Below the pieces are notes generated by a model, which was not told where the DNA came from, did not search any database, and worked only from the letters and a program-made list of their open reading frames with translations. From contig JAAETT010000061.1 in NCBI GenBank assembly GCA_024228115.1, forward strand, positions 1-57,306: a stretch of DNA of 57,306 nucleotides, in the 5' to 3' direction. Both the position numbers and the translations under genes were made by a program. The DNA comes from a bacterium. Lineage in GTDB: Bacteria > Myxococcota_A > UBA9160 > UBA6930. Below are positions 1 through 57,306 of the stretch, in pieces; positions within the stretch are counted from its first letter, which is position 1; each line of letters begins with the position of its first letter.

Positions 1-137
1 CGGTCGAGCCGGGAGGGCGTTCGCCCTGGGTCAAGGACCTTTCGACCCGGAAGATCTGAATCGGAATCCGGAACGGCGGGCTGCGTCGCCCCCCGGCCAA
101 ATGATCAGATTTCTACGCTTCTGAGTGAGCGTCTACA
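1..137. repeat. Left copy of a 137-bp terminal inverted repeat
   Basis: Bases 1-137 are the exact reverse complement of 57168-57304; base i pairs with base 57305-i, and identity stops at 138. The right copy is natural sequence: the last codons of an acyl-CoA dehydrogenase plus its downstream DNA. The left copy breaks into the middle of a lipoprotein gene. This looks like a fold-back or graph-repeat artefact at a contig end, although a true dispersed inverted repeat is not excluded. Confidence 0.9.
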
Positions 138-138
138 C

Positions 139-606
139 TTGTATGGCATCGATGTCATCGCCCTGATGTCCTACGACCAGGTCCAGTTCACGACTCAGGA
201 TGCCCTTTCACTGACCTATTGGACGATCGTCGGGGCCTACATCGTCCCCGCGGAGAAGAACGACACCCACACGTTGATCGACGCCGCCGTGTTCGACATC
301 GAGAGTCGGAAGATGTTGTTCCGCGCGCCGGGCACCAGCCTCGTGAAGGGTCGAGCCGCGCCCATCGACCTTCAAGGCAAGCTCAAGCGCGATAGCGTCC
401 GGGGTTTCGAGAAGGCCGGCGAGGACCTGATCGCAAACCTCGATGTCGCCCTCGCCGATCTCCAGCAGCGCGTGAAGGATCGGCCCGACGACTACGAGAT
501 CTCTAGCCGCCCCGGATACAGCGGTGACGCGGGCGCACTCATGGCGGCTCTGACCGCCGGGGCAGCGCTCGCTGCTCGCCTCGGGAGCACTCGCAAACGT
601 GCGTGA
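139..606 (+). CDS. Rhombotarget lipoprotein, 5'-truncated
   Basis: This is the C-terminal part (about 155 aa) of a lipoprotein of the rhombotarget family, the predicted substrate of the rhombosortase encoded next. The visible core (YGIDVIALMSYDQVQF, then a TYWTIVGAYIVP stretch) is family-like. The protein ends in a glycine-containing segment, a hydrophobic run (GALMAALTAGAALAARLG) and a basic tail (STRKRA), the form of a GlyGly-CTERM-type sorting signal. The N-terminus with the expected signal peptide and lipobox is missing because the family-like sequence begins right after the 137-bp inverted repeat. The frame stays open to base 1, but the repeat-encoded part is not lipoprotein-like. The TTG at 139 is therefore a nominal boundary, not a true start. 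It overlaps rrtA by 8 bp. Confidence 0.75.
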   Translation: MYGIDVIALMSYDQVQFTTQDALSLTYWTIVGAYIVPAEKNDTHTLIDAAVFDIESRKMLFRAPGTSLVKGRAAPIDLQGKLKRDSVRGFEKAGEDLIANLDVALADLQQRVKDRPDDYEISSRPGYSGDAGALMAALTAGAALAARLGSTRKRA

Positions 607-1192
607 CCCGTTTCCGCGCAGCGTCCTGATCTCCCTGGCCGCTGTCGTCGTCGCGGTCGTCGTTCACGTGCTTCCCGACGTTTCGAGTGTGTGGATTTTC
701 GAGCGGGACGCCATCGAGTCCTGGCAGCTCTGGCGGATCTTGACGAGCAGTTGGGTCCACTACTCGTGGACCCAACTGGCCCACAACGCCCTGGTCATCA
801 TCGCGTGTGGTGTGCTGCTCGACGACGCGGACTGGTGCCGTTACGCCGTGCTGGTGCTCGGCGGCGGCCTCGTCGTGGGGCTCGGCGTGTTCCTGCTACG
901 GCCCGATGTCGCCCGGTTCGCGGGACTGTCTGGCGTCGCCTGTGGCGCTACGGCCTTCGCGGCATTGCGCGGGATGCGATGCGACGGCAGGATGCCCAGA
1001 CTGCACTTGGTCCTGCTCGCGAGCCTCGCCGTAAAGCTCGGTTTCGAGCTGGCTACCGATACCTCGCTCCTCGACCTGGGACGACCGACGGTCGCCAACC
1101 CCTTGTTGCCGCTCAGCCACGTTATCGGCGCCGCGTCAGCGCTGCTTGTCGCCTTCGACACGGGTTCCGCACCGTCCGTCACACGCACTTGA
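599..1192 (+). CDS. rrtA: Rhombosortase (rhomboid-family intramembrane protease)
   Basis: A 197-aa rhomboid protease with about five to six membrane segments. The rhomboid catalytic pair is visible: Ser111 in GLSG and His174 in PLSHVIGAAS. The early HYSWTQLAHNAL segment matches the rhomboid His/Asn motif. Rhombosortases process proteins carrying a C-terminal GlyGly-CTERM signal in the inner membrane, and the upstream gene ends in such a signal, so enzyme and substrate are adjacent. The GTG start at 599 overlaps the lipoprotein stop, which implies translational coupling. The family is identified from motifs and pairing; substrate range beyond the neighbour is unknown. Confidence 0.85.
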   Translation: MRDPFPRSVLISLAAVVVAVVVHVLPDVSSVWIFERDAIESWQLWRILTSSWVHYSWTQLAHNALVIIACGVLLDDADWCRYAVLVLGGGLVVGLGVFLLRPDVARFAGLSGVACGATAFAALRGMRCDGRMPRLHLVLLASLAVKLGFELATDTSLLDLGRPTVANPLLPLSHVIGAASALLVAFDTGSAPSVTRT

Positions 1193-1297
1193 AGTACCGC
1201 TGCCGTTGCGGCACCGGTTTCGAAACCGCACTCGTTCCCGGCAACGGGCTTGCCCCCCTCGTGTCGGGCAGACGCAGTCTACGGCGAGTCACCGGAT

Positions 1298-1341
1298 CCG
1301 GGTGGTACCACCCGGGTACCGCCAACCGCTATGATCGGTGG
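1298..1341 (+). promoter_or_regulatory. 18-bp palindrome over a promoter with a leaderless -10
   Basis: A perfect 18-bp palindrome (CCGGGTGGTACCACCCGG) occupies 1298-1315. A good -10 hexamer TATGAT lies at 1330-1335, six bases before the ATG at 1342. The -35 position 17 bp upstream (1307-1312) falls inside the palindrome. There is no well-spaced Shine-Dalgarno sequence, so the message may be leaderless and the palindrome may be an operator. Confidence 0.4.
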
Positions 1342-1527
1342 ATGGATCCGCTCCACGCTCTGCGCATCTTCCTGGTTTCGGTTGCCCTCGGTGGCATCCT
1401 GTACGCGTGCATCAACACAGGGCTCGGCTCACGCGAGCAGACGAACTGGTGGGGCGAACTGCCGAAGCACAAGAAGATCGCGTTCGGCGCAGGCATCGCA
1501 GCCACGATCCTGCAGACCTTCATCTGA
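1342..1527 (+). CDS. Small membrane protein of unknown function
   Basis: A 61-aa protein starting MDPLHALRIFLVSVALGG. It has one clear transmembrane segment near residues 5-25, a short polar loop with a KHKK cluster, and a second weaker hydrophobic helix at the C-terminus (IAFGAGIAATILQTFI). I do not recognise the family. The frame is open for a long way upstream, but the ATG at 1342 is preferred because the protein becomes membrane-like there and a -10-like hexamer sits just before it. It is not obviously in an operon with the rhombosortase gene, which ends 149 bp upstream. Confidence 0.55.
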   Translation: MDPLHALRIFLVSVALGGILYACINTGLGSREQTNWWGELPKHKKIAFGAGIAATILQTFI

Positions 1528-1763
1528 GGGCGCGGCCACTTCCTCCTCGTGTGAGATGACGGACGCCGTCGACCGCCCTCCACCGCGCCTCGGGAACCCC
1601 AGACCTGGAGTCCTTCTCGACTTTTTGTCTGTCGTTGGATAGTATGGCGCCGAACCATTTACCGCCGGACATCGGGTCCGGCCCCACGTCCGACCCTCGG
1701 GCGGACAGTCGGCTGTCGATCCTCGATCGGAGCCCATTCCATCCATAGAGGAAATCCCCCCCC

Positions 1764-2936
1764 ATGCGTGAAGTCGTCATCGTCGAAGCCGTGCGCACCC
1801 CTCTCGGGCGTCGCAACGGCGGTCTGTCCACCTGCCATTCGATCGACGTGCTCGGTCAGGTCCAGAAGGAATTGTTCGAACGCAGCGGTGCGGATCCCAA
1901 GGAAGTCGGCCAGGTGGTCGGCGGTTGCGTCGGCCAGGTGGGCATGCAGACCATGAACGTGGCGCGAAACGCCTGGCTCACCGCCGGGCTTCCGCTGGAC
2001 GTTGCGGCGACGACCGTCGATACCCAATGCGGATCTTCCCAGCAGGCGACCAACCTCGCCTACTCGCTCGTGGCTTCGGGCGTCGTCGATTCGGCCGTTG
2101 GCTGCGGCGTAGAGCTCATGAGCCGCGTGCCCATGGGCGCCACCATCCCCAAGGGCAGCACCGGCATGCCGGTGAACAAGAACTACTGGGAGCACTATGA
2201 GTGGACGTCCCAGTTCGAGGGCGCCGAGCGCATCGCCAAACAGTGGGGCATCACGCGCGAAGACACGGATGCCTTCGGCAAGCGCTCCCAGGACCTCGCC
2301 GCCGGAGCCTGGGCGGAGAATCGCTTCGACGGTCAGATCCTCCCCATCGACGCGCCCGACGTCGACGACGAGGGCAATGCGCTCGAGACGACCCATCGGG
2401 TCGCGCGGGACGAGGGCCTGCGCGAGACCACGCTCGAAGGGCTCGCAAAGCTCAAGACCAACCAGGAAGGTGGCGTCCACACGGCCGGCACCTCGTCGCA
2501 GATCAGCGACGGCGCCGGCGCGATCCTGCTGATGACGAAGGAAAAGGCCGACGCCCTCGGCCTGAAGCCACTGGCCACGATCGTCGACGCCTGCCTCACG
2601 GGCAGCGACCCGGTCCTGATGCTGACCGGGCCGATCGGTGCGACCCGGAAGATGCTCGAGAACAACGGCATGCAGATGAGCGACATCGACATCGTCGAGA
2701 TCAACGAAGCCTTTGCCTCGGTGGTGCTGGCCTGGGAGCGCGAACTCAAGCCCGACATGGCGACCGTGAACCCGAATGGCGGCGCGATTGCACTCGGCCA
2801 TCCGCTCGGTGGCACGGGTTCGGTGCTCATCACCAAGGCCGTGCACGAGCTGCAGCGCAGCGGCAAGGAGCACGCGCTCGTGACCATGTGCTGCGGTGGA
2901 GGCCTCGGGACCGGAACGCTGCTGCGCCGGGCCTGA
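1764..2936 (+). CDS. Thiolase-family acetyl-CoA acyltransferase (FadA6-like)
   Basis: A 390-aa thiolase that would cleave 3-ketoacyl-CoA with CoA or run the reverse condensation. The nucleophilic cysteine is Cys89 (VDTQCGSSQQA); His346 (ALGHPLGG) and Cys376 (MCCGGG) complete the active site. From memory, the QCGSSQQA motif, the ISDGAGA stretch and the long DPVLMLTGP segment resemble actinobacterial FadA5/FadA6 steroid-type thiolases more than FadA. Eight C bases directly precede the ATG, with AGAGGAA upstream as ribosome-binding site. It leads a cluster with MarR, SDR and enoyl-CoA hydratase genes, which fits a beta-oxidation-like or ring-degradation route. The substrate is not determinable here. 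Confidence 0.85.
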   Translation: MREVVIVEAVRTPLGRRNGGLSTCHSIDVLGQVQKELFERSGADPKEVGQVVGGCVGQVGMQTMNVARNAWLTAGLPLDVAATTVDTQCGSSQQATNLAYSLVASGVVDSAVGCGVELMSRVPMGATIPKGSTGMPVNKNYWEHYEWTSQFEGAERIAKQWGITREDTDAFGKRSQDLAAGAWAENRFDGQILPIDAPDVDDEGNALETTHRVARDEGLRETTLEGLAKLKTNQEGGVHTAGTSSQISDGAGAILLMTKEKADALGLKPLATIVDACLTGSDPVLMLTGPIGATRKMLENNGMQMSDIDIVEINEAFASVVLAWERELKPDMATVNPNGGAIALGHPLGGTGSVLITKAVHELQRSGKEHALVTMCCGGGLGTGTLLRRA

Positions 2937-2961
2937 TCGCAGCCCAGCGTTCGCATCCGCC

Positions 2962-3435
2962 ATGAGCGAATCCAGCAAGCACGAGCTCGATGCACCGCCG
3001 TGGCTCCGGGTCGAATCGACACTCATGTCGCTCGCCCGGGGCATCCGGCGGGCGTACGACCTGGGCTTCGAAGAGCTTGGCCTCAACCTCTCCGAAGCCA
3101 GCGTGCTCGCCTATGCGCAGGAGCGCGGCCCTCTGATGCAGGCCGAACTCGCCAAACACATGGGCCTCGGACGCGCCGCGATGGGATCAATGGTCGACTC
3201 CCTCGAGGCGCGGGGCCTGGCGGAACGCCAGCCCAAGCCCGGCGACCGCCGCGTGTGGCTCGTCGCCGTGACGCCGGACGGCGACCAGCTGGCGAATCAG
3301 GTCGCGAAGATCGACGAGCGTCTGCGCGGAGAGTTTCGCGCGGGCATCTCCCGCAAGGAACGTCGCGAACTCGCCGGGCTACTCAATCGCCTGCGCGAGA
3401 ACGTGAAAGGCGTGATTGCGGAAACCTCGGATTGA
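2962..3435 (+). CDS. MarR-family transcriptional regulator
   Basis: A 157-aa winged-helix regulator. The recognition region (MQAELAKHMGLGRAAMGSMV) and wing (RQPKPGDRRVWLVAVTPDG) are typical of MarR proteins. The ATG at 2962 is 25 bp after the thiolase stop; a longer reading frame exists upstream but would overlap the thiolase. Its place inside the thiolase-SDR-hydratase cluster suggests it controls the cluster in response to an acyl-CoA or aromatic or steroid-like ligand, which is inference. The C-terminal half is helical, as expected for dimerisation. Confidence 0.85.
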   Translation: MSESSKHELDAPPWLRVESTLMSLARGIRRAYDLGFEELGLNLSEASVLAYAQERGPLMQAELAKHMGLGRAAMGSMVDSLEARGLAERQPKPGDRRVWLVAVTPDGDQLANQVAKIDERLRGEFRAGISRKERRELAGLLNRLRENVKGVIAETSD

Positions 3436-3474
3436 ACCCCGGGCACCCCGTGTGCCCGAACCAGGAGAACTGAA

Positions 3475-4245
3475 ATGGATGTTTCGAATAGCTCTGCCAT
3501 CGTCACGGGTGGCGCTTCCGGCCTCGGCGAAGCGTGCGCGCGCCGGCTGACGGCTGCGGGCGCGAAGTGCGTGATCCTCGACATGAACGAGGAGAAGGGA
3601 AAGGAAGTGGCAAGCGAACTCGGTGGCGAGTTCGTGAAGGCCGACGTGGCCGATCCCGATCAGGTACAGATCGCCTGCGAGACGGCCGTTGGCATGGCGC
3701 CCCTTCGCGCACTCGTCAACGGTGCGGGTATCGGCAGCGCCGGCCGAACGGTCGATCGCCAGGGCGAGCCGTTCAAGCTCGAGGTCTTCGAGTTCGTGGT
3801 GCGCGTCAACCTGATCGGCAGCTTCAACTGTCTGCGGCTTGCTGCGGCCATGATGGCCAAGCAGGAGCCCCTCGACGAGCAGGGCCAGCGCGGTGCGATC
3901 GTCAACATGACGTCGGTCGCGGCCTTCGAAGGCCAGATCGGTCAGTGTGCCTACTCGGCTTCGAAGGGCGGCGTGGTCGGCATGACGCTTCCGATCGCGC
4001 GCGACCTCTCGGCAATCGGCATTCGCGTGAACACGGTCGCGCCGGGCCTGTTCGACACGCCCATCTATGGCGAAGGCGAAGGCAGCGAGGCCTTCAAGGC
4101 CAAGCTCGGCCAGAGCGTGCTCTTCCCCAAGCGCCTGGGTTACGCGGACGAACTCTCCCAGATGGTGATGCAACTCATCACCAACGACTACATGAACGGT
4201 GAAGTGGTGCGCTGCGACGGTGGCGTTCGCCTTCCCCCCAAGTGA
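3475..4245 (+). CDS. SDR-family 3-hydroxyacyl-CoA dehydrogenase (HSD17B10-like)
   Basis: A 256-aa short-chain dehydrogenase. The NAD-binding motif TGGASGLG is at residues 11-18, with the NGAG motif near 82-85, Ser147, and the catalytic pair Tyr160/Lys164 (YSASK). Length and sequence pattern are those of type II 3-hydroxyacyl-CoA dehydrogenases (HSD17B10), which oxidise 3-hydroxyacyl-CoA to 3-ketoacyl-CoA. This is the step before the thiolase encoded upstream. A strong AGGAG site lies just before the ATG. It is followed within 15 bp by an enoyl-CoA hydratase, so three consecutive beta-oxidation reactions are encoded together. Confidence 0.85.
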
Positions 4246-4260
4246 TCGAAGGATTGAATC

Positions 4261-5013
4261 ATGGCAAATGAAGTCCTGACCGAACGACACGACCGCATCC
4301 TGGTCATCACCCTGAATCGCCCCGAGGCCCGGAACGCGGTCAACGGCCCGTTGGCCGACGCACTGAATGCCGCGGTCGAAGAACTCGACAACGACCCGGG
4401 GCTGACGGCCGCCGTACTGACGGGCGCCGGAGGCGGGTTCTCCTCAGGCATGGACCTCAAGTGGTTCGCCACCCAGGGCCCGCCCGTGGGTTTCGGCAAG
4501 TTCCTGCAGGCCGGCGCCAGGAAGCCGTTGATCGCAGCGATCGAAGGCTTTGCGCTCGCGGGTGGACTGGAACTCGCACTCACCTGTGATCTGCTGGTGG
4601 CGGCCAACAACGTGAAGTTCGGCATTCCCGAAGCGAAGCGCGGACTCTTCGCCGCCGGTGGCGCGCTCATGCGCCTTCCGCGCGTCGTGCCCCACGGCGT
4701 CGCGATGGAGATGGCGCTCACGGGCGATCCGATCAGCGCCGAGCGGGCCCTCGAACTCGGCTTGATCGCGCGCGTATCCGAACCGGGCAATGCACTCGAC
4801 GTGGCGCTCGACCTGGCGAGACAGATCGCCCGCAATGCACCGCTGTCGGTCGCCATGTCGAAGAAGCTGATCGTCGATTCCTACGGCCGCACGGAAGAGG
4901 AATTCTGGTCCCACCAGGGCCCGGAGAGCGGCAAGATCTTCACATCGAAGGACGCGCAGGAAGGCGCCCGGGCGTTCGCGGAGAAGCGCGAGCCGGAGTG
5001 GACGGGGAGCTGA
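4261..5013 (+). CDS. Enoyl-CoA hydratase/isomerase (crotonase family)
   Basis: A 250-aa crotonase-fold protein. The oxyanion-hole regions are visible (SSGMDLKW near 61-68 and ALAGGLELALTCD near 98-110). Glutamates at 104 and 124 sit where the two catalytic glutamates of enoyl-CoA hydratase lie, so hydration of trans-2-enoyl-CoA is plausible. It starts 15 bp after the SDR gene and ends the acyl-CoA operon. Isomerase or other crotonase chemistry cannot be excluded from sequence alone. Confidence 0.85.
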   Translation: MANEVLTERHDRILVITLNRPEARNAVNGPLADALNAAVEELDNDPGLTAAVLTGAGGGFSSGMDLKWFATQGPPVGFGKFLQAGARKPLIAAIEGFALAGGLELALTCDLLVAANNVKFGIPEAKRGLFAAGGALMRLPRVVPHGVAMEMALTGDPISAERALELGLIARVSEPGNALDVALDLARQIARNAPLSVAMSKKLIVDSYGRTEEEFWSHQGPESGKIFTSKDAQEGARAFAEKREPEWTGS

Positions 5014-5035
5014 GCCGACTTCCCCCATACAGGCA

Positions 5036-5050
5036 CGGAGAGCGTCTCCG
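5036..5050. terminator. Short hairpin between convergent genes
   Basis: CGGAGA and TCTCCG form a perfect 6-bp stem around a GCG loop in the 37-bp gap between the convergent hydratase and gloB genes. There is no T-run, so it is only a weak bidirectional terminator candidate. Confidence 0.3.
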
Positions 5051-5821
5051 CTAGAAGTTGTCCTTCCGAAGCCTCGTCTCGGTGAATACCGCGACCGGCG
5101 CTGCACCCTCCAGCCCGATCGCCTTCTGCAACCCCGACGTCGCGGGGCGGAGGAAGGGGTTGGTGCGAAGCTCGAGATCGATCGTGGTCGGGAGCGTCGG
5201 CTGGCCCGCGGCGCGGGTCTCGTCCACCTGCTGAGCCCGGGCTTTCAGGTCCGTGTTGTCCGGGTCGACACTGAGGGCGAAGGCAGCGTTGGCCTGGGTG
5301 TATTCGTGGCCACAGTAGACGCGGGTCTCGGGCGGAAGTTCCATCAGCTTCTGCAACGAGGTCCACATCGTCTCGGGCGTTCCCTCGAAGAGGCGACCGC
5401 AGCCCATCGCGAACAATGTATCCCCGGTGAACACCAGCCGGTCGTTCGGGAACCAGTAGTTCACGGCCCCCGCCGTGTGACCGGGCACATCGAACACGTG
5501 GACTTCGTGACCACCGAGATCGAAGACATCGTCCTGGCCCACGGCCTTCTGGATACCCGGGATCTTGTCCTGCTCCGCCCGGGGCCCGATGATCTCGGCT
5601 CCCGTCTTCTTCTGGAGTTCCAGGTTCCCGCCCGTATGGTCCGGATGCCAATGCGTGTTCAGGATATGGGTGAGGCTCCAGCCCTTGGCTTCGAGAGCCG
5701 CCTCGATCGGCGCGACCTCGGGTGTATCGATGACCGCCGTCACGCCGGAGTCCGCGTCATGCAGGAGCACGGCGTAGTTGTCCGACAGGCAGAGGAACTG
5801 ATGGATCTCGAAATCGGCCAT
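5051..5821 (-). CDS. gloB: Hydroxyacylglutathione hydrolase (glyoxalase II)
   Basis: A 256-aa metallo-beta-lactamase-fold enzyme that hydrolyses S-lactoylglutathione to lactate and glutathione. The metal site THWHPDHTGG carries His57, His59, Asp61 and His62. Later motifs (VFDVPGHTAGAVNYW, FTGDTLFAMGCGRLFEG, YCGHEYT) are those of glyoxalase II. Length matches the family. It is transcribed toward the acyl-CoA operon and diverges from the zinc exporter gene, sharing a 107-bp intergenic region. A dual-metal thioesterase with another substrate is possible but less likely. Confidence 0.93.
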   Translation of the reverse strand: MADFEIHQFLCLSDNYAVLLHDADSGVTAVIDTPEVAPIEAALEAKGWSLTHILNTHWHPDHTGGNLELQKKTGAEIIGPRAEQDKIPGIQKAVGQDDVFDLGGHEVHVFDVPGHTAGAVNYWFPNDRLVFTGDTLFAMGCGRLFEGTPETMWTSLQKLMELPPETRVYCGHEYTQANAAFALSVDPDNTDLKARAQQVDETRAAGQPTLPTTIDLELRTNPFLRPATSGLQKAIGLEGAAPVAVFTETRLRKDNF

Positions 5822-5928
5822 GGGGTCTCCCGGTTGCGAAGGCAGCGGAAAGTAGCGCGGCTGCCCACGAGAAGAAGGCGGGCCGGGCTGCGGCTGCGCC
5901 GCGGGCTACGGTAGGGGAAACTGTCCAG

Positions 5929-6843
5929 ATGCACGATCACGATCATGGGCACGCGCATGGGCCTTCGTCGGCCCTCTCCCGGCCCCAGCAGCGAAAGCGC
6001 CTGGCATGGACGCTGGCCCTGGCAGCCACCTATATGGTTGCCGAGGTACTCGGTGGCCTCTGGACCGGCTCCCTTGCACTCCTGGCCGACGCGGGGCACA
6101 TGCTCTCGGATGTTGCCGCCCTCGCCCTCTCCCTGGCGGCCCTCTGGCTGGCCGAACGCCCCGCTCCCGCAGCACGCACCTTCGGCTATCGGCGTTCGGA
6201 AATTCTCGCGGCCCTCGCCAATGGAACGGCCCTGGTGGTCGTCGCCATCTTCATCCTGATCGAAGCCTGGGAGCGAAGCGCCGCGCCGCCCGAGGTACTC
6301 GGCCTGCCAATGCTCGCCATCGCCACCGGCGGCCTCGTCGTCAACGTCCTCGGCTTGTTCCTGCTCCAAGGCGGCCGGGATGCCAGCCTGAACATGCGCG
6401 GCGCCTGGCTCCACCTGATGAGCGACGCCCTCGGCAGCGTAGGCGCAATGACCGCTGGCCTCTGCGTATGGCTCTTCGATTGGACGCTGGCCGACCCGAT
6501 CGCCTCGGCGGTGATCGCTCTGCTGGTGTTGGCTTCGGCCTGGACCCTGCTGAAAGAAACCGTCGACGTGTTGCTGGAGTCCGCACCCCGCCATCTGGAT
6601 GTGGCCGAGATCGGGCGGGAACTGGCGAACGCGAATGGTGTGGCCTCGGTGCACGATCTGCATGTCTGGACGATCACCAGCGGCATGGTCTCCCTCTCCT
6701 GTCATGTGGCCTGCCGCGAGGACACGCCCCCGGCCGCGCTGCTAGGCGAACTGCAATGCCTCCTCCGCGATCGGTATGCCATCGAACATGTCACGATCCA
6801 GGTGGAGCCAAAGGATTTCGAGGAGTCGGTCGAGGTCTGTTGA
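5929..6843 (+). CDS. Cation diffusion facilitator (zinc efflux)
   Basis: A 304-aa CDF antiporter with a histidine-rich N-terminus (HDHDHGHAHG) followed by six membrane segments. The transport-site motifs are visible in TM2 (LADAGHMLSD) and TM5 (WLHLMSDALGS), followed by a cytoplasmic C-terminal domain. It most likely exports Zn2+ in exchange for protons. Its stop overlaps the start of the zinc uptake binding protein, so an exporter and an importer of the same metal are co-transcribed. That is an odd pairing that suggests metal homeostasis rather than simple starvation response. I found no clear Zur box upstream. Confidence 0.9.
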   Translation: MHDHDHGHAHGPSSALSRPQQRKRLAWTLALAATYMVAEVLGGLWTGSLALLADAGHMLSDVAALALSLAALWLAERPAPAARTFGYRRSEILAALANGTALVVVAIFILIEAWERSAAPPEVLGLPMLAIATGGLVVNVLGLFLLQGGRDASLNMRGAWLHLMSDALGSVGAMTAGLCVWLFDWTLADPIASAVIALLVLASAWTLLKETVDVLLESAPRHLDVAEIGRELANANGVASVHDLHVWTITSGMVSLSCHVACREDTPPAALLGELQCLLRDRYAIEHVTIQVEPKDFEESVEVC

Positions 6844-7688
6844 TGCATCGCGTCCGTCCTCTCTTCCTGTTTCTGATGGCCGGGCTCGTCGCCCTTCCCG
6901 GCGCAGCCAACGCCTGCGGCAACGTCGTGACGACCCTCGTCCCGCTCTCGTTCCTCGTCCAGGAGATCGGAGGGGAACGCGTCGACAGCCTGGTCCTGGT
7001 GCCCTCGGGTGCGAGCCCTCACGCGTTCGAGCCACGGCCCTCCGACGCCGCTCGCGCTGAAGCGGCATGCCTGTTCGTTTCTGCAGGAGACGGCTCGGAT
7101 GCGTGGGCCGCGCGGCTCGGCGACACACTCGCTACCGGCCGCCATCTCGCCCTCGCTGTCAGCCTCGGGTTGCCGACCCACGCCTGGCTCGACCCGATTG
7201 CGGTCCGTGACCTGTTGGCACCGCGACTTGCCGATGCGCTGGCCCTTGCAGACCCGGACGGAGCGGCAGCCTACGCCGAGCAGCTGCGGGCTTTCCAGGT
7301 CCGGCTGACGGCCCTGGATGCAGGCGTGCGCACAGAGCTCGCCGATACGGGCGGCCAATTCGTTGCCTTGCATGATGCCTGGGCAGCCTTCGCCGAGCGC
7401 TACGGCCTCGAGGCCATCGGCGTGTTGCGCCACGCAGACGGAGGCGAGGTGGGCCCGCGGAGCCTCGGCAAACTCGTCGCCAAGGCCCGAGCGGCCGGCA
7501 TCCGGGCGATTCTCGTGGAACCTCAGCTTCCCGGCCGCATGGCGGAACGTGTCGCTGAAGAATTCGGAGCGAGCACGGAGAACGTCGATCCCCTCGGCGA
7601 CCCGGCGGACCCGGCCCGCGCGAGCTATGAAGCGTTGCTTCGCTTCAACGCGGCGGCGTTCCGCCGCGCCATGGGGGGCCCACGATGA
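6843..7688 (+). CDS. znuA: Zinc ABC transporter, periplasmic binding protein
   Basis: A 281-aa cluster A-I solute-binding protein with an N-terminal signal peptide ending near AANACG. Metal-ligand regions are in order: ASPHAFEPRPSD, THAWLDP, the HDAWAAFAERYGL helix and a late VDPLGD aspartate. This is the His-His-His-Asp/Glu pattern of ZnuA/TroA proteins. There is no long His-rich loop. The ATG overlaps the CDF stop, and the stop overlaps znuC. Zinc is favoured over manganese because of the neighbouring CDF and the ligand order, but the metal is not proven. Confidence 0.85.
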   Translation: MHRVRPLFLFLMAGLVALPGAANACGNVVTTLVPLSFLVQEIGGERVDSLVLVPSGASPHAFEPRPSDAARAEAACLFVSAGDGSDAWAARLGDTLATGRHLALAVSLGLPTHAWLDPIAVRDLLAPRLADALALADPDGAAAYAEQLRAFQVRLTALDAGVRTELADTGGQFVALHDAWAAFAERYGLEAIGVLRHADGGEVGPRSLGKLVAKARAAGIRAILVEPQLPGRMAERVAEEFGASTENVDPLGDPADPARASYEALLRFNAAAFRRAMGGPR

Positions 7689-8473
7689 ACGAGCGCGTCC
7701 CCCCTGTCCTCCACGTCCAGGGGCTCTACGTCAAGCGCGACGGACACCCCGTCCTCGAAGACATCACGTTCGACGTGGCGCCGGGAGAGTTTGCTGGCAT
7801 CTGCGGCCCGAACGGTGCCGGCAAGACGACGCTCCTCAAGACGCTGCTCGGCAGTTTGAAGCCCGACGCGGGCGAGATCAGCGTGCTCGGTGCGACGCCC
7901 GGCCACCAGCGGGACGAAGGCATCGGCTACGTGCCCCAACGCAACAACGTGCCCGCGGGCTTCCCGGCTCGCGTGCGGGATATCGTCGCCATGGGAGGGT
8001 TGCGCGGACGGGGTTGGCGGGGTCGGCTGGGGTTGGCGACAGCGGAAGGCGAAGCCGTAGAGGAGAATCTCGAGCGGGTCGGAATCCTCCCGTTGGCGGA
8101 TCGGCCGATCGGGCAGCTCTCCGGCGGCGAGCAGCGCCGGGTGGTGCTCGCCCAGGCCTTGTGCGCAAGCAGCCGCCTGTTGATTCTCGATGAGCCGACC
8201 GTAGGTCTCGATCTTCCAGCGGAGCAGGCCTTCTATCGGCTATGCCGCAAGCTCCAATCCGAGCTCGGTCTTTCCGTGATCGCCGTCTCCCACGATCTGG
8301 TGGCCCTGGCCGGCGAGGCCGATCGACTCCTTTGCATCAACCGCCATATGCATGTCCACGGCAATCCGGATGAAGTCGTTCACAGCCACGCCCTCAAGGA
8401 AGCCTACGCTTGCGAATTCGACTTCCTGCGCGGCGAAATCGACCACCACGGCCGTCACGGCCCGGGGCACTGA
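7685..8473 (+). CDS. znuC: Zinc ABC transporter, ATP-binding protein
   Basis: A 262-aa ABC ATPase with Walker A GPNGAGKTT, signature LSGGEQRR, Walker B LLILDEP and the switch histidine region VSHD. It would power metal import through ZnuB. It starts 4 bp inside znuA and ends 6 bp before znuB, in an unbroken znuACB order. The C-terminal tail contains several histidines (DHHGRHGPGH), a plausible regulatory metal-sensing feature. Confidence 0.92.
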   Translation: MNERVPPVLHVQGLYVKRDGHPVLEDITFDVAPGEFAGICGPNGAGKTTLLKTLLGSLKPDAGEISVLGATPGHQRDEGIGYVPQRNNVPAGFPARVRDIVAMGGLRGRGWRGRLGLATAEGEAVEENLERVGILPLADRPIGQLSGGEQRRVVLAQALCASSRLLILDEPTVGLDLPAEQAFYRLCRKLQSELGLSVIAVSHDLVALAGEADRLLCINRHMHVHGNPDEVVHSHALKEAYACEFDFLRGEIDHHGRHGPGH

Positions 8474-8478
8474 GCCGA

Positions 8479-9270
8479 ATGCTCGAGCTTGTCTTCATGC
8501 AACGGGCGCTGATCGCCGCGATCGGTGTCGGCATCGTATGCGGCGGCCTTGGTTTCTTCGTCGTCCTTCGGGGAATGGCCTTTGCAGGCATCGGCATCTC
8601 TCACGCGGCCATCGGCGGCATCGCGATCGGCCTCTTGCTAGGCATGAGCCCCACCTGGAGCGGAGCGGTCTTCGCGGTCGGGACAGCCGTCGCGATCGCC
8701 TGGTCGAGACGGCGCAGTGAGCTCTCCCAGGATACCGTGATCGGAGTCTTCTTCACCGGCGCGATGGCCCTCGGCCTCGTCCTGGTGAGCCTGCGACGAA
8801 GCGCCCAACAGGATCTGTTCGGCTACTTGTTCGGCAACGTCCTGGCGATCTCGCCCTTCGAGTTGACGGCGCTGCTCGGCCTCGGCGCGTGCGTGTTGAT
8901 CCTTCTCGCACTCACGTTTCGCGCGCACCTCTTCGTCGCATTCGACGACGAGATTGCGGGCGCTTACGGCCATCCGGTCGAGAAGCTGGAAATGCTCTTG
9001 CTCGTGTTGCTGGCCATCACGGTGATCCTCGGCGTCCGGCTGGTCGGTGTCCTGTTGATCGAAGCCCTGTTGGTCGTCCCGGCCGCCACCGCCGCACTCT
9101 GGGCCCGGGATTTTCGAGGCCAGGTTGCGCTGGCCATGGGCCTGGGTGCCATATCCGGTGTCGTGGGCCTTTTCGTGGCCTACCAATTCGATCTGGCAGC
9201 GGGCGCGAGCATCGCCCTGGCGACGGTTCTCCTCTTCCTGATCAGCCTGCCGCTTCGAAGAAGTGCCTGA
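8479..9270 (+). CDS. znuB: Zinc ABC transporter, membrane permease
   Basis: A 263-aa ABC-3 family permease with about eight membrane segments. It begins MLELVFMQRALIAAIGVG, and the family glycine-rich loop (FFVVLRGMAFAGIGISHAAIGG) lies near residues 30-50. The ATG at 8479 is preferred over an upstream start because it falls just after znuC and begins the first hydrophobic helix. It completes the CDF-znuA-znuC-znuB operon. Confidence 0.92.
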   Translation: MLELVFMQRALIAAIGVGIVCGGLGFFVVLRGMAFAGIGISHAAIGGIAIGLLLGMSPTWSGAVFAVGTAVAIAWSRRRSELSQDTVIGVFFTGAMALGLVLVSLRRSAQQDLFGYLFGNVLAISPFELTALLGLGACVLILLALTFRAHLFVAFDDEIAGAYGHPVEKLEMLLLVLLAITVILGVRLVGVLLIEALLVVPAATAALWARDFRGQVALAMGLGAISGVVGLFVAYQFDLAAGASIALATVLLFLISLPLRRSA

Positions 9271-9291
9271 ACCTTCGAGGTCAACCCATCC

Positions 9292-10714
9292 ATGAACCGA
9301 GCCCTCCGAACCCTCGGGTTGCCTCTGCTCCTCCTCGGGGCCCTGGTCGCCATCGGCTCCCAAGCGTGGACGGCGGCTCGCGTCGGTGCCGGGATGAGCG
9401 CCCTGGTCGCCTGCGGCCTGGTGCACCACACCGGCCTCGATCCGGAGTGGGTCATGGCGCACTACGTAGGCCCCCTGCTCGGTGCCGGCGCTAAACTGGT
9501 CGAACTCCAGCACGACCCTGGGACGGGAACCACCGGAAGCCGGGCCGCAGCCTGGGCCCGCGGACGAGCCATCGTTCGCGGCGGCGTTGGCTGCACACTC
9601 GTTCTCGACGAGGACGAGGCTGCACTTCGCAGCTTCGAGGATCCACCCCACGCGCCCCCCCTTCGACCCGATCTGCCGTGGCCGGAAGGCAGTGCCCCCC
9701 TCGACGGCCCTGCGAACCCCGCGCTCGTCGCCGCCCTCGATGAAGCCTTCGCCGAGCCTGAGAACCAGCCCGGGCGGATGCGCCAGACTCTCGCCGTACT
9801 CGTCGCCCACGGCGGAAGGCTCTTGGCCGAACGCTATGCCCCCGGCGTCGATCGCGATTCCCGATTGCTCTCCTGGTCCGCTGCGAAAAGCGTGATCGCC
9901 GCGCTGCTTGGTGTCGCCGAGTTCGAAGGCCGGCTCGATCGGTTCGGCCCTGCCCCGGTTCCCGAGTGGCGCGGGCCCGCCGATCCCCGCGGCTCGATTA
10001 CCGTCGACCAGCTGCTGCGCATGTCGAGCGGCCTCGCCTTCGATGAAACCTATGGGGCCGTGAACGACGTCTCCCAGATGCTCTTCACCCACCCGGACGC
10101 AGGCGCATTCGCCGCAGGCATGGATCTCCTCCACGAACCCGACAGCGAATGGGCCTACTCGAGTGGCACGTCGAACATCCTCGCCCGCATCTTGCGTGAT
10201 CTCTTCGGGCGCGACGTCGAAGCCCAGGTGAGCTGGAGTCGCACGTCCTTCTTCGACCCCATCGGAATGCGCAGCGCGGTGTTCGAAACCGACGCGTCCG
10301 GGAGCTTCATCGGCTCCTCCCTTCTTCTACGCGACTGGCAGGGACTGGGCACGCTTCGGCCAACTCCATTTGCAAGGGGGGACATGGAACGGCCAGCGCA
10401 TCCTTCCCAAAGACTGGATCCGGTACGTGAGTACACCCACGCCGAAAGCACCCGAGGGCCGATACGGCGCGGGGTGGTGGCTGAACGCAGGCGATCCAGC
10501 CGACCCGACCCAGCGCATGTGGCCGTCGGTACCGCCGGAGGCCTATGCGGCCCGCGGCATGAGCGGACAATACGTGGTCATCGTCCCTTCGGCAGATCTG
10601 GTGATCGTGCGCCTGGGGCTTACCCAATCCGGCCAGGATGAGTTGCAGGGAATCGAGCCGCTCGTGCGGGCAGCCATCGACGCCGTGCAGGGCGGGCCCA
10701 CATCGGGCGAGTAG
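9292..10714 (+). pseudogene. Serine hydrolase (class C beta-lactamase fold), frameshifted
   Basis: An N-terminal membrane anchor is followed by a beta-lactamase-like domain with SxxK (WSAAKS) and YSSG, resembling NylB or esterase-type serine hydrolases. Reading frame 1 is good up to LLLRDWQG (about 10340). The family-like continuation DWARFGQLHLQGGTWNG runs on in another frame to the stop at 10714. At the break the sequence carries an imperfect 10-bp tandem duplication, GACTGGCAGG followed by GACTGGGCAC (10333-10352). Removing one copy restores a continuous protein of about 470 aa. It is therefore either a genuine frameshift mutation or a sequencing or assembly error. Upstream it follows znuB by 21 bp. 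Confidence 0.8.
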
Positions 10715-10796
10715 GCCGAACGCGTCCGACGGTTCGCGGGCAGGCCATTCGATTCCACTCGCGCCGTCGGATCCTGGCATCCCCAGGGGACTCATG

Positions 10797-10807
10797 CCCC
10801 CCCCCCC
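10797..10807. repeat. Homopolymer run of 11 C
   Basis: An uninterrupted C11 tract lies in the 167-bp gap before the PEP-CTERM gene. It is a slippage-prone site, either a phase-variation candidate or simply an error-prone position for sequencing. Confidence 0.8.
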
Positions 10808-10881
10808 GATGCCTGCGTGTTTCGAATCCCCCGCGCAAGAAACGCGCCACGTCATGGCCTTTCGGGGCACCCTTCTTCCAT

Positions 10882-12012
10882 ATGTCTCGCGTACTCCTGC
10901 GCTCTCGTAGGCTCTTCCTCCTGCTCGCTGCGTGCCTGATCGCGACTGTCGGCCCCCCGACCACGGCCTCCGCCCTCGCTGTCGTCGATCCGGGCCAGAC
11001 GCCTGTCGTCATCAGCGGTGCAGGAAACGCGGAATTCTCGGGAATCGCTCACACTGGTGGCGGCCAGTTCCTCTCGGTCGCGGATTCCGGAGGGACACTC
11101 CACCCCGTTTCGATCAGCATCGATCCGGTGACGGGCTTCGTAAGCCAGGCCAGCGCAGGCACACCCGTGATTCTCGCCGGCGGGGTCGATCTGGAGGGCG
11201 TCGCCTGGCGCAGCGCTACCGGGAGCGTTTTCGTATCGGACGAGGTCGGCCCGGCGATCCGGGAAGTCGATCCCACCACCGGCGCGTTGATCCGCAACGT
11301 CACCTTGCCGCCGATCTTCGCCAATCTGAGGCCGAATCTCGGCCTGGAATCGCTGAGCCTCGCGCCGGACGGTTCCGCCTTGTGGACCGCCAACGAGGCC
11401 GCCCTCCTGGTCGACGGCCCGGTCGCGAACTTCGTCGACGGTACCTGGGTGCGCATCCAACGCTTCGACGGAACGGGAACCGCCGCCGGGCAATGGGCCT
11501 ATCGGACCGAAGCCCAGGGAAGCTTCTCGGGCGTGGTCGATCTCGTGGCGCTCCCGAGCGGGGAGCTGCTCGTGCTCGAACGCGCGCTCGCCCTCGGCGG
11601 ATTTCAATCGCGGCTCTTCCTGATCGATTTCAACGGCGCGACGGATACCAGCAGCCTGCCGGCCCTGGCGGGTGCCAGCTTCCAAGGCGTCGGCAAGACC
11701 CTGCTCTGGAGCCGGTTGGGCGGCGCACTGAACATCGAGGGCATGGGTCTCGGCCCGACCTTGGCGAACGGCGATACGAGCCTCGTCCTGGTGAGCGATG
11801 GGGGCGGAACGTCACCACCGAATACACTCGCCCTGCGGCTCTCCGTCCCGGAACCGGGGATCCTGCTGCTGGTCTTGTTGGGCACCGCCGGAATGCTCGG
11901 CCGATCCCGTGCCGCGTTCGCATCCCAGCTGGGCAAGTTCCATCGCAATCCCTCGCGCAGCGAGGCGACCTGCGAAGCGCTACAGCTGGACCTGATCCGA
12001 TCGGGCGGGTAG
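10882..12012 (+). CDS. PEP-CTERM protein with phytase-like esterase domain
   Basis: A 376-aa exported protein. It has a signal peptide at residues 1-30, a beta-rich central domain with motifs of the 'esterase-like activity of phytase' family (DLEGVAWRSATG, VSDEVGP, LGLESLSLAPDG), and a C-terminal PEP-CTERM signal (SVPEPGILLLVLLG, then GRSR). PEP-CTERM signals are recognised by an exosortase, which is not in this window. About 33 residues follow the signal, although PEP-CTERM proteins normally end just after the arginines. No other frame gives an early stop, so the tail seems genuine. It is convergent with the aminotransferase gene, 5 bp away. Confidence 0.7.
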   Translation: MSRVLLRSRRLFLLLAACLIATVGPPTTASALAVVDPGQTPVVISGAGNAEFSGIAHTGGGQFLSVADSGGTLHPVSISIDPVTGFVSQASAGTPVILAGGVDLEGVAWRSATGSVFVSDEVGPAIREVDPTTGALIRNVTLPPIFANLRPNLGLESLSLAPDGSALWTANEAALLVDGPVANFVDGTWVRIQRFDGTGTAAGQWAYRTEAQGSFSGVVDLVALPSGELLVLERALALGGFQSRLFLIDFNGATDTSSLPALAGASFQGVGKTLLWSRLGGALNIEGMGLGPTLANGDTSLVLVSDGGGTSPPNTLALRLSVPEPGILLLVLLGTAGMLGRSRAAFASQLGKFHRNPSRSEATCEALQLDLIRSGG

Positions 12013-12017
12013 GCCCA

Positions 12018-13175
12018 TCAAGCCGAGGGGGCTCCCCCTTCCGACCAGCGAGAGAGCCGAGCGAGCGCCTCGCGTAGATCCGCCTCGGGCGCCGCATAAC
12101 AAAAGCGAAGCCAGCCCTCCCCCGTGGAACCGAAATCAATTCCTGGAGTGGCGGCGACGTGCGCGCGTTCGAGCAACGCATTCGCCAAGGCGAGCGAATC
12201 CCCACTGAAGGCGCCCGCATCCGCGAACACGTAGAACGCACCCTCGGGCTCGACGGGAATGACGAAGCCGAGCTCGCGAAGACCATCGATCAGCAGCCGG
12301 CGCCGGGGCGCGAGGCTCGCCCGGGCTGCCTCGACGGTGGCGTCCCCTTGCTGGAGGGCTGCGATCCCCGCCCGCTGTACGAATTCGCTCGCGGATATGA
12401 ACAGGTTCTGCTGCAGCGATTGCAAGGTGCGGATCGCGGCTTGCGGGGCGATCACGTAGCCGAGACGGAAGCCTGTCATGGCGTAGCGCTTCGAGAACCC
12501 ATCCAGGACGAACGCCTGATCGGTGATTTCCAGCGCAGAGACCACGCGGGCTTCGTCGTAGACGAGCCCATCGTAGATCTCGTCGCAAACCAGAGGCACA
12601 CCGAGGCTGGCCAGGGCTTCGAGCGTCTCGCGGCTCTGAATGGCACCGGTCGGATTGGCCGGTGTGCCCACCACGATGGCCTTCGTCCGGGAGGTGACGG
12701 CACTTCGCACCGCGTCCACGTCCACGGCATAGCCAGCCTCCGGAGCGCAGGCCACCGCCACCGGCTTCCCACCGCAGAAACGCACGAAGTTCGGATAACA
12801 CGCGTAGTGCGGCGACGGGACGATCACCTCGTCACCAGGCTCGAGCACGAGGCCGAACACCATCAGCATCGCCGGGGATGTGCCACTCGTCACGATCACC
12901 TGGGCCGGATCCACCGAACTGCCCGTGCGGCGCGTCTTGTCCGCTGCGATCGCGTCGCGGAGTTCGGGAAGGCCCCGGCTGTCCGTGTAGTTCGTGTGTC
13001 CGGAGCCCAGGGCTTCGGCGCAGGCGCGCAGCGCCGCAGGCGGTGGATCGAAATCCGGCTCGCCGACTTCGAGGTGCACCACGTGGATCCCCGCCCGCTC
13101 CATCTCCTGCGCACGCTCCATCAACTCCATCGCGAGGAACGGCTGGACCGCCCGGATGTGAGGAGGAATTCGCAC
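12018..13175 (-). CDS. PLP-dependent aminotransferase, class I
   Basis: A 385-aa fold-type I aminotransferase. The PLP lysine is Lys229 in DGFSKRYAMTGFRLGY. Asn174 (ANPTGA), Asp198 and Tyr201 (CDEIY), and Arg237 complete the aspartate-aminotransferase pattern. The length and the MRIPPHIRAVQPFLAMELM start fit the AspC/AlaT subgroup. Amino donor and acceptor cannot be set from sequence. It is divergent from ccmE, with a 125-bp shared upstream region. Confidence 0.88.
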   Translation of the reverse strand: MRIPPHIRAVQPFLAMELMERAQEMERAGIHVVHLEVGEPDFDPPPAALRACAEALGSGHTNYTDSRGLPELRDAIAADKTRRTGSSVDPAQVIVTSGTSPAMLMVFGLVLEPGDEVIVPSPHYACYPNFVRFCGGKPVAVACAPEAGYAVDVDAVRSAVTSRTKAIVVGTPANPTGAIQSRETLEALASLGVPLVCDEIYDGLVYDEARVVSALEITDQAFVLDGFSKRYAMTGFRLGYVIAPQAAIRTLQSLQQNLFISASEFVQRAGIAALQQGDATVEAARASLAPRRRLLIDGLRELGFVIPVEPEGAFYVFADAGAFSGDSLALANALLERAHVAATPGIDFGSTGEGWLRFCYAAPEADLREALARLSRWSEGGAPSA

Positions 13176-13264
13176 ACCGGCGAGGTAGCCGTGGAGCTAG
13201 AACATGTCAACTGAGAGACGCTTGCAACCCATCGAATTTCCTACGCTTTCGCGCCTCCCGGGGT

Positions 13265-13300
13265 TTGACGGAAACCGGTCGAGGGGATAGCTTGCGGAGC
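13265..13300 (+). promoter_or_regulatory. Promoter of the ccm operon, possibly leaderless
   Basis: TTGACG (13265-13270), a 17-bp spacer and TAGCTT (13288-13293) form a good housekeeping-type promoter. The ccmE ATG at 13301 lies seven bases after the -10 box, about where transcription should start. The message would be leaderless or nearly so; a GGAG at 13296-13299 is too close to be a normal Shine-Dalgarno site. Confidence 0.5.
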
Positions 13301-13753
13301 ATGTCCAAGGGGGTCCAGATCGCCATCGGCGGCGTCTTGATGGCGTTGCTGCTCGGCTGGTACGGCTCGACGCAGGTCAGCGAAGCGTCGTTTGCCTACT
13401 ACCAGACCCTCGAAGAATTCGCGGCCGCAGACGGCGAAGCGAGCCGCGCGGTGCGCGTGCACGGCTACGTCGCTGATGGCTCCATCGAGCGCGACGTAGA
13501 CGCCAAACAGGTGAGCTTTCGCGTACAGAGCACACCGCCTCACGCCGGAGAAGCGGACGGCCGCATGATGCAGGTGGTCTACGCGAGCCTCGAGACGCCG
13601 GACCTCTTCAAGGACGGCGCCGAGGTCGTCGTAGAGGGCCGCTTGCATCCTGCCGAGAGCGGCGGGAACACCTTCCACGCCACCAATGTCCTCGCCAAAT
13701 GCCCGTCGAAGTTCGAGGGTCAGGAACCCCCGGGCTCCGGCACTTCGAGCTAG
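13301..13753 (+). CDS. ccmE: Cytochrome c maturation heme chaperone CcmE (cysteine type)
   Basis: A 150-aa protein with an N-terminal membrane anchor (residues 5-20) and a periplasmic OB-fold domain (YAYYQTL-like start, VRVHGYVADGSI, VSFRV, VVVEGRL, FHATNVLAKCPSK). CcmE carries heme covalently between CcmC and CcmF. Classical CcmE binds heme through a histidine near the C-terminus. This one has Cys134 in CPSKF, matching the CxxxY type known from Desulfovibrio and archaea, but with Phe138 in place of Tyr. It opens the ccm operon; the gap to ccmF is filled by 22-bp repeats. Confidence 0.85.
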   Translation: MSKGVQIAIGGVLMALLLGWYGSTQVSEASFAYYQTLEEFAAADGEASRAVRVHGYVADGSIERDVDAKQVSFRVQSTPPHAGEADGRMMQVVYASLETPDLFKDGAEVVVEGRLHPAESGGNTFHATNVLAKCPSKFEGQEPPGSGTSS

Positions 13754-13757
13754 CCCG

Positions 13758-13855
13758 GATGAGCGAGCGGCAACCCGCCGATGAGCGGGCGACAACCCGC
13801 AGACGGGTGAGCGGATACCCGCAGATGAGTGAGCGGATGCCCGCAGATGAGTGAG
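13758..13855 (+). repeat. 4.5 tandem copies of a 22-bp repeat between ccmE and ccmF
   Basis: Units start at 13758, 13780, 13802 and 13824, each 22 bp with the form GAtGAGyGaGCGgmwrCCCGCm, followed by a 10-bp partial unit from 13846 that contains the ccmF ATG. Each unit has a short GCGG...CCCGC inverted repeat and most contain an in-frame-independent ATG. No spacers are present, so this is not CRISPR. An ATG at 13759 opens a 32-codon frame ending in a stop that overlaps the ccmF start. Confidence 0.85.
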
Positions 13856-15817
13856 GTCGGCGCCTCAGCCCTGGGGTTTGCTTTCGTGGTCGCCCTCGTC
13901 GGCGCCGTGGCGGGCGTGGTGGGAGGCGTACGCCGGGACGCGGCCTGGGCAGAAGTCGCGCGAATCGCCGTCCTCGTCCACTTCGTGTTGGCGAGCGTTG
14001 CCATCGGCAGCCTCTTCTGGGCCTTTGCCACCCTCGATTTCCAGCTCTCCTATGTGGCAAGCCACGCGGCCCGCAGCATGGCCACCCACTACCGCCTCGC
14101 CGCGCTCTGGGGCGGCCAGGCCGGCTCCCTGCTGCTCTGGCTTTGGATGTTGGCGGCCTACGCGGCGGTTGCGGTCGTCGTCAACCGCCGCAATCAGAGC
14201 TTGATCCCCTGGGTGAGCGCGATGCTGATGCTGAACGCGGTCTTCTTCGGCGTGATGCTGAACTTCGTGTCCGACCCCTTCGAAGCGGTCGCCCCGGGCC
14301 AGGTGCTCTCCGACGGCAACGGCCTCAACCCGCTACTGCAGCATCCCGTCATGATGATCCACCCGATCGTCCTGTACACGGGGCTCGTCGGTTTCGCTGT
14401 GCCCTTCGCCTTCGCCTTCGCCGCCATGGCGACAGGCGAACTCGGAACCGCATGGATGCGCATCACCCGCCGGTGGACCTTATGGGCGTGGTTCTTCCTC
14501 TCGGTCGGCATCCTGCTCGGCGGACGCTGGGCCTACGAAGTGCTCGGCTGGGGGGGCTACTGGGCCTGGGATCCGGTAGAGAACGCGTCCTTCATGCCCT
14601 GGCTCGCAGCCACTGCCTACCTGCACTCGGTGATGGTGCAGGAAAAGCGGGACATGCTGAAGGTCTGGAACCTGGTGCTGATCGGGCTGACCTACACGCT
14701 CTGCTTGTTCGGCACCATGCTCACCCGTAGCGGCCTCGTTCGATCCGTCCACGCGTTCGCCCAGACCGAGATCTTCGGAATCCTCTTCCTGGGCTACGTC
14801 GTAGCGACCGTCGTCCTCTTCTTTGGCATCCTCGCCTGGCGCTCCCCGGAACTCCGAGCCAAGCACCAGCTCGAATCCGTGCTGTCCCGCGAAGCCGGCT
14901 TCGTCGTGAACAACTGGCTCTTCATGGCGTTCCTCGGCGTGGTCTTCTGGGGCACCCTCTTCCCGAAGGTCTCGGAATGGATCACCGGCACCGAGCTCTT
15001 GATCGGTCCCGCCTGGTTCAACGGCCTCGCCAGTTTCGTGGCGCTTCCGTTGTTGCTTCTCACCGGCATCGGACCGCTGATTGCCTGGCGCCGCGCGTCC
15101 GGAGCAAACCTGCGGCGCCAGTTCGTGTGGCCCTCCATTTGCGGTTTGGCGGTCGGCTTCGCCACCGGCATCGGCACAGGCCTCTCGGGCGGTGTGTTTC
15201 CGGTGCTCGTCTGGGCGGTTTCCGGGTTCGTGGTCGGCACGATCTCGCAGGAGTACCTACGCGCGGTTCGCGCGCGTATGCGCCGCGGCGAGAACCCGGC
15301 CCGGGCGGTTGCAACGCTGATGCGAAAGAACCAGCGGCGGTACGGCGGCTACGTGGTCCACCTCGGCGTGGTGTTCATCTTCATCGGGATCGCTGGAGCC
15401 GCATTCAACGAAGAACGGCTCGAGAACATCCGTGTCGGCGATTCGATCGAAATGAACGGGTACCGGCTCGAATACCGCACGGCCCGACCGATTCCGGCCC
15501 AGCACTACGGTGGAGCGATCGCCCGGATTGCTCTCTTCCAGGACGACGAGCCGCTCGTCACCATGACTCCAGAACGCCGGGTCTACTGGCTGGAACAGCA
15601 GCCGGCTTCGATCCCGTCGGTCTACTCGACTCTCCTCGAAGACCTGTACGTCATCCTGACGGCCATCGAGCCCGACGGGTCGGCGACGGTGAAGGTCTAC
15701 CGCAACCCGTTGGTCAACTGGATCTGGATCGGCGGCTACACCTTCGTACTCGGCACGATCCTCATCCTCTGGCCTCACCCGCCGTTGCGGAGCCGCTCGG
15801 AAGAGAACGAAGCGTGA
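13847..15817 (+). CDS. ccmF: Cytochrome c heme lyase subunit CcmF
   Basis: A 656-aa polytopic inner-membrane protein of the heme-handling family. The tryptophan-rich heme motif is present (GGYWAWDPVENASFMPW), with conserved histidine loops (HYRLAALWGGQAGSLLLW, LLQHPVMMIHP). The C-terminal periplasmic domain and final membrane segment match CcmF. It ligates heme from CcmE to apocytochromes. The ATG at 13847 lies in the last repeat unit; a GTG at 13829 is an in-frame alternative. The stop overlaps the next gene's GTG. Confidence 0.95.
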   Translation: MSEVGASALGFAFVVALVGAVAGVVGGVRRDAAWAEVARIAVLVHFVLASVAIGSLFWAFATLDFQLSYVASHAARSMATHYRLAALWGGQAGSLLLWLWMLAAYAAVAVVVNRRNQSLIPWVSAMLMLNAVFFGVMLNFVSDPFEAVAPGQVLSDGNGLNPLLQHPVMMIHPIVLYTGLVGFAVPFAFAFAAMATGELGTAWMRITRRWTLWAWFFLSVGILLGGRWAYEVLGWGGYWAWDPVENASFMPWLAATAYLHSVMVQEKRDMLKVWNLVLIGLTYTLCLFGTMLTRSGLVRSVHAFAQTEIFGILFLGYVVATVVLFFGILAWRSPELRAKHQLESVLSREAGFVVNNWLFMAFLGVVFWGTLFPKVSEWITGTELLIGPAWFNGLASFVALPLLLLTGIGPLIAWRRASGANLRRQFVWPSICGLAVGFATGIGTGLSGGVFPVLVWAVSGFVVGTISQEYLRAVRARMRRGENPARAVATLMRKNQRRYGGYVVHLGVVFIFIGIAGAAFNEERLENIRVGDSIEMNGYRLEYRTARPIPAQHYGGAIARIALFQDDEPLVTMTPERRVYWLEQQPASIPSVYSTLLEDLYVILTAIEPDGSATVKVYRNPLVNWIWIGGYTFVLGTILILWPHPPLRSRSEENEA

Positions 15818-17658
15818 GCCACGCATTTCGGCGATTCCGGGCCTGGCGGCGTGAACTCTTCATGGGCGGCCTCATCATGGCGCTGGCTTTCGCGGCGACA
15901 GCCCAGCCCCAGAATCGAACGCCGGACGTTCCGATCGGGGATGGCGTCATCCGCGGACGCGTCCTTCAGGCCGAAGGCGGCACACCACTGCCCGAGGTCG
16001 AGGTCGCCCTTTACGCGCTCTCTGCCGAGGGGCTCCCGGGAATGCGCAGGGCGACCAGCGATTCCCAGGGACGGTTCGCATTCGAGAACATCTCGCGCGA
16101 TGGCAATCTCGCGTACTTGCTAGGTGCCAGTTTTCGGGGCATTCCGTTCCCCGGCGGGCGCATCACCTTCGCCGCGGGAGAGACGGAGCGTCAGGCCGAC
16201 ATCCGGATCGCTCCGATCTCCGCGGATTCCAGCGCGCTCACCGCCGGCACGGCAGAGCTTCGGCTGCAACGGACGGGCACGGGATTGCGCCTGATCGAAA
16301 CCCTGCAGATCGAGAACCCGGGTCCCCACACATTTCACGTGGGTGCGGCTGACCGCCAGAGCGCCGCGCCCGCCCTCCGCGCGCGGCTGCCGGACAGCGC
16401 CCGCAATTTCCAGATGCCTCTCGGAGTGATCCCGGATGGCGTCGAGAGAAAGGATCGCGACCTTTCCTGGTGGGGCCCCGTGCATTCGGGCAGCCAGGAA
16501 CTGTCGTTCTCGTTCGAGGTCGGAATCCCGGATTCCGCGAGCAACGAGCGGATCGATTTCACCTGGGAACTGCCGAGCGGCGCCTCGGCGCTCCGGCTCT
16601 GGATCCCGGTCGGTGCGGAACTCGAGACCCCGGGCTTCACCGCGGTCGAACTGAAGCCGGGCGAGGGCTCGGGCTTTCTGGCCTTCGAGGCTGGCCCCAC
16701 CCCACCGGGTACCCGCCTGGCCATCGCCCTGAGCGTTCCCCCGGCGAAGCTCGCAGAAGACGCAGTCGTGCTGAAAGAGGTGCGAGACCTTCTGGCCGTC
16801 GACGATGCCGCCATGGCGGTGAACGAAACCCACGTCCTCGAGATCACTGGCGAAGCCCGTGTACTCGGCACGGCCGACGCGCCTCTGCATTTCATCCCGA
16901 TCCCATCAGGCATCACCCGGTTGCGATTTGGCGCGGACGGGCGCGGCATCTCGTTGCTGCCCGACGAACGTGGCGGACTGGCCGTCATCGGCGAAACGCC
17001 GCCCGGCACACTCACGGTCGAAGTCACCTACCAGGTGCAGGTCGATGCATTCCCCATCGCCTTCGATCGAAGCTGGCCCGTGCGGGTACCGTTGCTGTCG
17101 ATCTTCGTGGCCGATCCGGGAAATCTGGCCCCGGCATCGGACCGTCTCCACCGGCGGCGCCCGGTACGCACCTCCGACCTGACCTACATGCACCTGGAGG
17201 CCTACGAGATCGCAGCCGAGGAGGCCGTGAACCTGCGCATCGATCGCCGGCCGCCAAGAACCCAGTTGCCGACGGTCGTGTTCCGGGGCGGTATCGCGTT
17301 ATGCGGCGCCCTGGTTCTGGTCCTGCTCGTGACGCCGCTGTGGCGCGAGCACAGCGGTGCAGGCCTGGCCGGCGACACGGAAACCGCGGCCGGCCGGGAA
17401 CGCGAAGCGGTCGTTGCCGCCCTGCGCGATCTCGACCACGACTTCGAGACCGGCAAGGTCGAAAACGAAGACTACGGAACGCTGCGTGACGAGCTGCGCG
17501 CTCGTGCGATCGAACTGATGCGGGAAGAACGCGAAGTGCCAACATCGGCCGCTGCCCCCGGGAGCACCGCCGTCTGTAGCGAATGTGGCGCCGCGCCCGA
17601 TACCAGCCACCGTTTCTGCGCCCGATGCGGAGCGGCGTTGCCGGCGGCCAACGGGTGA
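15814..17658 (+). CDS. Ccm-operon multidomain membrane protein with CcmI-like segment and zinc ribbon
   Basis: A 614-aa protein of unknown overall function, starting with GTG inside the ccmF stop. In order: an N-terminal signal or anchor helix (about 17-32); a carboxypeptidase-regulatory-like beta domain (IRGRVLQAEGGTPLPEVEV, about residues 47-130); a long beta-rich periplasmic region; a second membrane helix (ALCGALVLVLLVTPLW, about 495-510); a cytoplasmic segment resembling the N-domain of CcmI (AALRDLDHDFETGKVENEDY); and a C-terminal zinc ribbon (CSECGAAPDTSHRFCARCG). The CcmI-like stretch and the location point to apocytochrome handling or heme lyase assembly. The zinc ribbon is not a usual Ccm part. 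The stop overlaps ccmA. Confidence 0.6.
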   Translation: MSHAFRRFRAWRRELFMGGLIMALAFAATAQPQNRTPDVPIGDGVIRGRVLQAEGGTPLPEVEVALYALSAEGLPGMRRATSDSQGRFAFENISRDGNLAYLLGASFRGIPFPGGRITFAAGETERQADIRIAPISADSSALTAGTAELRLQRTGTGLRLIETLQIENPGPHTFHVGAADRQSAAPALRARLPDSARNFQMPLGVIPDGVERKDRDLSWWGPVHSGSQELSFSFEVGIPDSASNERIDFTWELPSGASALRLWIPVGAELETPGFTAVELKPGEGSGFLAFEAGPTPPGTRLAIALSVPPAKLAEDAVVLKEVRDLLAVDDAAMAVNETHVLEITGEARVLGTADAPLHFIPIPSGITRLRFGADGRGISLLPDERGGLAVIGETPPGTLTVEVTYQVQVDAFPIAFDRSWPVRVPLLSIFVADPGNLAPASDRLHRRRPVRTSDLTYMHLEAYEIAAEEAVNLRIDRRPPRTQLPTVVFRGGIALCGALVLVLLVTPLWREHSGAGLAGDTETAAGREREAVVAALRDLDHDFETGKVENEDYGTLRDELRARAIELMREEREVPTSAAAPGSTAVCSECGAAPDTSHRFCARCGAALPAANG

Positions 17659-18395
17659 GCCAGGCCACCCACGCGATCGAGGCCCGCGGACTCAGCCGCC
17701 GCTTCGGTCCCCTGGTGGCGTTGCAACCTCTGGATCTGGATGTCCCCTGCGGCTCGACGTTGGCCGTGTTGGGCCCGAACGGTGCTGGCAAGTCGACCCT
17801 GTTGCGGCTCATCGCCGGCCTGGCGCGGCCCTCCGCTGGGACGATCCGCCTGGGCGGCGCCAGCGGGCATGGGGGTGCAGCCGATGATCGGATTGCTCGC
17901 CGCCGCCGGATCGGTTTGATCGGCCACGCGACCTTCCTGTATCCGGCCCTCACGGCGCGCGAGAACCTGATCCTGGCCGGCCGTCTCTGGAGCGTCGACG
18001 ATCCGGAATCCCGAGCCGCGACCCTGCTCGATGAACAGGATCTCAGCGCATCGGCCGACCGCCCGGTGGGAGGCTTCTCCCGAGGGATGGCTCAACGGGT
18101 CGCCATTGCGCGGGCGCTGGTCCACGACCCGGCCATCCTGCTGTTGGACGAGCCGTTCACCGGCCTGGACCCGACCGCCGCGGATCGTCTGACGGTTCAG
18201 CTCAAGGCCGCGCGGGACGGTGGGCGAACCTCCGTGCTCGTCACCCACGATCTCTCCCGAGCCGCCGACCTGGCGGACCGTACGCTGATTCTCAAGCACG
18301 GGGCCGTCAGATCCATCGTGCCCGAGGCCCTGGCCAATCGCGACAGCCTCGACGCGGCCTATCGTGAGGCGATCGCGAGCCCGTCACCGTCATGA
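17655..18395 (+). CDS. ccmA: Heme exporter ATP-binding protein CcmA
   Basis: A 246-aa ABC ATPase with Walker A GPNGAGKST, a degenerate signature FSRGMAQR typical of CcmA (not LSGGQ), Walker B LLLDEPF and the H-loop VTHD. With CcmB and CcmC it drives release of holo-CcmE. The start is the GTG overlapping the previous stop; the end overlaps ccmB by 4 bp. The signature and the ccmB neighbour separate it from other ABC ATPases. Confidence 0.93.
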   Translation: MSQATHAIEARGLSRRFGPLVALQPLDLDVPCGSTLAVLGPNGAGKSTLLRLIAGLARPSAGTIRLGGASGHGGAADDRIARRRRIGLIGHATFLYPALTARENLILAGRLWSVDDPESRAATLLDEQDLSASADRPVGGFSRGMAQRVAIARALVHDPAILLLDEPFTGLDPTAADRLTVQLKAARDGGRTSVLVTHDLSRAADLADRTLILKHGAVRSIVPEALANRDSLDAAYREAIASPSPS

Positions 18396-19057
18396 GTGTG
18401 TTCTGGACCGTGCTCTGGAAGGATCTCCTCACAGAGTGGCGCAGCCGCGATCGGTTGGTCGCCATGCTGGTCTTCGCCTTGCTCGTCGTCGTGGTGCTCT
18501 ACTTCGCCGCGCCTCCCGGGCAGGCCGGCTCCGCACGCGAGCATGTGCCGGGCTTGCTGTGGGTGGCCTACGTCTTCGCCATCGTGCTGGGGCTGAGCCG
18601 CTCGTTCGGCATGGAGCTCGAGAACGAGGCTTTGTCGGGCCTTGCCCTCGCCCCGGTCGATCGCGGATGGATCTTCCTGGGCAAGGCGGGCGCCAACCTG
18701 ACGCTGGTGCTGATCATGCAGGCCGTCGCGGCCTTCGCCTTCGCTCTTGCCTTCGGCCTCAACCTCTGGCCGGTCGCGCTACCGCTGGCCGGAATCGCCT
18801 TCCTGGGCGCGGTGGGCCTCTGCAGTCTGGGCACCCTGTTCTCGGCCATGGCCGTGCGCACCAGCAACCGGGAAATGATCCTACCCCTCCTCATGCTGCC
18901 ACTGATGGTCCCGGTCCTGCTAGGAGCGGTCCAGGCGACCCGCGGGCTACTCGCGGAAGGTGAGCTCCCGTTTTCGGCCCTTCAGCTGTTGCTGGTGACC
19001 GACGGCGTGTTTCTGATAGTTTCGTTCCTCGGCTTCGAGTACGTCCTCGACGAATGA
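18392..19057 (+). CDS. ccmB: Heme exporter membrane protein CcmB
   Basis: A 221-aa protein with six membrane segments, of the size usual for CcmB. The N-terminal sequence (FWTVLWKDLLTEWRSRDRL) and the middle (FGMELENEALSGLALAPVDRG, written here in part) match CcmB proteins. It pairs with CcmA. It starts 4 bp inside ccmA and ends 7 bp before ccmC. Confidence 0.92.
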   Translation: MSVFWTVLWKDLLTEWRSRDRLVAMLVFALLVVVVLYFAAPPGQAGSAREHVPGLLWVAYVFAIVLGLSRSFGMELENEALSGLALAPVDRGWIFLGKAGANLTLVLIMQAVAAFAFALAFGLNLWPVALPLAGIAFLGAVGLCSLGTLFSAMAVRTSNREMILPLLMLPLMVPVLLGAVQATRGLLAEGELPFSALQLLLVTDGVFLIVSFLGFEYVLDE

Positions 19058-19064
19058 CCAGGGC

Positions 19065-19763
19065 ATGACGGCAGACTCCTCCCCCTCTCGCGCGCACACG
19101 ATCACGACGCTCCTGTTGATCGGCTGCGTGGCCACCTGGGCCTTCCTCGCCTGGAATGCACCCATCGACCGGGTGCAGGGCGTCATCCAGAAGATCCTCT
19201 ACGTCCACGTGCCGATGGCCATCGGCACGTACCTGGGCTTCATCTGCACGGCGGTTGGAGGCGCCCTCTACCTCTGGAAGGGTGACGAGCGCTGGGATCG
19301 TTTCGCTCTTTCGAGCGCAGAGATCGGCGTGCTCTTCGCGGTCATGATGCTGATCAGCGGCCCGATCTGGGGCAAGGGCACCTGGGGAAAGTGGTGGTCG
19401 TGGGATCTGCGTCTCACGGTGACGCTGCTGCTCTTCTTCGTGTACGTGGCCTACCTGTTGCTCCGTTCCTTCACGGAGGGCAGCGAACGAGCGGCCCGCT
19501 TCGCTGCCGTCTACGGCATCGCAGGGTTGACACTCATTCCCCTCAACTATTTCGCGATCAAGTTGGCCGCCGGCCGTTCGATCCATCCGGAGAACCTGGG
19601 GGGAGACAGCCTCGGCGCCGGAATGGGCTGGCCCTTCTTCATGGGAATGGTGGCGATGGTCGCGGTCTTCGCCTTCCTGCTGGTGCGCCGCCAGGAGGTT
19701 GGCAGCCTGCGTGCCGAGCGGAACCGCCAATTGGCCCTGGCCAACCGGGAGGGAGTGGCGTGA
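19065..19763 (+). CDS. ccmC: Heme transporter CcmC
   Basis: A 232-aa membrane protein of the CcmC/CcsA family. The heme-binding tryptophan motif WGKGTWGKWWSWDLR is present, with histidine-bearing periplasmic loops (YVHVPMA and the SIHPENLGG region). It attaches heme to CcmE. The unusual acidic or neutral start (MTADSSPSRAH) precedes the first helix. Its stop overlaps the GTG of ccmD. Confidence 0.94.
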   Translation: MTADSSPSRAHTITTLLLIGCVATWAFLAWNAPIDRVQGVIQKILYVHVPMAIGTYLGFICTAVGGALYLWKGDERWDRFALSSAEIGVLFAVMMLISGPIWGKGTWGKWWSWDLRLTVTLLLFFVYVAYLLLRSFTEGSERAARFAAVYGIAGLTLIPLNYFAIKLAAGRSIHPENLGGDSLGAGMGWPFFMGMVAMVAVFAFLLVRRQEVGSLRAERNRQLALANREGVA

Positions 19764-19888
19764 GTTACGTCATTGCGGCCTATGGCCTCACCGTCGCAGG
19801 CATCGCTGGCTACGCGCTGTACCTGGCACGAGAGCGTGCAGCGCTTCGCCGCGAACTCGCCTTTGGCGAAGAATCAAATCCTGGTTGA
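19760..19888 (+). CDS. ccmD: CcmD-like small membrane protein
   Basis: A 42-aa protein with a single membrane helix (YVIAAYGLTVAGIAGYALYL) followed by a charged tail (ARERAALRRELAF). This size and topology are those of CcmD, which stabilises the CcmABCE complex. The GTG at 19760 overlaps the ccmC stop. Position at the end of ccmABC supports the assignment more than sequence, which is poorly conserved in CcmD. Confidence 0.75.
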   Translation: MSYVIAAYGLTVAGIAGYALYLARERAALRRELAFGEESNPG

Positions 19889-19914
19889 CAAACAGGCGGC
19901 TCGCGGATTATAAG
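19885..19914 (+). promoter_or_regulatory. Near-consensus promoter at the end of ccmD
   Basis: TTGACA (19885-19890), an 18-bp spacer and TATAAG (19909-19914) form one of the best promoter matches in the window. The predicted start is near 19921, about 350 nt before the next coding start at 20271, so it drives a long leader or a separate small RNA. Confidence 0.65.
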
Positions 19915-19920
19915 CAGAGT

Positions 19921-20110
19921 GTCCCGTAAGTCGTCGCGACAGTTCGCCTTTTCCCCCAACCAAGGCGTCCGGAGAAAAAATCCGGACCTGGTGCGCGGGA
20001 ACTTGCGGACCCGCCGCGTACGGCCCGGGAGGAGGGGAATCGGATTCCCCGTTTGAGTCACACGGGATGCCTGCACAAGCAAAGTGCATGCATCCCGGCA
20101 TCGGCAAAGG
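19921..20110 (+). ncRNA. Structured leader or small RNA candidate
   Basis: Successive perfect hairpins follow the promoter: CGCCTT/AAGGCG (19945-19967), GTCCGGA/TCCGGAC (19967-19987, A-rich loop), GCGGG/CCCGC (near 19996-20014), GGGGAAT/ATTCCCC (20034-20050), and a 13-bp stem with one mismatch (20063-20097). No coding frame is convincing here. I tested it by eye against 6S, tmRNA, SRP and RNase P signatures and did not recognise it. No T-run ends it, so it could be the 5' leader of the gene at 20271. The rest of the gap (20111-20270) shows no clear feature. Confidence 0.45.
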
Positions 20111-20270
20111 ATCTGCAGCTAGACTCTCAAGAGCGGAAGAACGCTAGAACATCGCGCCGCGGTGCTCCCCCCAGAGCTGCATGGCACGGGGCTTGCCTAT
20201 AGAAGTCGCAAGACTTCGGAGGCTCGAACGGAGCTCGCGCAAACCAAGGCGAGAGCCGGAGGCGAAACTC

Positions 20271-20768
20271 ATGGCAAGCATGAAACGTGGCGTTGGGTAT
20301 TGCGAAAATACCGACTGCGAGGATTACGCGAAGGGCGTCTTCCTCCTCAACCACGGCGATACGTTCTACTGCCCGCGCTGCCGCCAACTTGGCAAGGTGG
20401 AAAAGGAGCGCGGTTTCTACACCGGCAACTCGGACATCTTCAAAGAGGTCCGCGTCGAGTACAACTTCGATCCGATCAACAGCGTCTACCGCGAGATCGC
20501 AATCGTCCGGGACGAGAGCCTCTGGGGCCGCAACAACGTCTACACCCTCCAGTCGCCGCTGATCAAGACGGAGAAGCGCGCACTGAAGGTGGCCGAAGCC
20601 ATCCTGGCCAACTTGAACCGCTACCGCGGCTTGCTGAACGGCGATGAGATCCCGCGCACCACCGAGATCATCCTCTCCTTCGACGACGCCTTCGACGAGT
20701 TCAAACGCAAGGTCCAGCAGTTGGGCAAAGAACTCGAGCAGAGCGGCCTGCGAGAGACCGGATCGTAA
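20271..20768 (+). CDS. Zinc-ribbon protein of unknown function
   Basis: A 165-aa cytoplasmic protein. An N-terminal zinc ribbon is formed by CENTDC and CPRC (residues 11-37), followed by a mixed alpha/beta domain (VRVEYNFDPINSVYREIAIV) and a C-terminal helix with coiled-coil character. I do not recognise the family. The ATG at 20271 is chosen because a clear GGAGG lies seven bases upstream; an earlier in-frame ATG at 20181 would add a non-conserved basic extension. It sits behind the structured leader and promoter at 19885. Confidence 0.7.
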   Translation: MASMKRGVGYCENTDCEDYAKGVFLLNHGDTFYCPRCRQLGKVEKERGFYTGNSDIFKEVRVEYNFDPINSVYREIAIVRDESLWGRNNVYTLQSPLIKTEKRALKVAEAILANLNRYRGLLNGDEIPRTTEIILSFDDAFDEFKRKVQQLGKELEQSGLRETGS

Positions 20769-20777
20769 GCACTCGCA

Positions 20778-20798
20778 AGCGGGAACGTTCTTTCCGCT
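20778..20798. repeat. Single arm of the GGGGACGTTCTTTCCGC palindrome family
   Basis: This 21-bp stretch matches the outer arm of the palindrome at 44253 at 20 of 21 positions. Only one arm is present. It lies in the short gap between two convergent genes and just enters the NUDIX stop region. Confidence 0.6.
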
Positions 20799-21357
20799 AC
20801 CGGGCCTCGTCGTCGCTGAGGCGCATGCGCAGATCGATCGCCATTCCGGCGGCGATGGCGCGCAAGCCCTGGTGTTCGTGGCGTTCGACTGGCGGGCCCG
20901 CCTCCGCCAACCCCTGAGCCAGAGGCTCCCGGTACCAGGGAAAGAGCGTGCCGGGCAGCTCCCCAGGATTCCACCATGCCACCCTCGGCGTCTCGGGGCT
21001 CGGTGTGAGCACTCCGCCTAGAGGCCTGCACCGGAAGATCCAGGCGGCATGAGGCAAGAAGCCTGTGCGGGTCCAGCTGCCGACCTGCCGCTCGATTTCG
21101 ACCGTGAGGCCCGTCTCCTCTCGCACCTCTCGCACCACGGCGGCCTCCGGTGATTCGCCCGGATCGACCGTTCCACCGGGGAGTTCCCAGCCGCGCAGGT
21201 CGGACCGGACCGTCAGCAGGACACCCTCGGCTCCGACGATCACGGCCTGGGCCACCTGGCGCGAGCCGCGTCCAGGCAGCCTATGCCCGAAAGCCCCTCT
21301 GAACGCCGTCTCGGCGTAGTCCGGCAGCAGCTGCGCCAGCCGGAGCAACCGGTTCAA
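20797..21357 (-). CDS. NUDIX hydrolase
   Basis: A 186-aa protein with a complete Nudix box (G-x5-E-x7-R-E-V-R-E-E-T-G-L, near residues 60-82), so a Mg-dependent hydrolase of a nucleoside-diphosphate-linked compound. A short N-terminal helical region (LLRLAQLLPDYAETAF) precedes it. The TTG at 21357 overlaps the hisG stop (TTGA), which argues for translational coupling; a longer frame would overlap hisG further. Whether it acts in histidine synthesis is unknown; the substrate cannot be read from the sequence. Confidence 0.85.
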   Translation of the reverse strand: MNRLLRLAQLLPDYAETAFRGAFGHRLPGRGSRQVAQAVIVGAEGVLLTVRSDLRGWELPGGTVDPGESPEAAVVREVREETGLTVEIERQVGSWTRTGFLPHAAWIFRCRPLGGVLTPSPETPRVAWWNPGELPGTLFPWYREPLAQGLAEAGPPVERHEHQGLRAIAAGMAIDLRMRLSDDEAR

Positions 21358-22241
21358 TGAATGATCTTGTTGATCGGGTACTCGACGATGCCTTCCGCCC
21401 CGAGCTCGACGAGCTCGGGCAGGAGATGACGCACCACGGTCTCCTCGACGATGATCTCCAGGGCAACCCATTCGTCGTCGGCGAGGGCGGAGATGGTCGG
21501 TGTACCCAGGGCGGGCAGCACTGCGAGAACCGCGTCGAGATCCTTGCGCCGCGTGTTCAGCTTCAGGCCGACACGTCCAGCGGCTGTAATCGCGCCTTTC
21601 AGCATCAACAGCAACCGATCGAGCTTGGCCTGTTTCCAGGCGTCCTTCACGGACTCCTTATTGGCGATGAAACGCGGGGTGGTCTCGAGCACCGTATCGA
21701 GGACTCGCAGGTTGTTCGCGCGAATGCTCGAGCCCGTCTCGGAGACGTCGACGATCGCATCCGCCAGGATCGGTGGCTTCACCTCGGTGGCGCCGTAGGA
21801 GAACTCGATCTCGGCCTTCACGCCGTGCTTCTTCAGGTAGCGACGCGTCAGACCAACGGCCTCGGTGGCGATCCGCTTCCCTTGTAGATCCTTGACGGAG
21901 CGGATCTTCGAACCGTCCTTGACGGCCAGGAGCCAACGAACGGTGCGGTAGTTCGGCCAGGGCGCCTTCAGATCGGCCAGCTCCTTGACCTTGGCGCCGT
22001 TCTCCTGCACCCAATCGACACCCGTGATACCGGCGTCGAGAACGCCTTGCTCCACGTAGCGCGCCATTTCCTGAGCTCGGATCAGGATGCACTCGATCTC
22101 CAGATCGTCGATCTCCGGATAGTACGAGCGCGAGGGAAAACGGATGTTGTAGCCGGCCAGCTCGAAGAGCCGGGCGGTCGTCTCCTGGAGGCTGCCCTTT
22201 GGCAGGCCCAGGCGCAGAATGCGGCGGCGTTTGGAACTCAC
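21354..22241 (-). CDS. hisG: ATP phosphoribosyltransferase (long form)
   Basis: A 295-aa enzyme for the first step of histidine synthesis, joining ATP and PRPP. The N-terminal catalytic part begins [14 protein letters not shown] and contains the GITGVDW and [16 protein letters not shown] regions. The length and C-terminal ACT-like segment ([24 protein letters not shown]) mark the long, HisZ-independent, histidine-inhibited form. It starts 4 bp inside hisI. Confidence 0.94.
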
Positions 22242-22624
22242 TTGCCGTACACCTCAGCAGGATCGAAGACCTGCTCTCCATCGTCGTCCCAGTCTTCGCC
22301 ATTCCAGGCCCGGAAGAAGCAGCTGCGCTTGCCCGTATGGCAGGCCGCGCCGCCCTTCTGCTCCACGCGGACGAGTACCGCGTCGGCGTCACAATCGATC
22401 CGCAGCTCCTTCAGGATCTGCGTGTTTCCGCTGCTCTCGCCCTTGTGCCACAACTCGTTCCGTGAGGTGCTCCAATACACCACCTCACCAAGCTCGAGGG
22501 TTTTCTCGAAGGCGGCCTCGTTCATGTAGGCCACCATCAGGATCTCACCGGTCGCGTGATCCTGGGCAATGGCCGTGACCAGGCCGCCCCGTTTTTCGAA
22601 GTCCGGGGGGTTCGGGCAGATCAT
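22238..22624 (-). CDS. hisI: Phosphoribosyl-AMP cyclohydrolase
   Basis: A 128-aa stand-alone HisI without a HisE domain. The motifs [27 protein letters not shown], and the metal-ligand cysteine regions ([22 protein letters not shown]) are typical. It opens the phosphoribosyl-AMP ring. The gene overlaps hisG by 4 bp and lies 12 bp after plsB, so only two histidine genes sit here, embedded in a lipid-metabolism run. Confidence 0.95.
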
Positions 22625-22636
22625 GGGGCGGCGAGA

Positions 22637-25321
22637 CTACCGGGAGCCCAGGGCCCCCGCCAGCCGACCGAGCAGCACCGAGAGATCCCCGTGAGCCTCG
22701 CCCGGCACATACAGAGCATCCGCGCGACCCTCGGCCGGTTGCTTCTCCACGATGCCGCGTCGTGCCAGGAGTTCCAGCGCGTTGCGGAACGTCACCGGAT
22801 TCCAACCCTCCGCGCTATGCACTTCCGTAATCAGGTTGGCGCGGCGAAAGATCTCCTCGGCGGCCTTCTCCAGATGCTTGGCCGTCTGCGGCGCTTCATT
22901 CTCCGCGATCGCCGAGAAAGCCGCGTGATACGTCTCGAGCAGGCTACGGGTCTGTTCAGCAAGGAAACCGAAATAGGGCTGGCCCTTCTCGGTCGCTCGC
23001 AGTTGATCCTCGCGGCGTTCCAGCACACCGATGCGCTCGAAGTAGTCGAGGAAGGCACTGCGCTGCGCGCTCTGGACCAACGCTTTCGGCGCATAGAACT
23101 CCCCGTACAGGAGATCGAGCCAGAACTCGAGATCCCGGGTCAGCTCTCCTTCCGTTCCGCCACGCAGGAGTTGGCGAGCGATCAGGCTCGGAGCCATCAG
23201 GAAATGGAAGAGCGTGTTCCGGTAGACGATCAGGGCTCGGCGCGTGGAACCCTCGAAGTAGAGGATCTCGCCGCGGGGATCGTCTTCGGATTTGATCAGT
23301 CCGGAGCGCAGCATGAACGAGATCGATTCCTCGAACTCGGGCTCGTCGGCAGCGAAGGCCGGCGTCAGGCGGACGTCCTGGAGGTTGAGGAGTTCGACGA
23401 CCTCCGCCATGCGCCGCACCAGCTCGTGACGGAAGAGTCCGCGGCGGGGCTCGCCGAGCAGCGCACAAGCGGCGACGGACGTTGCGTTGGCCACGATCGA
23501 CCAGTTGATGCGCTCGACCAGATCGTTGGCGAGCCCCTCGGTGAAATCACGTCTGGCCGCAACGACGGCCGGATCATCCTCAGTGACTTCCGAGCCCTCT
23601 CCAGTGCGGAACAGATGCTCATGGCCTTCGAGAGCCTTGGCGAGTGAAACCGCTTCTCCGAAGCAGAGAAATACGCTTCCGAAACGGCGCTGGAGAACCT
23701 TCCGGGCCCGCACCAGGGCCACCATGCTCTCCTGCTGCTTACCGCCCCCCTCGAGCTCGTCGATCATCGCGCTCTCTTCGACGAGACGCTCGTAGGTGAT
23801 GCCGACCGGAACGAAGATGAGATCCTTGCGGCCGCTGTCGAGGAACGCCTGGATGTTCCAGTTCAGCATCCCCATCCGCGGCGCCATGCTCTTGCCCGTA
23901 CGCGAGCGCCCGCCCTCGATGAAGAACTCCTGGGTGAAACCCTCCTTCACCAGATAGGCGAGGTAGGCACGAAACACGGCCTTGTAGAGCGGATCGTCGA
24001 AGCTCTTGCGCATGAAGAAGGCGCCGGCACGACGGAAGATGAAACCGAAAGGACCAAAGGCCATGTTGTCGCGCGAGGCGATATGTGGCGGCATCGTATG
24101 CTGACCGTAGAAGAGCCACGTCAGGATCAGGAAGTCGAAATAGGAGCGATGGCTCGGCACGAGCACGACCGCCTGGTCCTTCGCATATTGCGAAACCCGT
24201 TCCATCCCGGATGTCTCGATCGATGCAAAGAGCTTCCGGAAGATCCAAGTGGCGGCAACGTTCAAGATCGCCAGGAACGTGGAGTTCATGTTGGCTGCGA
24301 TCTCGCGGAAGATCTTCTCCGCCTGGGCTCGGGCAGCCTCCGGCGTCGTCTTCGGATCGCGTGCTCGCTCGGCCACCGCCTGCCCGACCTCATCGCTCGC
24401 CAGCACCAGTTCCTGGACGCGGTGCCGGGGCCGAAGCGTCGGGCCCTCGACGATACGCTCCTCCCGGAACAAGAACACCTGGATCGCGCGGCGAAGTTTT
24501 CGCACGAGCCGCGCATCGCCGTCCCCGGAGCGCGACGCCGCGAACGCCCGCACATCGATCGGGACCCCGGGCCGGATCGCGAGATCCTGATACGTCATCA
24601 GGAAGGACGTGACTTTCGCAATATCCGTCGGACGAGTCGGCGCGCCGTAAGTGAGGTTCAGGAAGCCACGGGTCGCCCGCGGACCCTTGCGCCAGAAGAG
24701 CGCCAGGGGCACGAGAGTCACCTGTTTGTCCTCATCCCGGGCCGTCTTGAGAATGTCCTCGAGGAGATCCTGGTCACGTCGCCCCTCGGCCACGGCCGCC
24801 TCGCGTCCACGTAGCAGGCTCCCGAGTCGCTGGGTTCGCAGGAAGAGGAACATCGATTCGCCGCGGCTCACGACCGCGCGTGCCTTTTCCTGCGCGCGGC
24901 GCCGGTCCTCCTCCCGTCGCTCGCTCCCGCCCACCCGGCGGCGCTTCCACCAGCATTTGATCGCGGGCCAGAACGGCTGGTAGTAGTAGAACGAAAGGCC
25001 GTTGGCGAAGGCCGAGAGCCGTAGGCCACGCCGCGCAAACAGGGTATTGAACAGGAAATAGTCGAGACGGCTCGCGTAGCGCATGACGTACACGACAGCG
25101 CCCCGCTCTTCGACGGACTTCAACGCGGTGGTCGTCGCCTCATCGAAATCCAAGTGGCCGATGTAGCGTCGCGCGAACCAGCGGAAGAAGAAGTTGTAGC
25201 GAGCTGTCATCGCCGAGTAGGGGTCGGCGACCTCCGCATCCGGAAGCCGAATCTCCACCTCCCCAGGAGGCGTGGAAACCTCCGCGCCCGTCTCGTCGTT
25301 CCCACCCAGCTCGCTCACCAT
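22637..25321 (-). CDS. plsB: Glycerol-3-phosphate 1-O-acyltransferase
   Basis: An 894-aa protein of the PlsB family (E. coli enzyme is about 807 aa). The acyltransferase motifs are visible: HX4D in VPSHRSYFDFL (about residue 387), FFIEGGRSRTGK (about 465) and VPVGITYERLVEES. It makes lysophosphatidate at the inner membrane. The start is uncertain: the frame is open to 25540, but the translated extension is proline/arginine-rich and unlike the family. ATG 25321 or the adjacent GTG, behind GAGGAG, is preferred. Confidence 0.9.
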   Translation of the reverse strand: MVSELGGNDETGAEVSTPPGEVEIRLPDAEVADPYSAMTARYNFFFRWFARRYIGHLDFDEATTTALKSVEERGAVVYVMRYASRLDYFLFNTLFARRGLRLSAFANGLSFYYYQPFWPAIKCWWKRRRVGGSERREEDRRRAQEKARAVVSRGESMFLFLRTQRLGSLLRGREAAVAEGRRDQDLLEDILKTARDEDKQVTLVPLALFWRKGPRATRGFLNLTYGAPTRPTDIAKVTSFLMTYQDLAIRPGVPIDVRAFAASRSGDGDARLVRKLRRAIQVFLFREERIVEGPTLRPRHRVQELVLASDEVGQAVAERARDPKTTPEAARAQAEKIFREIAANMNSTFLAILNVAATWIFRKLFASIETSGMERVSQYAKDQAVVLVPSHRSYFDFLILTWLFYGQHTMPPHIASRDNMAFGPFGFIFRRAGAFFMRKSFDDPLYKAVFRAYLAYLVKEGFTQEFFIEGGRSRTGKSMAPRMGMLNWNIQAFLDSGRKDLIFVPVGITYERLVEESAMIDELEGGGKQQESMVALVRARKVLQRRFGSVFLCFGEAVSLAKALEGHEHLFRTGEGSEVTEDDPAVVAARRDFTEGLANDLVERINWSIVANATSVAACALLGEPRRGLFRHELVRRMAEVVELLNLQDVRLTPAFAADEPEFEESISFMLRSGLIKSEDDPRGEILYFEGSTRRALIVYRNTLFHFLMAPSLIARQLLRGGTEGELTRDLEFWLDLLYGEFYAPKALVQSAQRSAFLDYFERIGVLERREDQLRATEKGQPYFGFLAEQTRSLLETYHAAFSAIAENEAPQTAKHLEKAAEEIFRRANLITEVHSAEGWNPVTFRNALELLARRGIVEKQPAEGRADALYVPGEAHGDLSVLLGRLAGALGSR

Positions 25322-25457
25322 CTCTCCTCGGGCCGCGCTCGGCCCTCCCCCGGAGAACGTACCGACCACGACGCAAATTGAGAAACCTGGCGACGGGCCT
25401 GGGCTCCCTGACACACCCCAGGGGCCCAGCAAGGGGCCCCGGGGGTGTCGTCTGCAA

Positions 25458-26315
25458 CTACTCGGGCAGGAGAATCCCGTCCATCTGGTCAGCAATCTCT
25501 TGCGCCGTCCAGAGCCCGCCGTCCGCCTTCTTGGTGACACCCTCGGCCGTCACCACCTTCATCTCGGCGATCCGACCACCGCCCACATAGAAGGTCTTGT
25601 TCGTCTGATCCTTCGAGAGGTCGCTCGCCAGGTACGTCACCAGCGGCGAAACCAGGCCCGGAGCAATGCGATCCTTCAGCGAATCATCTTGCATCATCGG
25701 CAGGTCTTCGGTGAGCCGGGTCAGCGCAACCGGGGCCAGGATGAAGCACCGAATGCGGTAACGCTGGCCCTCGATGGCCATGCAACGCGTGAATCCAGCA
25801 ATCCCGGCCTTGGCCGCACCGTAGTTCGCCTGGCCGAAGTTTCCGTTCAAGCCAGAAGTCGACGAGGTGTTGATGATCACCCCGCCCTGCCCCCGCGCCT
25901 TCATGTGATTGAAGGCCGGCCGGGAGACCGCGTAGGTTCCCTTCAGATGCACAGCGATCACCGGATCCCAGAGATCCTCGGTCGTCTTCGAGAGCGTCTT
26001 GTCCCGCAGGATGCCCGCGTTGTTCACGCAGATATCGAGCTGGCCGAAGGCATCGACCGCCGATTGAACGATGCGCTCGCCACCCTCGACCGAGGCCACG
26101 TTCTCGTAGTTGGCGACCGCCTCGCTACCCAGGGCCTTGATCTCATCGACGACGTCGTCGGCCATCGACTGCCCGCCGCCACTGCCATCCCGCGAGCCAC
26201 CCAGATCGTTCACGACGACCTTCGCACCCTCGCGTGCCAGGGCGAGCGCATGCTCACGACCCAGTCCGCCACCAGCACCCGTGACCAACGCAACTCTTCC
26301 ATCCAACAATCCCAT
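25458..26315 (-). CDS. SDR dehydrogenase, HSD17B4 / (R)-3-hydroxyacyl-CoA type
   Basis: A 285-aa short-chain dehydrogenase with the NAD motif TGAGGGLG (12-19), NNAG (98-101), Ser151/152 and the catalytic Tyr165/Lys169. The VNDLGG motif after strand 2 and the insertion GSRDGSGGGQS are typical of the dehydrogenase domain of peroxisomal multifunctional enzyme type 2 (HSD17B4) and bacterial relatives, acting on (3R)-hydroxyacyl-CoA. It lies between the plsB and GNAT genes on the same strand; a perfect 40-bp-stem palindrome sits 16 bp upstream of its start. Confidence 0.82.
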   Translation of the reverse strand: MGLLDGRVALVTGAGGGLGREHALALAREGAKVVVNDLGGSRDGSGGGQSMADDVVDEIKALGSEAVANYENVASVEGGERIVQSAVDAFGQLDICVNNAGILRDKTLSKTTEDLWDPVIAVHLKGTYAVSRPAFNHMKARGQGGVIINTSSTSGLNGNFGQANYGAAKAGIAGFTRCMAIEGQRYRIRCFILAPVALTRLTEDLPMMQDDSLKDRIAPGLVSPLVTYLASDLSKDQTNKTFYVGGGRIAEMKVVTAEGVTKKADGGLWTAQEIADQMDGILLPE

Positions 26316-26331
26316 CGGTTCTCCTTGTTGC

Positions 26332-26414
26332 GGGGACGTTCTTTCCGCTGTTTCCGTTGTTCCGTTTCCGCTCTGCGGAAACGGAACAACGGAAACAGCG
26401 GAAAGAACGTCCCC
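26332..26414. repeat. Perfect 40-bp-stem palindrome (3-nt loop)
   Basis: Arm 26332-26371 is the exact reverse complement of 26375-26414 around a TCT loop. The outer 27 bases are identical to those of the element at 44253, while the inner part differs with matching changes on both arms. It lies between two minus-strand genes, 16 bp upstream of the SDR start and 6 bp after the GNAT stop. It could act as a terminator and as a non-autonomous repeat element. Confidence 0.95.
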
Positions 26415-26420
26415 ACCCCT

Positions 26421-27269
26421 TCAGACGAACAGTAGCGTTCGCAGGCGCGCGTGCGGCTCGAATCCTAGCCGAGCGTAGAGCTTCTCTGCAGCGACGTTTC
26501 CCTCGACCACGGCGAGTTGGACGTGTTCGGCCCGGTTCTCGAACGCTCGGCGGCAGAGCTCGCTCACTCCGGCCGCTCCGGCACCTTGACGTCTCACCTC
26601 GGGCCAGGTGAACACACCCTGCAAGAGCCAACCACGCGGGCATTGGACATCGGCGTAGCCCACGAAACCGAGCTTGCCTTCGCGCTCTCCGACCACGGCA
26701 CGGGGAAGGCGGCCCTGGACCCAGCGACGGAAGCCGGCCGGGTCGCCCTTCGAGGGATCGGGGCGATCTTCCTCACGCAAGCTCTCCCGAGCGGCTTCGA
26801 CGAGGGCATCGAGATCTTCGCTCCCTGCACTTCGCACCGTCCAGCCATGAGATGGCTCGGCTGGACGAAGCGCCGCAGGCTCGACCGCGTAGCTGATCTC
26901 GATGCGATCGAGAAGCGCGCGGTGGCCGCGCCGCTCGAGCCAATTCCAGAGTGGGCCGACCCGGTCCTCGGTGCTCTTGACCAACCCCGAGCCCACGCCC
27001 GAGAGATGTGGGAAGAGCGCTTCCAGGGCCGCCGGCTCGGCCAGCGCATCGAGCATCACGCTGGGGCGCAGCGCAGCAAGGCCCACGAGGCGAGAATCCT
27101 GCCATACCGCCATCAGCTCGGGCCGCGCTTCTCGCCGGGAGCCGGAGCCACCCAGCCGCAGGACCAGATCGATCAGAGCCAGATTGAGCCTCGGCGCGGC
27201 CTCGAGATGGGCCAACGCGGCGTGCCGATCGCGGGGGCGCAGGGCGCGGACGTTGAGCCCTCGAGCCAC
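26421..27269 (-). CDS. GNAT-family N-acetyltransferase
   Basis: A 282-aa protein with a C-terminal GNAT domain. The acetyl-CoA loop is VRRQGAGAAGVSEL and the closing motif is NVAAEKLYARLGFEPHAR. The N-terminal 130 residues look like a second, degenerate GNAT-like half, so it may be a tandem-GNAT protein. The substrate is unknown. It starts 4 bp after the biotinyl protein gene, so both are likely co-transcribed. Confidence 0.78.
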   Translation of the reverse strand: MARGLNVRALRPRDRHAALAHLEAAPRLNLALIDLVLRLGGSGSRREARPELMAVWQDSRLVGLAALRPSVMLDALAEPAALEALFPHLSGVGSGLVKSTEDRVGPLWNWLERRGHRALLDRIEISYAVEPAALRPAEPSHGWTVRSAGSEDLDALVEAARESLREEDRPDPSKGDPAGFRRWVQGRLPRAVVGEREGKLGFVGYADVQCPRGWLLQGVFTWPEVRRQGAGAAGVSELCRRAFENRAEHVQLAVVEGNVAAEKLYARLGFEPHARLRTLLFV

Positions 27270-27273
27270 CCCG

Positions 27274-27492
27274 CTAGTCAGCGATCACGGCGAGGACAGT
27301 GCCCTCCTCGACGTTGTCGCCCTCATTCACGCGGATTTCGGAGAGTCTGCCCTCGCAGGGCGCCTCGACCGGAATCTCCATCTTCATCGATTCGAGGATC
27401 AGGATCACGTCCTCCTCCTCGACGGCATCCCCGACGCCCTTCTCGATCTTCCACACGCTGCCGGTGATCTGGGCCTCGACATCGGTCGGCAT
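27274..27492 (-). CDS. Stand-alone biotinyl/lipoyl carrier domain protein
   Basis: A 72-aa single-domain protein with the biotinylation motif ILESMKMEIPV, the acceptor lysine being Lys37. It would carry biotin for an acyl-CoA carboxylase whose catalytic subunits are not in this window. The ATG at 27492 gives the normal domain boundaries; longer frames add unrelated residues. It is divergent from ffh, and a 12-bp palindrome ACAACGCGTTGT (27532-27543) lies between them. Confidence 0.85.
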   Translation of the reverse strand: MPTDVEAQITGSVWKIEKGVGDAVEEEDVILILESMKMEIPVEAPCEGRLSEIRVNEGDNVEEGTVLAVIAD

Positions 27493-27574
27493 CGGATCTC
27501 CTCGGGTCATGGTGCCGGACGGGGAGATACCACAACGCGTTGTTATCCTCCTCCCCCGTTCGCAGGGAGGACCG

Positions 27575-29089
<1,515 letters not shown>

Positions 29090-29228
29090 AGGCCTCCTGA
29101 ACGCTCCGACTGGCGGGATTCCCCCACTCGCGGCACCCGGGAGCTCTGCCCCCTACGCTCTGGCATCGCCGTTCCGCCAGGCCACCTGCGTCAGTTTCAC
29201 CGCTGTCCTGCCGATGTGTGAGAGATCG

Positions 29229-30908
29229 ATGGGTCGTTCCTTGCCGCTCCTGATCGTGATTGCCTGGGCTCTGGCCGTGGGGCCAGCGGCTGCCGATCCG
29301 ACGTTTCCGAAGCCCGCCAAAATCGTCCCGCAGGTCGAGTTCTGGAAACGGATCTACAGTGAGGTCGATACCGACCACGGGTTGATGCACGACTCCCGTC
29401 AGCTGGGGATCGTCTACGAAACCGCTGCCGTTCCCGACAACCTCTCCCGGCGCGGCCGGGATCGGAAGATCAAGGCGCGGCGCAGCGCGATCAAATCCAA
29501 CCTGCGAACCCTCGCGAGTGGCAAGCGCAGCGGGCTCACTGCCGAGCAGAAGCGCATCCTCGCGCTCTTCCCCAGCGGGGTGAGCAACGCTTCGCTGCGC
29601 AAGGCCAGCGGCCAGATCCGTTTCCAGCGGGGCCAGGCCAACAAGTTCCGGGATGGGCTCGTGAGGCAAGGCCGGTGGGAAGCCTATATGCGGCAGGTCT
29701 TCCAAGACCGCGGGCTCCCCCTCGATCTGACCGCCCTGCCCCACGTCGAATCGTCCTTCAATCCGAAGGCCCGTTCCCATGTGGGCGCCTCCGGGCTCTG
29801 GCAGTTCACGCGCAGCACCGGCCGGTTGCTCATGCGCGTCGACCACGTGGTGGACGAACGCAACGACCCCTACCTCGCGACCGTCGCGGCGGCTCGGCTA
29901 TTGCGCGAGAACCACAAGCGTCTCGGCACCTGGCCCCTTGCCATCACCGCCTACAACCATGGGGCCGGCGGCATGGAACGGGCGGTTCGGAAGCTCGGAA
30001 CCCGCGACATCGACCAGATCATCGACCGCTACAAGAGCCGGACATTTGGCTTCGCCTCGCGGAATTTCTACTGCGAATTCCTCGCCGCCCGGGAGGTCCA
30101 ACACGAGGCCGCGCGCCATTTCGGAAAGCTCACGCGGGATCCGCCGGAGCGGCCCGAGAGCGTGACCCTCACGCACTACGTGAAGGCCGCCGATCTGGCG
30201 ACCACCTTCGGCCTCAGTACCGAGGCCCTGCGAAGGGCGAACCCCGCGCTTCAAAGCCCCGTCTGGACCGGACAGAAATACGTTCCGAAGGGGTACTCAC
30301 TGCGGATCCCCCGGGATCCCATGCGCGGCTCCGCCAAGGTCGTCCTGGCCAGCCTCGGCAGCCATCAACGGCACACCAAGCAGGTTCCGGATCGCACCTA
30401 TCGGGTACGACGAGGGGACTCGCTCTCCCGCATCGCCGACCGGTTCGGAGTGCGCGAATCCCAGCTGGTGGCGTTGAACGGCTTGCGTAGCCGCCACCGG
30501 ATCCGGATCGGTCAGGTCTTGAAGCTTCCCGTTCGTCCGGGCTCCGTGGTGGCCACTGCGCCGCCGGCCGCGATACCCGCTGACGGCCTCTACACCGTAC
30601 GACGTGGGGATACCGTCTCTTCGATCGCTCGCCGTTACGGTGTGACCGAGCGCGATCTTCTGGCCACGAACCATTTGCGGAACCGCAATCGCATCGGTGT
30701 CGGCCAGGTGCTCGAGCTGCCGGGAGGCGCACTCAGTGCGAGTCCGAAACTTGCCCAGGCCGGCATCTACACCGTCCGGCGCGGCGACACCCTGGACGGC
30801 ATCGCCCGGCGCTTTGGCGTGACTCGCGCGGCCCTCGCTTCGCAGAATGGCATCCGAAACGCCAACCAGCTGCGCGCCGGCCAGAGCCTCTCGATCCCCG
30901 CGAAGTAG
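29229..30908 (+). CDS. Membrane-bound lytic murein transglycosylase with three LysM domains
   Basis: A 559-aa exported enzyme of the MltD type. It has a signal peptide (residues 1-22, ending AAA), an SLT catalytic domain with Glu174 in LPHVESSFNPKARS, followed by GASGLWQFTRSTGR and ITAYNHGAGGM, and three C-terminal LysM repeats (TYRVRRGDSLSRIADRFGV and two similar units, roughly 392-557). It cleaves peptidoglycan. ATG 29229 gives the best signal peptide; ATG 29214 is an alternative. There is no lipobox. Confidence 0.9.
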   Translation: MGRSLPLLIVIAWALAVGPAAADPTFPKPAKIVPQVEFWKRIYSEVDTDHGLMHDSRQLGIVYETAAVPDNLSRRGRDRKIKARRSAIKSNLRTLASGKRSGLTAEQKRILALFPSGVSNASLRKASGQIRFQRGQANKFRDGLVRQGRWEAYMRQVFQDRGLPLDLTALPHVESSFNPKARSHVGASGLWQFTRSTGRLLMRVDHVVDERNDPYLATVAAARLLRENHKRLGTWPLAITAYNHGAGGMERAVRKLGTRDIDQIIDRYKSRTFGFASRNFYCEFLAAREVQHEAARHFGKLTRDPPERPESVTLTHYVKAADLATTFGLSTEALRRANPALQSPVWTGQKYVPKGYSLRIPRDPMRGSAKVVLASLGSHQRHTKQVPDRTYRVRRGDSLSRIADRFGVRESQLVALNGLRSRHRIRIGQVLKLPVRPGSVVATAPPAAIPADGLYTVRRGDTVSSIARRYGVTERDLLATNHLRNRNRIGVGQVLELPGGALSASPKLAQAGIYTVRRGDTLDGIARRFGVTRAALASQNGIRNANQLRAGQSLSIPAK

Positions 30909-30925
30909 CGGCGCCGGGTACGCGC

Positions 30926-31606
30926 CTAGCGTACCTGGTAGAGCGTCTCGTCCGGCAACCGGATCGCGGTCAAGGTTCCGCCATAAACAGCCCCGGTATC
31001 GATCCCGAGGCTGAACGGCTCGTTCCGACGCACCTGAAAATCGCTGCTGGGCGTGTGCCCGTAGACGATCGTCACGCCCAGGTTGTGGGGCAGATCCGCG
31101 GTCGAACGACTCCAGAGCAGATCCTCGGGCCGGGAGCGGCGCAAGGCGAAAGCCAGATCCCCGGTCTGGAGGGTTCGCTCTCCCAGGCCCGCGTGGACGA
31201 AGGCGTAGTCGCCCTCCAGATGGAACGGAACCAGATCGCGATAGAAGCGTTCATGGGCCGGGGGAAGGTCGAACGTCTCGGGCTTCGGGTCCGGCGAGCT
31301 GAAGTAGCCGTAGCTCGCCAGGGTCCGGTCGCCGCCATTCAAGAGGAATGCATCTCCGCCGAACCAGGCAGGCCCCTTGAAGCCGAGAAAATCGAGCAGC
31401 ATCGATTCGTGATTGCCCAGCAGGAAGACGCAATCGACCCGCCGGGAGAGGTCCAGGAGGCGACTCACCACACCGGCTGAATCCGGCCCCCGGTCGATGT
31501 AGTCACCCAGGAAGATCAGGCGATCGTCATCCGTCAGCGAGAGCTGTGCCAGCAGATCATCGAGCTTGCGAAGTTCGCCGTGAATGTCACCGATTGCGTA
31601 GAGCAT
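30926..31606 (-). CDS. Serine/threonine metallophosphatase (calcineurin-like)
   Basis: A 226-aa protein phosphatase-type metallophosphoesterase. The metal motifs are GDIHG (near residue 6), GDYIDRGPDS (near 35) and GNHE, followed by late histidines (HAGLG, YGHTPS). It resembles the bacteriophage lambda or PrpA-type phosphatases. It is the last gene of a long minus-strand cluster; 37 bp separate it from rlmN. The substrate (phosphoprotein or dinucleotide) is not determined. Confidence 0.85.
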   Translation of the reverse strand: MLYAIGDIHGELRKLDDLLAQLSLTDDDRLIFLGDYIDRGPDSAGVVSRLLDLSRRVDCVFLLGNHESMLLDFLGFKGPAWFGGDAFLLNGGDRTLASYGYFSSPDPKPETFDLPPAHERFYRDLVPFHLEGDYAFVHAGLGERTLQTGDLAFALRRSRPEDLLWSRSTADLPHNLGVTIVYGHTPSSDFQVRRNEPFSLGIDTGAVYGGTLTAIRLPDETLYQVR

Positions 31607-31643
31607 GCTGGAAGCTCCGTTTCGACCATCCGCGAGACCGGCC

Positions 31644-32681
31644 TTACCCGGCCGCCTCACGCACGGCGAGCTGGCCACACGCCGCATCGATATCCGCGCC
31701 ACGACTCCGGCGAAGGGTGGTCGTGACGCCGCCCTTCACGAGTTCGCCCATGAACGCGTCGATCCGTTCGGGGGGAGGCGACGCGTAGCCCGTATCCGAA
31801 TGGGCGTTCATGGGGATCAGGTTGAGCTTCGAGGGCAACCCCTGCAGCAGGCGCCCGACCTCTCGGGCGTCCGCCGGGGCGTCGTTCACTCCGTCGATCA
31901 GGATGTATTCGAAGAAGACCGGATGCCGCCGGGAGATCTGCGGCAACTCCCGCAGGGCCTTCATCAGCTCGCTCAACGGAAAGCGGCGGTTGAGCGGAAC
32001 GAGGACGTCGCGCACATCGTCCGAGGCCGCGTGCAGAGAGACCGCAAGATTCACGGGCACCGCATCCAACAACTCGGCGATCTTGGGAACGATCCCCGCG
32101 GTCGAGACCGTGACCCGCCGGGGTGCCATCGCGAAAGCCTTCGGATGGAGCAGTGTTTCCACCGCGGAGATCAGGTTGGGCAGGTTGAGCAGGGGCTCCC
32201 CCATGCCCATGAACACGACGTTCGTGATCGTGCGATCGTCCGGTAGCAGCTCGCGCATGCGCAACACCTGGTCGATGATCTCGGCCGCGTCCAGGTTGCG
32301 TGTGAAGCCCAGCGCACCCGTCGCACAGAACGAGCAGGCCAGCGGACAGCCGACCTGCGTGGATACGCAGAGCGTCGTGCGTTCCTCCTCGGGAATCAGC
32401 ACCGCCTCGACGAGCGCACCGTCGGCGGCCCTGAGTACGGCCTTCACGGTGCCATCGATGGAATGAGCCTCCCGGACGGGTTCGAGCGCACGAAAGGACC
32501 AATCCGCCAGGAGCTGCACACGCAGTTCCTGGGGCAGGTTCGTCATGGCCTCGGGTTCGAGCACACCGCGCCGATACACCCACTCGGCCACCTGATCGGC
32601 CCGGTAGCCGGGAACACCGACCTCCTTGAATCGCCGGCGCAGATGATCGGGCGAGAGCCCGATCAGGGCGGGCGCGCTCAC
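31644..32681 (-). CDS. rlmN: 23S rRNA/tRNA adenine-C2 methyltransferase RlmN
   Basis: A 345-aa radical SAM enzyme. The cluster-binding motif CPLACSFC lies near residues 112-119, followed by MGMGEPLLN. The second catalytic cysteine is in ADIDAACGQLA near the C-terminus. It methylates A2503 of 23S rRNA and A37 of some tRNAs. The GTG at 32681 overlaps the trmB stop (GTGA); a longer frame upstream is trmB shadow. Confidence 0.95.
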   Translation of the reverse strand: MSAPALIGLSPDHLRRRFKEVGVPGYRADQVAEWVYRRGVLEPEAMTNLPQELRVQLLADWSFRALEPVREAHSIDGTVKAVLRAADGALVEAVLIPEEERTTLCVSTQVGCPLACSFCATGALGFTRNLDAAEIIDQVLRMRELLPDDRTITNVVFMGMGEPLLNLPNLISAVETLLHPKAFAMAPRRVTVSTAGIVPKIAELLDAVPVNLAVSLHAASDDVRDVLVPLNRRFPLSELMKALRELPQISRRHPVFFEYILIDGVNDAPADAREVGRLLQGLPSKLNLIPMNAHSDTGYASPPPERIDAFMGELVKGGVTTTLRRSRGADIDAACGQLAVREAAG

Positions 32682-33322
32682 GATGCGTCTCTCCGCCGGT
32701 AGCTCCAGAAGTGCAGCGGCCGGCCCTCGGCCCGCCACTGGAGCTCGTAGGCCGTGTGCAGGCGGCCCGGGACCTCCGTGCGGAACGCGACCTCCTGCGT
32801 GTTCTCCAGTAGGGGCTCGCCGCGAAGCGCGGCGTCGATCGTCTCGGCGTAGTCGACGTGATCCGTGGCGATCTCCAAGCGGCCGCCCGGAATCAGACGA
32901 TGGGCGAGTTGGGCGATGAACGGCGGTTGAAGCAGACGATTCTTGTGATGGCGTTTCTTCGGCCACGGATCCGGGAAGTTGATCCAGAAGGCGCCCACGC
33001 TCTCGGGCTCGATCACCTCACGGATCGCCTGCTCCGCACCACCGCAGATCAGCCGGATGTTGGTTTCTTCTTCCCTGGCAATGCGGCGCGCCATCTTGAG
33101 CACGCGCTTAAACGAGACCTCGACCCCGACATGGGCATCGCCAGGCGCTTCAGCGGCCAGGTGGCGTAGGAACTCACCCCGTCCGAATCCGAGCTCCACC
33201 ACCAGCGGCGTCGGAGACGAGACGTCTGGCGCGAAAACGGCCTCCCACCCCTTTTCGCGCACCTCCTCGACGGAAACACGACGATCGGGACCAGGAATAT
33301 CGAGCTTGAGCTTGCGGGCCAC
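32678..33322 (-). CDS. trmB: tRNA (guanine-N7-)-methyltransferase TrmB
   Basis: A 214-aa SAM-dependent methyltransferase that makes m7G46 in tRNA. SAM-binding motif VELGFGRGEFL and the family motif FWINFPDPWPKKRHHKNRLL are both present. Length is standard. It overlaps rlmN by 4 bp, giving two RNA methyltransferases in a coupled pair, and starts 16 bp after sppA. Confidence 0.95.
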   Translation of the reverse strand: MARKLKLDIPGPDRRVSVEEVREKGWEAVFAPDVSSPTPLVVELGFGRGEFLRHLAAEAPGDAHVGVEVSFKRVLKMARRIAREEETNIRLICGGAEQAIREVIEPESVGAFWINFPDPWPKKRHHKNRLLQPPFIAQLAHRLIPGGRLEIATDHVDYAETIDAALRGEPLLENTQEVAFRTEVPGRLHTAYELQWRAEGRPLHFWSYRRRDAS

Positions 33323-33338
33323 GGCGGGACGGTAGCGA

Positions 33339-34940
33339 CTACCTGCCGAGCATCTCCCAAAGTCCCCCTAGCCTCGGCAGCCGGGGATGCTCCTCGAGAA
33401 CCAGGCGTTCCCCTGCGCCGAGGCCGGCCCGGTCTCGTACTTCCCTCAGGGCTTCCAGGGGGCCGCCGAGACTGTCCACGAGGCCGTGGCGAGCCGCTCC
33501 GGCGCCGCTCCACACGCGACCCTGAGCCACGGCGTGGATCTCGTCCCGGCTTCGGCCGCGGCCCTCGGCGACCCGCTCCAGGAAGAGCTCATAGAGTGCG
33601 CCCAACTCGTCCCGCAGCGCCCTCCTCTCCGATTGCGTGAAGCTCCGGGCTTCCGAATGCAGACCTGCCTGGGCACCGCGCTCCACCGCATCCCGGCCAA
33701 CCCCGACGCGTTCGTAGAGTTCGGAGAAATCGAGCTTGCCACCCACCACTCCGATCGAGCCGGTGATTGTGGTGGCCTCGGCGAGGATCGCCGTCGCGCT
33801 GGCGGCCAGGAAGTAGCCTCCGCTTGCCGCGGTATCCCCCATCGAGACGACGATCGGCTTCTCCTTGGCGATGCGCGCCACGGCGCGACAAAGGAGATCC
33901 GAAGCCACCCCTTCGCCACCCGGGCTGTCGACCCGCAGCACCACACCCAACACGTCATCGCGCTCGGCCAACGGCTCGAGAAATCGACGGTAGGTATCCG
34001 CTGCGATCCCGCGAAAACCCCGCCCGCGACTGATCCCGCCGCGCGCTGCAACGTAGACGAGCTTGGAGCTCTGCTGCAGAAAGGGTCGAAAGCCAGCATC
34101 CGATGCCCGCAGGCCGCAATAGGCCGATGCGTCGAGAAGCCTCGGCTTGTCCTCCTTGCAGGCGGTGGGCGCAAGCTCGCATAACAAATGGTCGAGTTCG
34201 TCCGGATAGAGGCAGGCATCGACCAGACCGGCCTCTCGGGCCCGCGAGGCCGTCAGCAGGCCCCGATCGACGTGCCCTCGTACCTGCGCCTCGGAGAGTC
34301 CGCGGCCGCTGGCCACGTCGCGAACGAGGGTGTCGAAGAGGTCATCCGCCAACGTTTCGAGCTGAGCGCGAGCCTCCTCGGAATAGCCAGAGCGGGTCAG
34401 GATCTCGCCCGCGCTCTTGAAATCACCCACCCGCATCACGTCTGCCCGAACTCCGAGCCTTTGGAGCAGATCCCGCAGGAAGAAACCCTCGAAGCGAAAA
34501 CCCAGGAGGTGCACGCTGCCGGAGGGAGGAATCACCACCTGACTCGCAGCGCTGGCGAGCCACAGCTCCTGGGTGGTGAGACTCTCGGACCAGACGACGA
34601 CCGGCTTGCCCGCCTGACGCATCGCGCCGATGGCCCTGCGCAAGCTCTCGACGCGAGAAGCTCCCCCGGATGGGCCCAGAAGCCGGATGGCGACGCCTGC
34701 CACGTCCGGGTCGTCCTTGGCCACATCGAGGACCCGCAGCACGTCGAGAAGCGAGAGCTGCGGCTCCCGCTGGCCGAACCAGGCAGGCGCGGCCAGTTCG
34801 GGGACGGGCGATGCCAGGCGCAGTCGCAGCCAAGCCGATCCCCGGCCGAACATGCCGCGGGCCACACCGAGACGCGCCGCCCGCGCCACGTTTGCGGCCG
34901 CCCTGCGCGGACTGCCTCCCAGATCCATGAGCTGCGTCAT
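33339..34940 (-). CDS. sppA: Signal peptide peptidase SppA (S49, long form)
   Basis: A 533-aa tandem-domain S49 protease. The catalytic lysine is in the N-terminal half (GDFKSAGEILTRSGY) and the serine in the C-terminal half (TAASGGYFLAASA), as in E. coli SppA 67K. It degrades cleaved signal peptides at the inner membrane. An N-terminal hydrophobic anchor is not obvious, which is unusual for the long form. The ATG at 34940 lies 8 bp after the VWA gene stop; a longer frame overlaps that gene. Confidence 0.88.
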   Translation of the reverse strand: MTQLMDLGGSPRRAAANVARAARLGVARGMFGRGSAWLRLRLASPVPELAAPAWFGQREPQLSLLDVLRVLDVAKDDPDVAGVAIRLLGPSGGASRVESLRRAIGAMRQAGKPVVVWSESLTTQELWLASAASQVVIPPSGSVHLLGFRFEGFFLRDLLQRLGVRADVMRVGDFKSAGEILTRSGYSEEARAQLETLADDLFDTLVRDVASGRGLSEAQVRGHVDRGLLTASRAREAGLVDACLYPDELDHLLCELAPTACKEDKPRLLDASAYCGLRASDAGFRPFLQQSSKLVYVAARGGISRGRGFRGIAADTYRRFLEPLAERDDVLGVVLRVDSPGGEGVASDLLCRAVARIAKEKPIVVSMGDTAASGGYFLAASATAILAEATTITGSIGVVGGKLDFSELYERVGVGRDAVERGAQAGLHSEARSFTQSERRALRDELGALYELFLERVAEGRGRSRDEIHAVAQGRVWSGAGAARHGLVDSLGGPLEALREVRDRAGLGAGERLVLEEHPRLPRLGGLWEMLGR

Positions 34941-34948
34941 CTCATGGC

Positions 34949-36571
34949 TCAGCGGAACCGGCTCCGCTTCTCGGCCAGGTAGTCGACCGTCAGGAACGTC
35001 CCCAGCTGGTTCGGCATGGTGAAGAATGCCCGGCCCTTGTTGATCTCGGTCATCCGCTCGACGAAGCCGACCAACTCCGGCGCGTCGTCGAGCATGAAGG
35101 TGTTGATCGTGATCCCCCGGCGTGTCACCCGGCGCACCGTCTTGAGCGTTTCCGCAACCGCATGGGGCGAGACGCCGCCGAACCCCATGGGCCATTCCAC
35201 GCGCAGCTCCCGCCCTTCGAAGTAGGCGGTTGGCTGGCCGTCCGTGATCACCAGGATCTGGGGGCTCGGGCTGGGGTGCTGGCTGATCAGGCGCTCGGCC
35301 ACGCGCAGCCCATCTTGGAGGTTGGTGAACGGGTCTCCCATGTCCCAACGTGCCAGCGGCAACTCCTTGATCGGGAGTTCCCGGGCCCGCGTCGAGAAAC
35401 CGACGACGAAGAAATCGTCACGGGGAAAGCGCGTGCGAATCAGGTGGTCGAGGGCCAGGGCGACACGTTTCGCTGCGGGAAAGCGTCCGGCCCAGGACAT
35501 GGACCAGCTCATGTCGAGGAGCAGGATCGTCGTGGTCTGGGTGCTGAAATCGCACTCGCGAACTTCGAGATCATCCACACCGAGCTGCACCGGGGTGGTC
35601 GGCCTGCCTTCGGTGACCGCACGCTTCACGCCATTCAGCACCGTACGCACCACATGAACATCGAGTGCATCCCCGAACGCCCAGGGCCGGGTCTCATCCG
35701 GCCGAGGCGTTGCGATTCCCCGGTGCAGGGTCTCGTGGCTGCCCGTACGCCCGTTGCGGAGCTTGCTGTAGACGGCCGCCAGAGCCTGGGCGCCGATCCT
35801 GCGGATGGCCCGTGGCGTGAGCTCCATTCCGTCGTCGCCCTGGCGCAGGAAGCCCTCATCCTGAAGCGCCTGTTCCATGTCACGCAGCATCACGAAGGAT
35901 TGGAGTCCGTCCTCGGATAGCAGCTCGCGAAGCTGCTCCAGCGAAATTTCCTGGAGGTTCCCTGAAGCCAGGTCGCGGGCCATCTGCTGCAAGGCCTGGA
36001 TCTGCTCGCGGATCTCCTGAGCTGTTTCGTAGTCCGCGGATTCGTCGCCGTGGAAGCGATCGCCGTGCTCGCGTTGGAACTCCTCGAGCTCGCGAAGCCG
36101 ATCCAGCTCTTCGAGCAGCTCCCGATAGGCTTCGCCGGCTTCGTCGTCCGCGAAGCCATGGCTTCGAAACGCCTCGATGGCATCGGAGAGCGAGGCATGG
36201 TCTGCGTAGCGCCGCTCCATGAACTCGTTCACGGCCTGGGATTCCATCCCGTGCGTTTCCCGTTGCGCACGCTCCTCCTGGTCGAGGATGTCATCGAGCT
36301 TTCGGGCCAGCTCCTCGGTGGCTTGATCGATCCGATACCGGTCCTGGAGTTCCTGCACCTGCTCGCGCAGCTCCGAGATCAGCTCTTCGGCGCCCATCAC
36401 CCGAAAATCCATGCCGCCGAGTTCGAAACCGCCGCGACGCATCCACTCGAGAGCCTCGTCGACATCGAGACCCTCCATCAAGAGTTCCGAGAGCGCGTCG
36501 AGTGCACTCTTCGCGTCGAGGGAGAACTCCTCCTGACTACCATCCCAACGGCTGTAGCGGTGGACCTTCAT
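34949..36571 (-). CDS. VWA-domain protein of the MoxR/Mg-chelatase-like pair
   Basis: A 540-aa protein. The N-terminal half is highly charged and helical with coiled-coil segments (repeated EL/RE-rich stretches around residues 60-200). The C-terminal von Willebrand A domain has the MIDAS motif DMSWSMS (near residue 350) and a TDGQPT loop. Such proteins work with a MoxR/ChlI-like AAA+ ATPase as metal-dependent chaperones. That partner is encoded directly upstream with a 4-bp overlap. Confidence 0.85.
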   Translation of the reverse strand: MKVHRYSRWDGSQEEFSLDAKSALDALSELLMEGLDVDEALEWMRRGGFELGGMDFRVMGAEELISELREQVQELQDRYRIDQATEELARKLDDILDQEERAQRETHGMESQAVNEFMERRYADHASLSDAIEAFRSHGFADDEAGEAYRELLEELDRLRELEEFQREHGDRFHGDESADYETAQEIREQIQALQQMARDLASGNLQEISLEQLRELLSEDGLQSFVMLRDMEQALQDEGFLRQGDDGMELTPRAIRRIGAQALAAVYSKLRNGRTGSHETLHRGIATPRPDETRPWAFGDALDVHVVRTVLNGVKRAVTEGRPTTPVQLGVDDLEVRECDFSTQTTTILLLDMSWSMSWAGRFPAAKRVALALDHLIRTRFPRDDFFVVGFSTRARELPIKELPLARWDMGDPFTNLQDGLRVAERLISQHPSPSPQILVITDGQPTAYFEGRELRVEWPMGFGGVSPHAVAETLKTVRRVTRRGITINTFMLDDAPELVGFVERMTEINKGRAFFTMPNQLGTFLTVDYLAEKRSRFR

Positions 36572-37983
36572 CCGCCTCCGGGCGCGCCGTAGCGCGCGCC
36601 TCCATCATTCGAACTCTTGTTCAACCGGTTCTGGAGGTGCAGGCCGTCGAGCAGGAACTCGATGGCACACGCCAGGCGCTCCGGCGAATCACCGCCGGCC
36701 AGCTGGGAGGCGGCATCGCGCAGGCCCTGGATCTCATCCAGCCCTTCCAGGTAGTCCACCGCAGCCATCTCCGCCGAGACTTCGACGTTCCACCCCTGGT
36801 TGAAGGATTCGATCACCGACGCCATCCCTTCCAGCGGGACGCGCGCGTCGAAGACCTGTCGCGTCGCCCGTGCCATGAGATCTCGCACGACTTCGACCTC
36901 GGTCCGGTCCTCGCCTGCGTACTCCAGTTCGAGCTTTCCGGCGGTGGACGTCACCAGCGCCTCGAGATCCGAAATCCGCGGCACCGCCTCCTTCTCGCCG
37001 AGGCGCAGGGCGCGGCGCAACGCATTGGCCACCAGGGTTTCGTAGTTCGCGATGGACATGCGCACGGAAACGCCCGAAGCCTGATTGACGTCCGGGCTGG
37101 CACGCGCCTGGAACGTCAACTCGGCAACGATCTCGCTCATGAAGGCCGGAACGTACGCCTGGGTATCGGGCACCTCGGGCGCACGCGCCTCTTGATGCAT
37201 CACTTCGAGTTCGAGCTCGCGGGTCACGGGATAATGGGTCCGCACCTGCGCCGCGTACCGATCCTTGAGCGGCGTGATGATTCGGCCTCGACTCGTGTAG
37301 TCCTCCGGATTGGCGCTCGCGACGACCAACACATCGAGGGGAAGGCGTACGCTGTATCCCTTCACCTGGACGTCGCGCTCCTGCATCACGTTGAAGAGCC
37401 CGACCTGCACCTTCTCGGTCAGGTCCGGCAACTCGTTGATGCAGAAGAGCCCCCGATTCGCGCGGGGCAGGAGACCGAAGTGAATCGTCAGCTCATCGCC
37501 GAGGGTTCGACCTTCGGCAACCTTGATCGGGTCGACATCACCGATCAGATCGGCGATCGAAACATCGGGAGTCGCGAGCTTCTCCACGTAGCGATCGTCC
37601 CGATGCACCCAGGCGATCTCGGTAGCGTCGCCCTGCTCTTCCACATGATTGCGCGCAAACGCCGAGACGGGCGCGAACGGGTCATCGTGGATTTCGCTGC
37701 CGGCCACGATGGGCATCCATTCATCGAGGAGCGCGACCATCTGGCGGATCATCCGGGACTTCGCCTGGCCCCGTTCGCCCAGGAAGATCAGATCGTGGCC
37801 GCAAAGAAGCGCATTCTCGACCGCCGGGATGACCGTGTCGTCGTACCCGACGATCCCCGGGAAGAGCGCTTCGCCCAGCGAGAGCTTCTTCAGGAGATTG
37901 GCGCGGATCTCCTGGCGAAGGCTGCGGGCAACATGGCCGGCTTGGCGTAGTTCACCGAGGGTGCGGGCCGAGGGGGATTGCAT
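36568..37983 (-). CDS. AAA+ ATPase, Mg-chelatase subunit I/MoxR-like
   Basis: A 471-aa AAA+ ATPase of the ChlI/MoxR clade. Walker A is GERGQAKS (residues 69-76), with Ala in place of the usual Gly before Lys; this GQAKS/T form occurs in one subgroup. The Walker B region is GLFCINELPDL, the sensor region VVASANPEDYTSRG. It likely remodels client proteins together with the downstream VWA protein. No chelatase H subunit or tetrapyrrole gene is nearby, so a chaperone role is favoured over metal insertion. Confidence 0.85.
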   Translation of the reverse strand: MQSPSARTLGELRQAGHVARSLRQEIRANLLKKLSLGEALFPGIVGYDDTVIPAVENALLCGHDLIFLGERGQAKSRMIRQMVALLDEWMPIVAGSEIHDDPFAPVSAFARNHVEEQGDATEIAWVHRDDRYVEKLATPDVSIADLIGDVDPIKVAEGRTLGDELTIHFGLLPRANRGLFCINELPDLTEKVQVGLFNVMQERDVQVKGYSVRLPLDVLVVASANPEDYTSRGRIITPLKDRYAAQVRTHYPVTRELELEVMHQEARAPEVPDTQAYVPAFMSEIVAELTFQARASPDVNQASGVSVRMSIANYETLVANALRRALRLGEKEAVPRISDLEALVTSTAGKLELEYAGEDRTEVEVVRDLMARATRQVFDARVPLEGMASVIESFNQGWNVEVSAEMAAVDYLEGLDEIQGLRDAASQLAGGDSPERLACAIEFLLDGLHLQNRLNKSSNDGGARYGAPGGG

Positions 37984-38031
37984 GCTGCCTCCATGGACAC
38001 GAAGTCGTCTTCGTGCGTCGGCCAGCGTAGC

Positions 38032-38090
38032 GCGCCTGTCAGTTCCGCAGGCGCTGCGCGGACCTTTGGCGCCTGTCAGTTCCGCAGGCG
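38032..38090. repeat. Direct repeat of the M48 gene end, each copy an inverted repeat
   Basis: GCGCCTGTCAGTTCCGCAGGCG occurs exactly at 38032-38053 and 38069-38090 (37-bp period). Each copy folds (GCGCCTG with CAGGCG). On the coding strand the second copy holds the last codons and stop of the M48 gene, so the gene's 3' end has been duplicated downstream. The pair may act as tandem weak terminators. Confidence 0.8.
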
Positions 38091-38900
38091 GCTGCGCCGG
38101 CTCTTGGAGGAAGAGCCGTAGCCCATCAAGAGCTCGATGCGCCGCTGAATGATCTCCAGCTTGCCGCCGTCATCCACCCGCAATCCGGGGGGCAGGTTGG
38201 CCGTCAACGTGCGCTGCCGGCCCGAATCGAGCCGCTCCTCGGGAGACGGATGGCTGGCGAGGAAGGCGGGCACATGCGCCCCCTCCTCCGAACGGAGCGT
38301 CTCGAAGAAGGTCCAGGTGCCCTCGGGGTGGATACTCGCTTTGGGCAGGAGATCGGCCGCAAAAGCGTCCGACTCGCGCTCGGCATCGCGGCCGTAGGAG
38401 TTGATGAACGCCATGGCCGAGAGCCCGCCCAACAGGTTCGCAGCGCCGGCCGCCGCACTTCCACCGGCCATGCCCGCACCCACCACCGCCGCCTGATGCA
38501 CCCAACCTGTCGTCTTCGCACGGTTGTAGTTCTCGGCCGTGTGGCGATGGACGACGTGGCCGATCTCGTGAGCCATCACGCCGGCCAGCTCGCTCATGTT
38601 GCCGGCCGCAAGGATCGTCTCCGTGTGGATGTAGATCGCCCCGGCGGGCATTGCGAAGGCATTGATCTCCTCGTTCTCGACCACAGAGAACGTGTAGTCG
38701 AAGGGCTGGGGCCCTGCGGCAGCGAGCAGACGTTCGCCCAGATCCGTGATGTAGTCGTTCACCACGCGATCCCGAAACATCCGCAGATCGCGACGCACTT
38801 CGCGTTCGAGCTCACGACCGAGCTGCTCTTCCTCTTTGAGGGTGAGCGTGGTGCAACCCGTCAGCAAACAGAGAAGGCTCACTGCGCAAGCCCGGATCAT
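38076..38900 (-). CDS. M48-family metalloprotease, lipoprotein
   Basis: A 274-aa lipoprotein with a lipobox LLTGC at residues 12-16. The zinc site is HEIGH (in GVMAHEIGHVVHRHTAENY), with a later Glu in RDAERESDAFA. It resembles the protease domain of BepA/LoiP, which act in outer-membrane protein quality control; there is no TPR domain. The stop lies in a duplicated hairpin sequence. It starts 4 bp after the upstream kinase-like gene. Confidence 0.88.
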   Translation of the reverse strand: MIRACAVSLLCLLTGCTTLTLKEEEQLGRELEREVRRDLRMFRDRVVNDYITDLGERLLAAAGPQPFDYTFSVVENEEINAFAMPAGAIYIHTETILAAGNMSELAGVMAHEIGHVVHRHTAENYNRAKTTGWVHQAAVVGAGMAGGSAAAGAANLLGGLSAMAFINSYGRDAERESDAFAADLLPKASIHPEGTWTFFETLRSEEGAHVPAFLASHPSPEERLDSGRQRTLTANLPPGLRVDDGGKLEIIQRRIELLMGYGSSSKSRRSRLRN

Positions 38901-38904
38901 CGCC

Positions 38905-40068
38905 TCAGGCCCCCTCGGCCCGGCTCTGCTTGCGAAGCGTCTCGGTCACGTGACGCAGGATCGAACGGACCGATGCATCGAAGTCCGAGTTGTCGACGAT
39001 CGGTACGTCATACTGCTCGGCGAGCTCCAGGATGTGGTCCTGGATGCGAAGAATGGCGGAGAGATTGCCGAGATAGCGATGAGGCGGTCGGTCCCCGGCG
39101 CCGCGAGCACGCTTCTCGAAGCGCCCGCTGAAGGCCTTCTCCTCGAGCGTGGCAACGACGAGGAACACGACATGAGCCCGGTCGGCGTACTGGGCTGGAT
39201 CGATCAGGTCCGGCAAGACCGCGACCCCGTCGAGAATCAGGTTCGAGTTCTCTTCGATCGCCCGTTCGATCATCGCACGGGCGCCGACGGAAACCGTCGC
39301 AGCCTGGGCGCGGAAGGCGTCGATCACCGGATCCTCAGCCTGGTCGGAAACCACGACGACTTTGTGCGCGTCGTAGGATGAAGCGTGAATCGCGGGCACG
39401 AGCTCGGGTCCCAACATGATGCGCATGACCTGACGAATCGCGTCCGTCGAAGTCACGCCCGCGATGCCGAGGCGATGGGCAACCGCCTGGGCCAGCGAAC
39501 TCTTGCCAACGCCGGCCGTCCCCGCGAGCAGCAGGATCAGCGGTCGCTCGGAATCCAGGAACTCTCGCCACGCCCGGTAGCGCCCCGCCACGCGCGGCCC
39601 GAGCCGACGCTCGAGGGTCTCGGCCGCCAGGGCCCGAAGCTCGGCACGCTCGACGAAGGGCTCTCCCCGGGCGACGAGGGCGGCTTCGATCTCGCGACCC
39701 ACTTCGTGGGCCTGCTCGGGCTCGATCGCGGATGCCAACAACGAGGCCGAAAGCACCCCCTTGGAGAAGGGCGAAGGCTCGCGCCCCCCGGTTACCTGGA
39801 TCTCGGGCCCGACCGCGAGCGGCTTGTCCTCGAGGGCTTCAGGAAACTGCTCCGCGACCAGGGCCGCCAGCTCATCCCGCCCGATCCGATCGCTGCCGCG
39901 CAGCTTGTCCCGGATCTGGGAGGCCGCCTGAAAGGCGGTATCGAAGGACGCCCCACGCCCCATCAGCGAGTGGATCATGATGCCTCGCATGAAGGGTCGG
40001 CGTCCGTGGCTGTCTTCTACCCAGATCCGGCCACCAGAATCACGGGCTATGGGTTTGGGCTGCGTCAC
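38905..40068 (-). CDS. 2-phosphoglycerate kinase-like protein with ATP-cone repeats
   Basis: A 387-aa protein. Residues 1-160 contain two ATP-cone-like repeats (PFMRGIMIHSLMGRG and PFSKGVLSASLLASA regions). Residues 175-380 are a P-loop kinase with Walker A GTAGVGKSS (183-191), then TSTDAIRQVMRIML and ELVPAIHASSYDAHK, which match archaeal 2-phosphoglycerate kinases (2,3-diphosphoglycerate synthesis, COG2074-like). ATP-cones suggest allosteric control by adenine nucleotides. It is divergent from the ParA-CBM48 operon, with a 209-bp shared upstream region. Its substrate in this organism is unknown. Confidence 0.75.
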   Translation of the reverse strand: MTQPKPIARDSGGRIWVEDSHGRRPFMRGIMIHSLMGRGASFDTAFQAASQIRDKLRGSDRIGRDELAALVAEQFPEALEDKPLAVGPEIQVTGGREPSPFSKGVLSASLLASAIEPEQAHEVGREIEAALVARGEPFVERAELRALAAETLERRLGPRVAGRYRAWREFLDSERPLILLLAGTAGVGKSSLAQAVAHRLGIAGVTSTDAIRQVMRIMLGPELVPAIHASSYDAHKVVVVSDQAEDPVIDAFRAQAATVSVGARAMIERAIEENSNLILDGVAVLPDLIDPAQYADRAHVVFLVVATLEEKAFSGRFEKRARGAGDRPPHRYLGNLSAILRIQDHILELAEQYDVPIVDNSDFDASVRSILRHVTETLRKQSRAEGA

Positions 40069-40171
40069 CGGCCGAGGCTACCTCACGGTTCGAAAGCGGG
40101 CGAACTCGGGGAAAGCCCCCGCTCAACTCGCAGAAAACTCTCGAACACATCGTTTCTCCACAGGTTTCATG

Positions 40172-40200
40172 TTGACCGCCTACACAACTGCGTTTATCTT
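40172..40200 (+). promoter_or_regulatory. Promoter of the ParA-CBM48 operon
   Basis: TTGACC (40172-40177), exactly 17 bp, then TATCTT (40195-40200) match a housekeeping promoter. The start would be near 40207, giving a leader of about 70 nt. An AGGAGG site at 40263-40268 precedes the ATG at 40278. Confidence 0.6.
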
Positions 40201-40277
40201 CGGGGGGAAGGAACTCCCCGTTCCGTTCACATCCCCGGTTGCTCCTCCACCACATCCGCTCCAGGAGGCGACCGACC

Positions 40278-41366
40278 ATGCGCATCCTCGCGATCGTCAA
40301 CCAGAAGGGGGGCTGCGGGAAGACCACGACCGTGGTGAACCTCGCGGGCGCCCTCGCTGCGGAGTCGCGGGTGCTGGTCGTGGACATGGATCCCCAGGCC
40401 CATGCCACCCTGGCCCTGGGCTTCGACCCTGAGGCGTTGGAGGAGAACCTCTACGAGGTGCTCGTCGAGCCCGTGGGATCTTCCGGGGCCGGGCGTCTGG
40501 CGGAGGTGATCATCCCCTGGAGCGACAACCTGCACCTGGCGCCCTCGGGCATCGTTCTCTCGGCCCTCGAACAGAAGCTCTCCGGCGATCGCGCCGAGCG
40601 TCGTACGGAGCGTCTCGAAGCGGCCCTGGCCACGGTTCAGGACGACTACGATTTCGCCCTGATCGATTGTCCGCCCAACGTCGGCGTGCTCACCTTCAAT
40701 GCCCTTCGGGCGGCGCGGGAGGTCGTCGTGCCTCTCGAACCCAGTGATTTCGCCATCCACGGCGTCCAGAAACTCCTGGAGACGATCGCCCTGCTCTCGG
40801 ATCGCATCGGTCATGAGGTCTCGGTGCGAATCCTCCCCACCCTCTTCGACGGGCGCACACGTTATGCCCGGGACACCCTCGCCGAGATCCGCTCCCTCTT
40901 CGAGGATCTCTGCTTTGACACGGTCATCCGTTCCAACGTCAAGCTGCGTGAAGCCGCGCGCCGCGGTCGACCCATCGGGAGCTTCGCCCGAACCGCCAAT
41001 GGCACCCTCGACTACGCTGCCCTCGCTCTGGAGATCTCCCTCGCTGGACCGACGACACCGCTCGGCGACGCATTGACAGAAGACCGATCCGGCCCAGAGA
41101 GAGAGGTGGTCGTGCGCTACTGCGATCCTGGGGCAACCGACGTCCGCATCGCGGGCGACTTCAATGGCTGGGTGCCGGACAAGGACGTGCGTTCCCTGGT
41201 GCGTGCCGAGGGGCCCGAACGAGTGTGGACGAAGATCCTCAACCTGCCGCCGGGCACCTACCACTACCGCTACGTGGTCGACGGCGAATGGCGGGAAGAC
41301 CCGGACAACCCCAATGCCGTGCCGGGCCCCGTCGGCGGGCGCAACTCCGTCCTGGTCGTCGCCTAG
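40278..41366 (+). CDS. ParA-family ATPase fused to a glycogen-binding CBM48/AMPK domain
   Basis: A 362-aa fusion. Residues 1 to about 260 are a Soj/ParA ATPase (deviant Walker A KGGCGKTT at 10-17, switch VVDMDPQAHAT, Walker B ALIDCPPNVG, and VVPLEPSDFAIHG). Residues about 275-362 are an AMPK-beta-type carbohydrate-binding module (VVVRYCDPGATDVRIAGDFN, then PGTYHYRYVVDGEW and DPDNPNAVPG). ParA ATPases position cargo on the nucleoid; the CBM would give this one a glycogen or alpha-glucan cargo. No ParB or parS is seen. It leads a three-gene operon ended by a strong terminator. Domain calls are firm; the function is inference. Confidence 0.9.
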   Translation: MRILAIVNQKGGCGKTTTVVNLAGALAAESRVLVVDMDPQAHATLALGFDPEALEENLYEVLVEPVGSSGAGRLAEVIIPWSDNLHLAPSGIVLSALEQKLSGDRAERRTERLEAALATVQDDYDFALIDCPPNVGVLTFNALRAAREVVVPLEPSDFAIHGVQKLLETIALLSDRIGHEVSVRILPTLFDGRTRYARDTLAEIRSLFEDLCFDTVIRSNVKLREAARRGRPIGSFARTANGTLDYAALALEISLAGPTTPLGDALTEDRSGPEREVVVRYCDPGATDVRIAGDFNGWVPDKDVRSLVRAEGPERVWTKILNLPPGTYHYRYVVDGEWREDPDNPNAVPGPVGGRNSVLVVA

Positions 41367-41370
41367 CCCC

Positions 41371-42138
41371 GTGGCTCGCGAACTGGGAGACGTTCTCCAC
41401 TACTTCCTCGATGATGCGCCGGACACCGTCCCCGACGATGTGCCCGACGCCGCGCACGAACGGGCCAAGGCCCAGGCCTGCCCGATCGTGGCCGCGCCGA
41501 TGCATCCGCGCGATGCCATCCGATCGGCGCTGCTCTGGAATGTTGCGGTCGAGCTGCGCGGATTGGGCCGCGCGCCGACGCTGCTCGCGCCAGCGCTTCA
41601 GCGGGATCACTCCGCTTGGCTCGATCTGGCCAGCGAGAAGCTGGAGCCTTCCTGGGTTTCCCTTCCGAAGGGCGACATCGACCCGTTGCTCGATGCTGCG
41701 TCGGGAGCGGCAAACTCGCTTCCCCAGGAGCGTGGCCCGGTCGTGCTGGTTCACGTCCCCTCCGACACCAGCTGGAATGACGGGCACGCGGAGCTATTCG
41801 AGCGTTGTTGGTTCGTCGCGGGTGCGTCCGATGCCGATCGCCAGGAGTTCCTGGAGCTCTCCGAACGGGTCTTGACCGCAGCGCCTAGATCGCGAATCGG
41901 TGTCACGGTCCGCGGTGCCGAAACCCTCCTGGCAGCGCGACGCGTCTTCGACGCCCTGGCCGAACTCTTCGAGGCCCGCTTCGAGCGCAACCTGACGAGC
42001 TACGGCCTCCTCGTGGACGAATTGGAACTGGCGCGAGAGCTGGCGAAACGCCAATCCGTTTTCGACGGCATCCCCGCAAGCCGCGCGAAACGAGCCCTGC
42101 GCGATGTCGCCGAACTGCTGCGCGACGATCTGCATTGA
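41371..42138 (+). CDS. MinD/FlhG-like protein lacking a P-loop (unknown function)
   Basis: A 255-aa protein starting with GTG 4 bp after the ParA-CBM48 stop. The middle (RDAIRSALLWNVAVELRG, VVLVHVPSDTSW, CWFVAGASDADRQEFLEL) and C-terminus (ARRVFDALAELFEARF, then LVDELELARELAKRQSVFDGIP) follow the pattern of MinD/FlhG/BcsQ ATPases, including the usual C-terminal end. No Walker A lysine motif is present, so it looks like an ATPase-dead paralogue. It could be a partner or scaffold for the ParA-CBM48 protein. This resemblance is by eye and needs structural comparison. Confidence 0.55.
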   Translation: MARELGDVLHYFLDDAPDTVPDDVPDAAHERAKAQACPIVAAPMHPRDAIRSALLWNVAVELRGLGRAPTLLAPALQRDHSAWLDLASEKLEPSWVSLPKGDIDPLLDAASGAANSLPQERGPVVLVHVPSDTSWNDGHAELFERCWFVAGASDADRQEFLELSERVLTAAPRSRIGVTVRGAETLLAARRVFDALAELFEARFERNLTSYGLLVDELELARELAKRQSVFDGIPASRAKRALRDVAELLRDDLH

Positions 42139-42695
42139 GTACACCCCCCCTGAATGGCGCTGGATTTCCCGACGTGAACGCACCGGCCTGGGACCCGCCC
42201 TTCGAAGCGGGCGATCTACGCGCAGCCCTCCTCGAACTGCACGAACCCCTCGAGGTGATCGCGCGCGACGTCCTCGGTTGCGGAGGCCGCGTGGGTTGGG
42301 TGGTGCGGGATCCTGCCGGCCGGGTCGGCCTGGTTCATCGTGCTCAGGCGGGACAGGATCTCCTGGCCTGGGCCGATCTGGTCGCGCAGCTGGCCTGGCT
42401 TGCTCCGCGGCTCGCCGACTGGCACCAGTTGGCACCGGAACGCCGCCTGGATCCGTCACTCTCTCCGCGGGCTTTGTTGATTGCAGATGCCTTCGATGAA
42501 CGCACGAGGCTGGCGGCCGGCAGTTCGTCGTGCCGGGTCGAACTCTGGCGTCTGGTGGCCGCCCCTGGGGGCGTGTCGTTGATCCCGGAGGGGCTCCGCG
42601 CCGCCGCGCCCACCCCGCCGATCGAGGCTTTCCGGCCCGACCATCCCCCCCCGCAGTCGCGTTTTCGGAGCCGCCTGGGCGACGAGGACCTCTAG
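42135..42695 (+). CDS. Hypothetical protein, third gene of the ParA-CBM48 operon
   Basis: A 186-aa protein of unknown family. It starts with TTG overlapping the previous stop by 4 bp. The sequence is soluble, rich in Ala, Leu, Pro and Arg, with a segment GRVGWVVRDPAGRVGLVHRA that looks like two beta strands and a proline-rich C-terminus (PTPPIEAFRPDHPPP). No membrane helix or known motif is seen. The tight overlap implies stoichiometric expression with the MinD-like protein. A perfect intrinsic terminator follows 27 bp after its stop. Confidence 0.55.
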   Translation: MSTPPLNGAGFPDVNAPAWDPPFEAGDLRAALLELHEPLEVIARDVLGCGGRVGWVVRDPAGRVGLVHRAQAGQDLLAWADLVAQLAWLAPRLADWHQLAPERRLDPSLSPRALLIADAFDERTRLAAGSSSCRVELWRLVAAPGGVSLIPEGLRAAAPTPPIEAFRPDHPPPQSRFRSRLGDEDL

Positions 42696-42721
42696 GCGCC
42701 GCTGGAGCCCTGCCATTCCCC

Positions 42722-42747
42722 GCGGGGCCGAGCCCCGCATTTTTTTT
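42722..42747 (+). terminator. Rho-independent terminator
   Basis: GCGGGGC and GCCCCGC form a perfect 7-bp GC stem around CGA (42722-42738), followed by A and eight T. It ends the ParA-CBM48 operon and separates it from the sigma factor gene. Confidence 0.92.
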
Positions 42748-42850
42748 CGCTCCCGGGTGACATTTCTTGACACCCGACGCGCGCAGGGGGTCACTTCCCA
42801 TGACGGGGGAGGCTGTTCAGGGACAGCCCTGGCAACTGGGAAGGAAGATC

Positions 42851-43447
42851 ATGGCAGCTGCACATGTTGAGCCGGTCACTGAGCCGAAGTTGACGAAGAG
42901 CGCGATCAACCAGCCAACCGACGAGCAACTCGTCGCGCGTGTCGTCGAAGGCGACCGGGCTCCGTTCGAGCTCTTATACGCCCGCTATTTCACCCGGGTG
43001 TATCGCTTCGTGGATCGCAGGGTGAGCAACCGGGCAGATACCGAGGAGATCGTCCAGGAGGTGTTCTTCAACCTCTTCTCTTCGCTGCACTCATTCCGTG
43101 GCGAGGCGCCGTTCGCCGCGTGGGTGTTCGGCCTGACGCGCCGAACGATTGCCTCGCGTTTCAAGCGCAAGCGACATGAGATGGTTTCGCTTCCCGAGGA
43201 CGAGCATTTTCTCGGGGTCGCAGGCCAGAGCGGATCGAGCCCCCACGCGGACTACGAATGCGCAGAGCGCCTCGATCAGCTCTCCGCGACCGCCCGACAA
43301 GATCTGTCGGACGAGCAGTGGCAGCTCTTCCGCATGCACCATCTCGAGGATCGTTCGATCCAGGAGATCGCTGGCATCGTGGCGAAGACCGAAGACGCGG
43401 TGAAATCGCATCTGTATCGGGCACGGCGGACGCTACTGGCGAGGTAG
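42851..43447 (+). CDS. ECF-type RNA polymerase sigma factor
   Basis: A 198-aa sigma-70 family protein. Region 2 (FELLYARYFTRVYRFVDRRV, then DTEEIVQEVFFNLF) and region 4 (LSDEQWQLFRMHHL, SIQEIAGIVAKTEDAVKSHL) are clear; regions 1 and 3 are absent, as in ECF sigmas. No anti-sigma gene adjoins it. Start: ATG 42851 has AAGGAAG upstream; ATG 42800 is in frame and lies just after a TTGACA-containing stretch (42767-42772), so a longer protein is possible. Confidence 0.9.
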   Translation: MAAAHVEPVTEPKLTKSAINQPTDEQLVARVVEGDRAPFELLYARYFTRVYRFVDRRVSNRADTEEIVQEVFFNLFSSLHSFRGEAPFAAWVFGLTRRTIASRFKRKRHEMVSLPEDEHFLGVAGQSGSSPHADYECAERLDQLSATARQDLSDEQWQLFRMHHLEDRSIQEIAGIVAKTEDAVKSHLYRARRTLLAR

Positions 43448-43487
43448 GCGGCGCCTCACCCACAGAAGGCTCGGCTAGACTGCTCCC

Positions 43488-44246
43488 ATGAGTGAAGCGG
43501 AAGAGCCCCTGTGTTCCTGGACCGAGCCCTGCGAGGGCGGGCTCCGCTTCGAGGTGACCCACCAGGGCGATTGGGTGCCCGGTCGACTCTTCCTGCCGAG
43601 CGGCTCGGGTCCGTTCCCGCTCGTCCTCGTCCAACATGGCGCGGGGAGCAGCAAGGACGACCCGGTCATGGATACGGTGACGGCGCCGTGGGTGCGCGGG
43701 GGTGCGGCCGTGGCGCGCATCGATTTCCCGCTTCACGGCGAGCGGAACGACCCGAAGCTCAGCGCCCGCGTGCTGGGCGCCCTGGCCGGGGAAGGAGAAC
43801 GAACCGCGCTCGAAGAAGACCTCTGGGGGGACCTCACGCGCCAGGCGACAGGCGACCTCCGCCGCAGCCTCGACGCACTTCTGCCCCTTCCCGAGATCGA
43901 CGCCAATCGCGTGGCCTACGCCGGTTTCAGCCTTGGCGCCATCCTCGGCACACCCTTCTGTGCGAACGACAAGCGAATCGGCGCCGCAGCTCTGGCCCTC
44001 GCGGGCGGAGGGCTCGCCCCGACGCCGCACGACCCTCTCCAATCCATCGGTGACATCGCCCCGAGGCCCGTTCTCTTCGTCAATGCACTCCGCGACGAAC
44101 GCATCCCAAAGGATCAGGCGGAAGCGCTCCACGCGGCGGCGGGCGCCCCCAAGCAGGTCGAGTGGTTCGATTGCAGCCACAGCGAACTCCCCGGCGCTGC
44201 GCTGAAACGAATGTGGGTCTTCCTGCGCGCGGCCCTGGAGCTGTAG
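43488..44246 (+). CDS. Alpha/beta hydrolase (dienelactone hydrolase-like)
   Basis: A 252-aa alpha/beta hydrolase. The nucleophile elbow is GFSLG (near residue 144), followed by the acid in LRDERIPKDQ and the histidine in CSHSELPG. The oxyanion region is VQHGAGSS. No signal peptide, so cytoplasmic. A -10-like TAGACT at 43476-43481 lies six bases before the ATG, so its message may be leaderless. It is convergent with the EI24 gene across a perfect palindrome. The substrate is unknown. Confidence 0.85.
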   Translation: MSEAEEPLCSWTEPCEGGLRFEVTHQGDWVPGRLFLPSGSGPFPLVLVQHGAGSSKDDPVMDTVTAPWVRGGAAVARIDFPLHGERNDPKLSARVLGALAGEGERTALEEDLWGDLTRQATGDLRRSLDALLPLPEIDANRVAYAGFSLGAILGTPFCANDKRIGAAALALAGGGLAPTPHDPLQSIGDIAPRPVLFVNALRDERIPKDQAEALHAAAGAPKQVEWFDCSHSELPGAALKRMWVFLRAALEL

Positions 44247-44252
44247 CGCCGT

Positions 44253-44343
44253 AGCGGGGACGTTCTTTCCGCTGTTTCCGTTATTCGGTTTCCCGCGAAG
44301 CGGGAAACCGAATAACGGAAACAGCGGAAAGAACGTCCCCGCT
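44253..44343. repeat. Perfect 44-bp-stem palindrome (3-nt loop)
   Basis: Arm 44253-44296 is the exact reverse complement of 44300-44343 around a GAA loop. It shares its outer GGGGACGTTCTTTCC... 27 bases with the palindrome at 26332. It fills the gap between two convergent genes, ending 2 bp from the EI24 stop, where it could terminate transcription from both sides. Confidence 0.95.
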
Positions 44344-44345
44344 CG

Positions 44346-45167
44346 CTAGGGGTGGCGCACGACCAGCAGGGTTCCAGCGACGACGAGGATCGGCATCGCC
44401 AGGAAGTTCAAGCCGGGAACCGCGCATAGCCCAAACGCCACCGCACCGAACCCGAACATTGCGCCGCGGTGGCGGCCGAGCCAGGCGCGCCGCGCGGCGA
44501 AGGATTGGCCGCGGCGATCGAGCGCGTAGCTCGCATAGTCCAAAGGAAGGAAGAGCAGCGTGGCCACGAGAAGTGCCGGCGGCACCAGCAGCTGCGCACC
44601 GGGGATGATCATCCCGAGCCCAACGATGACGCCCAGGAGCATCAGATAGAAGGCCGTTCGCTTCGCTTCCTCGACGACCGAACGCAGGGCGGCCCGCACC
44701 TCCCCCCAGAACGAGTCGGCTTTCAGCTCGTCCACCTCGCCGGTCACGATGGCTTCGGCTCGCCTCGACAGCACCTCGTGAAAGGGCGCTGCCACCAGGT
44801 TGGCGAGCACGAAGGCCATCACCACGGCCAGCACGAAGCCCAGCACCAGCGCCAGCTTCGGCAACAGCCAGAACAGTGCGAGGCCGGGTCCCACCCACAA
44901 CCACTCCCACCAGGCGGTGACGGAGAGCACAGGAAGTGCCTCGGCGATCCACCGATGCAGTTCGTCGGCCCAGGCGACGAATGCGCTACCGGCGGAGATC
45001 GCCACGACGGCCGCCAGCAGGACCGGCAGCAAGGCCGGTGCCCAGAGCGAGCGGTTGCGGCGCAGAAGCGAGGCCGCCTCCAACACCAGACCGCTGCCCC
45101 CGGCGCCTGCCTGGAGGGCCCCGATAACGCCGTAGGAAGGCTCCTGGCTCAAGATTTCCCACCCCAC
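44346..45167 (-). CDS. EI24-domain (CysZ-like) membrane protein
   Basis: A 273-aa inner-membrane protein with about five to six hydrophobic segments. The pattern ANLVAAPFHEVLSRRAEAIV, then a soluble helical loop with SVVEEAKRTAFYLMLLG and a LLFLPLDYASYALDRRG stretch match the EI24/CysZ family. CysZ proteins move sulfate. No sulfur-assimilation gene is nearby, so the cargo is uncertain. It diverges from the DsbA lipoprotein gene, 95 bp away. Confidence 0.85.
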   Translation of the reverse strand: MGWEILSQEPSYGVIGALQAGAGGSGLVLEAASLLRRNRSLWAPALLPVLLAAVVAISAGSAFVAWADELHRWIAEALPVLSVTAWWEWLWVGPGLALFWLLPKLALVLGFVLAVVMAFVLANLVAAPFHEVLSRRAEAIVTGEVDELKADSFWGEVRAALRSVVEEAKRTAFYLMLLGVIVGLGMIIPGAQLLVPPALLVATLLFLPLDYASYALDRRGQSFAARRAWLGRHRGAMFGFGAVAFGLCAVPGLNFLAMPILVVAGTLLVVRHP

Positions 45168-45262
45168 CGGAACGGTCCGCTCACGGGATCGTATTCCATT
45201 TGCTACGCATCCCTGGTCCGGGCTCCAGAACCCCGCCCGCTTCGCCCCTTTGAGAGGTCTCC

Positions 45263-46321
45263 ATGCGTCCCCATTTCTTGCTCTCGATTCTCGTCATCTT
45301 CCTGGTCGCCGGCTGCGCCCGCATGGGCACGCCAGCCGTCTCCGGAGAATCGGGAGACTCCACCGCGGCTGCCCGGATCGACGGCGCCGAGATCACCGTC
45401 GCCGAAGTCGACGCCTGGATCAAGGACGAACTCTTCCGCCAGGCCAGCGAGGATGGTGATGGTGGCAAGCTCCACGAGCTGCGCAGCCAGGCGGTCGACA
45501 ACATGATCAACGAGCGTCTGATCGAGGCCGAGGCCAAGCTGCGCGGGATCGAATCCCAGCAGCTGATGGAAGACGAAGCCAGCAAGCGGACGGGCGTCAC
45601 GGAAGCCGAGGTGCTGGCCTTCTGGGAGCGCAACAAGGCATCTATGGGCGAGGTCGATTTCGAGACCGCGGCAAGCACGATTCGTCAGCATCTGGAGCGC
45701 CGCAAGGCACCGCAGGCCGCCCAGCAGTTCATCGCAGAGCTGCGCAAGGGCGCGAACGTCGAGGTCCTGATCGAGGTGCCGCGCATCGAGATTGCGGCCA
45801 CCGGCGCATCCCTCGGCCCCGACGACGCACCCGTTACGATCGTCGAGTTCAGCGACTACCAGTGCCCCTTCTGCCGGCGCGCTGAGCCGATCATCGAACA
45901 GGTGCTCGAGCGCTACCCGGACAAGGTGCGCTTCGTCTTCCAACACTTCCCGCTCGACAGCATCCATCCTCGGGCTCGCGCCGCCTCCGAAGCCGCGTTG
46001 TGCGCGGGCGAACAGGACAAATTCTGGCCCTACCACGCCTTGCTGTTCGGAGAAGGCGCGGATCTCGAGGTGGCTGGCCTCGAAGCAGCGGCCGAGAAAG
46101 CAGAACTCGACCTCGCGAGCTTCCGCACCTGCGTCGAAGAACGACGCCACCGCGCCGTCGTGGACGCGGATGTCAGCGCTGGCCGAGCCGCGGGTGTAAC
46201 CGGAACTCCGGCCTTCTTCGTGAACGGCATCGGCCTGAAGGGCGCTCAGCCCGTCGAAGAATTCGCCAAGATCATCGATGCGGAACTAGCCCGCGCGGGT
46301 GAAGCGACGCCCGAGGGTTAG
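45263..46321 (+). CDS. Lipoprotein with SurA_N-like and DsbA thioredoxin domains
   Basis: A 352-aa lipoprotein (lipobox LVAGC at residues 14-18). Residues about 35-160 form a SurA_N-like helical chaperone domain (ITVAEVDAWIKDELF, MINERLIEAEAK). Residues about 180-345 are a DsbA-type thioredoxin domain with the redox motif CPFC (in DYQCPFCRRAEP) and the cis-proline loop GTPAFFVNG. It should act in periplasmic disulfide chemistry and may supply the thiol oxidoreductase function that is missing from the ccm operon, which is speculation. Confidence 0.9.
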   Translation: MRPHFLLSILVIFLVAGCARMGTPAVSGESGDSTAAARIDGAEITVAEVDAWIKDELFRQASEDGDGGKLHELRSQAVDNMINERLIEAEAKLRGIESQQLMEDEASKRTGVTEAEVLAFWERNKASMGEVDFETAASTIRQHLERRKAPQAAQQFIAELRKGANVEVLIEVPRIEIAATGASLGPDDAPVTIVEFSDYQCPFCRRAEPIIEQVLERYPDKVRFVFQHFPLDSIHPRARAASEAALCAGEQDKFWPYHALLFGEGADLEVAGLEAAAEKAELDLASFRTCVEERRHRAVVDADVSAGRAAGVTGTPAFFVNGIGLKGAQPVEEFAKIIDAELARAGEATPEG

Positions 46322-46352
46322 CGGCGCCCGACCCACCGGAATTCACCGCCGA

Positions 46353-46562
46353 CGCGCCTGCGGAGCTGACCGGTTTGCCGGCTTGGGGTTCGCGGGCTGT
46401 TGAGGGGGAACGGTCGGGGGTGCGGGGGCTCCTTCGATCCTGCGGGGCGTTTTCGCGTGGCCAACGTATGGGCGCGGCGCCTTGGCCCACATCGCCAGAG
46501 CGAAGGCCGGCTCGCGTGCGTGGCTCGGCTAGGCGGCGCTCGGGATCTCGGCCGGATCGAGG
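46353..46562. repeat. Left inverted repeat of the RAYT element
   Basis: This copy aligns with the reverse complement of 47287-47499. It overlaps the last codons of the transposase gene. Both arms are rich in GGC/GCC and contain shared CGGCCGGA and GGATC-type blocks. Differences are scattered, so the arms have diverged. Confidence 0.7.
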
Positions 46563-47227
46563 CATGGGCCAGCCCTGCGCCAACCCTCGGTCAGGAGCCA
46601 TGTATGTGGCGTGGCGACCGCCACCACGTTGCCCTCAGGTCGCTCCCTTGCTTGAGCGACGAGCCCCCTGGCAGAGCGCCGCCAGCCCTCGAACCAACGC
46701 CCAGACGAGGCCGGATCGATTCGAGTACTCCTAGGCTTCGTCTTCATGTGCCTACGAGCATTCAGCAGCACGTAGCGCATCGCATTCCGCACCTGGGTCG
46801 GCGTCCGCAACACCACATGATGGAAGCGGTCCAGCAAGACACGCCCCGTCCGCCCGAATACCCGGTTCACGGCCCGTGCCAGACGAGCTCCCAGCGCATT
46901 CATTCCTCTACCAAGCGCCCCCGCATCCCTGGCTTCGACGATCAGGTGCAGATGGTTCGACTGGATCGAGTAGTGAACGAGCCGGAAGTCCGTGCGCTCG
47001 AGCACACAGGCAAACGACCGTTCCACCTCCCGCACCAGCCTCCCATCACGAAGCGACGGAACATCGGGCCGGACCTTCAAGGTCACGTGGCAGGGGTGTC
47101 GGGAAGCCAGCGGCGCTCGCTGAAGATGGGCCACTCGCGGGTTCGGGCCGCGCTTGCGGCCGGCGCCCTCACGCCTTCCACCCCAGCCATGAAGAGGAAG
47201 ATCGAGCTGAGGAGTCCGACGCAGCAT
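46529..47227 (-). CDS. Y1 (HUH) transposase, REP-associated type
   Basis: A 232-aa IS200-like/RAYT transposase. The HUH motif is SNHLHLIVEA, and the catalytic tyrosine is in AMRYVLLNARRHMK. A basic N-terminal region (GGRREGAGRKRGPNPR) precedes the fold. Such enzymes nick single-stranded hairpin substrates. A longer frame runs back to 47407 inside the right repeat; the ATG at 47227 is chosen because similarity begins near it (MLRRTPQLDLPLHGWGG). The gene looks intact. Whether it also mobilises the palindromes at 26332 and 44253 is untested. Confidence 0.85.
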   Translation of the reverse strand: MLRRTPQLDLPLHGWGGRREGAGRKRGPNPRVAHLQRAPLASRHPCHVTLKVRPDVPSLRDGRLVREVERSFACVLERTDFRLVHYSIQSNHLHLIVEARDAGALGRGMNALGARLARAVNRVFGRTGRVLLDRFHHVVLRTPTQVRNAMRYVLLNARRHMKTKPRSTRIDPASSGRWFEGWRRSARGLVAQARERPEGNVVAVATPHTWLLTEGWRRAGPCLDPAEIPSAA

Positions 47228-47286
47228 GGTGTTGATAATGGCATTGTTTGAATACGATGTCAAGAGAAACCAACGAATGCCGCTAC

Positions 47287-47499
47287 CGGCCCCGGTCCGG
47301 CCGAGAACCCGCACACAACCCGCCCGACCCACGACGCCAAGCCGACCGCGGCCCCACCCATGCGGGCCAAGGCGCCGCGCCGACCCGTCGACCCAGCGAA
47401 AACCCATCGCAGGATGAAAGGCCGCCCCTCACACCCAACCCATCCCCCTCACCAGCCCCGCGAACCCCAAGCCGGCGAACCAACCGGTTCCGCAGGCGG
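47287..47499. repeat. Right inverted repeat of the RAYT element
   Basis: This is the counterpart of 46353-46562 and covers most of the 323-bp gap between the transposase start and the phosphomannomutase stop. I see no gene in the gap. The sequence from 47228 to 47286 holds a short AT-richer stretch that may contain the transposase promoter. Confidence 0.7.
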
Positions 47500-47550
47500 C
47501 ACGCAGCCGCCACGTCGACCCACGCGAATACGCGAACGGAACGGCCTGGT

Positions 47551-48885
47551 CTAGACCATGACCTCCAGGAGCCGATCCCGTTCGGTCTCCATCCGCTCCT
47601 GGCTGCGTGCCTCCACATTCAGGCGAAGGAGCGGCTCGGTATTGGACGAGCGCAGGTTGAACCACCAATCGTCGTAGCGGACCAGCAAGCCATCGAGCCG
47701 CGATACCTCCGGGGCAGCGGCATGCTGGCTCTCGACCTCGGCGATAATGGCCGCCGGATCAGCGACGCGTCGGTTGATTTCGCCGCTCGGGAAATAACGC
47801 CGCAGGGGCGCCACGAGTTCGGAAAGTGGCTTGCCTTCCCGGCCGAGCACATCGATCAGGACAACGAACGCGGCGATGCCATCGTCGGCAACCAGCGTCG
47901 GCGAGAAGCGGAAATAGAAGTGCCCGGAGAGTTCGCCCGCAAAGACGGCGCCCTCCTCGCGCATGGCGGCCTTGATGAAGGAATGCCCAACGCGGCAGAT
48001 CCCAGCCTCACCCCCGGCGGCTTCGATCTCCTCGGACGTGACCCAACTCGAGCGCAGGTCGTAGAGCACGCGCCCGCCTGGATGCCGCAGCAACTGGGAG
48101 CGCGCCATGAGCGCAGTGATGAGATCCGACGACACCGGCTCACCCGTATCGTCGACGAAGATGGCGCGGTCCGCATCGCCATCGAAGGCGACACCGAAAT
48201 CCGCGCCCGTCTTCTTCACCGATGCGATGACATCGGCCAGGTTTTCCACCTGGAGGGGATCCGCCGGATGATTCGGGAACGTGCAATCCGGCTCGAAGTA
48301 GAGAAGTTCCGTCTGGAGCGACAACTTCTCGAGAACCGCTCCTAGCGCCACGCCAGCCATTCCGTTGCCGCAATCGATGGCGACATGCAGGGACGGCCGC
48401 TTCTCCCCGACTGCAAGCACATGGTCGACGTAGGCAGCCAGCACGTCCCGTTGCGTCAGCTCCCCTAGCCGATCGGACGGAGCTGCGTCCTTGCGCTCGC
48501 GGGAGAGGCGCTCGATATCGACGAGCCCGCTGGCCTCGCCCACCGGGATCGCGTGTTCGCGACAGATCTTGAAGCCGTTGTATTGGGCCGGGTTGTGGGA
48601 GGCGGTGAGCATGATACCGCCCCCTGCACCGAGCGAATCCACCGCGAAATAGAGCATCGGCGTTGCGACCAGGCCGATATCGATCACCGCGACGCCTTCG
48701 TCCCGGACGCCGCGAATCAGCGCTTCTACCAGCTCCGGCGAGCTGTCCCTGGAATCGCGGCCGATCACCAGCGAATCGGTCTGGAGGAAATGCGCCGTGC
48801 CGCGGCCAATCGCGTAGGCATCACCAGCGTCGAGGTCGTCGGGGAAAACGCCCCGGATGTCATAGGCTTTGAAGATCTTCGACAT
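47551..48885 (-). CDS. Phosphomannomutase/phosphoglucomutase
   Basis: A 444-aa alpha-D-phosphohexomutase. The phosphoserine is Ser96 in TASHNP, the metal loop is DGDADR (near 235), the sugar loop GELSGH, and the phosphate loop RSSNTEP. This set and the length match ManB/AlgC-type enzymes that interconvert hexose-6-P and hexose-1-P for surface polysaccharide and nucleotide sugar supply. Mannose or glucose preference cannot be set here. It is monocistronic and divergent from tatA. Confidence 0.93.
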
Positions 48886-48986
48886 GGCGTGATTCTACTC
48901 ACTCTCCTGCCGGGCACCCCCCGTGCAGACGGGAAGGCCGACATGGCGCCTTGACCGCGGGTGGAGCGAAAGGCACCTTCGGGGGC

Positions 48987-49181
48987 ATGTTTGGTCTAGG
49001 GTTCCCCGAGCTCCTCGTCATCCTCGTGATCGTCGTCGTCCTGTTCGGTGCACGGCGGCTGCCAGAGATCGGCAGCGGTCTCGGCAAGGCGATCAAGGGC
49101 TTCCGCAGCGGGGTCTCGGGCGATGAGATCGACGTCACTCCTGAGAAGGAGAAGGTGACGGAGGGCGAGGACGCCCCGTAG
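48987..49181 (+). CDS. tatA: Sec-independent translocase subunit TatA/E
   Basis: A 64-aa protein with a membrane helix ([14 protein letters not shown]), the hinge and amphipathic helix ([20 protein letters not shown]), and an acidic tail. This is the classic TatA layout. The ATG at 48987 gives the standard start [10 protein letters not shown]; earlier in-frame codons add residues atypical of TatA. No tatB or tatC is beside it. Its last 47 bp overlap the 3' end of the convergent zinc-ribbon gene. Confidence 0.93.
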
Positions 49182-50397
49182 CAGCAGGATCGACCGAAGG
49201 GTCGATCCGAGGAGGATCGGTCCCAGCGGGCTCGAAGGGCACCGTAGCTTCGGTTCGCGCCGCCGGCATCACGGCCACACCCCGGGCGCCGGGCGGGATC
49301 CGCGCGAAGATGGCGTCGAAGGCCCCCCCGTGAAGCAGGTCATCACTGCCGGCGCCCTGCTCTTCTCGAAGACGGCCGGGATCGAGTTCCCGAAGCACTC
49401 GTTCAGCCAGAGCCGGCCCGGCCCAGGCGACGGCGCCTTCGAGCGGCTGTCCGTTCGCATCGAGTAGCTGGACTCGCAGCCCCGCAGGCCCGCTGCGACG
49501 GGGCTCGACCACGCCGCTGACGATCAGGATCGGGCCCGCGTGCAGGTTCTCGAGGTTGCGGGCGACCAGGGCCCGGACCTCGACACCGCTGAACTCCGAT
49601 TGCAGGAACGGCGTTGTGGCCGCCGGCCGGGCAGCTGTTCGGAGGGTCTGGCCCAGCCCGGCCAGGATCAGCCCGATGCAGAGCATCCAACTAAACCCGC
49701 TGGCGGCGCGCTCCAGTCCGGCCCTGACCCGCGGCGACAACACGGGACGCCGAGGAGTGGTGGGGCCCTGCTCCTCGATCGCGGGGACAGGCTCTTGTAC
49801 CTTCGTTTCAGGCGGTGGGGCCGGAACCGAATCCTCGAGGAAATCCCATTCGGCCGGATCTCCCAGCTCCCCGAGCTCGCTTTCCTCGGCGTCTTGAAGC
49901 CCGTGCGTCTCTTGTGGAGCTACGTCCAGAGCAGGAACCGGAGCTGCGTCGGTCGACCCGCCGACCTCCCGCGCCAACGCTTCCAGAGGGTCTTCGCTAT
50001 CGAGATCTGCGGATTCCCCGAAGAGCGATGCGCTCTCGTCACTGGATGCTGCGGTTGTCGCCGCCGGGCCCGCGTCCGGCGAATCGGGATGCTCGTCGTT
50101 GAACGTCCACTCGTCCGGCGGCACTTCGCCGACGGCCTCCATCGCCTCGCTGAGCCCGGGGTTCGTCACATCGAGATCGCCGGGAGCCTCACCCTCCAGC
50201 TCGGGTTCCGGGGCCGGAATGGCCTCCTCGACAGCATCGGCCACGACGCCCTGGAGCGTGGTCTCGGCCTCCACCTCCGGCGGGCGTACGAAGAAGGCGT
50301 TGTTGCATTTCGAGCAGCGCACACGAGCGCCCCGAGTCGGAATGCGCCGCTCATCGAGCTGAAAGCGGGTACCACATTGGCCGCATGCCAGGATCAT
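49135..50397 (-). CDS. MJ0042-type zinc-ribbon membrane protein (DUF3426-like)
   Basis: A 420-aa protein. It begins with a zinc finger ([12 protein letters not shown], then [11 protein letters not shown]), has a long acidic, low-complexity linker (about 45-215), one membrane helix ([19 protein letters not shown], about 232-250), and a C-terminal periplasmic DUF3426-like domain ([32 protein letters not shown]). Function is unknown. Such proteins are frequent in delta-type lineages. Its 3' end overlaps tatA by 47 bp. Confidence 0.8.
49187..49208. terminator. Hairpin after tatA
   Basis: GGATCGACC and GGTCGATCC form a perfect 9-bp stem around GAAG, beginning 6 bp after the tatA stop and inside the 3' coding part of the convergent gene. 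No T-run follows, so it is a terminator or stability hairpin candidate only. Confidence 0.4.
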
Positions 50398-50720
50398 CGG
50401 AGGTGGGGCTCCCGCTCGCGCACCGCCGCGGCTCGCCGAAGCCCTGCCGACGACAGCGGGGAAGGCTTGTCGGTACCGCCCGCCAATTCCGTCCCCTCGA
50501 TCCCGCGCCCCATGGGCTCGGGTGCTAGTCTGCGCCGCTCATCGGCGCGGGTCCGTTCGCTCCAACCCAACGCGGGCCGCCTCCTCGCCAACCTTCCGGA
50601 AAACCACGTCTCCGCGGGTCGTTTCGGCTTGGCCAGAGGGGCGCTTGAGCCGTCCCGACAGGCCCCTGAGGGGATTAGACCCCGAGCCGGCTTCCGCTGC
50701 TCCATTCGACCGAGGACCCT
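50398..50720. promoter_or_regulatory. Divergent intergenic region before the ArsA pair
   Basis: This 323-bp gap separates the zinc-ribbon gene (minus) from the first ArsA gene (plus). The only signal I can point to is an extended -10-like TGCTAGTCT at 50523-50531 on the plus strand. No convincing coding frame or strong hairpin is present. Confidence 0.3.
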
Positions 50721-51707
50721 TTGGCTCAATCGCTTTCGTCCGCCAGCCCGCTGAGACCCCTGATCAGCCGCCGCCTGATCGTCGTCACGGGTAAGGGTGG
50801 GACGGGAAAGACCACGGTATCCGCGGCTTTGGCTCTAGGCGCGGCCGCACGAGGCCTCCGGGTCTGCCTGGTGGAGACCGGGCGGGATGAGGAGATTCCG
50901 CGCTTGCTCGGTGAGGCTGAGCCTCCGGTGGGCCACGCCGGAAGGCAGCTTCGTTGCGGCCCCAGTGTGATGAAGATGGAGCCCTATGCGGCCTTGGCCG
51001 AGTACCTCCGTCTTCAGCTCCGCATACCGGGGCTGGTCACGCGCCTCCTCGATCAGCCGGCCTTCCATGCTCTGCTCGACGCAGCACCCGGTTGGCGAGA
51101 GCTCATCACCCTCGGCAAGGTGTGGCACCTGCTCCAGCCGCCCGCCGGTTCCGAAGAACACATCGACCTTCTCATCGTAGATGCTCCAGCCACGGGCCAC
51201 GGCCTCACGTTCCTGGATGTTCCGAGTGTCGTGGTCTCGGCCGTCCGGGCAGGGCCGCTCCAGCGACACGCGGGCTGGGTCGAGGACATGGTCCGGGATC
51301 CCGAACACACGCTCCTGCTACCCGTCACCCTTCCCGAAGAGCTTCCCGTCCGCGAAACCCTGGAGTTGGTGTCGCGCGCCCGAGACGAGGTAGGGATCGC
51401 CATCGATCGTGTCGTGATCAACGCCACCGAGGCCGAGCCGGTTCCGCCGGAACTCCTGGACCTGCCGGAACGCCTGGCCTCCCTCCCCTCATCGCCCAAC
51501 GGTCTGCCCTCTCCGGCCACCCTCGCCCACTGCGTCGGGCATCGGATCGAGCGAGCCTCGCTTCATCACGAAGCGATCGACGAACTGCGCAAAGGCACGG
51601 ACCTGCCCTTCGTCCGGCTCCCCAACCTGGATGTGGACGGTGGTGGCCAGAGCGTGCTCGAGACGCTCGCCGCCGCACTCGTCGAACCCGCCGAGCCCCT
51701 GCCGTGA
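50721..51707 (+). CDS. ArsA/GET3-family ATPase 1
   Basis: A 328-aa SIMIBI ATPase with the deviant Walker A TGKGGTGKTT and switch regions (LVETGRDEE, LLIVDAPATGHGL). Bacterial ArsA-like proteins without ArsB/D are thought to handle tail-anchored or other membrane proteins, or metalloid stress. Nothing arsenic-related is nearby. The TTG at 50721 follows GAGG and is the best start. The stop overlaps the second ArsA gene, so the two may form a heterodimer like a split ArsA. Confidence 0.82.
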   Translation: MAQSLSSASPLRPLISRRLIVVTGKGGTGKTTVSAALALGAAARGLRVCLVETGRDEEIPRLLGEAEPPVGHAGRQLRCGPSVMKMEPYAALAEYLRLQLRIPGLVTRLLDQPAFHALLDAAPGWRELITLGKVWHLLQPPAGSEEHIDLLIVDAPATGHGLTFLDVPSVVVSAVRAGPLQRHAGWVEDMVRDPEHTLLLPVTLPEELPVRETLELVSRARDEVGIAIDRVVINATEAEPVPPELLDLPERLASLPSSPNGLPSPATLAHCVGHRIERASLHHEAIDELRKGTDLPFVRLPNLDVDGGGQSVLETLAAALVEPAEPLP

Positions 51708-52876
51708 TCGCGACCCCCGCCAGCCTGCTCGAGGAGCATCCGATCGTCACCTGCGTGGGTTCCGGCGGCGTGGGCAAGACCACCTTGTCTGCCGCCCTGG
51801 CGCTGGGTGCCGCGCGCCGCGGCGCCAACGCCCTCGTACTGACCATCGACCCGGCCAAACGCCTGGCGGACGCGATGGGGCTCGCGGGGCTCGGACCCGA
51901 GCCCGAGCCCGTCCCCCGGCAAACGTTAGGCGAGCTGGGCGTCACCGAGGGTTCGCTCTCGGCGATGATGCTCGATACGAAACGCACCTTCGACGATCTC
52001 GTGCGGCGCTTCGCCCGAGATACCGCGACCCGCGATCGGATCTTCGAGAACCCCATCTACCAGCATGTGTCGGACGCCCTGGCTGGCAGCAGTGAGTACT
52101 CCGCCATGGAGAAGGTCGACGAGCTCGTGGCGTCCGGTGCTTTCGACGTCATCGTCCTCGACACGCCGCCTTCCCAGCATGCCCTGGAGTTCCTGGAAGC
52201 GCCGGAACGCCTCGTCGGCCTGGTGGATAGCCGCGTTGCGCGTCACCTCGTCCACCCTGCCATGAGCGCCGGGCGCTTCGGTCTGCGCTTGTTGCAGCGA
52301 GGGACCGAACCCCTGTTCCGGGTGATCGAGCGAATCTCCGGGATGGGTTTCATCGAAGATCTGGCCGAATTCCTGCTGCTCTTCGAAGAACTCTCCGAGG
52401 GCTTCCGCGCCCGCGCGGACCACGTTCGGGAGCTGTTGTTCGGCGGCACCACGGCCTTCCTTCTGGCGGCCGGCCCGGGGCGCGGACAGGTAGAGCAGGC
52501 CATCGCGCTGGCCGAGCGTCTCGACGAACTCGGTGCGCAGACGAGCGGCGTAATCCTCAATCGTCTACGCCTCAGCCCGGAGCCGCTCGCCCGCGGCCTG
52601 GAATGGAGCGATGCCTGGAACGAAGTGGGGCCGGCGCTGGTCGGACAAGGGCTCGACCCTCGACTCGAGCGAGCGGCCACGGAGACGGCGCGACGCTGCG
52701 TCGCAGGCTACGCTGAATTCGTCCGACGGGATGCGGTGCGAACCGAGCCCCTCGTTCATTGGGCAGAGACCGGTGACGCCTTCGTGCGTCGTGTGCCGGA
52801 GCTGCCCCGCGATGTTCATGATCTCGACACGCTATGCCGCATCGAATCGGCGCTCTTCGATCCGATGCCTACCTGA
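51704..52876 (+). CDS. ArsA/GET3-family ATPase 2
   Basis: A 390-aa paralogue of the preceding ATPase, starting with GTG inside its stop codon. Walker A is GSGGVGKTT, and the switch regions are LTIDPAKRLADAMG and VIVLDTPPSQHALEFL. The middle region (GRFGLRLLQRGTEPLF) is alpha-helical, as in the client-binding part of GET3-like proteins. The lysine that normally precedes the Walker A glycines (KGG) is Ser-Gly here, an asymmetry with ATPase 1. The next gene begins 11 bp later. Confidence 0.85.
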   Translation: MIATPASLLEEHPIVTCVGSGGVGKTTLSAALALGAARRGANALVLTIDPAKRLADAMGLAGLGPEPEPVPRQTLGELGVTEGSLSAMMLDTKRTFDDLVRRFARDTATRDRIFENPIYQHVSDALAGSSEYSAMEKVDELVASGAFDVIVLDTPPSQHALEFLEAPERLVGLVDSRVARHLVHPAMSAGRFGLRLLQRGTEPLFRVIERISGMGFIEDLAEFLLLFEELSEGFRARADHVRELLFGGTTAFLLAAGPGRGQVEQAIALAERLDELGAQTSGVILNRLRLSPEPLARGLEWSDAWNEVGPALVGQGLDPRLERAATETARRCVAGYAEFVRRDAVRTEPLVHWAETGDAFVRRVPELPRDVHDLDTLCRIESALFDPMPT

Positions 52877-52887
52877 CGAAGGCCCCG

Positions 52888-53364
52888 ATGAACGACGATG
52901 CCACCCGCATTCCGCCCCATGAGCCGCCGGCCAGCGTCGAGGAAGCCCTCGCGCAGGCCCGCTTCCATGCCCAGAGCGCCGCTGCTGAAAGCGCCGCCGC
53001 TCTGGCAGCCCTGCTCGACGCCGCAACGCTGGCCGCCACCGGCCGGATTGCCCAGGAAACCCCGGCCGCCGGCCTGGGCCAGGGCCTGGAGGCGTTACGC
53101 CGTTTCGTCGAGCCCGAAGCCGTTCGAGACGGGGCCTCTCTGCTCCGGACCGTGGCCGATGCCCTCGATGCGGAGATCCGCCGCTGGGAAGAGCGAAGCC
53201 ACACCGAGCCCGACGCCCGCAGCGTATTGCGAGCATTTCTCGGCGTTCGGGAGCTGCTCTGGGAGCTTGGCGTGCGCCCGTCCGAGGAAGAGCCCACCGA
53301 ATTCCACGAAGAAGCCCCGAAGGAGCCGGTCCCCCGGGTCCAGAAAATCGCCGTCGAAGGCTGA
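52888..53364 (+). CDS. Hypothetical helical protein downstream of the ArsA pair
   Basis: A 158-aa protein, Ala/Glu-rich and predicted helical (ALAQARFHAQSAAAESAAAL, then ALRRFVEPEAVRDGASLLRT). The C-terminus is acidic and proline-containing. It has no signal peptide or membrane helix and no family I recognise. It lies 11 bp after the second ArsA gene and 66 bp before phaR. An amphipathic-helix protein beside PhaR could bind granules, but nothing in the sequence proves it. Confidence 0.6.
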   Translation: MNDDATRIPPHEPPASVEEALAQARFHAQSAAAESAAALAALLDAATLAATGRIAQETPAAGLGQGLEALRRFVEPEAVRDGASLLRTVADALDAEIRRWEERSHTEPDARSVLRAFLGVRELLWELGVRPSEEEPTEFHEEAPKEPVPRVQKIAVEG

Positions 53365-53430
53365 TCCGGCCGTGGATGAAAGTCCGGAGGGGTCTGCTAA
53401 CGTCCGGCCCCCTCACACCCCCGGGGCAAT

Positions 53431-54003
53431 GTGACCGAACCCCGCCGAGATGCTGAGCAGCCCATGGCCGTCCTGATCAAGCGGTACGCCAATCGCAAGC
53501 TCTACAATACCGAGACGAGCCGCTACATCACGTTGAAGGGCATCGCCGAACTCCTGGAGAACAACCAGGAAGTGAAGGTGATCGACAACGAGACCCGCGA
53601 AGACATCACCTCGGTGACGCTCTCCCAGATCCTGGTGGATACGGAACGCGGCGGGCGCGCGATGCCGGGCAACCTCCTCCAGGAGCTGCTCCAAAAGGGC
53701 GGCGATGCTCTCTACGATGCGCTTCGCCGCAGCGCCGACGACGCCCGCGAGAACGTCGAGGAACTCCAGCGAGGCATGCGGCGGATGCTCGGCCAGCAGG
53801 GCGAGGGCGAAACCGACGCCAACGGCGAACGTCGGGATTGGATCGCCTTCTCGCCGCCGGATCTCGAGGCGATCGTGCAACGCACGCTCGAGCGGGTCGT
53901 CCGCATCCTCGATCTACCCACCCGTGCCGATTTCGATGCGATGAACGCCCGCCTCGACAAGCTCGTCGAAGCCCTCGAGAAGCGGGATTCGGATGAAACC
54001 TAG
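53431..54003 (+). CDS. phaR: Polyhydroxyalkanoate synthesis regulator PhaR
   Basis: A 190-aa protein with the PHB/PHA regulator DNA-binding domain (VLIKRYANRKLYNTETSRYI, then ELLENNQEVKVIDN and DITSVTLSQILV). PhaR binds PHA granules and phasin promoters. The C-terminal part is a charged helical region. GTG 53431 is taken as start; ATG 53464 would begin directly at the domain. No PHA synthase or phasin gene is in the window. Confidence 0.88.
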   Translation: MTEPRRDAEQPMAVLIKRYANRKLYNTETSRYITLKGIAELLENNQEVKVIDNETREDITSVTLSQILVDTERGGRAMPGNLLQELLQKGGDALYDALRRSADDARENVEELQRGMRRMLGQQGEGETDANGERRDWIAFSPPDLEAIVQRTLERVVRILDLPTRADFDAMNARLDKLVEALEKRDSDET

Positions 54004-54047
54004 CCGGGGACGTTGCTCGCGAACCTGCGTTGTTCGCACCCGACGAC

Positions 54048-55148
54048 ATGCCCAGGGCCGGTAGCCAAGCGAACGACGCGACGTCGCAAGCATCGTCCCC
54101 TCCCTCGCGCCGAGTCGGGATCGTCGAGGATCCCCGCTACCAGGACCATTGCGGGCCGGAAGGCCACCCGGAGCGACCCGAGCGTCTCACCGCAGTCTCC
54201 GAAGCCATCAACTCGTTCCGCGAGCAGCTCTTGCCGATCCCCGCACGACCTGCAGAGCCCGCGGAGATCCTCGCGATCCACGAAGAGAACCTCCTCCGAG
54301 AGGTGGAGACCGCCGCGAGCCAGGCCCCGGCGCGGCTCGATGCCGACACCTATGTCTCGGCCGCGAGCTTCGAAACCGCTCGCCTGGCCGCGGGCGGCTG
54401 CGTCGATCTGGTCAACGGCGTCGTTCGCGGTGACTTCACCAGCGGCCTGGCCGCAGTGCGCCCCCCCGGCCATCACGCCGAAGGCGACCGGGCGATGGGT
54501 TTCTGCCTGTTCAACAACGTCGCCATCGCCGCAAGCGCGGCCCGGGACAAAGGCATCGAGCGGATCCTGATCTTCGATTGGGACGTGCACCACGGCAACG
54601 GCACCCAACACAGCTTCGAAACCGACCCGAACGTCTTCTACGTCTCGACCCACCAGTTCCCCTTCTACCCGGGGACCGGGAGCTTTGGCGAAGTCGGCAT
54701 CGGCCGGGGCGAAGGCGCCACGTTCAACATCCCGCTTCCGGCGGGTAGCGGAGACACCGAGTACGTGGGCGCCGTGCAACGTCTGGTGCTGCCCGCGGCA
54801 CGAGCCTTCCAGCCAGAGCTGATCCTGATCTCGGCCGGCTTCGACGCCCATCGCGATGACCCGCTGGCGGAGATGAATGTTTCGGCCGAGGGCTATCTGG
54901 CGATGGCCGGCGCCGTGCGTGCGGCCGCCGATGACCTCTGCGGCGGTCGCCTCGCCTTCATCCTCGAAGGGGGCTACGCGCTCAGCGGGCTCCGGGAAGG
55001 CGTCGAAGCCACACTGGCCGCCGCGCTGGCTCCAACTCCGCCCGTGGCCGAGGCCGTGGAAGCCCCGGAGGGAACGATCCTTCGTCGGGTGATCGATCAG
55101 GTCGTGGCCGCTCACGGCTCAGCGATCCCGGATCTCGGCGCGGCCTAG
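54048..55148 (+). CDS. Histone deacetylase-family (acetoin utilisation-type) deacetylase
   Basis: A 366-aa zinc-dependent amidohydrolase of the arginase/deacetylase fold. The active-site motifs are PPGHHAEG, FDWDVHHGNGT (zinc ligands Asp and His), SAGFDAHRDDPL and LEGGYAL. It resembles class II HDAC-like bacterial deacetylases (acetylpolyamine amidohydrolase, AcuC relatives). ATG 54048 is preferred over a TTG at 54030. Its last 4 bp overlap the convergent TetR gene. Substrate could be an acetylated protein lysine or polyamine. Confidence 0.9.
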   Translation: MPRAGSQANDATSQASSPPSRRVGIVEDPRYQDHCGPEGHPERPERLTAVSEAINSFREQLLPIPARPAEPAEILAIHEENLLREVETAASQAPARLDADTYVSAASFETARLAAGGCVDLVNGVVRGDFTSGLAAVRPPGHHAEGDRAMGFCLFNNVAIAASAARDKGIERILIFDWDVHHGNGTQHSFETDPNVFYVSTHQFPFYPGTGSFGEVGIGRGEGATFNIPLPAGSGDTEYVGAVQRLVLPAARAFQPELILISAGFDAHRDDPLAEMNVSAEGYLAMAGAVRAAADDLCGGRLAFILEGGYALSGLREGVEATLAAALAPTPPVAEAVEAPEGTILRRVIDQVVAAHGSAIPDLGAA

Positions 55149-55801
55149 CGCCTTCTTTCCCGCAGCAGCTCGCTTGTCTCCTCCGACGACGGGCTGAGCA
55201 AGATCGCGGTGATCAAATCTGTCAGGTGACTCGCGAAGAGTCGATCGTCGCGGCGACGCGATGACTCTGCGCGACGTGCCAGTTCGAAGTACATGATTCG
55301 CAATGCGGTGAAGCGGCGGTGCAGACGATCGACCGATGGTCCCGGCATCAGAGGGGCGACCTGCTTTCGCCATCGGTTGACGCTGCTGCGACCATCCTCC
55401 AGCGACTTGCGATCGAACTTCGGGTCCGGACGATTCATCAGCTCGGCGATCAAGCGGAGATAGTCGCGCCCTCCATCCCGATCCAGGAGCTTCGCCGCGG
55501 CGGGCACGACGAGCGCCTGTACCCACTCCCTGGCGCTCACCCCGGAACGCGCTTCGAGTTCGTCGAGCATCTCGTGGCGCTGGGCTTCCTCACGCGGCGC
55601 GTGTTTCGCGAGAATCGCGAGGACCAGGCCGCGCCGGTCTCCAAAGTGGTACTGGAGTGCTGTGGCATTGCGCTGCCCTGCCTCCCGCGTGATCTCCCGC
55701 AAGGAGACGGCCTCGATGCCGCGCTCGGCGAAGAGGCGTTCTCCGGCGCGAATCAGTTGTGCACGGGTCTCTTCGGAGTCGCGCGGCACTCCGCTCTCCA
55801 A
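55145..55801 (-). CDS. TetR-family transcriptional regulator
   Basis: A 218-aa repressor. The N-terminal HTH is typical (AQLIRAGERLFAERGIEAVS, then REITREAGQRNATALQYHFG). The C-terminal ligand domain is unassigned. It starts with TTG at 55801; a GTG four codons later is an alternative. The gene diverges from an acyl-CoA dehydrogenase, and a palindromic site lies between them, so it probably controls that gene in response to an acyl-CoA. Confidence 0.88.
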   Translation of the reverse strand: MESGVPRDSEETRAQLIRAGERLFAERGIEAVSLREITREAGQRNATALQYHFGDRRGLVLAILAKHAPREEAQRHEMLDELEARSGVSAREWVQALVVPAAAKLLDRDGGRDYLRLIAELMNRPDPKFDRKSLEDGRSSVNRWRKQVAPLMPGPSVDRLHRRFTALRIMYFELARRAESSRRRDDRLFASHLTDLITAILLSPSSEETSELLRERRR

Positions 55802-55896
55802 TCTTCGCCTCTTGATCGCTCGCTGGCGGGGCGAGATGTCACGCGTCGACTCGAGCTGGATCGCTCAGCCCGAGGATGACGCGATTCGCATGAAAG

Positions 55897-55920
55897 GTTA
55901 TCATGCACGTGCATTAAAAC
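55897..55920. promoter_or_regulatory. Putative TetR operator
   Basis: A perfect 12-bp palindrome ATGCACGTGCAT (55903-55914) is the core of a 24-bp imperfect dyad (20 of 24 positions paired). It lies in the 188-bp divergent region between the tetR-type gene and the acyl-CoA dehydrogenase, in a locally AT-richer stretch suited to a promoter. Confidence 0.55.
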
Positions 55921-55989
55921 GCACCTCCCCCGCTACCGGATCCCGAGCACGAACCTTCGGCCCGGCGTGCGACACCGTCAGGAGACCTC

Positions 55990-57192
55990 ATGGCCATCGA
56001 TTTCAGCTTTCCCGAGGACGTTCAGATTGCCGTCGACCATGTCCGGAAATTCCTGGATGACGTCGTTCGCCCCTCCGAGAAGAAGATCGCCGCGTACCAG
56101 GACTCGCGAGAAGTCCTTGTCAAGGAAGTCATCCACATGCGTCAGGCCGCCCAGGAGTGGGGCCTATGGCTGCCTCACATGCCGGAGGAGTTCGGAGGCA
56201 TGGGGCTTGGGCATGTGGCCATGGCCAGCGTTTCGGCCGAAGCGGGGAAGACGCGCTTCGGCCCCTTCGCACTCAACGCCCAGGCTCCGGATGAGGGCAA
56301 CATGCACACGCTCTTGCATTTTGCCACGCCCGAGCAGACCGAGAAATACTTGAAACCTCTATGCAAGGGCGTCGCCCGCTCCTGCTTTGCGATGACCGAA
56401 CCCGATGTCGCCGGATCCGATCCAACCTTGATTCAGACCAAGGCCGTCGAGAAGGACGACCACTGGCTGATCAACGGTCACAAGTGGTTCATTTCGGGCG
56501 CTACCGGAGCTCAGTTCGCCATTCTGATCGCGCGTACGGAAGAGGATCCCGAGGTCCCGCAGGCGTGCAACAGCGCCTTTCTGGTGGATATCCCGTCCGA
56601 GGGCTGGGACATCCTGCGCGATGTGGAGACTATGAGTGGTGGCCACAACCACTGCGAGATCAAGATCACGAACTTGAAGGTGCCCAAGGAGAACATGCTC
56701 GGCGGTCAGGGCCAGGGGCATCGGCTGGGGCAGGCCCGCCTGGGCCCCGCACGACTGGCGCACTGCATGCGCTGGATCGGCCAGGCCGAAATCGCGCTGA
56801 ACATGATGATCGAGCGATCGCTGAACCGATTCGCCCACGGATCCCTGTTGGCCGAGAAGCAGGGTATTCAGTGGATGATTGCCGACTCGACCATGGAGCT
56901 ATACCAGTCGAAACTGATGGTCCTCCACGCGGCCTACAAGATCGACAACGGTCACGACTTCAAGAGTGAGGTCTCCATGGCCAAGCACTTCGTCGCCAAC
57001 TCGCTTGGCCGCATCGTCGACCGTGCCATTCAGGTTCACGGTGCCCTGGGGTACAGCAAGGACACACCCCTGGCCGACATGGCGACCAATGCCCGCTGGG
57101 CTCGCTTTGCCGACGGTGCCGACGAGGTCCACCAATGGCGCATCGCGGAGCGCGCCATCGAGGCGTATGTAGACGCTCACTCAGAAGCGTAG
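55990..57192 (+). CDS. Acyl-CoA dehydrogenase (ACAD10/11-like)
   Basis: A 400-aa FAD-dependent acyl-CoA dehydrogenase. Motifs include CFAMTEPDVAGSDPT, the HKWFISGATGA substrate loop, IQVHGALGYSKDTPLADM and the C-terminal ADEVHQWRIAERAI, the pattern of the ACAD10/11 subgroup that often acts on branched or 4-hydroxylated acyl-CoAs. It would introduce the C2-C3 double bond upstream of the hydratase step. Its last eight codons and downstream DNA are the right copy of the 137-bp terminal repeat. Confidence 0.92.
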   Translation: MAIDFSFPEDVQIAVDHVRKFLDDVVRPSEKKIAAYQDSREVLVKEVIHMRQAAQEWGLWLPHMPEEFGGMGLGHVAMASVSAEAGKTRFGPFALNAQAPDEGNMHTLLHFATPEQTEKYLKPLCKGVARSCFAMTEPDVAGSDPTLIQTKAVEKDDHWLINGHKWFISGATGAQFAILIARTEEDPEVPQACNSAFLVDIPSEGWDILRDVETMSGGHNHCEIKITNLKVPKENMLGGQGQGHRLGQARLGPARLAHCMRWIGQAEIALNMMIERSLNRFAHGSLLAEKQGIQWMIADSTMELYQSKLMVLHAAYKIDNGHDFKSEVSMAKHFVANSLGRIVDRAIQVHGALGYSKDTPLADMATNARWARFADGADEVHQWRIAERAIEAYVDAHSEA

Positions 57193-57304
57193 AAATCTGA
57201 TCATTTGGCCGGGGGGCGACGCAGCCCGCCGTTCCGGATTCCGATTCAGATCTTCCGGGTCGAAAGGTCCTTGACCCAGGGCGAACGCCCTCCCGGCTCG
57301 ACCG
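57168..57304. repeat. Right copy of the 137-bp terminal inverted repeat
   Basis: It covers the last 25 bp of the acyl-CoA dehydrogenase gene and 112 bp beyond, and is the exact reverse complement of 1-137. Two further bases end the window. Within it, GGGCGTTCGCCC-type self-complementary stretches may help strand fold-back. Confidence 0.9.
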
Positions 57305-57306
57305 GA

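Follow-up and report, generated by a model that had tools for sequence, protein, structure and literature searches.

A compact three-gene operon was found on the forward strand of the window, by which we mean the whole 57,306-nucleotide stretch of DNA that was analyzed (contig JAAETT010000061.1 of assembly GCA_024228115.1; GTDB lineage Myxococcota_A; UBA9160; UBA6930). The first gene codes for a Soj/ParA ATPase that continues in frame into an AMPK-beta-type carbohydrate-binding module (CBM48), the second for a putative adaptor, and the third for a protein with a predicted NucS-like fold (Table 1). The fusion gene and gene 2 are separated by 4 bp, and genes 2 and 3 overlap by 4 bp. An earlier note on this DNA had described the in-frame fusion, the tight spacing and a perfect terminator; the fusion was confirmed by the open reading frame and by the Pfam and PDB matches given below, and the other two features by their coordinates. 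A gene for an ECF sigma factor lies past the terminator, just downstream of the module, throughout the window's order. This gene, the divergent 2-phosphoglycerate kinase gene and a hydrolase gene were considered as parts of the module; they are syntenic only within the window's order and absent from the module in other phyla, and were therefore left out of the parts list.

Table 1. Features of the operon and its immediate surroundings, in window coordinates.
Feature	Position	Strand	Details
Divergent neighbor, 2-phosphoglycerate-kinase-like	38905..40068	-	synteny kept in the window's order
ParA-CBM48 fusion gene	40278..41366	+	ATG 40278, stop 41364-41366, 362 aa
Soj/ParA ATPase domain	40278..41042	+	residues 1-255
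Deviant Walker A KGGCGKTT within ParA domain	40305-40328	+	
Fast-evolving linker	41043..41102	+	residues 256-275; from dN/dS
CBM48/AMPK-beta domain	41103..41363	+	residues 276-362
Glucan-contact equivalent W298	41169-41171	+	
Glucan-contact equivalent R331	41268-41270	+	
Glucan-contact equivalent W338	41289-41291	+	
Glucan-contact equivalent N356	41343-41345	+	
Gene 2, putative adaptor	41371..42138	+	GTG 41371, 255 aa
Gene 2 N-terminal ParB/McdB-like motif	41371..41415	+	MARELGDVLHYFLDD
Gene 3, predicted PD-(D/E)XK (NucS-like) fold without catalytic residues	42135..42695	+	TTG 42135, 186 aa
Gene 3 conserved C-terminal linear motif	42663..42692	+	FRSRLGDEDL
Intrinsic terminator	42722..42747	+	perfect 7-bp stem GCGGGGC / GCCCCGC, 3-nt loop, T8

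The ATPase part of the fusion matched Pfam AAA_31 at residues 1-180 (E 8.6e-48), and its closest PDB matches were the ParA/Soj proteins 8ray, 6iub and 1wcv. Both K10 and K15 of the deviant Walker A, with its signature lysine, were present in 78/78 homologues (the motif reads KGGCGKT in 74 and KGGCAKT in 4), as were D36, D38 and D130. R193, which we take to be the equivalent of a Soj DNA-binding arginine, was invariant in the 78 homologues. Position 59 was occupied by Tyr in 57 of the 61 order members and in 15 of 17 distant homologues; it aligns with Y81 of M. xanthus ParA, the pocket tyrosine that receives the ParB arginine (PMC12462528). Because the active-site residues, R193 and Y59 are kept, the ATPase looks functional and shaped to accept a ParB-like arginine, and we infer ATP-dependent, non-specific DNA binding by this domain. 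Its dN/dS among close relatives was 0.05-0.16.

The C-terminal domain scored 48.9 bits against Pfam AMPK1_CBM (PF16561; cut-off 26.8) at residues 278-348 and slightly under the cut-off of PF02922, and its best PDB match was the CBM of AMPK beta-2 (E 7.5e-8). The glucan-contact residues of AMPK beta-1 are W100, K126, W133 and N150, which correspond in the alignment to W298, R331, W338 and N356. W298 was found in 77/77 homologues with an aligned position and W338 in 77/78, and R/K331 and N356 were almost invariant among the 78. Thus, the domain resembles the AMPK beta glycogen-binding domain (PDB 1z0m, 4y0g) along its full length and keeps the equivalents of W100, W133 and N150; it differs in having Arg for K126 and in sitting on a bacterial ParA rather than a kinase subunit, and its sugar binding is a prediction. 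Among close relatives the CBM had a dN/dS of 0.03-0.10, comparable to the ParA domain, whereas the linker between them evolves nearly freely and most of genes 2 and 3 showed values of 0.1-0.4. The low dN/dS and the invariant contact residues indicate that the sugar site is actively maintained. Loss of the site was rejected, as both contact tryptophans are kept almost everywhere, and so was the idea that selection on the CBM has slackened in genomes that lack glycogen genes, given the above range of dN/dS. The earlier note had raised the case of a C-terminal domain lacking glucan-binding aromatic residues; the conservation of W298 and W338 in the alignment speaks against it.

Homologues of gene 2 lie beside the fusion across the window's order and in Desulfobacterota, Omnitrophota and Planctomycetes, found in part by iterative profile searches among neighboring ORFs, whose E-values refer to this small set. 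The N-terminal 15 residues of the protein hardly vary (dN/dS near 0); the window version is MARELGDVLHYFLDD, the consensus M(A/P)R(D/E/K)L(x)DVLHYF begins the protein in more than 45 loci, and distant homologues carry LGRGLEEVSSHFLSP, LGKGLEDISYLFLSP or RGLEEISHLFLSS. The chromosomal ParB of the window organism itself starts with MAARRNALGRGLDALIPRE, and the ParB motif LGRGLDALIPRE resembles LGRGLEEVSSHFLSP and LGKGLEDISYLFLSP over a short stretch. It has been reported that N-terminal peptides of ParB and McdB bind and activate their ATPases (PMC12462528, PMC12204374), and that the N-terminal 20 residues of McdB are both required for McdA binding and enough to bring it about (PMC12204374). The body of gene 2 has a predicted FlhG/FleN/MinD fold (Foldseek E 1e-8), and its homologues gave weak matches to Pfam CbiA and NCBIfam MinD. 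Unlike FlhG/FleN, neither gene 2 nor its aligned homologues contain a P-loop (Walker A), in agreement with the MinD-like protein without a P-loop described in the earlier note. Based on the ParB/McdB-like peptide and the MinD-like fold without a P-loop, gene 2 looks like an adaptor that bears a putative ParA-activating peptide on a dead MinD-like body. This adaptor-like appearance had gone unnoticed in the first description of the locus.

The predicted model of gene 3 (pLDDT 83) has a PD-(D/E)XK core. Its best structures were NucS/EndoMS (Z 12.0 and 11.7; Foldseek probability 1.00), NucS and SfsA were among the nearest, and a distant homologue matched NucS in NCBIfam (5e-5). In contrast to NucS/EndoMS, the catalytic E-x-K is missing from 57/57 gene 3 members; the first catalytic Asp is present in 28 of 31 aligned members and is Gly in the window protein. 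Judged by sequence and model, gene 3 is a catalytically dead NucS-like fold. A conserved tail, FR(T/S)xL or L(S/T)xEE, ends 50 of the 57 members. In three loci (L070, L011 and L034) the gene 2 motif is joined directly to the gene 3 domain, and in L076/L077 the motif, the MinD-like body and the gene 3 domain form a single protein; genes 2 and 3 are therefore tied together. Either of them as a ParB was rejected, since neither has a ParB match and their predicted folds are MinD-like and NucS-like.

A scan of GTDB genomes, which detects only sequences matching short patterns, yielded 80 fusion loci in other genomes. Most (63) were close relatives at 58-94% identity from Myxococcota/Deltaproteobacteria MAGs, and 17 were full-length at 37-45% identity from Omnitrophota, Desulfobacterota, Planctomycetes, Acidobacteria and one gammaproteobacterial MAG, with kinship as assigned by the scan tool and mechanical gene calls in these loci. 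The possibility raised earlier, that the fusion is unique to this contig through an assembly error, does not hold against 80 loci elsewhere, and chance was rejected on the same ground of recurrence in many independent genomes. The three-gene order, which the earlier note proposed to check, is kept throughout the window's order and is seen again in other phyla. Counted by genome, the full fusion occurs in 50/61 members of the window's order, in 133/237 Omnitrophota sampled, in 9/198 genomes of the Desulfobacterota sample and in 8/297 Acidobacteriota. The window's order is monophyletic for the fusion (support 0.99) in an unrooted tree. A search of plasmids did not return the fusion; the best matches covered the ParA part only (~41% identity), and a plasmid-borne partition system was rejected for this reason.

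A second type of partner was found in many Omnitrophota, directly upstream of the fusion. In this membrane-anchored protein of roughly 190 aa, a short motif at the N-terminus (DIYEHLAKIYLD, ADILARTYFSGG) is combined with a single membrane helix and a beta-rich domain that is probably periplasmic. In the unrooted tree most systems with this partner are separate from those with a soluble partner, which span Omnitrophota, Planctomycetes, Acidobacteriota, Desulfobacterota and the window's order.

The flanks of the fusion (about 10 kb) were searched with known alpha-glucan enzymes as queries. Outside the window's order, an alpha-glucan gene was near 26 of 65 loci, within 1.1 kb in 19 of those and nearly always on the same strand; a sample of these neighbors was confirmed with Pfam and NCBIfam. 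For example, L152 has a full glycogen operon directly upstream (debranching enzyme GDE, GT4, GH57 and a fused GT3 synthase-phosphorylase), a GH57 branching enzyme lies downstream in L071, L204, L205 and L207, and phosphorylase (L212, L234) or GlgB (L150) was seen in other loci. A conserved Omnitrophota arrangement places GH57 one gene upstream of the membrane partner; since some of the linkage in this phylum reflects a single gene order passed on by descent, the 26 loci do not count as independent cases or as a sample size. The linkage occurs with both partner types, Omnitrophota and Desulfobacterota included, and the alpha-glucan association therefore looks ancestral. Co-occurrence with GlgA was discarded as evidence in Omnitrophota, where GlgA is near-universal (214/237 genomes) and hence uninformative.

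Within the window's order the picture was different: none of 63 loci had an alpha-glucan gene in the same flanks, as against 26 of 65 elsewhere. The window's genome (G000, 97% complete) had no GlgA over the cut-off, GT3, GT35 phosphorylase or GH57, and its sole GH13 (L244 2509-4092) was alpha-glucosidase-like, judged by eye. Of the order's 50 genomes with the fusion, 34 had no synthase of either type (GlgA, GT3) and 15 lacked all five families (GlgA, GT3, GT35, GH57 and GH13), eight of these being at least 90% complete. A synthase does not track the fusion in this order either, occurring in 16/50 genomes with it and 3/11 without it. Alpha-glucan synthesis by other routes is conceivable here. 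The placement of glycogen granules suggested in the earlier note is thus plausible for the relatives, by their neighboring genes, and unlikely in the window organism, where the synthesis genes are missing, 15 relatives lack these families and no locus is linked.

ParA-type ATPases place chromosomes, plasmids, carboxysomes, flagella and chemoreceptors in bacteria, and in the known systems an adaptor, rather than ParA, binds the cargo. Closest to the proposed module is McdA/McdB (PMC12204374, PMC13052382), in which a ParA-type ATPase and a second protein distribute a body of carbon metabolism, the carboxysome; the second protein touches the ATPase through its N-terminal ~20 residues, among them a basic one that is key. 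However, McdA has no CBM, and McdB, the protein that binds the carboxysome, is largely disordered, whereas the partner here has a predicted dead MinD-like fold and is accompanied by a third gene with a NucS-like fold. ParABS (Soj/Spo0J, ParA/ParB; PMC12462528) shares the ParA domain and the tyrosine of the ParB-arginine pocket, and its ParB motif LGRGLxxL resembles the motif of gene 2, but the operon has no ParB CTPase/HTH protein, and ParABS has no CBM48 at the ParA C-terminus. The module appears to work like McdAB or ParABS, but it belongs to neither, since it lacks a ParB CTPase and has other proteins as partners. PhaM/PhaF (PMC3556143, PMC13052382) also couple a storage inclusion to the nucleoid, but have no ParA homology. 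The earlier note knew of no described system of this form, and our literature search on ParA with glycogen, CBM48 or Omnitrophota likewise found no description of the module. Machinery that places or passes on glycogen was not found in the literature searched, and a 2025 review of organelle positioning leaves glycogen unmentioned.

The ParA residues, the gene 2 motif, the conservation of the CBM and the alpha-glucan context all count for a reading in which the three genes form a dedicated ParA-type positioning (partition) module. We hold it tentatively, the chance of the explanation as a whole being somewhat short of even. ATP-bound ParA dimers would sit on the nucleoid, and their C-terminal CBM48 domains would grip a saccharide-bearing cargo. 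The N-terminal peptide of gene 2 would touch the ParA dimer, as those of ParB and McdB do, and trigger ATP hydrolysis and the release of ParA, so that the cargo would be spaced and inherited. A scaffold and a link to the cargo may be provided by the dead MinD-like body of gene 2 and the dead NucS-like fold of gene 3 with its linear motif. Judged by the neighboring genes in Omnitrophota and Desulfobacterota, the most probable cargo of the ancestral module is an alpha-glucan (glycogen) body. Since the window's lineage keeps an intact CBM and is mostly without glycogen enzymes, the CBM there probably now binds a different saccharide polymer or a small glucan, or acts as a sensor. Several observations count against the positioning module: the window genome and most of its order are without glycogen synthesis genes, the likeness of the gene 2 motif to ParB covers few residues, the 26 alpha-glucan loci are not independent, cargo in known systems is bound by the adaptor, and many Omnitrophota use the membrane-anchored upstream partner instead. 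A more specific version, which we regard as possible and rather doubtful, is that in Omnitrophota, some Desulfobacterota and relatives this ParA system actively spaces and partitions glycogen bodies via CBM48, with the ParB/McdB-like peptide on a pseudo-MinD or on a membrane-anchored partner as the switch, and that the window's order, without glycogen synthesis, re-uses the machine for other saccharide cargo.

With a glucan-domain ParA that is widespread in Omnitrophota, has glycogen genes beside it in several lineages and brings a putative adaptor of its own, the question of whether carbon storage is actively partitioned becomes directly testable. An intact, selected sugar site in an order mostly without glycogen enzymes poses the puzzle of which other ligands a CBM48 may take. 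Besides, the families of genes 2 and 3, until now unassigned, gain a likely role as ParA partners.

Another reading, unlikely in our view, is that of a carbon-status sensor, in which a saccharide or protein bound to CBM48 controls the ATPase activity or the dimerization of ParA, and ParA in turn regulates division, chromosome handling or transcription via genes 2 and 3. CBM48-type domains bind small malto-oligosaccharides and also serve as regulatory modules, as in AMPK beta, and the CBM stays fixed even where lineages lack glycogen enzymes. As the partner holds the cargo in known systems, a CBM on ParA itself fits a sensor at least as well. On the other hand, the retention of the whole ParA active site and R193 and the activating type of the partner peptide fit positioning. 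The constant ECF sigma factor gene just downstream counts for a sensor, but it lies past the terminator and is not retained with the module outside the order.

A BcsQ-like role, in which the module would control how an envelope or extracellular polysaccharide is made or exported and CBM48 would sense the growing chain, appears improbable. BcsQ of cellulose synthesis is a ParA-family ATPase tied to a polysaccharide, the membrane partner of many Omnitrophota combines a cytoplasmic motif with a probable periplasmic beta-rich domain, and a sister ParA without CBM lies beside a Wzz-type gene (L131). However, BcsQ has no fused CBM, the ParA domain scored 53.5 bits against the BcsQ model TIGR03371, far under its cut-off of 157.85, cellulose or EPS genes do not recur at the fusion loci of the order, and the neighbors in other phyla are cytoplasmic alpha-glucan enzymes. 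Positioning of glycogen granules in the window's own organism is very improbable: the intact CBM48 site, the glycogen gene linkage in distant relatives and the 16 fusion-bearing order genomes with GlgA or GT3 would agree with it, but the enzyme families missing from its genome and from 15 fusion-bearing relatives, and the alpha-glucosidase-like character of its single GH13, do not. Least probable is a DNA partition or nucleoid-organizing system in which gene 3 would bind DNA through its NucS-like fold and the CBM would mediate protein-protein contacts, as the Soj-like ParA, the ParB-like motif of gene 2 and the nuclease fold closest to NucS and SfsA might suggest, since the genome already encodes its own Soj/ParB pair, a ParB-type DNA-binding or CTPase protein is missing from the operon, and the glucan-contact residues of the CBM are kept.

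Across the order, the ParA operon (ParA-CBM48 fusion gene, gene 2 and gene 3) has two constant neighbours, an ECF sigma gene and a gene for an alpha/beta hydrolase; in other phyla these genes are not kept beside it. Many loci of the order have GTSACNTTYYTTGACAC upstream of the sigma gene. This element and the inverted repeat of the window are likely to represent a promoter or operator. Immediately upstream of the fusion, L068, L206, L208, L211 and similar loci encode membrane proteins of ~190 aa that belong to one family, for which Pfam gave no match; they combine a short motif at the N-terminus with an extracytoplasmic domain rich in beta structure.

Coordinates of features in the window and at two loci of other genomes
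Source	Position	Feature	Remark
Window	42754-42776	Imperfect inverted repeat CGGGTGACAtttctTGACACCCG	Between terminator and ECF sigma gene
Window	42767-44246	ECF sigma factor gene and alpha/beta hydrolase gene	
Window	50721-51707	ORF with KGGTGKTT motif	Second deviant Walker A protein of the window
Window	53431-54003	ORF, PhaR-type in appearance	
L084	1277-3211	Single frame, 644 aa	ParA-CBM, gene-2 motif and gene-3 domain
L152	9064-13389	One ORF, 1441 aa	GT3 glycogen synthase and alpha-glucan phosphorylase

Genomes of the order lacking the fusion were mostly small, 2.0–2.8 Mb (G006, G007, G009, G028 and G039), and therefore the module may have been lost upon genome reduction within the order. 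With regard to the storage compound, one ORF of the window resembles, on inspection by eye, a polyhydroxyalkanoate regulator of the PhaR type; this resemblance, if it holds, would suggest polyhydroxyalkanoate, not glycogen, as the store of this lineage.

The long ORF of L152, in which a GT3 synthase is joined to a phosphorylase, lies within a glycogen operon. In L084 the CBM end is abnormal, and the frame may reflect either a frameshift or a genuine three-part fusion. Besides, a sister ParA subfamily was found in Desulfobacterota (L128, L129 and L131) that lacks the CBM but is extended at its C-terminus by a conserved segment (DILQRTExY); a Wzz/chain-length-type gene adjoins it in L131. The second deviant Walker A protein of the window appears, on inspection of its sequence by eye, to be ArsA/Get3-like.
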